Shown: piece after piece, positions 1-26,731 of the stretch
Layout: every line of letters starts with the position of its first letter
How positions within the stretch are numbered: the stretch's first letter is position 1
IMG/VR virus record: IMGVR_UViG_3300042874_000217
Coordinates: 1 to 26,731 of that record
Length of the DNA: 26,731 nucleotides
Source: a virus
Strand: one strand, 5' to 3'
The notes under the pieces: model-generated
The model's input: only the letters and a program-made list of their open reading frames with translations
What the model was told of the DNA's origin: nothing
Database searches by the model: none
Made by a program: the position numbers and the translations under genes

Positions 1-337
1 TTACACGGTCTCCGTAAAGAGGCTTTGAGAGAACGGAAAGAGGTAGCCATCCTTTGACTCCGTTAATCTCAACATGGGCAACATAAGATTTGCCTTGGAG
101 CATCTTGGCTTTAGAAAGGAGTTTAACTTTATCTCCACGTTTTACTTGTGCAAGTTCTTTGCCGATAACATCGCGGATAGTCGAGTCTTTTGTTACCTTG
201 ATATCAAGAGAAGCCCAATCCGGATCATTGCCGATATAAGAATCCCAGGCATTTTCGCCTGAGGATCTCTTTCCGGAAAGATTTGCTTCTGTTAAAGTCT
301 TTCTTGTTTCGGTGATAAAGTCTTTATTTGATTGCAT
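1..337 (-). CDS. Partial gene, N-terminal 112 residues with SH3-like segment
   Basis: An open frame runs without a stop from ATG at 337 to the left window edge, so the C-terminus is missing. The visible protein begins MQSNKDFITETRK. Around residues 70-105 it has an alternating-strand segment (VKRGDKVKLLSKAK, then VEINGVKGWLPLSVL) like the bacterial SH3 fold, which often binds peptides or cell-wall material. That resemblance is only by eye. The start lies inside the end of the preceding gene (14-nt overlap), suggesting translational coupling. I do not recognise the family and cannot judge its full size. Confidence 0.6.
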   Translation of the reverse strand, partial: MQSNKDFITETRKTLTEANLSGKRSSGENAWDSYIGNDPDWASLDIKVTKDSTIRDVIGKELAQVKRGDKVKLLSKAKMLQGKSYVAHVEINGVKGWLPLSVLSKPLYGDRV

Positions 338-668
338 GTTTTTTATTATAGGCTTCTCTTAAATGATCGTCGTCAACAAAGATTATTTTGAACCGGCTTA
401 TTGTTGCTTGTTCAATTATCCTTTTAAAATCACGGTTTCTTTCCCATGAACCAAAGCAAAAGAGCATCCTTCCTTCGCCTGAAATACCCATTAAGTTTCT
501 TATTTCTGAAACATAATGCAACCGATGCTTGGGAATTCCTTGTATATAAGCAAAAGTCCTTGCTTGATCATAACATCCAGCAAAAACGAAAGTATAATCA
601 TCCTTGTCAATTACAATCTCTTGGGCTACGCCGCTTGTGTCTCTGTATATGAATTCTTCTGGAAGCAT
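324..668 (-). CDS. Hypothetical protein, 114 aa
   Basis: Compact soluble protein with alternating beta-strand and helix character (YTFVFAGCYDQA; FKIIFVDDDH near the C-terminus), reminiscent of a small Rossmann-like or toprim-like fold, but no diagnostic motif is present. The ATG at 668 is preceded by GGGG with 8-nt spacing, 29 nt after the stop of the 57-aa gene upstream. It overlaps the next gene by 14 nt, so it sits in one transcript with its neighbours. Function unknown. Confidence 0.7.
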   Translation of the reverse strand: MLPEEFIYRDTSGVAQEIVIDKDDYTFVFAGCYDQARTFAYIQGIPKHRLHYVSEIRNLMGISGEGRMLFCFGSWERNRDFKRIIEQATISRFKIIFVDDDHLREAYNKKHAIK

Positions 669-697
669 TTCATTATCCCCATGTCTTCTTGTCTTAT

Positions 698-871
698 TTA
701 TGCTTTTTGATCTTTACTGTTCTTGTAATCCCAATAAGGAATGTTAAAACAATGATCCGGATTTAGTCTACGTCCTTTGGGACAAACGATATCACAATCC
801 TTGGCAGCAAGTCTACAGCAACAGACAAGTTCAGCCTGCTTGGAGTTTCCGTTTTCGTTCTTTTTGCTCAT
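698..871 (-). CDS. Small Cys-rich protein, 57 aa
   Basis: A short frame from ATG at 871 encodes MSKKNENGNSKQAELVCCC and ends KNSKDQKA. It has Cys at residues 17, 18, 19, 26, 30 and 41 and a His at 40 (CDIVCPKG; DHCFNIPYW), a pattern that suits metal binding. A purine-rich AAGGAAG lies upstream. The gene overlaps the end of the 73-aa gene by 41 nt and is followed by the 114-aa gene after 26 nt, so it fills what would otherwise be a hole in the operon. I know no family for it. Confidence 0.6.
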   Translation of the reverse strand: MSKKNENGNSKQAELVCCCRLAAKDCDIVCPKGRRLNPDHCFNIPYWDYKNSKDQKA

Positions 872-1052
872 TAGATTTAGCTTCCTTAAGGAGCTCCTCT
901 CTTAGATTTTTGTACTCTTGAATCCGATCCGACAATCCTTTGATCACTACCTCATCGTCAAATTCTGGTTCTCCAGAAGTCAAGAGCCTGTAATTATAAA
1001 TCTCGGCTTCATGGAGTGCAAGAAGGATTAACGGTAAATGTTTCTTTTTCAT
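831..1052 (-). CDS. Hypothetical protein, 73 aa, charged helical
   Basis: The N-terminus MKKKHLPLILLALHEAEIYNYRLL is helical. The C-terminal half is a highly charged helix (LREELLKEAKSNEQKERKRK) that could form a coiled coil. The start ATG overlaps the TGA of the upstream gene by 4 nt (ATGA), the usual sign of coupled translation. No recognised domain. Confidence 0.65.
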   Translation of the reverse strand: MKKKHLPLILLALHEAEIYNYRLLTSGEPEFDDEVVIKGLSDRIQEYKNLREELLKEAKSNEQKERKRKLQAG

Positions 1053-1414
1053 CTTCTACCTGCCGAATCCATTGCGTCTTTGATTGTGTTTTCGAGGAAA
1101 ACTCCGGTTGAATCCCATTTGATTAAGTGAAACAACAAAAGAAGCTCAAAAACAAAAAAGACAAGATTAGTATTAGCCGCAAGATCAGGATCAATAACCC
1201 AGCATCGTTGACCTTGATCAAAGCGAGCAATACAGTAATTCTCTGGCATCTGGCGAAGTGAAGTCGGTCTCATTCTTGTCTCTCCGTTTCCTGCGCCTTC
1301 AATTACTCGTTCAACAATCAACGTCTTTTTCTTCTTACCGAACAGACATTTCAGGTCATCAGCTGAAGTCTTTTTCAAAGATATAGATCCAAAGAACACA
1401 TTTTTATCATTCAT
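1049..1414 (-). CDS. Hypothetical protein, 121 aa, one hydrophobic segment
   Basis: Starts at ATG 1414 behind a good GAGGAG ribosome site. The first 75 residues are mixed and soluble. Residues about 81-99 (NTNLVFFVFELLLLFHLIKW) form a hydrophobic stretch that could be a membrane helix or a buried amphipathic helix. The Cys/Trp-containing segment RFDQGQRCWVIDPD precedes it. Overlaps the next gene by 4 nt. I do not recognise the family. Confidence 0.65.
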   Translation of the reverse strand: MNDKNVFFGSISLKKTSADDLKCLFGKKKKTLIVERVIEGAGNGETRMRPTSLRQMPENYCIARFDQGQRCWVIDPDLAANTNLVFFVFELLLLFHLIKWDSTGVFLENTIKDAMDSAGRR

Positions 1415-1423
1415 GATTTCTCC

Positions 1424-1720
1424 TCAAACAAGTCCTTTTCTTATGGCGTCATGCCAAGCTGAGGAAGTGTTGTCATACCCTTCCCATGTGATTCTTTTCT
1501 TGTTACGCGGAATGAACAACGACTCAAAAGACCCTCCGCGAGGAACAAGCCCGTTGATCCGAGAAGTTGAAATCGGTTCATCAGGATGGACGTCAACAGG
1601 ACATGGCTTTGTTGCTTTCCTGATAGCCCTGACTCCTTTAAGACCGATTGTCTGTCTGTAATATGCCATTTGTGCTCGTTGGATCAACATTGCTTCATTA
1701 TAAGACATTTTAAAAATCAT
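1424..1720 (-). CDS. Hypothetical protein, 98 aa
   Basis: The start is set at ATG 1720 (MIFKMSYNEAMLIQ) because a GGAG site lies 7 nt upstream; the frame is open further upstream but without such a site. It overlaps the preceding gene by 11 nt. The protein is basic in its N-terminal half (RAQMAYYRQTIGLKGVRAIRKATK) and carries a conserved-looking GLVPRGGSF segment. No family recognised. Confidence 0.65.
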   Translation of the reverse strand: MIFKMSYNEAMLIQRAQMAYYRQTIGLKGVRAIRKATKPCPVDVHPDEPISTSRINGLVPRGGSFESLFIPRNKKRITWEGYDNTSSAWHDAIRKGLV

Positions 1721-1928
1721 TTTCACTCTCCATTTCTTTGATTGCGGACATTCTGGCAGCATTAAGAAGAATTTTCATTTTATCGGCTTCTTCTTCGTTA
1801 TGAACTAAAGAATCCCAAGCTTTACGTAATTTTTTTGCAGTCTCTTTAGGATCTTCGTCGTTCCAATAAACAAAAGAATCGGTATAATGAAAAGACATGC
1901 CGAACCAATTTAAAATTTCATTTTTCAT
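1710..1928 (-). CDS. Hypothetical protein, 72 aa, acidic
   Basis: ATG at 1928 follows AAGGAG with good spacing. The protein is short and acidic with a Trp-containing N-terminus (MKNEILNWFGMSFHY) and a helical C-terminal half. It belongs to the run of small genes downstream of the 2.17-kb promoter. Function unknown. Confidence 0.65.
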   Translation of the reverse strand: MKNEILNWFGMSFHYTDSFVYWNDEDPKETAKKLRKAWDSLVHNEEEADKMKILLNAARMSAIKEMESENDF

Positions 1929-1941
1929 AATAATCTCCTTA

Positions 1942-2118
1942 TTATCTCAGTGAAATCAAAAGCCCGATTTCTTTATCTTCAAGAATGGACTCGCAACAGT
2001 TCATTTCCATCATAAGCTCTTTTTTCTCTTCGGCACTGTTTGCAACAGACATATAAAGAGCATCAAGGGCAGCTTTCAGTTCAATTATTGACATTGCGTA
2101 ATATTTTAAAGATCTCAT
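1942..2118 (-). CDS. Hypothetical protein, 58 aa, helical
   Basis: The start is placed at ATG 2118 (MRSLKYYAMSIIELKAALD) because it has a GAGGT site just upstream and lies directly after the promoter at 2165-2193. The longer open frame would begin upstream of that promoter. The product is nearly all helix, with a paired Cys (MNCCES) near the middle. It is the first gene of the small-gene group 0-2.1 kb. Not recognised. Confidence 0.65.
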   Translation of the reverse strand: MRSLKYYAMSIIELKAALDALYMSVANSAEEKKELMMEMNCCESILEDKEIGLLISLR

Positions 2119-2164
2119 AGTCACCTCTTCGTTTTTTGTTTTCTCTCTTTCTTTCTTATAATTC

Positions 2165-2193
2165 ATAGTAACATTTTGGAGAGGTGATTGCAA
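2165..2193 (-). promoter_or_regulatory. Sigma70-type promoter, conserved phage module (copy 1)
   Basis: On the minus strand TTGCAA is followed after exactly 17 nt by TACTAT, with TG one base upstream (extended -10), then GAATTATAAGAAA. The same TGTTACTAT..AATTATAA block occurs at 11.3 kb and 14.6 kb, also upstream of small genes. It sits in the gap after gp43 and would drive the small genes at 0-2.1 kb. Confidence 0.75.
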
Positions 2194-2203
2194 TACTTTT
2201 TTA

Positions 2204-4783
2204 TCAAAAAAACGACAAAAGATCATTTATTTTTTCAGGCTTCCACTTGATAATGTCCAGAATGATCATCAGAGGATGTCTAAAGGTTTTCTCGAATTGA
2301 GTCTTCCTGTCAATAACGGACTCCGAGAGTTTCAAAGACTCTGGCAATCGGTTCGGCAAAGAAATGATATTAGACTGAAAAGTATTCGGCAGCTTCAGAT
2401 AGAAGAACTTAACCTTGTCTCCTGATTTGATCAGAGGAAATGTCGGATCAACTTCCTTGATTTTCTTATTAAATACAACTGATCCTCGAACGGCAATTGG
2501 AATTCCTTTCATCATCCGTCCTTGGGAGTCAAGGTACTTCTCAATGTCAGAAACGGAACGAGGCATTGCAATGTCCAGAACATGGGCTGAATTGAACTCT
2601 TTCTCAAAAGAAAGGATGAACTCTTGAAGGTCTTCCTCAGTTTTCTCCAGGATTATCTTCATAGCTTTCTTAAAAGCTTCTCGGCAAATCTCAGGAGTTG
2701 AGGACCGAACAGCATCAAGCCCTGTCACCTTGAGCTTCGGTTCTTTCATCCTGACTCCTTCATCGTCCATAACGGCCATGAAGTATCTTTTCTTAGCAAC
2801 AATAACAGTATTAGAGGCAATCTTCTCCCTCTTCATCTTCCATTCCATTGCATAACAATTCAGATAATCCGCAAGTTCACTATAAGATTTATTGATGAAT
2901 GGCTGAATTTTTTCTTCTGAAATCTTATCCAAAAGAGAACAAACCTCATCATTTGATTTATTAGGAAAGAATTTACGCACAATCGGTCCAAATCTTAAAA
3001 AAACCGAGTCTGTATCAGATGCGGATACAACCTCTTCATTTATTCCCATAGAAGCAAAATACTCATTAAACTTTCTCGCAATGAAGGTAATAGCAACCTG
3101 ACCAATTGATGTTATCGCCTCAGCTGTTCTTGAATCATAGAAGATGAAAGCCGAATTCGCAAGAGCTCCGTATTCGGAATTCATCATAATTTTTAGGCCA
3201 AGCTGAATGTTGTGAAGTCTTGAAATTTCGTTTTTGTGGTTCAGTGTTTTGTCATTTTCTTCCTCTTGTTTTAAACGGAGCTCTTCCTTTTTCCTTATAG
3301 ATCTTTCACTATAAATGTCTTTAAGGATTGCGGGCATAAAACCGAGAGAGTCTCTTTTGAAGAATTGCAAATTAGGAGTCATACAAACATCGTACTTTTT
3401 CAAAAGAGAAAGATCAAACTCCTTTCGTGAAAGCATTTCCACGGTATTTTCGACCTTAAATCCAGAAGCTCTGGAAATGCTTTCCCTTAAGTCAAGAAGA
3501 TCCTGAGGAAGTTCATCATCTTCCAAAATCTTATCAGGAGAAATATTGGCGCCCATTTGATTGTGTGGATAAAGTGACGCAAGGTCGAAAGTTACAATCC
3601 ATGAATGAAATCCGAGTTGAGGATCTTTGACATATCCACCGATAATACTTGAATCATCACCATCATCAATGTTGTTGACCATTGGAGGAACTGTGTAATT
3701 GTTCATCAATGCACGGTAAGCATAAAACGTCCACATTTTTACAGTTCCTAAAGCATCCTGAAAGTTAACACCTGCTTTATAAGCAATGTTTACACAGAGG
3801 TCAATCAGCTTTAGTTTATCATCAAGCCTCTTAACAAGCAAAGAGTCCTTTACGTTATACTTGGCGAACTTAATGAAGTCCCTTTCATAAAGATCATCAA
3901 GGTCAATCATTTCAGAATAGTCCTCTTTCGTCTCCTTGAGTTCACAATACGCAATATTATTCAATGTGTAATTGTCACGGGTAACGTATGTGAATTTTTT
4001 ATAAAGAGAAAGGTAATCAAGGATCTGAATCCCTATTATATTAAATGTTTGTTGTTCATTGCCGAACTTGTCTCTGATATTCCTCTCTTGGATCTTCTTG
4101 AAAGGAGACAACAGATTCGGATCAAGACCTAAGTTAGAGACCCTGTTGATCGTGTAAGGAATATCATAAGTTTCAATATTCCATCCGGAGAGAATATCAA
4201 CATCACCAGTTCTTACAAGCTTCATGAAATCCAGAAGCATTTCTTTTTCAGTCATGAACCAATGGAAGTCAATGTTAAACTCTTGACAAAACGAATCAGG
4301 AAGATCTTTAGTCGCCCAGAAGTGGATCTTGTCTTTATAAACGAATGATATTGAAATAATTGGATTTAATGCTTCCCGAGCGGTGGAGTAGCCTGTGACA
4401 GGATCCTTTGCTGTTTCTATATCAAAGAACCCAGGGATAACAAGATCGTTCCTAGGCGAATCCTTGAACTCCTCGTAAATATATTGATACTCAAGCTTTG
4501 AAGTGCCGTAAAGCTTATGACCGTATTCAAGGACTGCTTTCGTCTTGTTCTGGAACTCTTTTATTGAATCAGCGGTCATTTCCTTAAGAGGATGTCCCTT
4601 GATATCCTTATAGCCTGTTTCTTTGGTATCTTTAGAGGGAGTGAAAAACCGAAACGGATAATCCTTAAAGACCTTGAACTCTCTTTGTTTAGTCTCCTGG
4701 TTTATCTCCTTTGAACAAATAGAACCTCTGTACTTTACGACTGACAAATATTGTTTAGGCAAGATTACTCTCCTTTGATACAT
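2204..4783 (-). CDS. 43: Family-B DNA polymerase (T4 gp43-like)
   Basis: Replicative DNA polymerase with 3'-5' proofreading. All hallmark motifs are visible: Exo I FDIETA (about residue 120), Exo II GWNIETYDIPY (about 200), Exo III YNVKDSLLV (about 310), Pol A DLASLYPHN (about 400), Pol B KIMMNSEYGALAN (about 530) and Pol C SDTDSVF (about 590) with its two metal-binding Asp. Length 859 aa, close to T4 gp43 (898). The C-terminus INDLLSFF is a hydrophobic tail of the kind that docks on the sliding clamp gp45, which is also encoded here. ATG 4783 (MYQRRVILP) was chosen over a TTG seven codons upstream; it overlaps the HD gene by 19 nt. A consensus-like promoter lies inside that gene at 4858-4886. 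In T4 this gene follows regA directly; here about 11 kb intervene. Confidence 0.97.
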   Translation of the reverse strand: MYQRRVILPKQYLSVVKYRGSICSKEINQETKQREFKVFKDYPFRFFTPSKDTKETGYKDIKGHPLKEMTADSIKEFQNKTKAVLEYGHKLYGTSKLEYQYIYEEFKDSPRNDLVIPGFFDIETAKDPVTGYSTAREALNPIISISFVYKDKIHFWATKDLPDSFCQEFNIDFHWFMTEKEMLLDFMKLVRTGDVDILSGWNIETYDIPYTINRVSNLGLDPNLLSPFKKIQERNIRDKFGNEQQTFNIIGIQILDYLSLYKKFTYVTRDNYTLNNIAYCELKETKEDYSEMIDLDDLYERDFIKFAKYNVKDSLLVKRLDDKLKLIDLCVNIAYKAGVNFQDALGTVKMWTFYAYRALMNNYTVPPMVNNIDDGDDSSIIGGYVKDPQLGFHSWIVTFDLASLYPHNQMGANISPDKILEDDELPQDLLDLRESISRASGFKVENTVEMLSRKEFDLSLLKKYDVCMTPNLQFFKRDSLGFMPAILKDIYSERSIRKKEELRLKQEEENDKTLNHKNEISRLHNIQLGLKIMMNSEYGALANSAFIFYDSRTAEAITSIGQVAITFIARKFNEYFASMGINEEVVSASDTDSVFLRFGPIVRKFFPNKSNDEVCSLLDKISEEKIQPFINKSYSELADYLNCYAMEWKMKREKIASNTVIVAKKRYFMAVMDDEGVRMKEPKLKVTGLDAVRSSTPEICREAFKKAMKIILEKTEEDLQEFILSFEKEFNSAHVLDIAMPRSVSDIEKYLDSQGRMMKGIPIAVRGSVVFNKKIKEVDPTFPLIKSGDKVKFFYLKLPNTFQSNIISLPNRLPESLKLSESVIDRKTQFEKTFRHPLMIILDIIKWKPEKINDLLSFF

Positions 4784-5352
4784 TTTGATAATTCCAAAAG
4801 CCAAATATCCTTTGACTCTCCGGGTTTATAGCAATTAAAAATATGTTCCTTTGTATCAGTATAATCTAAAATATTAATATTGTCAATATCATTTCCCCAT
4901 GTAATCATATTTTCTTGGTACATTATCAGCGGCGATTTTCTTTCGAAAGCAAGCATAACATTATCCATGAATTTTATTATCTCTTTACTCTCTTCGTTCA
5001 AGACCGGAATTCCTGCTTTTTTGAAAATGAAATTCAAAAGATTATTTTCAATCTTTTTAAATTCTGGAATTGCTTGCTTTATTGGTCTAGGAAGATCGCC
5101 TAAGAAAGCTTCCGCAGCATCATGAAGTAAAGCAATAGTTTTATAATTAGGAAACAACTTAGCCATTATCAAAGAGTGTTCTGCCACAGAATAAAAATTC
5201 TTTGTGTGTCCTGCATATCGACAAACATTCGAAAGGGCATGAGCAATGTCATTGAAATTTATTCCGAATGGGTTAAGATCTGGAAGAAGTGGATAAGCTC
5301 TTCTTCCAGAGAACGTTTGCATATATCCATCATATTGTGGTTCAGTCATCAT
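4765..5352 (-). CDS. HD-domain phosphohydrolase (YfbR-like nucleotidase family)
   Basis: About 195-aa metal-dependent phosphohydrolase. Visible motifs are GHTKNFYSVAEHS (first metal-binding His region, about residues 48-60) and the HD motif in LLHDAAEAFLGDLPRPIK (about 75-92), typical of YfbR-type 5'-deoxynucleotidases and related phage dNTP/dNMP hydrolases. A role in adjusting the deoxynucleotide pool is inferred and fits the dUTPase and thymidylate-synthase-like genes nearby; the substrate cannot be read from sequence. The start is ATG 5352, one base after the TGA of the methyltransferase gene, with a GAGG site inside that gene's last codons. The second adjacent ATG (5349) is an alternative. 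Confidence 0.85.
   Translation of the reverse strand: MMTEPQYDGYMQTFSGRRAYPLLPDLNPFGINFNDIAHALSNVCRYAGHTKNFYSVAEHSLIMAKLFPNYKTIALLHDAAEAFLGDLPRPIKQAIPEFKKIENNLLNFIFKKAGIPVLNEESKEIIKFMDNVMLAFERKSPLIMYQENMITWGNDIDNINILDYTDTKEHIFNCYKPGESKDIWLLELSKCIKGE
4858..4886 (-). promoter_or_regulatory. Candidate promoter for DNA polymerase gene, inside HD gene
   Basis: Minus strand TTGACA, 17-nt spacer, TATACT: a near-perfect sigma70 promoter located in the last 120 nt of the HD-domain gene and about 75 nt ahead of the gp43 start. It would let the polymerase be transcribed apart from the upstream genes. Its presence in coding sequence means it could be chance. Confidence 0.5.
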
Positions 5353-5353
5353 A

Positions 5354-7642
5354 TCAATCCTCGATAAAAGTTTCAAGTAAAGACGGTTCTGATAGTTCGG
5401 AAAGATTTTTAACAGCTACATTAAAATATGATTCTTTTAACTCAGAGCCGACAAAACGCCTTTTCATTCTTAAAGAGCACCATCCTTCAGAACCAATTCC
5501 TGCAAAAGGAGAATAAACAAGATCACCTGGATTCGTCCAAAGATCCAAGCATCTCTCAATAACGTCTAATTGTAATGGGCAAATGTGCTTCTCGTCTTTG
5601 CCTTCCCTAGCAATTTTGTAATTCAGAGTCCTTGTCTGACGGATATCGAACCAAACAGGAGAAGCATATCGTTGCCAAACATGATGAGAATACTTGTTCA
5701 CTGAATGATTATCATTTTTATCAAAAGCCGGTTCATCCATTTCTCCGATATATTCTTCGAATCCTCTTCCTTTTGCAACGGGCTCTGAATTAATTCCAGG
5801 CTTTCTCATCGTAATAACATAATCCGGAAGACCTTGACCGCACCTTGAAGAATCCTTAGAAATTTGTTTGTGTTGAAGATTTAATGCCTTTGTTCTTACT
5901 GCTTGGATTAAAGGGTCCTTCCATATACAAACTTCTGAATGAAATATAAAACCAGCTTTTTGAAATATTCTGATTAGATCACCTCGGAGATCTTTAATTC
6001 CAATATATCCATCTTTGTATATAACAGCCGGAAGATTCATGACATGAAAAGAAAGAAGACGACCGGGCATCAAAGATCGATACAATCCTGAAACAAGAAA
6101 ATCAAAATGTTTAAAAAATTCATCTTCATTTTTACAATTACCCATGTCTCTTGTTGAGTTAGAGTATGTAAAAAGAGAAGAAAAAGGAGGAGAAAAGAGC
6201 ATGTAATGAATAGAATTTTCTTCGAATCGTTTAACAGTCTCTATACAATCCTCGTTGTAAAGAACCCAGGAATCATCAGATTTACTTACTTCTTTTTTCG
6301 GTATATAATCATTACGTTCTCGTGTCGCTTGTTTGATTTCAACCTTTGAAATTTCAGAAACATTTTTTGTCATGTTAGTAACCATCTCCGTGAATTGTTT
6401 TTCTTTTCTCTTGATATTCTTGACCACGTTTCCTTCAAGCTCATGTGTTATTATATGGACGTTTACTATTTCTGTTTGGCCGAAACGATAACAACGACGA
6501 ACAGCTTGATAAAGGGCTTCGAAAGAATCCGAAAGACCGATAAAAATAATATTATGACAATTCTGCCAGTTCATTCCCCAGCCAGCAATCTTGGGTTTTG
6601 AACATAATGCTTTATGCTTTCCTAAAGTAAAACCTAGCATTCTGTTTATTTTATCTTCGTCAGAATCAGAACCGGTTACTTCTTGAACTTCTTTAATCTC
6701 CTTCGAAATTCTCTGAGACTCTTCGTTCATTTCGCACCAAATTAGCCACTGTTCATCAGAGTTTTCAACAAGTTCTTTTGCTATTTTGATCTTATCTGAA
6801 AGAGAGGTCTTTCTTATATCTCTTCTTTCTTCAAGAGTATTAGCGGCAACAGGAAAAAGAGTACCAGCAAGAACATCAGATGCAGGAATCACATGAGAAA
6901 TATAATTAATTCCTGGTAAAACAAATCCTTTATCCTCGTAACCGATATCTGACGGAAACTGAATCATTACTGCCCATGAACATATCCACTGCCAGAATTC
7001 ATTCTCGGCGTGTTTCTTTAGTCTCCATGTTCCGGTATTCGCTGTATCATTGATGAAAAAAGTAGAAAGCATTTCCAATCTAGTGCAGATTCCGAGAAAT
7101 TCAGCTTGATTTCCTATCTCTTCATAATCATTAGGTGCAGGAGTAGCAGAACAAGAAAGCTTATAAGGAACTATTGCCCAGCTTTCGCACATATCTGTCT
7201 TGAATTTTCCTGTGAATGATTTCATTATACCGGATTCATCCACGACAATTCCCGAGAAAGCCGAAGGATCGAACTTATGAACTTTTTCGTAATTTGTTAT
7301 ATTAATCCCAGGTTTTATATCATCCATTGAAGAAGCAATGTTTACGGCGTAACCGAATTTTGAACCCTCTTGTCTAGTTTGCTTTGATACTGCCAAGGGA
7401 GCAAAAATGAGAACGTTTCCGCCCGTGAAAATATGAACCTGTTTTGCGAATTCAAGTTGCTGGATCGTTTTTCCTAATCCGCATCCTTCAAACAATGCTG
7501 ATCTTCCTTTTCTGCATGACCAATTTACTATATCTTGCTGCCAATCATAAAGCAGAGGATTTATGTCTTTTGCTTTAAATCCGTGATCTTTGTAAATAAT
7601 TTCTTTTGATGAAAGAAATTTCTGATAATCCTCTTGATTCAT
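5354..7642 (-). CDS. SNF2-like helicase / DNA methyltransferase fusion
   Basis: A 762-aa two-domain protein. N-terminal SF2/SNF2 ATPase: Walker A EGCGLGKT (52-59), motif II VVDESG (133-138), motif III SCSATPAPN (163-171), motif VI QAVRRCYRFGQ (379-389). C-terminal DNA amino-methyltransferase from about 455: catalytic motif IV SPPF (484-487) comes before the AdoMet-binding motif YSPFAGIGSEGW (about 715), the order of class beta enzymes. SPPF fits N4-cytosine or N6-adenine methylation. Phage helicase-methylase fusions such as P1 DarB are known and protect phage DNA from host restriction; that role is inferred here. There is no nuclease domain, so it is not a complete restriction enzyme. ATG 7642 follows a CAGGAG site; a promoter lies at 7698-7726. 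The HD and polymerase genes follow. Confidence 0.93.
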   Translation of the reverse strand: MNQEDYQKFLSSKEIIYKDHGFKAKDINPLLYDWQQDIVNWSCRKGRSALFEGCGLGKTIQQLEFAKQVHIFTGGNVLIFAPLAVSKQTRQEGSKFGYAVNIASSMDDIKPGINITNYEKVHKFDPSAFSGIVVDESGIMKSFTGKFKTDMCESWAIVPYKLSCSATPAPNDYEEIGNQAEFLGICTRLEMLSTFFINDTANTGTWRLKKHAENEFWQWICSWAVMIQFPSDIGYEDKGFVLPGINYISHVIPASDVLAGTLFPVAANTLEERRDIRKTSLSDKIKIAKELVENSDEQWLIWCEMNEESQRISKEIKEVQEVTGSDSDEDKINRMLGFTLGKHKALCSKPKIAGWGMNWQNCHNIIFIGLSDSFEALYQAVRRCYRFGQTEIVNVHIITHELEGNVVKNIKRKEKQFTEMVTNMTKNVSEISKVEIKQATRERNDYIPKKEVSKSDDSWVLYNEDCIETVKRFEENSIHYMLFSPPFSSLFTYSNSTRDMGNCKNEDEFFKHFDFLVSGLYRSLMPGRLLSFHVMNLPAVIYKDGYIGIKDLRGDLIRIFQKAGFIFHSEVCIWKDPLIQAVRTKALNLQHKQISKDSSRCGQGLPDYVITMRKPGINSEPVAKGRGFEEYIGEMDEPAFDKNDNHSVNKYSHHVWQRYASPVWFDIRQTRTLNYKIAREGKDEKHICPLQLDVIERCLDLWTNPGDLVYSPFAGIGSEGWCSLRMKRRFVGSELKESYFNVAVKNLSELSEPSLLETFIED

Positions 7643-7697
7643 ATTCTCTCCTGAGTGGTATAATTTTCAATCTCTTCTCTGCAATTAAATAATATAG

Positions 7698-7726
7698 ACT
7701 TTAACATTAAATAACGTCTTTGTCAA
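7698..7726 (-). promoter_or_regulatory. Candidate promoter upstream of helicase-methyltransferase gene
   Basis: TTGACA, 17-nt spacer ending TGT, then TAAAGT. It shares the exact TTGAC and TGT-TA spacing of the conserved module but has a weaker -10 hexamer; TATATT four bases further down is another possible -10 with too long a spacer. It lies in the only sizeable gap (7643-7796), directly after a terminator. Confidence 0.5.
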
Positions 7727-7766
7727 CAAAAAGAAAAGGTCTCCAAGAAATTATTTCAAGGAGACC
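7727..7766 (-). terminator. Rho-independent terminator after the 146-aa gene
   Basis: On the minus strand GGTCTCC and GGAGACC form a 7-bp stem, extended after two mismatches by GAAA/TTTC, and are followed by TTTTCTTTTT. It separates the 146-aa gene from the promoter of the methyltransferase operon. Confidence 0.8.
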
Positions 7767-7796
7767 AAGCATGATGTAAAGAAATGTCTAAAAGCT

Positions 7797-8237
7797 TTAC
7801 CAGCTGATACCGGATTTCTTGCTGAACTTGTTCACGGAATTGATTAATTTATTCTTAACGGATTCGCTCCAAGTTGTTTTATTCAAATCTTTCATACAAA
7901 CAGACATTAATGTTTGTTCTGTGTTCTGGCCTAAAAAATTACGTTCGTGTTTAGAAGGACTTAGGAAGAAACCGCCGCATTCAGGGCACCAAAGAATATC
8001 GTAACCGTTCTTGGTCAGTTCATTGTTGTATGAGTAAGCAAGAAAACATCCGAGGATAAACAACGGACCGCATATAAAACAAAGAATAAAGATGACCCGC
8101 CACAATTTAAACGTAACATATTCTGTTGAAACGTATCCTTTGTCTCCTGTATTTTTGCAACAGGCGCACCGTTTTTCAGGTAAAACTTTTTTAAATTTGA
8201 ACAAATGATCGGCTAAATCGGTTCCTTCTTCTTTCAT
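7797..8237 (-). CDS. Membrane protein with two Cys pairs, 146 aa
   Basis: Begins at ATG 8237 behind AGGAGAG. It carries CACC (about residues 24-27) and CPEC (about 84-87), which together could form one zinc-ribbon knuckle pair. Between them lies a long hydrophobic segment (LWRVIFILCFICGPLFILGC, about 45-65), a likely membrane helix or hairpin. The C-terminal 50 residues are basic and soluble. The pattern suggests an inner-membrane protein with a cytoplasmic zinc site; no family recognised. A terminator follows directly. Confidence 0.7.
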   Translation of the reverse strand: MKEEGTDLADHLFKFKKVLPEKRCACCKNTGDKGYVSTEYVTFKLWRVIFILCFICGPLFILGCFLAYSYNNELTKNGYDILWCPECGGFFLSPSKHERNFLGQNTEQTLMSVCMKDLNKTTWSESVKNKLINSVNKFSKKSGISW

Positions 8238-8278
8238 GATCTTCTCTCCTTTTGAATTTTTAGAATCTGCTTAAATGT

Positions 8279-9022
8279 TTAAACGCCGTTTTCCTTCTCG
8301 AACCTTTCCTTCTCCTCAAGAATATCTTTCGAGTATTCGATCTTATGAACACACAAAGAGGATATAATGTCATTGTACTGTTCGTATATATGCGCGCCGT
8401 CTGAGAAAACAATCATAGGACCGTCTTCGCATGGAAATTCCATATGGGAAAGAACGTACTCTTTCAACATCTGAAGTCCTCCGACATTCTCAGGAAGACC
8501 TGCATAAAGATCCCATGATCTGAAGTAAACGACCATCTGGAAATAATCCTTACCGGCACCTGGGATTACCTTGAACGAAATGTTCCGAAGACAAGGCGGA
8601 TCAGGGAGATAAACGGAAAGCTTATCACCAACAGATATACAAGCCTGGTTAGTCCGTCCGTCTGAATCATTCAACAAGCCGATACATTTATCAAGCTGAG
8701 GATAAATGAACGAGCCGTAGGTGTATTCTTCGTTGTCTTGTGTCTCTTCTGACATTAAGTATTGAAGAAAATAAGACTCTATTTTCTCCAGAGTCGTAGA
8801 CGCAGGAATTCCAGGTGGAGGAACAGGAGCAAGAGGTCGCAACCAAGGTTTCTGAACAACACCGTAAAAAAATTGCAGCTGCCTGCGTACCTGGCCAACA
8901 TAGGATCCTCCACGAACGAGATAATCAATTCCGTCTTTGACGCATAAGTTAATACTTTCTCTCCAAAGATCGTCTAACGTAACAGCATAAACGGTCTTGG
9001 GTGTTCTAAGATCTTTCAACAA
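8279..9022 (-). CDS. Thymidylate-synthase-fold protein (TS / pyrimidine hydroxymethylase family)
   Basis: A 247-aa protein with thymidylate synthase landmarks in order: catalytic Cys in LPDPPCLRNISFKV (Cys about 144), phosphate-binding RSWD (about 168), GLPENVGG (about 175), equivalent to GLPFNIAS of ThyA, and DGAHIYEQY (about 209-216), equivalent to DAHIYxNH. The Asn of the LPxN motif is kept, which in this family favours dUMP over dCMP. The PPCLR form resembles archaeal and phage ThyA relatives. It may make dTMP or a 5-hydroxymethyl pyrimidine; sequence alone does not decide. The start is TTG 9022, since AAAGGAG sits 6 nt upstream; upstream in-frame codons lie inside the preceding gene. The dUTPase at 15.2 kb would supply dUMP. 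Confidence 0.85.
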   Translation of the reverse strand: MLKDLRTPKTVYAVTLDDLWRESINLCVKDGIDYLVRGGSYVGQVRRQLQFFYGVVQKPWLRPLAPVPPPGIPASTTLEKIESYFLQYLMSEETQDNEEYTYGSFIYPQLDKCIGLLNDSDGRTNQACISVGDKLSVYLPDPPCLRNISFKVIPGAGKDYFQMVVYFRSWDLYAGLPENVGGLQMLKEYVLSHMEFPCEDGPMIVFSDGAHIYEQYNDIISSLCVHKIEYSKDILEEKERFEKENGV

Positions 9023-9023
9023 A

Positions 9024-9416
9024 TTATTCTCCTTTCTCCAAAAATGAATTAATGCTTGACGCAACAGACAAAGGTAAAGATATCTTTCCGTCGGATGTAC
9101 TCATGTTCTTTGCTTCGGCGAGAGTAACAATTTTTTCACAAATATCAAAAGTGGATCGGAATGCATTTTTTGCATAATACATATCCATGGCAAGATAATC
9201 ATCCTTTATGATAAAGTTCTTTATCTCTTCTTCTGTCGGCTGTACGATGTTCTTGGAGAAAAAGGAATACTTCGTCATTTCCTTTCTCGCTTTGTCAAGA
9301 ATATCTTTTTCTTTTGCTTTTCTTGCGCCGGAAATGGCTACCATCGCCTCGCGGCATTTGATTGAAACGGATGCTAAATTGAAAAATAAGGTGGGTTCTT
9401 GTGTTTCTTGGCTCAT
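9024..9416 (-). CDS. Hypothetical protein, 130 aa, helical
   Basis: The start is placed at ATG 9416 (MSQETQEPTLFFNLASV) because AAGGAGAG lies 6 nt upstream; earlier in-frame codons would run into a tRNA-like element. The protein is predominantly helical and charged (ARKAKEKDILDKARKEM). The gene ends 1 nt before the TTG of the thymidylate-synthase-like gene, and its last codons supply that gene's ribosome site, so the two are probably co-translated. Function unknown. Confidence 0.7.
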   Translation of the reverse strand: MSQETQEPTLFFNLASVSIKCREAMVAISGARKAKEKDILDKARKEMTKYSFFSKNIVQPTEEEIKNFIIKDDYLAMDMYYAKNAFRSTFDICEKIVTLAEAKNMSTSDGKISLPLSVASSINSFLEKGE

Positions 9417-9448
9417 GAATCTCTCCTTCATGACAATTTTTAAAACGG

Positions 9449-9520
9449 GATGCAGCAAGCGAATCGAGCGCCTATTGTCTCCGATAAATCGGCGAAGTCT
9501 TACCCTTAGACGAACTGCAT
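9449..9520 (-). tRNA. Degenerate tRNA-like element (Glu/Gln-like 5' half)
   Basis: A 72-nt stretch folds partly as a tRNA: 7-bp acceptor ATGCAGT/GCTGCAT, D-arm GTCT-AAGGGTA-AGAC, T-arm AGGCG-CTCGATT-CGCTT. The anticodon arm is aberrant: its best stem (TCGCC/GGAGA, one mismatch) closes an 8-nt loop with no U33-anticodon-purine pattern, and the 3' end is CCCG rather than NCCA. It is either a tRNA pseudogene or an unusual tRNA-like RNA. I cannot assign an amino acid. Confidence 0.4.
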
Positions 9521-9530
9521 TTTGAATATT

Positions 9531-9604
9531 TGGTTGCGGGTACAGGTGCCGCCCCTATTTATATCCTGGCTTATGAGGCCTGGCTGGTTGCTGAACCACC
9601 CGCA
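9531..9604 (-). tRNA. Degenerate tRNA-Met(CAT)-like element
   Basis: A 74-nt stretch with perfect 7-bp acceptor TGCGGGT/ACCCGCA, unpaired A and encoded CCA; anticodon loop CTCATAA (U33, CAU, A37) on a 5-bp stem with one A-A mismatch; and a 5-bp T-stem ATAGG/CCTGT with a 7-nt loop. The loop GGCGGCA lacks the usual TTCRA bases and the D region is too short for a normal arm. Its 5' half overlaps the last 34 nt of the 113-aa gene. Most likely a decayed or non-canonical tRNA. Confidence 0.3.
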
Positions 9605-9912
9605 TTATTTTCTTCGTTTTCTGCTTTCTTGTCGCATTCAATACACTCGCCCAAAAGAATCCATGTCGGAGATAATTCATGCTCAATATACAAACATTCT
9701 AAAATTATTCCCCAGGCTTTTTGGATCTCCTCTAAATCAACACCGCATTCTTCAACATTAACAAGATAGTTCACGCAACCCAGAAGATCACTGTCCATCC
9801 TATCAATGTTTTTAAAAAACTTGTTTTCAGCTTTCTTTCGCTCTTTCTTTGTCAATTCTGTCGGTTTGCCTGCTGGTTTAACGGAAACTTCTTGGACGTC
9901 TTGTTCTTCCAT
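9571..9912 (-). CDS. Hypothetical protein, 113 aa
   Basis: ATG 9912 is preceded by GAGGAGAG. The N-terminus is charged and disordered-looking (VKPAGKPTELTKKERKKAENK), the middle is helical with several Cys (LLGCVNYLVNVEECGVDL; LGECIECDKK), and the tail is a low-complexity NNAGGSATSQAS. That tail is encoded by sequence that also forms the 5' half of a tRNA-Met-like element. No family recognised. Confidence 0.65.
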   Translation of the reverse strand: MEEQDVQEVSVKPAGKPTELTKKERKKAENKFFKNIDRMDSDLLGCVNYLVNVEECGVDLEEIQKAWGIILECLYIEHELSPTWILLGECIECDKKAENEENNAGGSATSQAS

Positions 9913-9937
9913 GATTCTCTCCTCATCATGTTTGTTA

Positions 9938-10414
9938 TTAAATTAAATCAAAATTAAATTCAACAGAAACAAAACCTTTTCTTTCTTCTTTGACGACAAG
10001 AGTATATTTTTTCTCTTTGTATTTGAATTCTTGATTATCTGAATCACTTTTATTTAACTTTATAGATCCGTTGAGTTTTGTTCCGATATCAATTTTGTTG
10101 TTATAAGGAAATCCAAGTTGCTCTATAATAGCATCAAAAACTCGGTCATAATATATTTTGCCAGAATCATTTGATTTTGTTGTATCATGATATTTGTACG
10201 AAAACTGATACTTCGGAATATCTTTAACAGTAATTTTAACAGAATCGTCGGTAAGCTTTATCTCTTTTTTGTTCAAGAGAGAATTGTTTTTCGAGAATCC
10301 ATTAATGAATTTCTTGAACCGTTTTTGTGCTTCAAGACCTTTGAAGAGATCCAAATTTGCTAGTGTATCTTTGGACTCATTGAGTTCTCTTATTAGTTTT
10401 TCGTATGTTTTCAT
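9938..10414 (-). CDS. Hypothetical protein, 158 aa
   Basis: The start is taken as ATG 10414 (MKTYEKLIRELNES); the longer open frame would begin inside tRNA-Thr. The ribosome site is weak (AAGAAG). The N-terminal third is helical, the rest beta-rich (KYTLVVKEERKGFVSVEFNF at the end), Lys-rich and without Cys. It lies 27 nt downstream of the tRNA genes and may share their transcript. Function unknown. Confidence 0.7.
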   Translation of the reverse strand: MKTYEKLIRELNESKDTLANLDLFKGLEAQKRFKKFINGFSKNNSLLNKKEIKLTDDSVKITVKDIPKYQFSYKYHDTTKSNDSGKIYYDRVFDAIIEQLGFPYNNKIDIGTKLNGSIKLNKSDSDNQEFKYKEKKYTLVVKEERKGFVSVEFNFDLI

Positions 10415-10441
10415 TTTCTTCTTCTTTGTAAGATTGATTAC

Positions 10442-10517
10442 TGGAGCCGGATCCCGGAATCGGACCGAGGACATTCTGCTTACAAGGCAGAGGCTCTACC
10501 GACTGAGCTAATCCGGC
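10442..10517 (-). tRNA. tRNA-Thr (anticodon TGT)
   Basis: A complete 76-nt cloverleaf: acceptor GCCGGAT/ATCCGGC (7 bp perfect), D-arm GCTC-AGTCGGTA-GAGC, anticodon arm TCTGC-CTTGTAA-GCAGA with anticodon TGT, T-arm CTCGG-TCCGATT-CCGGG, discriminator T and an encoded CCA. It would read ACA (and possibly other ACN) codons. The T-loop has C in place of the usual second T. Confidence 0.95.
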
Positions 10518-10530
10518 GTTATCTTTAAAT

Positions 10531-10618
10531 TGGTGGAGACCCGTGGATTCGAACCACGAACATTTTTTCAGTACCGCCGGGTTACAGCCGGGTGCCTTAG
10601 CCGTTCAGCCAAATCTCC
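10531..10618 (-). tRNA. tRNA-Tyr (anticodon GTA)
   Basis: An 88-nt class II tRNA with encoded CCA: acceptor GGAGATT/GGTCTCC (two G-T pairs), anticodon loop CTGTAAC with anticodon GTA, long variable arm of about 18 nt typical of bacterial tRNA-Tyr, T-arm CGTGG-TTCGAAT-CCACG. It is 13 nt upstream of tRNA-Thr in the same direction, so the two are probably cut from one precursor. Confidence 0.95.
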
Positions 10619-10624
10619 AATTTT

Positions 10625-11005
10625 TTACCTACAACAAGTGATAATATTTAAAATCTCTCGCTTTCTTTTACCAGTAATTATATTACCAGTTTCAGCAACG
10701 TATTTAATGTACTTCTCAAAGTCCTCATTGAAAACAGGAGGAATTTTTATTGTATTTAGGAATCTTGTCATTGACTCACCGCGTTCGTCAAAACTCTTCA
10801 GAAGATCAGCCTCTATTTTACCGTTGAAGTTGTGTAAGTTTATACCGTCGACCAAATAATCAAGCTGGTCGAGGATCTCTTCTTGTGTAGGAGAATATCG
10901 TTTTTCGTCAGACGAAGGATAATGACTTGACAGATGAATCTTGGTGCCGTCGATAAGATGAACGTAAACTTTAATTTCAGTCACTTCTTTAAGCTCTATT
11001 CTCAT
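10625..11005 (-). CDS. Hypothetical protein, 126 aa
   Basis: ATG 11005 follows AGGAG. A beta-rich N-terminus (MRIELKEVTEIKVYVHLIDG) is followed by helical segments and a Lys/Arg-rich end with a Cys pair (KRKREILNIITCCR). The gene stops 6 nt before tRNA-Tyr. No recognised domain. Confidence 0.7.
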   Translation of the reverse strand: MRIELKEVTEIKVYVHLIDGTKIHLSSHYPSSDEKRYSPTQEEILDQLDYLVDGINLHNFNGKIEADLLKSFDERGESMTRFLNTIKIPPVFNEDFEKYIKYVAETGNIITGKRKREILNIITCCR

Positions 11006-11077
11006 AATGAATTCTCCTATAATTCAACGGAATGAATCTCAATAAATTTATCTGCTTCTTCGTTAATATTTTACCAT

Positions 11078-11266
11078 TTACCATTTACCAAATTCAGCAA
11101 CAACGTCATTACATTCTGGACACCGAACTTGGAACCACTCACGGAAGCTTCCGTCGATAACATCACAAGTCTTTTGCTCTTTAACATCCGCCTGACTGAC
11201 ATTATCAAAATGATCACAGGAAGTAAATTCTTTTCCACACTCTTCACATTTATGTTGATCAATCAT
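11078..11266 (-). CDS. Small zinc-ribbon protein, 62 aa
   Basis: Contains two Cys knuckles, CEECGKEF (Cys 7, 10) and CPEC (Cys 49, 52), with a further C..H pair between them (SCDHFD): the layout of a compact zinc ribbon. AAGGAG precedes ATG 11266. The frame shown is preferred over an overlapping frame, which has no such motifs and no ribosome site. It is the first gene after the promoter at 11310-11338. Zinc ribbons of this size in phages often bind DNA or host proteins, but the role here is unknown. Confidence 0.75.
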   Translation of the reverse strand: MIDQHKCEECGKEFTSCDHFDNVSQADVKEQKTCDVIDGSFREWFQVRCPECNDVVAEFGKW

Positions 11267-11309
11267 GATATCTCCTTCTGAGTTGTTTCTCTCACTTTCT
11301 TTATAATTA

Positions 11310-11338
11310 ATAGTAACAGATTCTCAAAGAATAGTCAA
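11310..11338 (-). promoter_or_regulatory. Sigma70-type promoter, conserved phage module (copy 2)
   Basis: Minus strand TTGACT, 17-nt spacer ending TGT, TACTAT, then TAATTATAAAGAAA. It is identical in spacing and nearly in sequence to the copies at 2.17 kb and 14.6 kb. It lies upstream of the 62-aa zinc-ribbon gene and probably also serves the tRNA genes. Confidence 0.8.
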
Positions 11339-11398
11339 TAATAAAATGCATTTATTTTCAGAAAAATGTTTATTTTATTTCTTGCTAACAATCAGGTG

Positions 11399-11896
11399 TC
11401 AGGTGTCAAATTCCCAACCATCTAATGAATTTAAACTCACATCAGGCGAGAACCAATCAACTTTAAAATCCAAAAAGTCTGGGAAGTCTTCGGCAAAATC
11501 TGAAAAACAAAATTGCTCCCCTCCTGGCATCCAGAAATCCTCATACAAATAAAGTTGGAGCATTTCAATTGCCCAAATTTGTCTTGCGGATATATTAATT
11601 CCTTTCATTCCATTCATCATTTCTTCAATTATAAAATCATATTGTGCTTGATCTAATAAAGCAACAATTTGAATATCGCCCGCAACAAATCTCATAAGAG
11701 GACCGCTATAATTACAATCAGTCCCTAAATCTTTCGAAAGGGTTTTTGATATTTCTTCAATATCCGGATGTACCCATTTTTCACGAAAATTATTTTTAAA
11801 AATTATTAACGGTTCTACAAATTCAATTGATTCAATTGATTCAATTGATTCAATTGATTCAATTGATTTAATTGATTTAATTGATTTAATTGACAT
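11399..11896 (-). CDS. Hypothetical protein, 165 aa, with N-terminal SIK/SIE repeats
   Basis: The first 25 residues are a tripeptide repeat (MSIKSIKSIKSIE...), encoded by a 9-nt tandem repeat. The rest is an acidic globular-looking domain with many aromatics (CFSDFAEDFPDFLDFKVDWF near the end). Because the repeat unit is a multiple of 3, gain or loss of units would lengthen or shorten the N-terminus without breaking the frame. GGGAG lies upstream of the ATG. The body is not a family I recognise; the start could lie after the repeat only if a non-ATG codon were used. Confidence 0.65.
   Translation of the reverse strand: MSIKSIKSIKSIESIESIESIESIEFVEPLIIFKNNFREKWVHPDIEEISKTLSKDLGTDCNYSGPLMRFVAGDIQIVALLDQAQYDFIIEEMMNGMKGINISARQIWAIEMLQLYLYEDFWMPGGEQFCFSDFAEDFPDFLDFKVDWFSPDVSLNSLDGWEFDT
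11824..11892 (-). repeat. 9-nt tandem repeat (TCAATTGAT type) in coding sequence
   Basis: About seven to eight near-perfect copies of a 9-bp unit. Five are TCAATTGAT and the last three (nearest the gene start) carry T for C (TTAATTGAT), giving SIE versus SIK. The unit is itself nearly palindromic (CAATTG). Not a CRISPR: there are no spacers. Confidence 0.9.
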
Positions 11897-11943
11897 TATT
11901 TTTCTCCCTTTGGTTATCCATAAATTTTAATTTTCAAGAAACC

Positions 11944-11982
11944 AAAAAATTGCACAATAACATTTCTCTTGTTACCGTGCAA
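11944..11982 (-). terminator. Rho-independent terminator
   Basis: On the minus strand TTGCACGGTAACA pairs with TGTTATTGTGCAA (13 bp including two G-T) around an AGAGAAA loop, followed by TTTTTT. It ends the RNA ligase transcript, after the 116-aa gene. Confidence 0.85.
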
Positions 11983-12019
11983 CTTTTCTGTTAATGAGGA
12001 TTTGGTAGGATTTGAGAGG

Positions 12020-12370
12020 CTATTTCGCCCTCTGGACATATATCAAAAACATTTCAGCGTCCTCTTTCTTCTCAAAATGGAACAGTCGTGGAGAGTTAAA
12101 CTGTCGGTCATTCTTCTGACGAACAGCAAACATTCCGTAGTAAACATCATCCTGGAACATTTCCCATTCGTCTTTAGGCGAAATATTTGGCGATTCTCTG
12201 ATAACAAAATACCCGCTGTTTTTCACATCAATGTTACAAGCCAGTTCTCCGCCGGATCCGATTGTAGGACATTCATCCTGATCCTGATTACCGAAGCAAC
12301 AAAATAAACAAGTGTTCTGGCCGCCGCTGTCTTTGACGAACTCAATCTGGTAATCCTTTATTCTCTTCAC
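12020..12370 (-). CDS. Hypothetical protein, 116 aa, Cys cluster
   Basis: Starts at GTG 12370, 5 nt after the RNA ligase stop, so it is coupled to it. It has a Cys cluster CLFCCFG followed by DECPTIG and LACNID, giving five Cys in the first half, which may bind a metal; the second half has a DEWEMFQDDVYYG segment and a helical end. The last gene before a strong terminator. Family not recognised. Confidence 0.7.
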   Translation of the reverse strand: MKRIKDYQIEFVKDSGGQNTCLFCCFGNQDQDECPTIGSGGELACNIDVKNSGYFVIRESPNISPKDEWEMFQDDVYYGMFAVRQKNDRQFNSPRLFHFEKKEDAEMFLIYVQRAK

Positions 12371-12375
12371 GATCT

Positions 12376-13533
12376 CTATTCCTCTTCAATAATTCCCGCA
12401 AATCGCGGTCGTAAAAACTCGGCAACTTCTCTTGACAGATACTTCTTAAAGGCTTTATCATCCTCTTTCTCAAGAGCAATCAAAGCAGGATTTTCATCTT
12501 CTTCTTTCATAATGTCTTGAACTATTAATCCTTGGAGTCTTCCGAAATCTTTCTGAGTGAATTTATCACCATGGGAAAGGATGTTGTTCAGTCGAGCTTC
12601 AGTAATGCAAGCAACAGACTCCTCAAGAGCATTCTCAATGACCTTTGACATCGGTTCTCTTGGCTTCTTCGGAGCACGGACTTTCTCCTGGAACTTCGGA
12701 TTCTTGTGCTTTAAGATAACTCTCTTGCCGTTATGAAGTCTTCCTTCTTTAACAGGACGCAAGACGAACCCTTCGGACTCGTTACCTGGAATTTCCGGAA
12801 GTCCGTACTCTTTATAAAGAGGATCCATGAAAACAGAATTTAAAGCAAGCATTTGTTCAAGAGAACCTCTGGCAAGTTCGGGAGCAAGCCTAAGATTGAA
12901 AACCTTACAAACTGTTACAAGCTCCGGATAATCAATATATTCTCCATTGACCATTATGTCAATGCACCGAACGTCATTATACGGAGTGTACCAAACACCA
13001 GATTGAACCCTGGTTCCCGACGGTTTAAACTTGACTGTTTCATGAGGATACGAACCACCGAAAAGCTCCATGAAGATCGTAACTGTTGCTCCATAGTAAT
13101 TCTGAATGCTCATTGCGGTTGAACTAAGCATTAACTTTGCTCTTTCATAACCATAAAAAGCTTCATCCTTTTCGAGGAATCCTGTTCGTCTGGCGAATTT
13201 AATCTCTTCGGCTGAGGCATGAACCGCAAAGTTAGCTCCGTGGATCTTATTCAAGGCAACCCATGAAGAGTAAACTCCTGAAGAGAAACCTTGGTCAACA
13301 ATGTTGTCAATCATCTTCTGATTGTGAACTCCTTCAATTGAAGAGTAACCGACAAAAGAAAGTGGAAGAAGTTTCTCAGGCTCAGGAAGAACATCATCGG
13401 CCATTATACTCTTGCCACAAATCCGGCAAACGGAGTTCTCTGGAAATTCATCAACCATCTTGAATTCACACTTATGTTCCCGCAAAACGGGATTTACTTT
13501 AACGATAAACTCTCTTTCATTCATTTCAATCAT
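12376..13533 (-). CDS. rnlB: RNA ligase, T4 Rnl2 (RnlB) family, with N-terminal Cys/His module
   Basis: ATP-dependent RNA ligase that seals 3'-OH/5'-phosphate ends. The nucleotidyltransferase core begins near residue 62 (YSSIEGVHNQK). It shows the adenylated lysine in motif I KIHGANF (Lys96), FARRTGFL, a motif III-like FMELFGGSY, motif IV SEGFVLRP and motif V VILKHKNPKF. The Rnl2-type C-terminal domain (TEARLNNILSH, DFGRLQGLIVQDI, FLRPRF) is present. T4 Rnl2 has 334 aa; this protein has 385. The extra N-terminal 60 residues carry H20, C22, C36 and C39 (VCRICGK), a likely zinc site. It overlaps the 93-aa gene by 4 nt (ATGA). A role in tRNA or mRNA repair is inferred; this stretch also carries tRNA genes. 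Confidence 0.93.
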   Translation of the reverse strand: MIEMNEREFIVKVNPVLREHKCEFKMVDEFPENSVCRICGKSIMADDVLPEPEKLLPLSFVGYSSIEGVHNQKMIDNIVDQGFSSGVYSSWVALNKIHGANFAVHASAEEIKFARRTGFLEKDEAFYGYERAKLMLSSTAMSIQNYYGATVTIFMELFGGSYPHETVKFKPSGTRVQSGVWYTPYNDVRCIDIMVNGEYIDYPELVTVCKVFNLRLAPELARGSLEQMLALNSVFMDPLYKEYGLPEIPGNESEGFVLRPVKEGRLHNGKRVILKHKNPKFQEKVRAPKKPREPMSKVIENALEESVACITEARLNNILSHGDKFTQKDFGRLQGLIVQDIMKEEDENPALIALEKEDDKAFKKYLSREVAEFLRPRFAGIIEEE

Positions 13534-13811
13534 TCTCCATACTCCTCCATGTTTTTCTTATCCTTTTCAACTTTCTCTTCCCAAGCCAACATATATCGTT
13601 GAACAGCATCAGAAACAGAAAACGAATCAGAGGCAGATTTTCCGGCTCGGCAGGCGCCTTTCTTTCCGACGAAATAAAAACTCGGCTTTCCTCCAACAGT
13701 CTGGCCAGATCCAAGCTGGAATTTACGGTACTTGTTTGATGTTGAAGGAATCTCGACACATCCTTTATAAATTAAGTAAGCTATTACACGGTCAGTCATT
13801 GTCTTTTTCAT
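13530..13811 (-). CDS. Hypothetical basic protein, 93 aa
   Basis: ATG 13811 follows AAGGAGA. The N-terminus MKKTMTDRVIAYLIYKGCVEI resembles a small winged-helix-like start. The middle is basic and Gly-rich (KFQLGSGQTVGGKPSFYFVGKKGACRAGKS), suggesting nucleic-acid contact, and the tail is a charged helix. It is coupled by ATGA overlap to the RNA ligase gene, which hints at a shared process; this is inference only. Confidence 0.7.
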   Translation of the reverse strand: MKKTMTDRVIAYLIYKGCVEIPSTSNKYRKFQLGSGQTVGGKPSFYFVGKKGACRAGKSASDSFSVSDAVQRYMLAWEEKVEKDKKNMEEYGE

Positions 13812-13847
13812 AATGAGTCTCCTTATCAGTTTTTAGTAATTAAGATC

Positions 13848-14334
13848 TTAAGGCCGATGCTGAATACTTTGAAAAGTTTTGATGGATAAATAATTTGTTC
13901 TTTCATCTTCTAACCAATCAACGTAATTTCCTTTGAAACCGTTCTTGCCAGCCTCGAGAAAATCTTCAACATGGCGCGAATAGTCAGAAAGAAAAAAAAA
14001 GGAATGTCATTGTCCGTTATTTTATCATCAATGTATATATAACTCCTCTTGGTGATCTTTGGGATAAAACCCAGCTTCTTTTGCATTCAAACAAGGTTTC
14101 CATTTTTATCATAAATTTTTTTTTTCATGAAATTGTCATTAAATCCTTCGAATTTTGAAAGATCAAAGATAATCTTTAGATCGCCGTCAATCGGAATGCA
14201 TTCAATTACTTGGGCCTCATGCCTGGATCCAAGCAGGTCTCGAAATCTTCTATAGGATTTTTAAAAACAACTGACGGTTGACAACCTCTTTCAACCATTT
14301 CTTTCAGTTCTTTAACTACTTTAGGCATATTCAT
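13848..14334 (-). pseudogene. Broken gene (about 160 codons) with four frame changes
   Basis: The 500-bp stretch has no long frame but is clearly coding in pieces. It starts at ATG 14334 behind GGAGAG (MNMPKVVKELKEMVERG...FETCLDP), continues in a second frame (RHEAQVIECIPIDGDLKIIFDLS), then a third (LNAKEAGFYPKDHQEE), a fourth (YIDDKITDNDIPFFF) and a fifth (SDYSRHVEDFLEAG...), ending TAA at 13848. Three of the four breaks are at or near simple repeats: near AAACC, a TATATATA run, and a run of 9 T; restoring one base (or one TA unit) at each gives a continuous protein. This is either real decay by slippage or sequencing error. The product is unknown. Confidence 0.7.
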
Positions 14335-14367
14335 AATGATTCTCTCCTTATCAGATTTGAGATTTGA

Positions 14368-14559
14368 TTAGATTTTGAATCGTTCTTTCAGAAATTTAAT
14401 GATTTCGATAGCCTTTTCTTTGTCGATATCAGCTTCATATTCTTCAACGGAATATGGAACCTCTAAAATCAGAGAAACTTCTGTCGGCCAATCTGAATTG
14501 TCGAATTCAAAACCATACAAACTAAAATTTTTGTCAATCTTCAAATTTTTCTCAGCCAT
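14368..14559 (-). CDS. Hypothetical acidic protein, 63 aa
   Basis: ATG 14559 follows AAGGAG with 7-nt spacing, directly downstream of the conserved promoter module at 14603-14631. It has a short beta-type N-terminal half (FSLYGFEFDNSDW; VSLILEVPYS) and a helical C-terminus (KEKAIEIIKFLKERFKI). A complete, compact small protein; not recognised. Confidence 0.7.
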   Translation of the reverse strand: MAEKNLKIDKNFSLYGFEFDNSDWPTEVSLILEVPYSVEEYEADIDKEKAIEIIKFLKERFKI

Positions 14560-14602
14560 GATAAATCTCCTTTTGAATTATTTCTCTTTTTTCTTATAAT
14601 TA

Positions 14603-14631
14603 ATAGTAACATTTCAAAAGGAGTTCGTCAA
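14603..14631 (-). promoter_or_regulatory. Sigma70-type promoter, conserved phage module (copy 3)
   Basis: Minus strand TTGACG, 17-nt spacer ending TGT, TACTAT, then TAATTATAAGAAAA. From TGTTACTAT through AATTATAA it matches copy 2 exactly. It serves the 63-aa gene and probably the genes down to the RNA ligase. Confidence 0.8.
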
Positions 14632-14675
14632 GCTTTTTTAAGACTTTTTTACGTCTTTTTACATTATTTTACATT

Positions 14676-14984
14676 TTAATGCACCTTACCGTCCCACTCC
14701 ATGATGTATCCAAAAATTCTCTCCCTTGCTTGAGGAAAGGCTTTCTCATAATCAGGATGGGCTTCTCCAAGTTCGTACTCTGAACCAGATTTGGTAACAA
14801 TGACCTGTCTCTCTTTGTCAACGAAGACAATAGGAGAAGTCACGATCACTTCGCCATCTTCGAATTTAGGATTGTTATAAACCTTTCCTTGGATCCTCAA
14901 GACTTGCTCTTCAGGTGGAGCATAAGGATTGAAATCAGCCTCGTATTGTGTTATTGACCATTCTTCAATTTTCATTTGTTTCAT
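14676..14984 (-). CDS. Hypothetical protein, 102 aa
   Basis: The start is chosen at ATG 14984 (MKQMKIEEWSITQYEADFN), behind GAGGAG; the second Met (14975) is an alternative. Upstream codons in frame overlap a better small zinc-ribbon frame. The body is beta-rich and acidic (EQVLRIQGKVYNN; EVIVTSPIVFVDKERQVIVTKSG), ending with FGYIMEWDGKVH. It looks like a small OB- or SH3-like barrel, but that is a guess. Last gene of the dut group. Confidence 0.7.
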   Translation of the reverse strand: MKQMKIEEWSITQYEADFNPYAPPEEQVLRIQGKVYNNPKFEDGEVIVTSPIVFVDKERQVIVTKSGSEYELGEAHPDYEKAFPQARERIFGYIMEWDGKVH

Positions 14985-15063
14985 ATTTCTCCTCTCCATC
15001 TTTAAAAATATATTCATGACCGCAATTAGGACATTTACATTTTTCATTTTTCGAAAGATGCAC
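14965..15063 (-). CDS. Possible tiny zinc-ribbon protein, 32 aa
   Basis: From GTG 15063 a short frame encodes a peptide starting MHLSKNEKCKCPNCGHEY and ending ETNEN. The CKCPNCGH core is a typical zinc knuckle and is unlikely to arise by chance. It overlaps the membrane-protein gene upstream by 20 nt and the 102-aa gene downstream by 20 nt, as do other neighbours here. The ribosome site is poor, so it may be a fragment of a longer gene. Confidence 0.4.
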   Translation of the reverse strand: MHLSKNEKCKCPNCGHEYIFKDGEEKYETNEN

Positions 15064-15199
15064 AGATCCAAAAAAAAAGCAAACTAGCAACACATATAGC
15101 AAAAGCAACTCCGGGTGATTTTTTTGCCATCAAATAAACAGCAAACATTGACAAAGAAAATGATAAAAACAAAACAGATCCGACAATAGTTAAATTCAT
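15044..15199 (-). CDS. Small membrane protein, 51 aa, two predicted helices
   Basis: ATG 15199 overlaps the dUTPase TGA (ATGA). Residues about 4-24 (TIVGSVLFLSFSLSMFAVYL) and 30-47 (GVAFAICVASLLFFWICA) are hydrophobic and separated by the basic turn MAKKSP, making a helical hairpin in the inner membrane. Small two-helix membrane proteins are common in phages (for example superinfection exclusion or lysis accessories), but nothing here identifies the role. Confidence 0.6.
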   Translation of the reverse strand: MNLTIVGSVLFLSFSLSMFAVYLMAKKSPGVAFAICVASLLFFWICASFEK

Positions 15200-15741
15200 T
15201 GATTGTCCCTGTCCGTAATATGAACTCCCGTATGACCAAAACCTCCTGAACGATTGGAAAGGTTTTTATGTGCTAAAAGCTCTTTCTCTGTGCCGACTGA
15301 AAAGTAAGTCTCAATAGTCCTGTTTTTAACGATTTCTATCTGGGCAATCCTATCACCTTCTTCAATCAAGATAGGAATGTCAGAAATGTTTGACACAAGG
15401 ATGAATATTTCATCAGTGTAATCACCGTCGATTGTGCCGGGTGAATTAATAACGATTAGTCCGTTTTTCAGCGCAAGACCCGACCTAGGATTAATAGAAA
15501 CATGATAACCCATAGGAATAATCGGTCTCCACCCCGTAGGAATGAGAACTCGGTCATTATTCTGGATGACGATATTGTCCGTAACACTCTGCACAATTTT
15601 CGAGTTCTTTCTTGTGTAGGATGTTACTAAACCGGAATGAAAATGAGCGCTAATGTCTGCACATGCTGCATACTTCGTTTTGTACTCAGGAAGAATCGGA
15701 TTTGCTCCATCAACAGGAACGAACTTAACATTTGACCACAT
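15196..15741 (-). CDS. dut: dUTPase (trimeric dUTP diphosphatase)
   Basis: Hydrolyses dUTP to dUMP and pyrophosphate, keeping uracil out of phage DNA and feeding thymidylate synthesis. The five conserved motifs are visible in order: I CADISA (about 27-32), II PRSGLALKNG (about 87), III GTIDGDYTDE (about 103, with the catalytic Asp), IV GDRIAQIEIV (about 128) and V RSGGFGHTG (about 164, P-loop-like tail). At 181 aa it is longer than the usual 140-150 because of an insert between motifs I and II (about residues 40-65). ATG 15741 follows AAGGAG, 11 nt after the regA stop. Confidence 0.95.
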   Translation of the reverse strand: MWSNVKFVPVDGANPILPEYKTKYAACADISAHFHSGLVTSYTRKNSKIVQSVTDNIVIQNNDRVLIPTGWRPIIPMGYHVSINPRSGLALKNGLIVINSPGTIDGDYTDEIFILVSNISDIPILIEEGDRIAQIEIVKNRTIETYFSVGTEKELLAHKNLSNRSGGFGHTGVHITDRDNQ

Positions 15742-15752
15742 AATAAATCTCC

Positions 15753-16193
15753 TTATTTTATGATATTACCTACAGTGTATTTCGAGTTCAGTGTCCAAAG
15801 AGGTTTTTCTTTGAATGAAACAACCTTAACAGAGGAATGCGGTAACCGATCCTCGATCATTTCAGGCTTAATGACTTTCAGAAATCCCCATTCTTGAAGA
15901 AGAAAGGCAATCAAGTTCCGACGGAGTTTGTCATCTTCAGAAAAATTCACATCCTTGCCGTCGATGAGGAACATTTCCTTGAAGTGAACAATATAAAACT
16001 TACCTCTCTTCTGGTAAATGTGGCAAGACTGGGAAAGCTTCTTTTTACCGTCTTTGAACGAAGGAATTCCAATCCTCTCAAGAGTCTCTTTGATGATAAG
16101 GAATTGTTCGTCATCAGTCGGAAGGATTTCAATTGCTTGGTTAACCCATTCGTCAATACTCATTCTAATTCTTTCTTGAATCGCTTGACTCAT
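15753..16193 (-). CDS. regA: RegA translational repressor
   Basis: Matches T4 RegA closely by eye: KETLERIGIP, LSQSCHIYQKRGKFYIVHFKEMFLIDG, LRRNLIAFLLQEWGF and the C-terminal VVSFKEKPLW...KYTVGNI. RegA binds the start region of phage mRNAs and represses their translation, in T4 including the clamp, clamp-loader and its own messages. It is 146 aa versus 122 in T4, the extra length lying at the N-terminus; Met11 (MSIDEWVNQ) is a possible shorter start. The ATG overlaps the gp62 stop by 4 nt (ATGA). Confidence 0.95.
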   Translation of the reverse strand: MSQAIQERIRMSIDEWVNQAIEILPTDDEQFLIIKETLERIGIPSFKDGKKKLSQSCHIYQKRGKFYIVHFKEMFLIDGKDVNFSEDDKLRRNLIAFLLQEWGFLKVIKPEMIEDRLPHSSVKVVSFKEKPLWTLNSKYTVGNIIK

Positions 16194-16666
16194 TTTGATG
16201 TCTCACTTTTTGTCTGTTTTTTCTTAGATGCCTTTTCAGCACCGCCTTTATAAAGAACTTCTTGGATACTTTCCATTTGCTTCTCTGTAATCAGATCAGC
16301 AAAAGCCTTTGCTTTTTCAACGGAGCATTTATACACTTCGGAGAGAATTTCAAGTTTTTCGTCCTTCTTTCTCTTCTCCCATTTACCTCTTGTCTTTCCT
16401 TTTCTGACAACTGAATGGAGGAAAATGAAGTGTTCCCTCTTTCCTAAACCTGGAGTTTTGTTAATCTGATTAGCAAGAACGGTTGAGTAATCTCCCAGGT
16501 TAGAGAAGAACCGATTCACAACAAAAGGAGAATAAACTCTTTCAAAGTTCTCATCAAACTCCGGAATCTTTTTGCTTGTCGTAATCATACCGATATAATC
16601 CCAAAGAGATATTTCCTCGACGTTCGTCTCTTTCTTCTCTTTAGACTTCCGTTTGCCTTGTTCCAT
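16190..16666 (-). CDS. 62: Clamp loader small subunit (T4 gp62-like)
   Basis: Assigned from position (between gp44 and regA, as in T4) and from a segment matching T4 gp62: GLGKREHFIFLHSVVRKGKTRGKWEKR, equivalent to [26 protein letters not shown]. In T4, gp62 joins four gp44 subunits to load the gp45 clamp on DNA. About 158 aa versus 187. The start is ATG 16666, 7 nt after GGAGG; the adjacent ATG 16669 is nearly as good. Lys-rich N- and C-terminal tails (GKRKSKEKKE; KKKQTKSETSK) are unusual additions. Confidence 0.88.
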   Translation of the reverse strand: MEQGKRKSKEKKETNVEEISLWDYIGMITTSKKIPEFDENFERVYSPFVVNRFFSNLGDYSTVLANQINKTPGLGKREHFIFLHSVVRKGKTRGKWEKRKKDEKLEILSEVYKCSVEKAKAFADLITEKQMESIQEVLYKGGAEKASKKKQTKSETSK

Positions 16667-16718
16667 CATGTGTCCTCCACCAATCAACGTATTTCTCAAG
16701 ACTCATACCGGTCAAGAA

Positions 16719-16940
16719 TCAATCTACTTCACCGAACTTTTGAATGAAGTAAGAAAGCGGATAATCCTTCTTATGACAAACCTTATTATCTTTACCACAA
16801 GAGCAGAAATCAATCCTGTAAAGGAGATAAAGATTACCTTCGTTCATGAAAAACACTTCACCGCTCTTTGTGTTACAGATGACGCAACCGTTCATCATGT
16901 GTTGGAAAGTAATCAAGGCTCGTTCGTATTGAATCTCCAT
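16719..16940 (-). CDS. Small Cys-rich protein between gp44 and gp62, 73 aa
   Basis: Has C19-V-I-C22 and C46-S-C48 plus C55, a plausible zinc site, in a small beta-rich protein (EVFFMNEGNLYLLYRIDFCSCG). It starts 7 nt after gp44 ends and lies ahead of gp62, two genes whose products form one complex. In T4 these genes abut with no gene between them. A role in clamp loading or its control is inferred from position only. The ribosome site GAGGG is short-spaced. Confidence 0.7.
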   Translation of the reverse strand: MEIQYERALITFQHMMNGCVICNTKSGEVFFMNEGNLYLLYRIDFCSCGKDNKVCHKKDYPLSYFIQKFGEVD

Positions 16941-16946
16941 AAACCC

Positions 16947-17906
16947 TCACTTAAAATTGCACTGGCCCATGAGCTCCACGGTCATAGCACCCATGTTAAG
17001 TTCTGGATCAATAGCTGAAACATGCTGGATCTGGTACGTGTTAAGCGTCAGAATCGCTTGGGCTATTGACGACGGATCAAAGATATCATAAACGTGTTTA
17101 TAAAGAGCACGAAAGAAATCCTCGGGAGTCGTATAAGTCTCGGCTATCCACTTTCGGGCAGCTTTATAATCCTTCTCACGGAGAGCTTTTATATATTCTT
17201 TTATCTCTCCAGTTCCTGACATCATGATAGATTCATCAATTACTCCGACAGAGTTAAAGGCTCTTTGGAGCTCCTGAATGCACTTTCTAAAATCAGGGTA
17301 ATGCTTTTGGATTAAAAATGCAAGAGCTTTCTTGTTGAACTTGACTCCTTCAGTCTCAAGGATCATCATACACCGATCCATGAATTGAGTTGCCAAGGCA
17401 GCTTTTTCAGAAGGTTGAGATTTGAAATCAATCATCATGAGTCTTGACTTCAATGGATCGATAATCTTTGAAAGAAAGTTACAAGTAAAAATGAACCGGC
17501 AAGAATTAGCCGTTTGTTCAATGACTCCACGGAGAGCAGCTTGTCCCTCTTTAGAGATATAATCGAACTCATCACCGAGAAATACCCGGTGATTTCCTGT
17601 AAGGGACATGGAAGAAGCAAAAGAATAAATCTTTGTTCGCACATCAGCAACCGAATTATCTTTTGAACAGTTCATAAAGAGAAGGTCGGCGTTTATCTCT
17701 TTGCACAGAGCGGTAGAAATTGTACTTTTACCCGTTCCGTGTGTTCCAAAAAGTAGCATATTTTGCACAGTGCCTGAGTCTCGCTGTTGCCGAAACATAT
17801 TTTTTATACTTTCAGGAAGTATACAATCGTCTATTTTCTGTGGCCGGTATTTTTCCGTCCACAAATAGTCTTTCACATCATCTTTTACTTCTTCCATGTC
17901 TGCCAT
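16947..17906 (-). CDS. 44: Clamp loader ATPase subunit (T4 gp44-like)
   Basis: AAA+ ATPase that opens and places the sliding clamp. WTEKYRPQKIDD (16-27) is the standard clamp-loader N-terminus; Walker A is GTHGTGKST (54-62); Walker B is VFLGDEFD (108-115); sensor 1 is IFTCNF (about 149). The arginine-finger SRC box appears as SRL (about 164), so the usual Cys is replaced but the Arg is kept. Length 319 aa equals T4 gp44. AAGGAGAGG precedes ATG 17906, 12 nt after the clamp gene. Confidence 0.97.
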   Translation of the reverse strand: MADMEEVKDDVKDYLWTEKYRPQKIDDCILPESIKNMFRQQRDSGTVQNMLLFGTHGTGKSTISTALCKEINADLLFMNCSKDNSVADVRTKIYSFASSMSLTGNHRVFLGDEFDYISKEGQAALRGVIEQTANSCRFIFTCNFLSKIIDPLKSRLMMIDFKSQPSEKAALATQFMDRCMMILETEGVKFNKKALAFLIQKHYPDFRKCIQELQRAFNSVGVIDESIMMSGTGEIKEYIKALREKDYKAARKWIAETYTTPEDFFRALYKHVYDIFDPSSIAQAILTLNTYQIQHVSAIDPELNMGAMTVELMGQCNFK

Positions 17907-17918
17907 AATAACCTCTCC

Positions 17919-18599
17919 TTACTTGCCGAATTTTGACTGGACGTTCAAAGCAACCCAGTATTGAATATTCTCTCCGAGGAAGTGGGAAATATTCTTTGAA
18001 GAGATACCGACATTGTATTCACCACCCATGATATTGACAAGCTTTGACATTTCGAAAACGATATCAAAGGAATCAATCTCAAGCTCGGCTTTGTTCTCAA
18101 TGTTGAAGTTATTAGAATGGGAATTGTCAACGTCAGTTACGGTCAAGTTAACAACGTCCTCTTTGTTCTTCGTAATGACAAGGTGATTCAATCCCATTGT
18201 CGTGGCAGCCTTGATAACATCGGCGAACTGGTTCTTTGACAACGTGAAGATAACCTCTGTTTTCGGCATGACGATATCTTTCTTGACAGTCTCAATGGTA
18301 TCGGCATTGGCAAACATATAACGAACAATCGTTGAAGAATCAGCATACTTTATTATACAATACTTCTCGGACTCTGTAAAGTCAATATCAGCACCTTCAA
18401 ACATTTTTAATACTTGAATGAAGTTCGGAAGATCGTAAATACCGAAGCCGATCGGGAATTCTTCTTGAATGTCCGCCTTAGCCAGGACTGTCTTTGACGG
18501 ATCAACTGTTCTCAGGACTTTACCAGCATCAACCAGGATGCTTGGATTAATTGAGGTAAAGTTAGACAAAACTGACATAGTTTCTTTTGATAGACGCAT
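17919..18599 (-). CDS. 45: DNA polymerase sliding clamp (T4 gp45-like)
   Basis: 226 aa versus 228 in T4. It is located directly before gp44 as in T4, with the clamp-like pattern of repeated beta-strand/helix units (MRLSKETMSVLSNFTSINPS at the start, as in T4 gp45) and a C-terminal GENIQYWVALNVQSKFGK. It forms a ring that tethers gp43 and, in T4, activates late transcription through gp55. Both partners are in this window: gp43 ends in a hydrophobic LLSFF tail and gp55 has PLDQFINIV. Ribosome site GGAGAG before ATG 18599. Confidence 0.95.
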   Translation of the reverse strand: MRLSKETMSVLSNFTSINPSILVDAGKVLRTVDPSKTVLAKADIQEEFPIGFGIYDLPNFIQVLKMFEGADIDFTESEKYCIIKYADSSTIVRYMFANADTIETVKKDIVMPKTEVIFTLSKNQFADVIKAATTMGLNHLVITKNKEDVVNLTVTDVDNSHSNNFNIENKAELEIDSFDIVFEMSKLVNIMGGEYNVGISSKNISHFLGENIQYWVALNVQSKFGK

Positions 18600-18601
18600 T
18601 A

Positions 18602-19399
18602 TTACTCTCCTTTTTTAATCTTTCGTTTCTTGGGGCCCCGCTGTTTGAAGGACCACTTATCCATTCCTTTACTGTCTCGTTTAAGCAAATCACTCATTTT
18701 AAAATCATTCAGCGGCTCCTTTACCAAATCATTGCTCAAATACCGTTCGATCCTTTGAGCGGCTTCCCACGGTGATATCACCCTTTCAAATTTGTATTTA
18801 CTTAACAACGGATTAACAAAAATCTTTGCTCCGCTCATTTCAACTTTAAATATAGACCTTCCAAGCTCTATTGAAATAACAGGAGTTTCAAATTTCTGGT
18901 TAATGCTTTCTGATATATCAGAGTATCTTTTCAAGAACTCAAGCAATCTTATATGAGCAGGTTCTGAGAAAGGCGCACCGAACCAAGAAGATCCTTTGCC
19001 TAATTCTATACATCTATTTTTCTGATTACAAGAAACAGCTAAAGCATTTTGAAGCTTGACCATTTCTAAAGGCGAAGAAGCATAAATTGTGTCGAATGAA
19101 GGAAGGTCAACAAGATCAAGAACCGGTTTATAAGAATACATAGCGTAAAACTCGCCGCAAAAAGAAATCAAAATTGTGTTGATATCCGCGTTTCTATGAC
19201 TTCTTCCGGAAACGTTTTTGATGAAAGGAGCTCCACGCGGAACAAGCTCTTGAAGATCTTTAAAAAACGAAACGAACGAAGATCCCAGGATATTCTTCAT
19301 GTCTCCATCTTTCTCTTCTATTTCAGTTCTTATCCAAACCGGTTCATCAGAAATAAGAACAGAGTCGTAATAATCATGGCGCTTATCTATAATTTTCAT
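18602..19399 (-). CDS. Conserved phage protein of unknown function, 265 aa
   Basis: The first gene after a near-perfect promoter (19439-19467) and directly ahead of the clamp gene, so it heads the replisome operon. The N-terminus MKIIDKRHDYYDSVL and the later ISFCGEFYAMY recall a widespread phage hypothetical family whose members begin with a K-x-x-D-Y-Y-D pattern; this is from memory and untested. It ends in a strongly basic tail (KQRGPKKRKIKKGE). In T4 the corresponding slot holds the small RNA-polymerase-binding protein RpbA, which this protein does not resemble in size. Confidence 0.8.
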   Translation of the reverse strand: MKIIDKRHDYYDSVLISDEPVWIRTEIEEKDGDMKNILGSSFVSFFKDLQELVPRGAPFIKNVSGRSHRNADINTILISFCGEFYAMYSYKPVLDLVDLPSFDTIYASSPLEMVKLQNALAVSCNQKNRCIELGKGSSWFGAPFSEPAHIRLLEFLKRYSDISESINQKFETPVISIELGRSIFKVEMSGAKIFVNPLLSKYKFERVISPWEAAQRIERYLSNDLVKEPLNDFKMSDLLKRDSKGMDKWSFKQRGPKKRKIKKGE

Positions 19400-19438
19400 A
19401 ACTCTCTTTTAACCTCACGTTTTTTTGCTTTTCTTCTT

Positions 19439-19467
19439 ATTATAATATGAAATAGGCACTCTGTCAA
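19439..19467 (-). promoter_or_regulatory. Consensus sigma70 promoter for the clamp/clamp-loader operon
   Basis: Minus strand TTGACA, exactly 17 nt, TATAAT: a perfect match to the bacterial consensus. It begins at the last codons of gp46 and lies 40 nt before the 265-aa gene. It probably drives the 265-aa gene, 45, 44, the 73-aa gene, 62, regA and dut. Confidence 0.9.
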
Positions 19468-21176
19468 GAGATTTCTTCGTATTGGGTAAATCCTGACGAA
19501 TTAATTGAGGCTTTGACTGTCCGATCAAAGAATGTCTCCACCCCTTCTCTGTGCGAAATGACAACGAAGTTTATATTTTCCTGTGAAGTCTTACCTGTAT
19601 CCGAAAGAACATCAAAGAATGCCTCGATTCCTGTCAAATCGAGGCCGGAATCTAAAATTTCGTCGATAAATAAGAGATTTACAGAGGCCGAGTTCTTTCT
19701 CTTTGCAATCTCTCTAAAGGCAAACAAGATGCTCAGGTCAAGACGAAGTTTTTCACCGTCCGAGAAATTGCCATAAGAATAAGAATCAATATTCCTTCCT
19801 TTAAAGGATTCGTCAAAGTTTTCATTAAAGGAAAAGAGAACGTTGAAATTGAACTTCTCAAGAAATGAGTTTACCGTGTTATTGATCATCGGCAAGTAAA
19901 AGTTAATGATCTTTGTTTTAGCTCCTGAATCCTTCAAGATATGAATTCCTTTCTTCAGGACGTCAAAATATTTGTACTTCTCTTGGATGCTTATATCAGC
20001 GTCCTTGACAGCTTTCTTTAGGTCTTGGATTTCATCATCTGAAATAATCTCTCGTGACTCTTTTGTTATGTCAATGATTTCTTGTTCAATATAAGAAACC
20101 TTTATTTTCAAGGACTTAATTTCGCCTTGGATGATTTCTTTCTTTTTTGATGCAGCCTGGTTGAACTGATTTATCTCTCGTTGAACTTGGAGTTTTTCAT
20201 CAATTTCTTTGATCCGAGTATTAAGCTCTTCCAGTGCAGGAGTAAATTTGTCCTTTGCTTGTGTCAAAATATTGATGTGTTTTGCCTTGTGTTCTTCTGT
20301 TAGTTCAGTATTACACTTAAGACATTTATCGGATTCTTCGTAAAATTTAATCTCCTTAAGAGTCCTTGAGAGATTACCTTCAATCTTGATTCTGAAAGCT
20401 TCAAGTTTCTTCTTTTGTGCTTCAAGATCTTTGATATCATATATATCCTTCTCTTCTATTTCAGCGGCCGAAGACTCAAGAGAAAAGATATCATTTTGGA
20501 TTGAAAGGATTGAATCCTTCTTGTTCTTTATCCTGTCATCAGTGCTTGTTTTGTTCTGATTGAATCTTTCAAACAAGAATGTGTATTGCTTCTTCGCAAG
20601 TTCCTTTTCTTTCCCCGCTAACTGGATGCTTACCTCATGGTCTTTTATCTTACCTTTGAGAATATCGTTCATCCTTGAGAAAATGGAAATATTAAGAATG
20701 TCCTCAATAATTTCTCTCTTTTGACCAGCAGGCATTTTCATGAAAGGGATGTAATTCGAGGATCCTAGCGTCACTATTTGAGTGAACGTCCTGTAGTTCA
20801 TATTAAGGATTTCTTCTTCAAGGTAAGTTTGGTAATCACGAACCGAAGCGTCCTGGTGCACCAGAGAATCATTAATGTAAATCTCGAAAATGCCCGGATG
20901 AATTCCTCTAATGATTTTGTATTCAGTATCCTTTATTGAAAAATTAATTGTCACCAAAAGGTCTTTCTTGTTGACGTTATTTACCAGCTGAGGCTTCTTG
21001 ATATCTCTGAACGGCTTACCGAAAAGAGCAAATGTAATGACCTCGGTAAGTATTGATTTTCCTTGACCATTTTTTCCTACGATTAAGGTCTTCTTATGAT
21101 TCATAAAATCAAAAGAAACCGGTCTATTGCCGACTGAAAGGATATTCTTGAAAGTCACTGATTTAATGTTAAGCAT
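19464..21176 (-). CDS. 46: Recombination endonuclease subunit gp46 (Rad50/SbcC-like ATPase)
   Basis: SMC-type ATPase that works with gp47 to process DNA ends for recombination-dependent replication. Walker A GKNGQGKS (34-41) is near the N-terminus. Long coiled coils (about 170-420) flank a zinc hook CLKC (about 290). The ABC signature FSDGEKLRLDLSIL (about 475) and Walker B LLFIDEILDSGLD (about 510) complete the split head. 570 aa versus 560 in T4. The start overlaps gp47 by 8 nt. Confidence 0.97.
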   Translation of the reverse strand: MLNIKSVTFKNILSVGNRPVSFDFMNHKKTLIVGKNGQGKSILTEVITFALFGKPFRDIKKPQLVNNVNKKDLLVTINFSIKDTEYKIIRGIHPGIFEIYINDSLVHQDASVRDYQTYLEEEILNMNYRTFTQIVTLGSSNYIPFMKMPAGQKREIIEDILNISIFSRMNDILKGKIKDHEVSIQLAGKEKELAKKQYTFLFERFNQNKTSTDDRIKNKKDSILSIQNDIFSLESSAAEIEEKDIYDIKDLEAQKKKLEAFRIKIEGNLSRTLKEIKFYEESDKCLKCNTELTEEHKAKHINILTQAKDKFTPALEELNTRIKEIDEKLQVQREINQFNQAASKKKEIIQGEIKSLKIKVSYIEQEIIDITKESREIISDDEIQDLKKAVKDADISIQEKYKYFDVLKKGIHILKDSGAKTKIINFYLPMINNTVNSFLEKFNFNVLFSFNENFDESFKGRNIDSYSYGNFSDGEKLRLDLSILFAFREIAKRKNSASVNLLFIDEILDSGLDLTGIEAFFDVLSDTGKTSQENINFVVISHREGVETFFDRTVKASINSSGFTQYEEIS

Positions 21177-22233
21177 TCTTAATTTCCTTTGCTTTCTGGT
21201 AAAGATCTGACATAAGAGATATTAAACTGAACTTATCCTCTTCTTCATAATTCTGTTCGTTGATGTACTCCTGGAGAAATTCAATCGTATCCTTTCTAAC
21301 GAATGACTGTGAATCATCAATCTTTTCAAAATCAATGTTCTCTATTACAGCAACAGAATAAGGTTCTTGCTTGCCGAGTTCTGTCATGAAAAGGTCGAAC
21401 TCATAAGAATTCTGGTTCTTGTCCACGTATATCTTGAGTATTTTATCACGATAATTCTTTCCTTGCAACGAAAAAGACTTAGAAAAGAATATTTTTTCAT
21501 GGATCGTTACTTGATTATAAAGGAATTCCTCTTTGTCTGTTTCGGGTTCGTATATGATAACACGCTTAGGATCATCATAATCATTCCATGAAAGTTCATA
21601 AGGAGAACCAATATAAGAAATCTTATCAGATTCAGATGGAACATGATAATGCCCAGAGTATGTTCTTTTGAACTTTGAAAACAAAGACGATGATAATCCT
21701 CCTTGATTGACAACATTTTTCAGCATGTAAAAGCCTGAAATGTCGAAATGACCGCAGCAAATCTCGGCTGCGGAAGTATCAAGAAGGTGCAAAGCTTCCT
21801 CTTTGTTTGAGTCGCATATCCATGGAACAAAGAGGAAGAGCGTATTACCTATCATGACTTCTTGAGGAGTATCATAAATCTTGAACGGAGTCCAACCAAG
21901 GAGTTCTCTCGGTGCATTAATTGCTAATGTATTCTTGTTGTATGAGTCATGATTGCCTACAATAATATGAAGAGTTAATCCGGAATTCAAGAAGCCGTTA
22001 GTGAAGAAATCATAAGTCTTTCGTAATGTCTTGAAATTTATGTGTTTGCGGATATCATAAACATCACCAAAGTGAATAACATCGGTGACACCTTCGGCCA
22101 CCAAACGAGGAATAAGCTCTTTGAAAAAGTTTTCTTGATGCTTAAGAAAAAGATTATTAGAGTTACCTGCACCAAAATGAGTGTCTGTTAAAAATGCTAA
22201 TTTATGATACAACTTTTTCAGATTATTGGTCAT
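21169..22233 (-). CDS. 47: Recombination endonuclease subunit gp47 (Mre11/SbcD-like nuclease)
   Basis: Metallophosphoesterase nuclease partner of gp46. The conserved metal-binding motifs appear in order: DTHFG (Asp17, His19), HFGDVYD (about 53), GNHDSYN (about 95), CGHFD (about 158) and SGHYHVP (about 192). 354 aa versus 339 in T4. Unlike T4, no small genes separate it from 46, and the two overlap by 8 nt. The ATG 22233 overlaps the gp55 stop by one base (TAATG), so translation of 55-47-46 is probably coupled. Confidence 0.97.
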   Translation of the reverse strand: MTNNLKKLYHKLAFLTDTHFGAGNSNNLFLKHQENFFKELIPRLVAEGVTDVIHFGDVYDIRKHINFKTLRKTYDFFTNGFLNSGLTLHIIVGNHDSYNKNTLAINAPRELLGWTPFKIYDTPQEVMIGNTLFLFVPWICDSNKEEALHLLDTSAAEICCGHFDISGFYMLKNVVNQGGLSSSLFSKFKRTYSGHYHVPSESDKISYIGSPYELSWNDYDDPKRVIIYEPETDKEEFLYNQVTIHEKIFFSKSFSLQGKNYRDKILKIYVDKNQNSYEFDLFMTELGKQEPYSVAVIENIDFEKIDDSQSFVRKDTIEFLQEYINEQNYEEEDKFSLISLMSDLYQKAKEIKNA

Positions 22234-22856
22234 TAAGCATCCTCTCCTTCGGTATCTCCGGTTTCGTCTGAGATATCCTCACCAACGATGTTGATAAACT
22301 GGTCCAGAGGAGAGATTACATATTTCTTCTTTTTGGGTTCCTTTCGCTCAATTATGGTCACTTCCTGAAGCTTCTCGTTCTCAGAGAGAAAGGAGTTGAT
22401 TTGATCAACAAAGACCTGTGCGTCAAGAGATTCCTCGGATCCTACACCATCAAACTGGGCACTTATAATTTCATTTAATGCAGCAGAATCGGAAAGAAGG
22501 CGTAGTTGACCATCTCTTTGCTTCTTTTCTTTCTGAATTCTACGGATGAAAGCATTAAAGGCAACCTTCGTGAAATAACCAAAAGCATTAGAAGAAAGAG
22601 CAGGATCGAAATTCAAAGCAGCTTTAAGACAATTTTCGATTCCATCGTTTACCATTTCTCCAAGGTAAGTATAGTTGTTAAAGTTTGACTTCCTACCTAG
22701 GTTCTTGCATATCAAGATGATTCCTTCTCCTAGGATAGCTGAATCCGAGAAAGAATTGAGAGTAACAGACGGGTCCGCTGTTTTCTCAATCTTGTACTGA
22801 ACTAATGCCTGGGTGAACCGTTTATTATTCAGATATTCGTTTTTTACTCTGGCCAC
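22233..22856 (-). CDS. 55: Late-transcription sigma factor (T4 gp55-like)
   Basis: Directs host RNA polymerase to late promoters (TATAAATA in T4). Segments match T4 gp55: EYLNNKRFTQALVQYK, NFNNYTYLGEMVNDGIENCLKAALNFDP and YFTKVAFNAFIRRIQKEKKQ (the sigma region 2-like core). In T4 the clamp-binding motif SLDFLYE is at the extreme C-terminus; here a comparable SPLDQFINIV (about 180-189) is followed by about 18 acidic residues. The start is GTG 22856 with AGGAG upstream. 207 aa versus 185. Confidence 0.95.
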   Translation of the reverse strand: MARVKNEYLNNKRFTQALVQYKIEKTADPSVTLNSFSDSAILGEGIILICKNLGRKSNFNNYTYLGEMVNDGIENCLKAALNFDPALSSNAFGYFTKVAFNAFIRRIQKEKKQRDGQLRLLSDSAALNEIISAQFDGVGSEESLDAQVFVDQINSFLSENEKLQEVTIIERKEPKKKKYVISPLDQFINIVGEDISDETGDTEGEDA

Positions 22857-22875
22857 GTCTTCTCCTAAAATTGTA

Positions 22876-23052
22876 CTAGAATTGTACCATGTTTATGCAT
22901 GAACGCAACATCTCTATTTCCTCAGCTGCTTCTTCGAGCAAATCAGAAAGTCTATCAGGCGCGCCTTCTTGAACACTTTTTCTTGTTTTTATTTGCCTTC
23001 GGATATCGGCTCGTTTTTTCAATCTATAAACAACATCTTTTTTATCTGCCAT
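22876..23052 (-). CDS. Hypothetical charged helical protein, 58 aa
   Basis: ATG 23052 follows GAGAGG that overlaps the uvsW stop region; the upstream extension of the frame lies inside uvsW and is not used. The sequence is a basic helix (YRLKKRADIRRQIKTRK) followed by an acidic helix (DRLSDLLEEAAEEIEML), probably a helical hairpin. It lies between uvsW and 55. T4 has a small gene (uvsW.1) next to uvsW, but I see no clear similarity. Confidence 0.65.
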   Translation of the reverse strand: MADKKDVVYRLKKRADIRRQIKTRKSVQEGAPDRLSDLLEEAAEEIEMLRSCINMVQF

Positions 23053-23062
23053 ACCAAACCTC

Positions 23063-24004
23063 TCAAATACTCTTTGAAATAACTTTAAACTCGAATTTTT
23101 CAGCTTTATAAATGTTGAATCTTTCCGCGAAATGAAGCAATGCATAATTTTGTTTCAGGTTTCCCTTTCTTGTCTTGTATGACAAATCATCAACAACATC
23201 ATACCAAACAACACCGTCTTTGTTTTCATTCTTTCTAAGGCCACGGCCTATAGCCTGGAGGATCTTTATCTTGCTTTTATAAGGAGCAGCTGAAACAACG
23301 TTATGGATGTTCCGAATATTCATCCCGGTCGCACAGGTTCCATATGAGGCTACCAAGATAACATTATCATTCACCTCCATTATTCCTCGGGTTTCTTCTC
23401 TTATATCTGCCTCAGTCTCACCGGAGATATAAAGGATTGTTTTTCCTAATTTATGCTTTTCATTCATTTCTTTCATCTTATTATACAAAACTTTTCCGTG
23501 GCGGTCAACAAAATTAAACAAAACAAGTGAATTATTTTTTAAGGAAAGAATTAATCCGATAAGATTGTTCATCCTGCTTTTGTGCGAAATGATATAATCA
23601 ATCTCGGTCTGATAACCGTTTCCTCCATTTCTCTTCTTTGCATTAATGACCTTTGCTAAGTTAACGGACTCTTCTTCAGGGTATTTGAATATAACACACT
23701 TAACGAGCAACTGGGTTATTATTCCCATGTCCATTAGTTCTTTTGTTTCTATTACTCTTTTTTCTGCTCCAAAATGTCCTAGGATAACAAGTTGATGACA
23801 TTTAGCGTCTTGTAACGTCCCAGTGAATCCGTAGCGGATATGAGCATTTACCGATGATTCCATTATCTTTGACATTTGGCTAGCTGCGGCCAAATGACAA
23901 TTTGAAACAACAACCCCGTTTGCCACATAATTGTGATTTTTTTTGATATGAAGATTATACACGGCATTCGGTTTTTCTATTTTTTTTATCGATTTTATGA
24001 ACAT
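23063..24004 (-). CDS. uvsW: UvsW helicase C-terminal half with C-intein
   Basis: The second half of a fractured uvsW. Residues 1-35 (MFIKSIKKIEKPNAVYNLHI...VVVSN) are a C-intein. The extein begins at Cys36 with CHLAAASQMSK, which continues the T4 UvsW DECHLATGKS box. Following helicase motifs are YGFTGTL (motif III), IVASYGTCATGMNIRN-type motif V (here ILVASYGTCATG) and QAIGRGLRKNENK (motif VI). 278 extein residues. It starts at ATG 24004 because AAGGAG lies 10 nt upstream, inside the end of the endonuclease gene, which it overlaps by 50 nt; a start 45 nt further up has no such site. After trans-splicing with the N half it would give a UvsW of about 528 aa (T4: 503), a helicase that remodels branched DNA and R-loops. 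Confidence 0.93.
   Translation of the reverse strand: MFIKSIKKIEKPNAVYNLHIKKNHNYVANGVVVSNCHLAAASQMSKIMESSVNAHIRYGFTGTLQDAKCHQLVILGHFGAEKRVIETKELMDMGIITQLLVKCVIFKYPEEESVNLAKVINAKKRNGGNGYQTEIDYIISHKSRMNNLIGLILSLKNNSLVLFNFVDRHGKVLYNKMKEMNEKHKLGKTILYISGETEADIREETRGIMEVNDNVILVASYGTCATGMNIRNIHNVVSAAPYKSKIKILQAIGRGLRKNENKDGVVWYDVVDDLSYKTRKGNLKQNYALLHFAERFNIYKAEKFEFKVISKSI
23480..23508 (-). promoter_or_regulatory. Possible intragenic promoter in uvsW C half
   Basis: Minus strand TTGACC, 17-nt spacer, TATAAT within uvsW coding sequence, about 620 nt upstream of gp55. The match is good, but the bases also encode a helicase segment (VDRHGKVLYNK), so it may be coincidence. Confidence 0.3.
23900..24004 (-). 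other. C-intein (35 aa) of split UvsW intein
   Basis: Contains block F (VYNLHIKKNHNYVANG) and block G (VVVSN followed by Cys). The terminal Asn and the +1 Cys are the residues needed for cleavage and splicing. The residue before Asn is Ser rather than His, as in DnaE-type split inteins. Length matches known split C-inteins (35-40 aa). Confidence 0.92.
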
Positions 24005-24956
24005 ATCTACCAAACTCCTTGTATTTTTTATTTTTGAACTCTTCGTCATAATTTAACGAAGATATTCTTTCACGATTTTCTAAAAACCACATTTCATTCA
24101 CTAAAACGAAAGTGTATCCGTTCTGTTCGCACCACTTTTCTGCTGCTAAAAATTTAGATTTTGCTTTTTTATAAAGAGTTAGAGGCTTTATCTCTATTAA
24201 TTTTTTATTAACATGATCAACGAAATCAACTATATAAATATGTGATTTATTGTCTTTTTCTATATATTTTATTCGTATCGTTTCATATTCCAAAGAATAA
24301 TCATTTTCACATAAAAGATAATATAATAATTCCCAAGAAGATCTAAATTTTTTATTATCATAAAAATATTTTTTTGCATGTGTCAATCTATTATTTGTAT
24401 TTGGGGTGAAAGATCCATCATAAATCTTTCCCTTCATCGCTTCTGATTGTTTTTTCTTATGATCGTCTGAATGATGTTTACCAAACATAGGATTTCCTGC
24501 GCCCATTCTATCTTCAGAAAACTTTTTCATTTTTTCATTATTATTTTTATTCAATCCTTTTGTTTTATTTTTAACTCTTTCATCTTCTTCAACTGTCAAT
24601 CCTTTATTCCAAGGTTTCTTTCCCTTTGGATACCCTTCTTTTTTTGACTTTTCATGAAAAGATTGAGCTCCAATAATTGCCACTTCTTTTTTTATATTTT
24701 GTTTTGCTTTTTTTACTATATTTTCGTCATTGCTTAATAATTCGTTTAAGTATTTTTTTGTTATTGGACCACCGTTTATTACCGACAACATTTCGCTACT
24801 TTTGAGTTTTCTTCCGTTAGAAAGAACATACAATCCTGATTCGTTTCTTACTACAAATATAGATGTTAAATTTAATAAAATGCCATTGTATTTTTGTATT
24901 GTTTTCAAAGATTTCTTTTCATAAATCTTTTTAGAATGTTCAGCGGTTCGTTTCAT
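23955..24956 (-). CDS. Free-standing homing endonuclease between split-intein halves
   Basis: 333 aa, starting at ATG 24956 with AAAGGA 9 nt upstream (a TTG three codons earlier is less likely). Basic, with NUMOD3-like DNA-binding repeats (GKKPWNKGLT, about 112; GAGNPMFGKHHSDDHKKKQSEA, about 155-176). A C-terminal nuclease domain follows (about 200-300): FRSSWELLYYLL, IYIVDFVD and LIEIKP, an E...D...ExK pattern of the PD-(D/E)XK/Vsr-like superfamily used by the endonucleases found in fractured phage genes. It would cut intein-less uvsW and so spread the inserted cassette. The last 50 nt overlap the C-intein gene and contain its ribosome site. More AT-rich than its neighbours, as expected for a mobile gene. 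Confidence 0.88.
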   Translation of the reverse strand: MKRTAEHSKKIYEKKSLKTIQKYNGILLNLTSIFVVRNESGLYVLSNGRKLKSSEMLSVINGGPITKKYLNELLSNDENIVKKAKQNIKKEVAIIGAQSFHEKSKKEGYPKGKKPWNKGLTVEEDERVKNKTKGLNKNNNEKMKKFSEDRMGAGNPMFGKHHSDDHKKKQSEAMKGKIYDGSFTPNTNNRLTHAKKYFYDNKKFRSSWELLYYLLCENDYSLEYETIRIKYIEKDNKSHIYIVDFVDHVNKKLIEIKPLTLYKKAKSKFLAAEKWCEQNGYTFVLVNEMWFLENRERISSLNYDEEFKNKKYKEFGRYVHKIDKKNRKTECRV

Positions 24957-25007
24957 ATGATTCAATCCTTTATTTTTATAGCATACGGTTAATGAACTTA
25001 TGTTTCT

Positions 25008-26060
25008 TTATATACTATTTATACAATCAAGGATTTCATCGTTTGTATTTAATTCGTCCGCTCTTACATATCCTCTTTTTGTTAAAATTTTATGATTTCC
25101 AGTTATTTTTAAAATATTTCCATTTTCAAATTCAATCTCATACATATCATCATTTTTTGACATTTCTAAATTTTTATATACATCAACAACTTCATCCTCT
25201 TCAAATTTATTGTCATTAATATTATAGCTGATTATTTTTTCTCCTATACAAATATCTGATATTTTTTTATGACCTGCCGCGGTTTTTATAATAGTGTCTC
25301 CATCTAAACACTCATCCGCTATAACTATGTTGAATTGTTCAAAATAAGAAGGTTTCATGGTCTGCATTGATTGCCAGGTGGAAATGATAATACTTTTTTC
25401 TGTGTCTTTTTCTTGACCTGAGTATATCTTATGACAGTTCGCTTCAACGTTAAAAGAATTCTCGGATGAATAATCCTCGAAGTCTGAATACATCTGAAGA
25501 ACCAATGAAACTGTTGGAACGATCAGAAGAACTTTTATCCCATCTTCCTGATTCTCATTGAGGAACCATCTAAGGATTGAATAAATGATCAAAGATTTGC
25601 CAGAGGACGTAGGTGAAGAAACGGTAACCCGCTTGTGTTTGATACAATGATAAATCGCTTCCTTCTGGTGAGGATGATGATCAATCTTTTGACCATGAGC
25701 ATGGACGTTAAGATCTTTCAGGAATGATTCAATTAAAGGAGGAGTTACTTCTGTTTCTGGGATTGGAGTCTCCAAGAGATATTCTTTGACATTGTATTTC
25801 CTCTCTTTAGCGAATGCTTTGAGATTAGAAAGGAGTCCTGCCGGAAGTGACTGGTTCATCAAGTTCAGGAGACGTTTCTTACCATCCCATTTCTTCGCCT
25901 TGAAAGCTGGCATGAATTGATAACCAGGAACTGGGAACGTAAAATGCTCATGGACTTCCATAAGAATGGATCTTTCGGCTATCAGCTGAATATAAGAAGC
26001 GTTTAGCGTCACATAATAGATTTCATCAGGTTCTAAGTTCTCAAACGGATTCTCGTCCAA
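25008..26060 (-). CDS. uvsW: UvsW helicase N-terminal half with N-intein
   Basis: The first half of a fractured uvsW, 350 aa. Residues 1-250 are helicase: the N-terminal double-strand-binding region with FKAKKWDGKKRLLN (T4: RFRYGNWDGRIRLLD), Walker A SSPTSSGKS (148-156), motif Ia LIVPTVSLVLQM and IISTWQSM, ending at IVIADE, the first two residues of the DECH box. At residue 251 the sequence changes to CLDGDTIIKT, an N-intein that runs 100 aa to the stop. The start is TTG 26060 with AAAGGAGAG upstream, overlapping the radical-SAM gene by 20 nt. Alone it lacks motifs II-VI and should have no helicase activity. Confidence 0.93.
   Translation of the reverse strand: MDENPFENLEPDEIYYVTLNASYIQLIAERSILMEVHEHFTFPVPGYQFMPAFKAKKWDGKKRLLNLMNQSLPAGLLSNLKAFAKERKYNVKEYLLETPIPETEVTPPLIESFLKDLNVHAHGQKIDHHPHQKEAIYHCIKHKRVTVSSPTSSGKSLIIYSILRWFLNENQEDGIKVLLIVPTVSLVLQMYSDFEDYSSENSFNVEANCHKIYSGQEKDTEKSIIISTWQSMQTMKPSYFEQFNIVIADECLDGDTIIKTAAGHKKISDICIGEKIISYNINDNKFEEDEVVDVYKNLEMSKNDDMYEIEFENGNILKITGNHKILTKRGYVRADELNTNDEILDCINSI
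25011..25310 (-). other. N-intein (100 aa) of split UvsW intein
   Basis: Block A CLDGDTIIKT carries the nucleophilic Cys1. Block B has the TxxH motif in LKITGNHKILTKRGYVRADEL. The 100-residue length is typical of a split Hint N part with no endonuclease insert. Insertion point: between Glu and Cys of the DECH Walker B box. Confidence 0.93.
25016..25023 (-). promoter_or_regulatory. Candidate T4-type late promoter ahead of homing endonuclease
   Basis: An exact TATAAATA on the minus strand at the last codons of the N-intein, 60 nt upstream of the endonuclease ATG. T4 homing endonucleases such as I-TevI use such late promoters, and this phage encodes gp55 and gp45 to read them. In DNA this AT-rich a few exact matches are expected by chance. 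Confidence 0.4.
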
Positions 26061-26400
26061 TGTATCTCTCCTTTTGTTTTAAACTTTCTTTGTACTTCTT
26101 ATATTCCTTGTTTTTCCTCAATCCTTTGATACAATCGCTTTCTCTATATTCTTTTGTATTCAGCATATCAAGCCAGAAAGCCTCTATTCCCGAGACAACA
26201 TTGCCAATCTTAGGAGAATCCGAGCAACCGCAAAGATGGATATTTCCAGAAGGCTTTATGAACAAATCAGAACAAACACAATTTTTAGTGTTCCAGTATC
26301 CGTTTTTCTTAGCTCTTCCTTGGGCGATTATATTTTCTTGGTCGCGGGAAACGTTCCTAATCTCGTAATAATGCGCTTGGGTTTTTGCACGGCGTTCCAA
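26041..26400 (-). CDS. Radical-SAM protein, C-terminal fragment (frameshifted)
   Basis: Reads HYYEIRNVSRDQENIIAQGRAKKNG, then the Cys cluster NCVCSDLFIKPSGNIHLCGCSD, a SPASM-like auxiliary cluster region that normally follows the radical-SAM barrel, and a Lys-rich tail. It lies in the -1 frame relative to the fragment upstream and overlaps it by 73 nt. There is no ribosome site near its possible TTG start at 26400, so it is best read as the continuation of the same gene after a one-base loss. It overlaps the uvsW start by 20 nt. Confidence 0.65.
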   Translation of the reverse strand: MERRAKTQAHYYEIRNVSRDQENIIAQGRAKKNGYWNTKNCVCSDLFIKPSGNIHLCGCSDSPKIGNVVSGIEAFWLDMLNTKEYRESDCIKGLRKNKEYKKYKESLKQKERYIGRESV

Positions 26401-26731
26401 AGATCTACCACGTTTTGGTTTATTGTATCGTGGAAATAATCCTGAGAAAGAGCGACGGAGAGTTTCTCTTCTTGAAAGATAATATCGTCCTCATGTTCAT
26501 CATGTTCATCGTATTCATCAAAGTTTTCATAATCACATCCTTGGATTATATCATCAAGACGGTACATTGTGCTTGTCTTTGATCCGTTTGTTACCATGAA
26601 AACCGAGCCGAATTCTTCAAGACATAACCTAAGGATATCAAAAAATCTTGGATGAAGTGTTGGTTCTCCTCCGCCTATTGTTATTGAGTCGTACCAATTA
26701 GCGGCGAATCTTATTGAGTCAACAGCTGTTT
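26328..26731 (-). CDS. Radical-SAM protein, 5' fragment, cut by window edge
   Basis: Open from the right window edge. ITIGGGEPTLHPRFFDILR is the GGEPxLxP motif of radical-SAM enzymes, which contacts S-adenosylmethionine. VFMVTNGSK and LSVALSQDYFHD (S-x-D-x-x-H type) are later barrel strands. The CxxxCxxC cluster motif would lie beyond the window. It has an odd acidic insert (FDEYDEHDEHEDD). The frame stops at 26328, just after the point where similarity-like sequence continues in another frame. The substrate is unknown. Confidence 0.65.
   Translation of the reverse strand, partial: TAVDSIRFAANWYDSITIGGGEPTLHPRFFDILRLCLEEFGSVFMVTNGSKTSTMYRLDDIIQGCDYENFDEYDEHDEHEDDIIFQEEKLSVALSQDYFHDTINQNVVDLWNAVQKPKRIITRLGTFPATKKI

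Follow-up and report, generated by a model that had tools for sequence, protein, structure and literature searches.

Can a phage repair helicase still be made as one protein when its gene is broken inside its own motor motif? This question is raised by the window, the 26,731-nucleotide stretch of viral DNA that we analyzed (IMG/VR record IMGVR_UViG_3300042874_000217), where positions 23063-26060 hold three open frames, all on the minus strand. We consider it very likely (probability about 0.9) that these frames represent a fractured uvsW gene whose product is spliced in trans by a split intein, with a homing endonuclease encoded between the halves. This reading is directly supported by the anatomy of the locus, homology, extein register, recurrence in unrelated phages, family-wide purifying selection and conservation of the predicted active site; from these we infer the steps of trans-splicing, cleavage and homing.

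Anatomy of the fractured uvsW locus

The features of the locus, in the order in which the genes are read, are as follows.

26068..26073, minus strand: AAGGAG, 7 nt before the TTG of the left gene (sequence, by eye)
25311..26060, minus strand: UvsW N-extein, 250 aa, ending VIADE (T4 UvsW residue 233); UvsW_N 1.9e-17, ResIII, DEAD; PDB 1RIF/2OCA
25011..25310, minus strand: N-intein, 100 aa, Cys1, block B TGNH; Intein_splicing 7.4e-9, intein_Nterm 1.8e-8, alignment
25008-25010, minus strand: stop codon of the left gene, directly after the N-intein
24966..24970, minus strand: AAGGA, 9 nt before the ATG of the endonuclease gene (sequence, by eye)
23955..24956, minus strand: endonuclease gene, 333 aa from ATG 24956 (TTG 24965 possible), NUMOD3 and TnsA-like PD-(D/E)XK nuclease; Pfam, alignment, model, fold
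24015..24020, minus strand: AAGGAG, 10 nt before the ATG of the right gene (sequence, by eye)
23900..24004, minus strand: C-intein, 35 aa, ending VVVSN; intein_Cterm 7e-7, alignment
23063..23899, minus strand: UvsW C-extein, 278 aa, starting CHLAAASQ (T4 UvsW residue 234), stop included; Helicase_C 1.1e-5, PDB 2OCA 7.3e-37

The left gene runs from a TTG start at 26060 to 25008, and the right gene, for which ATG 24004 is the likeliest start and 24049 a possible longer one, ends at 23063. The two outer genes match adjoining stretches of T4 UvsW in the PDB (9e-31 for the N-part and 7e-37 for the C-part). The N-part stops at residue 233 (E) and the C-part begins at residue 234 (C) with neither gap nor overlap, and the UvsW_N, DEAD and Helicase_C domains are all present in the exteins in T4 UvsW register. 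The intein halves are matched by Pfam Intein_splicing, TIGR01445 (2e-8) and TIGR01443 (7e-7). Given the Pfam, TIGR and PDB E-values and the exact break at 233/234, these matches are not attributable to chance.

Class 1 inteins carry Cys or Ser at position 1, TxxH in block B, a terminal Asn and a nucleophile at +1; a penultimate His is usual, though not obligatory. The window intein has C1, TGNH, the terminal N and C+1, with Ser instead of His at the penultimate position. The initial annotation had described a uvsW gene whose DECH box is cut exactly between E and C, a 100-aa N-intein with Cys1 and TxxH, a 35-aa C-intein ending VSN, the native Cys as the +1 residue and hence E/C and SN/C junctions; all of this holds, and the profile search and T4 UvsW alignment that it had proposed as checks gave the matches listed above. 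Its ribosome site for each gene likewise corresponds to the Shine-Dalgarno-like AAGGA(G) found by eye 7-10 nt upstream of all three starts, and its spliced length of 528 aa to the sum of the two exteins (250 + 278).

In the proposed mechanism, helicase-N::IntN and IntC::helicase-C would be made as separate proteins. Trans-splicing after association of their intein halves would then connect the E and the C within the DECH box, so that a single T4-type repair helicase of about 528 aa would be regained. A second uvsW is absent from the window record, which at 26.7 kb is a fragment, so that the window phage may carry an intact copy elsewhere; in each of eight larger split-gene records, among which are the complete S16, PM2 and Lak-B4 records, there is a single helicase match. 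The possibility of a self-splicing RNA instead of an intein was rejected, as Rfam at gathering thresholds gives only two tRNAs in the window. A promoter or terminator imported with the endonuclease gene was also rejected, the scans being at chance level (for promoters, 17 compared to 14.8 ± 3.3 in shuffles).

Recurrence of the split uvsW in other phages

The fractured-uvsW arrangement is already present in public genomes, and the window is not unique. At the DNA level the window matched no phage record. The same layout is found in Salmonella phage S16 and its relatives, in Proteus phage PM2 and in Prevotella phage Lak-B4, the last of which shows it once TAG is read as Q. The match to helicase plus N-intein spans eight Salmonella phage records and two Proteus phage PM2 records, and gene order and site are identical to those of the window in the S16, PM2 and SEA1 records. 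Matches spanning the intein halves also come from PHROG families 16259 and 9690. S16 (gp114, gp114.1, gp115) and PM2 share with the window the E/C site, a homologous C-intein and a homologous nuclease, with N-intein identities to the window of 55% and 51%, respectively. They differ from it in having an HN/C rather than an SN/C junction, and Arg in place of K257 of the endonuclease; in the records examined, their three genes are annotated as DNA helicase, hypothetical protein and DNA helicase, and neither these records nor that of Lak-B4 name an intein.

We assembled a family of at least 134 non-redundant inteins from public phage genomes and IMG/VR contigs, with three of the scans contributing their best 80 matches, so that the family is larger than this count. 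An N-intein start was found at 215 loci; of these, 208 had both intein halves, with the N-intein readable, and were merged to 134 by crude position-by-position identity. Some redundancy is left, since only 131 of these inteins are different. Cys is the first residue in all 134, and the intein follows DE in 133 and precedes CH in 132 as called, the two others being L140, whose reading is off by one residue, and L131, which sits in NrdA. Thus 133 of the 134 interrupt the helicase box between DE and C(H). SN/C is the commonest junction (penultimate and terminal residues SN in 97, AN in 16, HN in 9, KN in 5, EN in 4 and others in 3), and the three-gene order with an endonuclease occurs at 94 of the 134 loci. 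The C-intein is 35 aa long in 61 of the 92 split loci measured, and Cys1, TGNH and the terminal Asn are kept in five aligned lineages. Uninterrupted homologues have DECH and DEAH in equal numbers (62 each, n = 124; 18 versus 39 in a crude non-redundant set, n = 57), and the interrupted helicases carry at +1 the Cys nucleophile required for splicing.

No relative outside phage was confirmed by a search of genome contigs with the N-intein alignment. The plasmid search gave 25 records, and the 10 matches listed stand at 35%.

With halves of 100 + 35 aa, the window intein is a compact addition to those that are naturally split; it has E/C and SN/C junctions and interrupts the motor motif of a repair helicase. 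Since SN/C, AN/C, KN/C and EN/C junctions occur among its sequences, the family may supply new split-intein tools.

The endonuclease encoded between the halves

The NUMOD/PD-(D/E)XK-type endonuclease that the initial annotation had recognized between the halves was recovered in Pfam as NUMOD3 and TnsA-like_N (the latter at 2.5e-8, above the profile cut-off). Its structure model (pLDDT 86) gave a structural Z of 9.2 with TnsA, 7.2 with Vsr and 7.0 with I-Bth0305I, the latter two having the same fold, and the modelled nuclease domain is closest to TnsA rather than to Vsr or I-Bth0305I. The likeness to TnsA comes from Pfam and a second aligner, as Foldseek with the model gave zero matches reaching E 0.001. 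The predicted active-site residues are E209, D244, E255 and K257, in the arrangement E, D, E-x-K. Among 45 family endonucleases D244 and E255 are invariant and E209 and K257 are present in at least 90%; TnsA-like_N was found in 34 of the 45 and DUF559 in two.

At its 3' end the endonuclease gene runs, in a different frame, into the first 50 nt of the C-intein gene, a feature absent from the initial annotation. Among the 92 endonuclease-bearing split loci measured, the window included (92 of 94; L337 and L211 omitted), 87 show such an overlap. This nuclease would most likely cut intein-free uvsW at or near the DECH codons, and repair of the cut allele would copy in the whole IntN-endonuclease-IntC block.

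Selection, mobility and alternative explanations

The dN/dS ratios were 0.13 for IntN (16 pairs), 0.11 for IntC (15 pairs), 0.19 for the endonuclease (14 pairs), and 0.19 and 0.17 for the N- and C-exteins (7 and 5 pairs), from 21 pairs in total with near-saturation pairs removed part by part. Judged by these ratios, purifying selection acts family-wide on the endonuclease as well as on both intein halves; the ratios inform on the family and not on the window copy, whose nearest inteins have no more than about 60% identity to it. In favor of mobility, 373 of 8778 pairs have inteins with an identity of 0.58 or higher and exteins with one below 0.36, for example 0.69 and 0.10 between L218 and L285. 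Intein and extein identities also correlate (0.67), so that a large part of the spread may reflect vertical descent.

The intein may have been moved not by the endonuclease between its halves, but by another nuclease, for instance a SegE-like one, or only by ordinary phage recombination. An annotated homing endonuclease lies directly upstream of the split uvsW in S16, and T4 SegE is a phage homing nuclease for which PMC2988022 lists uvsW as a target; unlike the window nuclease, SegE is a GIY-YIG enzyme, free-standing outside the gene and without an intein. The endonuclease has also been lost frequently (14 non-redundant short-gap loci lack one, with 13 changes on the tree). We nevertheless regard this alternative as rather unlikely, as the nuclease has a dN/dS of 0.19, keeps its predicted active-site residues and occupies the same place in 94 of the 134 loci.

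It is less probable still that the halves never splice, the product being a two-subunit helicase or the gene being dead, with the intein parts as remnants. The window copy, having no close relative for the selection test, leaves some room for this explanation, but purifying selection on IntN and IntC in the family is at least as strong as on the exteins, the splicing residues are retained in the five aligned lineages, and a permanent break inside the DECH box would presumably abolish ATPase function. A single continuous intein with an internal endonuclease, made to look split by frameshifts or assembly error, would suit a window that is one metagenomic contig and has a counterpart in L337, where N-intein and endonuclease share one frame, but is highly improbable given a three-gene order repeated in the isolates S16, SEA1 and PM2 and in 94 of 134 loci, a start and ribosome site for each gene, and the recurrent 35-aa C-intein (61 of 92).

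Relation to known fractured genes

Conserved enzymes split by inteins, with a free-standing endonuclease gene between the halves, were reportedly described by Dassa et al. in 2009, mainly from phage, and about half of those loci are said to carry a Vsr-related nuclease. By its sequence, the window belongs to this known kind of fractured gene with a split intein, sharing with it the split enzyme and the intervening endonuclease gene; the window family differs in its site, which is DE/CH in SF2 helicases including UvsW, and in a nuclease nearer to TnsA than to Vsr. In Pseudomonas phage MIJ3, according to excerpts of PMC6892783, split intein halves likewise flank an endonuclease gene within a phage replication gene, whereas the host gene there is PolB and the nuclease is of the HNH type. 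As in the window endonuclease, the nuclease domain of I-Bth0305I and EDxHD homing endonucleases is tethered to NUMOD-type DNA-binding parts, as described in part of PMC3943268. Our literature search found no paper pairing a split intein with uvsW, which is not proof of absence from print, and nothing on an intein in Gelderlandvirus or S16; no uvsW intein appears in the passages on intein and uvsW from two papers, PMC2988022 included.

One-piece mini-inteins and probable re-fusion of the split gene

The family beyond the window is the more useful part, as it bears on the long-open question of split-intein origin. Across phages from many habitats, a single insertion site holds cis mini-inteins, larger one-piece inteins, and split inteins with and without endonuclease, which makes the origin and possible reversal of split inteins testable by sequence and by splicing assays. 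The usual account of intein evolution runs from full-length to mini to split. Eight cis mini-inteins are interspersed with the split inteins of the family; on the unrooted intein tree they require 8 changes for 8 rows (shuffled mean 7.9), and the starred branches alone require at least five. The cis minis are therefore not a clade, and their scatter alone gives no direction. One of the comparisons of cis minis with split inteins covered 90 of the 134 inteins, with L131 and near copies omitted.

DNA scars of the endonuclease gene were sought in all eight cis minis and in 14 short-gap split loci and compared to shuffles. The cis mini L189, present on five contigs, retains the end of an endonuclease gene that has been lost (scores of 57 and 52 compared to shuffle maxima of 28 and 32). 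Scars were also clear in L204, L200 and L137, marginal or inconsistent in L138, L156 and L169, and not above shuffles in the other seven cis minis or the remaining short-gap loci tested, so that this evidence supports L189 only among the cis minis. The last codons that L184 shares with the nuclease frame are no independent evidence, being the same bases as the C-intein start. For other cis minis the evidence comes from the tree and from a retained Met (L142, L258, L233); the Met test, devised after the Met positions had been seen, gave four of eight (P 1.8e-5).

With its endonuclease tail remaining as a scar, L189 suggests a re-fused split intein, and in at least one relative, it seems, the gene returned to a single piece once the endonuclease had been lost. 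We think it probable that fracture of phage genes by split inteins is reversible and that some mini-inteins descend from split ones, which, if true, runs against the usual account. Under this model, the frame in which the N-intein ends up after deletion of the endonuclease could be any of three, owing to the frame overlap between nuclease and C-intein. Two of these would keep the split: in L184 the N-intein continues into the last frame of the nuclease, and in L204 and L163 it stops at an ATGA on the old start codon. The third would re-fuse the gene into a one-piece mini-intein, as in L189. Close pairs such as L189 (one-piece) and L208 (split) are suited to a comparison of splicing.

Organization of the split uvsW locus

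Inspection of the reading frames between 26060 and 23063 revealed three consecutive genes on the window's minus strand, each preceded, as the initial annotation had it, by a candidate ribosome site when the sequence is read by eye.

Features of the split uvsW locus in the window
from 26060, minus: left gene, N-terminal 250 aa of the UvsW helicase (N-extein), ending VIADE, fused directly to a 100-aa N-intein
24956-23955, minus: middle gene, 333-aa nuclease
24004 (most likely start ATG) to 23063, minus: right gene, 35-aa C-intein ending VVVSN, then 278 aa starting CHLAAASQ (C-extein)
26068-26073, minus: candidate ribosome site of the left gene, AAGGAG
24966-24970, minus: candidate ribosome site of the nuclease gene, AAGGA
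24015-24020, minus: candidate ribosome site of the right gene, AAGGAG

Pfam profiles matched UvsW_N (1.9e-17), DEAD (3.6e-16) and Intein_splicing (7.4e-9) in the left gene, TnsA-like_N (2.5e-8) and NUMOD3 (7e-6) in the middle gene, and Helicase_C (1.1e-5) and, below threshold, Intein_splicing (8.5e-6) in the right gene. The two intein halves proposed from the sequence were recovered by the intein_Nterm (1.8e-8) and intein_Cterm (7e-7) profiles, each over its cut-off. In an alignment with T4 UvsW of solved structure, the N-extein stops at residue 233 and the C-extein begins at residue 234, so that the joined product is in exact T4 UvsW register and the proposed cut of the box between E and C is upheld. 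The helicase halves would be translated separately, each from its own ribosome site, and the N- and C-inteins would then associate and splice in trans, restoring the DECH box. The neighborhood, as judged from its genes, is of the T4-like phage type, with a late sigma factor, a gp45-type clamp, a gp44-type clamp loader and a family B polymerase.

The nuclease between the intein halves

The middle gene product is most likely a homing enzyme, given its NUMOD3 DNA-binding motif, a weak similarity (0.0072) between the profile of its family and the DNA-binding region of I-TevI, and a predicted nuclease domain; as such it would cut DNA and home. In the predicted model (pLDDT 86), the top structural match of the nuclease domain was TnsA (Z 9.2, rmsd 3.4, 129 residues), followed by Vsr (Z 7.2) and I-Bth0305I (Z 7.0). 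Foldseek alone returned no match to the predicted nuclease at E <= 0.001, although it listed TnsA with a probability of 0.97-0.99. The PD-(D/E)XK-like nuclease with NUMOD of the initial annotation agrees with the TnsA-like_N and NUMOD3 profiles, whereas its likeness to Vsr ranks below that to TnsA. The presumed active-site residues E209, D244, E255 and K257 are all present in the window nuclease and are invariant or at least 90% conserved in an alignment of 45 relatives.

Distribution of the intein family

The window adds one more member to the fractured genes, in which a split intein cuts an enzyme gene in two; within the accessible literature, no paper combined "split intein" with "uvsW". 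Ten phage records, eight from Salmonella phage (S16 type) and two from Proteus phage PM2, match over the helicase and N-intein. The S16, PM2 and SEA1 records share the three genes of the window locus in unchanged order, annotated as helicase, hypothetical protein and helicase. Prevotella phage Lak-B4 carries the split locus once TAG is read as Q, the N-intein is also matched by three further Lak-B records, and two PHROG families consist of such half genes. Three scans of IMG/VR gave at least 225 new loci in addition to at least 124 from the helicase query, and merging left at least 134 non-redundant inteins having both halves; the insertion site and the intein family occur widely in sequence data. 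Among the matches listed, 94 of the 134 are split with an endonuclease of the window family, 14 are split with a short gap and no endonuclease, 11 are split with other content or a remnant between the halves, 8 are one-piece mini-inteins (without endonuclease) and 7 are larger one-piece inteins.

The N-extein ends in DE and a Cys follows the intein in 133 of the 134, the exception (L131) lying in NrdA of a Campylobacter phage. All interrupted helicases have Cys at +1; uninterrupted homologues of the window gene are divided equally between DECH (62/124) and DEAH (62/124). Among the loci scanned with Pfam, helicase domains were UvsW_N (L224), ResIII/DEAD with Helicase_C (L208, L189, L282, L278), DinG/XPD-like Helicase_C_2 (L267, 3325-6269, where the same split intein interrupts DE|CH) and SNF2 (L286). 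These host genes are of different helicase types, so that the element spans helicase families while keeping to a single motif. With regard to movement of the element, intein and extein identities are correlated (0.67), yet in 373 of 8778 pairs an intein identity of 0.58 or more goes with an extein identity below 0.36; L218 and L285, with helicases of different families, share 0.69 and 0.10, respectively.

In related pairs of split loci, dN/dS was 0.13 for the N-intein, 0.11 for the C-intein, 0.19 for the nuclease, and 0.19 and 0.17 for the N- and C-exteins, values that are rough given the strong divergence at synonymous positions (pS 0.53-0.63). The low values in both intein halves indicate that both stay working across the family. 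In 87 of 92 loci, the nuclease gene runs at its 3' end into the start of the C-intein gene, and 61 of the 92 have a C-intein of 35 aa.

Proposed re-fusion of a split intein

One mini-intein, L189, is presumed from its sequence to be a split intein turned back into one piece through deletion of the nuclease.

L189 contig, 2935-3351: one-piece mini-intein, its linker being the tail of the lost endonuclease gene; same junction in L190-L193

At the DNA level, L189 equals the split loci L198 and L208 as far as AATCACGA, close to the N-intein end, and then resumes 46 nt short of the C-intein start, with sequence that forms the end of the nuclease gene in L198 and L208. Local scores for this scar were 57 and 52, compared to maxima of 28 and 32 in 100 shuffles. 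In the nuclease frame, L189 retains SRFDNNTARKIKTLYETN before the stop, compared to SRFDDNTARKIKALYETN in L208; read in the frame of the C-intein, this stretch forms an in-frame linker, with the former start Met kept at position -35. A copy of TCACGA marks each endpoint of the presumed deletion in L208/L198, and short repeats typically flank deletions. The junction is identical in five contigs out of five data sets and is therefore not a single faulty assembly.

Four of the eight mini-inteins (L189, L142, L258 and L233) retain a Met exactly where the nearest split C-inteins start (P 1.8e-5 given the observed frequency of Met, post hoc), and none of the seven larger one-piece inteins has a Met within 60 residues of its end. 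In the unrooted tree of the inteins (134 rows, few columns), a starred branch (96) joins L189 to the split loci L198 and L208. The eight mini-inteins require eight changes, at least five being forced by starred branches alone, and the seven larger one-piece inteins lie on one side of an unstarred branch (support 85). A single group of all eight mini-inteins was rejected (90 rows; log-likelihood 304 lower, p-AU 7e-63). Two points count against re-fusion: the unrooted tree does not give the direction of change, and the DNA scar was not seen in seven of the eight mini-inteins.

The split loci L204, L200 and L137, which lack the nuclease, retain clear pieces of its gene. After such a deletion, the N-intein could end in the frame of the nuclease (as in L184) or stop at an ATGA over the old start codon (L204, L163), the gene staying split in both cases, or could run on in the C-intein frame (L189), which would mend the fracture. 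Of three frames, two thus leave the gene split and one mends it. The review PMC8966425 describes mini-inteins as inteins minus the endonuclease domain, and the review PMC10663303 derives split inteins from the splitting of mini-inteins; the scarred change from split to one-piece proposed for L189 runs opposite to this order and was not found in the accessible text of either source in a non-exhaustive search.

Other arrangements and additional observations

Several loci differ in what lies between the halves. L251 (664-5117) has 4.3 kb with tail-fibre-like (phrog_7809, 1.2e-10) and other genes, among which no endonuclease was found. In L239 (3544-5117) and L224 (3784-5105), genes without a Pfam or PHROG match replace the endonuclease, and one gene appears by eye to be common to L239 and L251. 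L337 (4497-5752) represents another split form, with N-intein and endonuclease in a single frame and the C-intein separate. In L271 (602-1384), a GIY-YIG endonuclease with NUMOD3 (LEM-3_GIY-YIG, 2e-11) lies between the halves, and by these matches the nuclease class is swapped at the same site.

Among the matches listed, the window nuclease family also occurs at the genes for the terminase large subunit in RB49-type coliphages. A further match of the family is to "head closure" proteins similar to T4 gp4 (phrog_218), and the homing nuclease and head-completion protein may share a TnsA-like fold. Elsewhere in the window, a 762-aa protein (5354-7642) combines a helicase part (Helicase_C 8e-8, SNF2 7e-4) with an N6/N4 DNA methylase (2e-12), eight copies of a nine-base tandem repeat (11821-11893) encode a Ser-Ile-Glu/Lys run within the start of a 165-aa frame, and tRNA-Thr(tgt) and tRNA-Tyr(gta) are adjacent at 10442-10618.

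What the first reader, a model, noticed from the sequence alone, without database searches (positions are those of the whole stretch)
23955..24956. Endonuclease of the fractured gene: NUMOD3-type repeats plus ExK nuclease, overlapping the C-intein gene
The gene ends 50 nt inside the C-intein coding sequence, and its codons K-E-F-G-R-Y form the AAGGAG ribosome site and spacer of that gene. The mobile gene therefore supplies expression of the second helicase half, so losing the endonuclease could silence uvsW. This would lock the parasite in place.
Basis: partly seen in the sequence, partly recalled or inferred. Interest (0 to 1): 0.65.

Follow-up and report, generated by a model that had tools for sequence, protein, structure and literature searches.

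The report
Homing nuclease inside a split helicase
A phage DNA-repair helicase gene is cut in two by a mobile element (a split intein plus a DNA-cutting enzyme gene); the tail of the enzyme gene also carries the start signal for the second half of the helicase, yet relatives show that the enzyme can still be lost as long as that tail is kept.

Summary
On the minus strand a uvsW-like helicase is split at its DE|CH motif by a split intein. Between the halves lies a 333-aa homing endonuclease with NUMOD3 and a TnsA-type PD-(D/E)XK nuclease, not Vsr/EDxHD. It ends 50 nt inside the C-half gene and carries that gene's AAGGAG. The layout is general: 99 distinct inteins were collected, mostly at this DECH site. 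In 53 of 55 clusters the HEG stop lies inside the C-half gene. 33 of 50 clusters have a Shine-Dalgarno-like site in the HEG codons just before the C-half ATG, against 6.3±2.1 under synonymous recoding. The element homes as one unit: N-intein, HEG and C-intein are 96-100% identical between helicases only 70-78% identical.

The 'lock' is not supported. The HEG has been deleted about 8 times while the gene stayed split, and in 3 further cases the halves are joined again. Nearly all deletions spare the last 14-237 nt of the HEG with the C-half start; one pair differs by a clean 622-bp deletion. Fractured genes are already known (Dassa 2009). The new parts are the nuclease type, this host gene, the embedded start signal under selection, and the loss and re-fusion series.

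The parts
25311..26060 (-). N-extein of the uvsW-like helicase (250 aa, TTG start with AAGGAG, ends ...IADE of the DECH motif)
   Evidence: Pfam UvsW_N, ResIII, DEAD; phrog_16259; alignment with S16/PM2
25008..25310 (-). N-intein (Cys1, TGNH block B), ends the N-half gene
   Evidence: Pfam Intein_splicing 7.4e-9; own HMM over 90+ relatives
24966..24970 (-). AAGGA, Shine-Dalgarno-like site of the endonuclease gene, 9 nt before its ATG
   Evidence: sequence scan
23955..24956 (-). free-standing homing endonuclease gene, 333 aa
   Evidence: ORF; phrog_22417 4e-38; AF2 model mean pLDDT 83
24444..24527 (-). NUMOD3 DNA-binding motif, residues 144-171
   Evidence: Pfam NUMOD3 6.9e-6, in 30 of 46 relatives
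24087..24368 (-). PD-(D/E)XK nuclease domain, TnsA-like; E209, D244, E255-x-K257
   Evidence: Pfam TnsA_N 2.5e-8, 32 of 46 relatives; triad conservation; fold matches
24015..24020 (-). AAGGAG inside the endonuclease gene, Shine-Dalgarno site of the C-half gene
   Evidence: conserved placement and synonymous constraint in relatives
23955..24004 (-). 50-nt overlap of endonuclease gene end and C-half gene start
   Evidence: overlap in 53 of 55 clusters
23900..24004 (-). C-intein, 35 aa (MFIKSIKK...VVVSN)
   Evidence: Pfam Intein_splicing 8.5e-6; alignment with S16/PM2
23063..23899 (-). C-extein of the helicase, starts Cys-His of DECH
   Evidence: Pfam Helicase_C; phrog_9690 1.3e-72; joined protein matches an unbroken helicase

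Best explanation
This is a mobile 'fractured gene' element. A split intein interrupts the helicase at its DECH motif, and a free-standing NUMOD3 + TnsA-type PD-(D/E)XK nuclease gene sits between the intein halves. Inferred mechanism: during mixed infection the nuclease cuts intein-free uvsW alleles near the DE|CH codons, and recombination copies N-intein, HEG and C-intein across together. The two helicase polypeptides are joined again by trans-splicing. Because the HEG sits where the C half must start, the C half's translation start (Shine-Dalgarno site and ATG) lies inside the HEG's 3' end, and selection keeps it there. The nuclease is dispensable to the host gene. It is lost by internal deletions that spare the last tens of nucleotides (gene stays split), or that restore one reading frame so that the tail becomes an intein linker (gene contiguous again). 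Shown here: anatomy, conserved layout, synonymous constraint, transfer blocks, losses. Inferred: cleavage site, trans-splicing, actual use of the Shine-Dalgarno site.
For: Families and residues. Spliced helicase. Same layout in S16, SEA1 and PM2. Overlap in 53 of 55 clusters; Shine-Dalgarno-like site in 33 of 50 against 6.3±2.1 with synonymous recoding, 0 of 2000 as high. It holds in 17 clusters at 50% protein identity, 8.8 against 1.8±1.0. Homing blocks: L151/L142, L050/L051, L016/L020 and L141/L155 have N-intein + HEG + C-intein 96-100% identical while exteins are 70-78%. HEG under purifying selection (dN/dS 0.12-0.28 in the pairs with measurable dS; ratios from near-identical pairs are not informative). 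HEG losses.
Against: No cleavage, splicing or translation was measured. 17 of 50 clusters have no recognisable Shine-Dalgarno site, so coupling or another signal may start the C half there. L008 has no overlap (HEG ends 75 nt before the ATG). The window itself has no near-identical relative, so its own mobility is inferred from the family. S16, PM2 and four other loci carry Arg for the catalytic Lys.
Confidence: 0.85

Rival explanations
1. The lock: HEG and C-half expression are so tied that any loss of the HEG silences the helicase, so the parasite cannot be purged.
For: C-half start lies inside the HEG in nearly all relatives; the element sits in a conserved helicase motif.
Against: HEG-less alleles with intact halves and splicing residues in about 8 split lineages and 3 re-fused ones. 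L106/L107 differ from L151 (flanks 99.4-100%) by one 622-bp deletion. Other genes or other HEG families occupy the same gap.
Confidence: 0.05
2. Ordinary tight gene packing: the overlap and internal Shine-Dalgarno site carry no special meaning, as phages pack genes this way.
For: 12 of 36 genes in the window have their Shine-Dalgarno site inside the upstream gene.
Against: It explains the layout but not why HEG-deleted alleles keep the tail, nor the convergent codon solutions (R-K AGGAAA, K-A AAGGC, I-G ATAGGA, L-E TTGGAG, K-E AAGGAG). It is compatible with the best explanation rather than a full rival.
Confidence: 0.1
3. Translational coupling: the C half is started mainly by ribosomes that finish the HEG just downstream and re-initiate, not by its own Shine-Dalgarno site.
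For: HEG stop is 4-50 nt past the C-half ATG in nearly all relatives; 17 of 50 clusters lack a Shine-Dalgarno site. T4 uses coupling elsewhere, and coupling is proposed for its free-standing HEGs (PMC2988022).
Against: Shine-Dalgarno enrichment over the synonymous null. In HEG-less L129, L101 and L132 no long HEG is translated into the start.
Confidence: 0.3
4. The cis (contiguous) inteins are the ancestral state and the HEG split them, rather than being re-fused descendants.
For: HEG insertion into an intein is the usual direction proposed for fractured genes (own knowledge of Dassa 2009).
Against: L137, L162 and L115 each nest beside HEG-bearing split relatives; L137's linker reads NTARKIKTLYETN in the HEG frame, the HEG C-terminal motif, and L162 keeps the tail with its ATG decayed to ATA.
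Confidence: 0.15

Closest known systems
Fractured genes with split inteins (Dassa et al. 2009, doi 10.1093/nar/gkp095; text not held, known from memory and citations)
   Same: Conserved phage enzyme gene broken by a split intein with a free-standing endonuclease gene between the halves
   Different: To my memory the HEG family described there is Vsr-related; here it is TnsA-type PD-(D/E)XK with NUMOD3. I recall its abstract noting gene control elements brought in with the endonuclease gene, so the general idea of imported expression signals may not be new. The HEG-less and re-fused series is not in any paper I could read.
Fractured uvsW of Salmonella phage S16/SEA1 and Proteus phage PM2 (GenBank)
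   Same: Same split site, same gene order, HEG end overlapping the C-half start by 38 nt, homologous nuclease (phrog_22417)
   Different: About 40% identical only; weaker AGGA site; catalytic Lys replaced by Arg; HEG annotated as hypothetical protein
Fractured terminase gp17 of T4-like phages (HY03, Thanatos-2, phiS)
   Same: Same nuclease family; C-half gene starts inside the nuclease ORF with GGAGG or GAGG in its codons
   Different: Different host gene and atypically placed split; in phiS and Thanatos-2 the nuclease is fused to a short N-intein
T4 free-standing homing endonucleases (seg, mob, Hef)
   Same: Intronless homing in T4-like phages; ORFs often overlap neighbours (PMC2988022)
   Different: GIY-YIG or HNH nucleases in T4; not placed inside a split intein
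I-Bth0305I / EDxHD family
   Same: Phage homing endonucleases with NUMODs and a restriction-like fold
   Different: EDxHD motif not found; Foldseek hit to 3r3p weak (E 0.67)

Membership tests
Fractured gene with split intein | Host enzyme in two ORFs that together match an unbroken homologue | tested here: met
   528-aa joined protein, 39% identity, E 8e-129 to BUCT-ZZ01 helicase
Fractured gene with split intein | N-intein and C-intein with splicing residues (Cys1, TxxH, terminal Asn, Cys+1) | tested here: met
   Pfam Intein_splicing on both; residues listed; penultimate residue is Ser, not His
Fractured gene with split intein | Trans-splicing activity | not testable with these tools
   needs co-expression
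Fractured gene with split intein | Free-standing endonuclease gene between the halves | tested here: met
PD-(D/E)XK (TnsA-like) nuclease | Catalytic E...D...ExK on restriction-like fold | tested here: met
   149/149, 149/149, 149/149, 143/149; TnsA_N Pfam; weak TnsA fold match, prob 0.92-0.97 but E about 0.1
EDxHD / Vsr-like homing endonuclease (I-Bth0305I) | EDxHD motif and Vsr-type domain | tested here: not met
   no such Pfam hit; ExK in place; structural match only E 0.67
NUMOD3 homing endonuclease | NUMOD3 motif coupled to nuclease | tested here: met
   one motif, 26.3 bits against cut-off 20.4
Homing endonuclease | Spreads itself and its intein into empty alleles | tested here: met
   comparatively, in four near-identical element pairs in diverged genes; not for the window's own copy
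Homing endonuclease | Site-specific cleavage | not testable with these tools
   needs enzyme assay

The most novel reading that the evidence does not exclude
Fractured genes run a reversible life cycle: homing of intein halves plus HEG as one cassette that brings its own start signal for the second half; then HEG deletion that must spare that signal, leaving a HEG-less split intein, or re-fusion into a contiguous gene in which the fossil HEG tail is the intein linker. Split inteins without an endonuclease, and some contiguous mini-inteins, would then be products of this cycle.
Probability: 0.55. Interest if true: 0.65.

Novelty: new variant of a known kind. Interest (0 to 1): 0.5.

Why it matters
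It makes the origin and fate of split inteins testable by comparison: the same site carries empty, split with HEG, split without HEG, and re-fused alleles. It shows that a selfish gene can take over an essential-type gene's start signal without becoming indispensable, because only its last few codons are needed. It also gives a large set of related natural split inteins for tool development and a TnsA-type homing nuclease family to assay.

Tried and rejected
Single-protein scans of viral contigs with the window's HEG (none) and C half (one) were too narrow; alignment-based scans worked. A PDB sequence search gave only chance matches to viral fusion glycoproteins, and a profile search nothing firm. 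The ATG at 24049 was rejected as C-half start (no Shine-Dalgarno site, no homologue starts there). Vsr/EDxHD was rejected. The lock was rejected as a general rule. That deletions never remove the tail was considered as proof of constraint but not used as such: only 14-30 nt separate tail from start, so chance would give the same with so few events. L095 and L143 were left out of the loss count because their branches are long and no HEG tail is recognisable; L115 is counted on tree position only, as it keeps no tail. Dassa 2009 could not be read.

Full report
What is there. On the minus strand, 26060-23063 holds three genes. The first (26060-25008) is the N-terminal half of a uvsW-like helicase ending in an N-intein; the last (24004-23063) is a C-intein followed by the rest of the helicase. 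The break lies inside the DECH motif (ADE|C...N|CHLA). Joining the exteins gives a 528-aa protein that aligns over its length with an unbroken helicase of Synechococcus phage BUCT-ZZ01 (39%). Between them lies the reported ORF, ATG 24956 to stop 23955, 333 aa. It has one Pfam NUMOD3 and a TnsA-like PD-(D/E)XK domain. The AlphaFold model (mean pLDDT 83) matches phage TnsA-type and head-completion nucleases by fold and TnsA weakly in the PDB. E209, D244 and E255 are invariant in 149 relatives; K257 is Lys in 143 and Arg in 6, among them S16, PM2 and SEA1.

The overlap. The HEG stop is 50 nt inside the C-half gene, whose ATG (24004) is preceded at 10 nt by AAGGAG (24015-24020), codons K-E of the HEG. 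Within the window this is not odd: 33 of 36 genes have a Shine-Dalgarno-like site and 12 have it inside the upstream gene, including the N-half itself. Across relatives it is systematic. Scans of viral contigs with alignments of the nuclease and of both helicase halves, plus GenBank phages and one genome scan, gave 99 distinct intein arrangements, most at this DECH site: 81 split with HEG, 14 split without a nuclease of this family, 4 contiguous. Among 55 clusters at 90% identity, 53 have the HEG stop 4-50 nt inside the C-half gene. The Lak megaphage copy fits too when TAG is read as Gln (11-nt overlap). In 33 of 50 overlapping clusters at 80% identity a Shine-Dalgarno tetramer or longer sits 4-12 nt before the ATG, against 6.3±2.1 when the HEG codons are replaced by synonyms at the family's own usage (0 of 2000 reach 33). 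Grouping at 50% protein identity leaves 17 clusters with 8.8 against 1.8±1.0. The site is built from different codons in different lineages (AGG AAA, AAG GCA, ATA GGA, TTG GAG, AAG GAG), so it is selected as DNA or RNA. The same holds in terminase gp17 (GGAGG in HY03) and phoH (AAAGGA in Campylobacter phage CPt10) fractured by relatives of this nuclease, and with an unrelated DUF559-type HEG in L092 (AAGGAGGT).

Mobility. In four pairs (L151/L142, L050/L051, L016/L020, L141/L155) N-intein, HEG and C-intein are 96-100% identical (96.2% for the C-intein of L016/L020, otherwise 99.6-100%), while the helicase parts on either side are 70-78% identical; identity drops within tens of nucleotides of the intein borders. 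Synonymous divergence is 0-0.012 in those HEGs against 0.7 or more, or saturated, in the helicase halves. That is the footprint of homing of the whole cassette. In the pairs with enough change to measure, dN/dS of the HEG is 0.12-0.28, so it is kept under purifying selection.

The lock. If losing the HEG silenced the helicase, HEG-less alleles should not persist. They do. L106 and L107, from two metagenomes, equal L151 with one 622-bp deletion (3-bp microhomology) that leaves the last 237 nt before the C-half start. L129, L132, L101, L130, L135, L121 and L169 lost most or nearly all of the HEG; in L130 and L135 the N-half now stops four bases into the C-half gene, over its ATG. L137 and L162 are contiguous inteins in which the HEG tail survives as linker: L137 still reads NTARKIKTLYETN in the old HEG frame, and L162 has let the ATG decay to ATA. 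L115 is contiguous without a visible tail. On the tree the HEG label needs 14 changes, at least 12 forced by well-supported branches; HEG-less and contiguous alleles are scattered among HEG-bearing ones. All keep Cys1, a TxNH block, Asn and Cys+1 with full-length exteins. All HEG-less split alleles of this kind keep the ATG; three of four contiguous ones have lost it. The numbers are small, but the direction fits a tail that is needed only while the gene is split. So the HEG supplies the signal, and the signal, not the HEG, is what must stay.

Limits. No function was measured. The window's own element has no near-identical relative, so its mobility is inferred from the family. One third of clusters lack a Shine-Dalgarno site, so translational coupling may matter. 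The contig is a 26.7-kb fragment. The founding paper on fractured genes was not readable here, so novelty against it rests on memory.

Noticed in passing
L145, L149, L134, L140 (between the halves): Split helicase with 1.2-1.4 kb of ordinary small phage genes and no endonuclease between N and C halves.
   Followed up: partly
L092 and L093 (between the halves): Endonucleases of other kinds at a comparable place: DUF559 + NUMOD3 in L092, a GIY-YIG-looking ORF without a Pfam hit in L093; both ORFs end about 10 nt inside the C-half gene.
   Followed up: partly
L179-L258: The intein-free helicases inspected have DEVH or DEAH at the split site, while intein carriers have DECH, so the intein's Cys+1 seems to travel with the element.
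   Followed up: partly
L007:2254-4462: Lak megaphage copy reads open only with TAG as Gln; with that code the HEG overlaps the C-half start by 11 nt.
   Followed up: yes
L173, L174: Fractured helicase with the same nuclease on 173-191 kb contigs binned as Methanobrevibacter from goat gut; possibly misbinned phage.
   Followed up: no
L176:1813-2935: phoH HEG of Campylobacter phage CP21 is broken into two ORFs, intact in CPt10; the C-half start signal is kept.
   Followed up: partly
window 23900-23905: Penultimate C-intein residue is Ser (VVVSN|C) rather than the usual His; Ser, Ala or Glu in most relatives, His in S16/PM2.
   Followed up: no
window 11399-11896: ORF beginning with a run of SIKSIKSIESIESIE repeats.
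   Followed up: no
window 5354-7642: 762-aa ORF whose translation looks like a helicase-type ATPase followed by a DNA methyltransferase; not tested.
   Followed up: no
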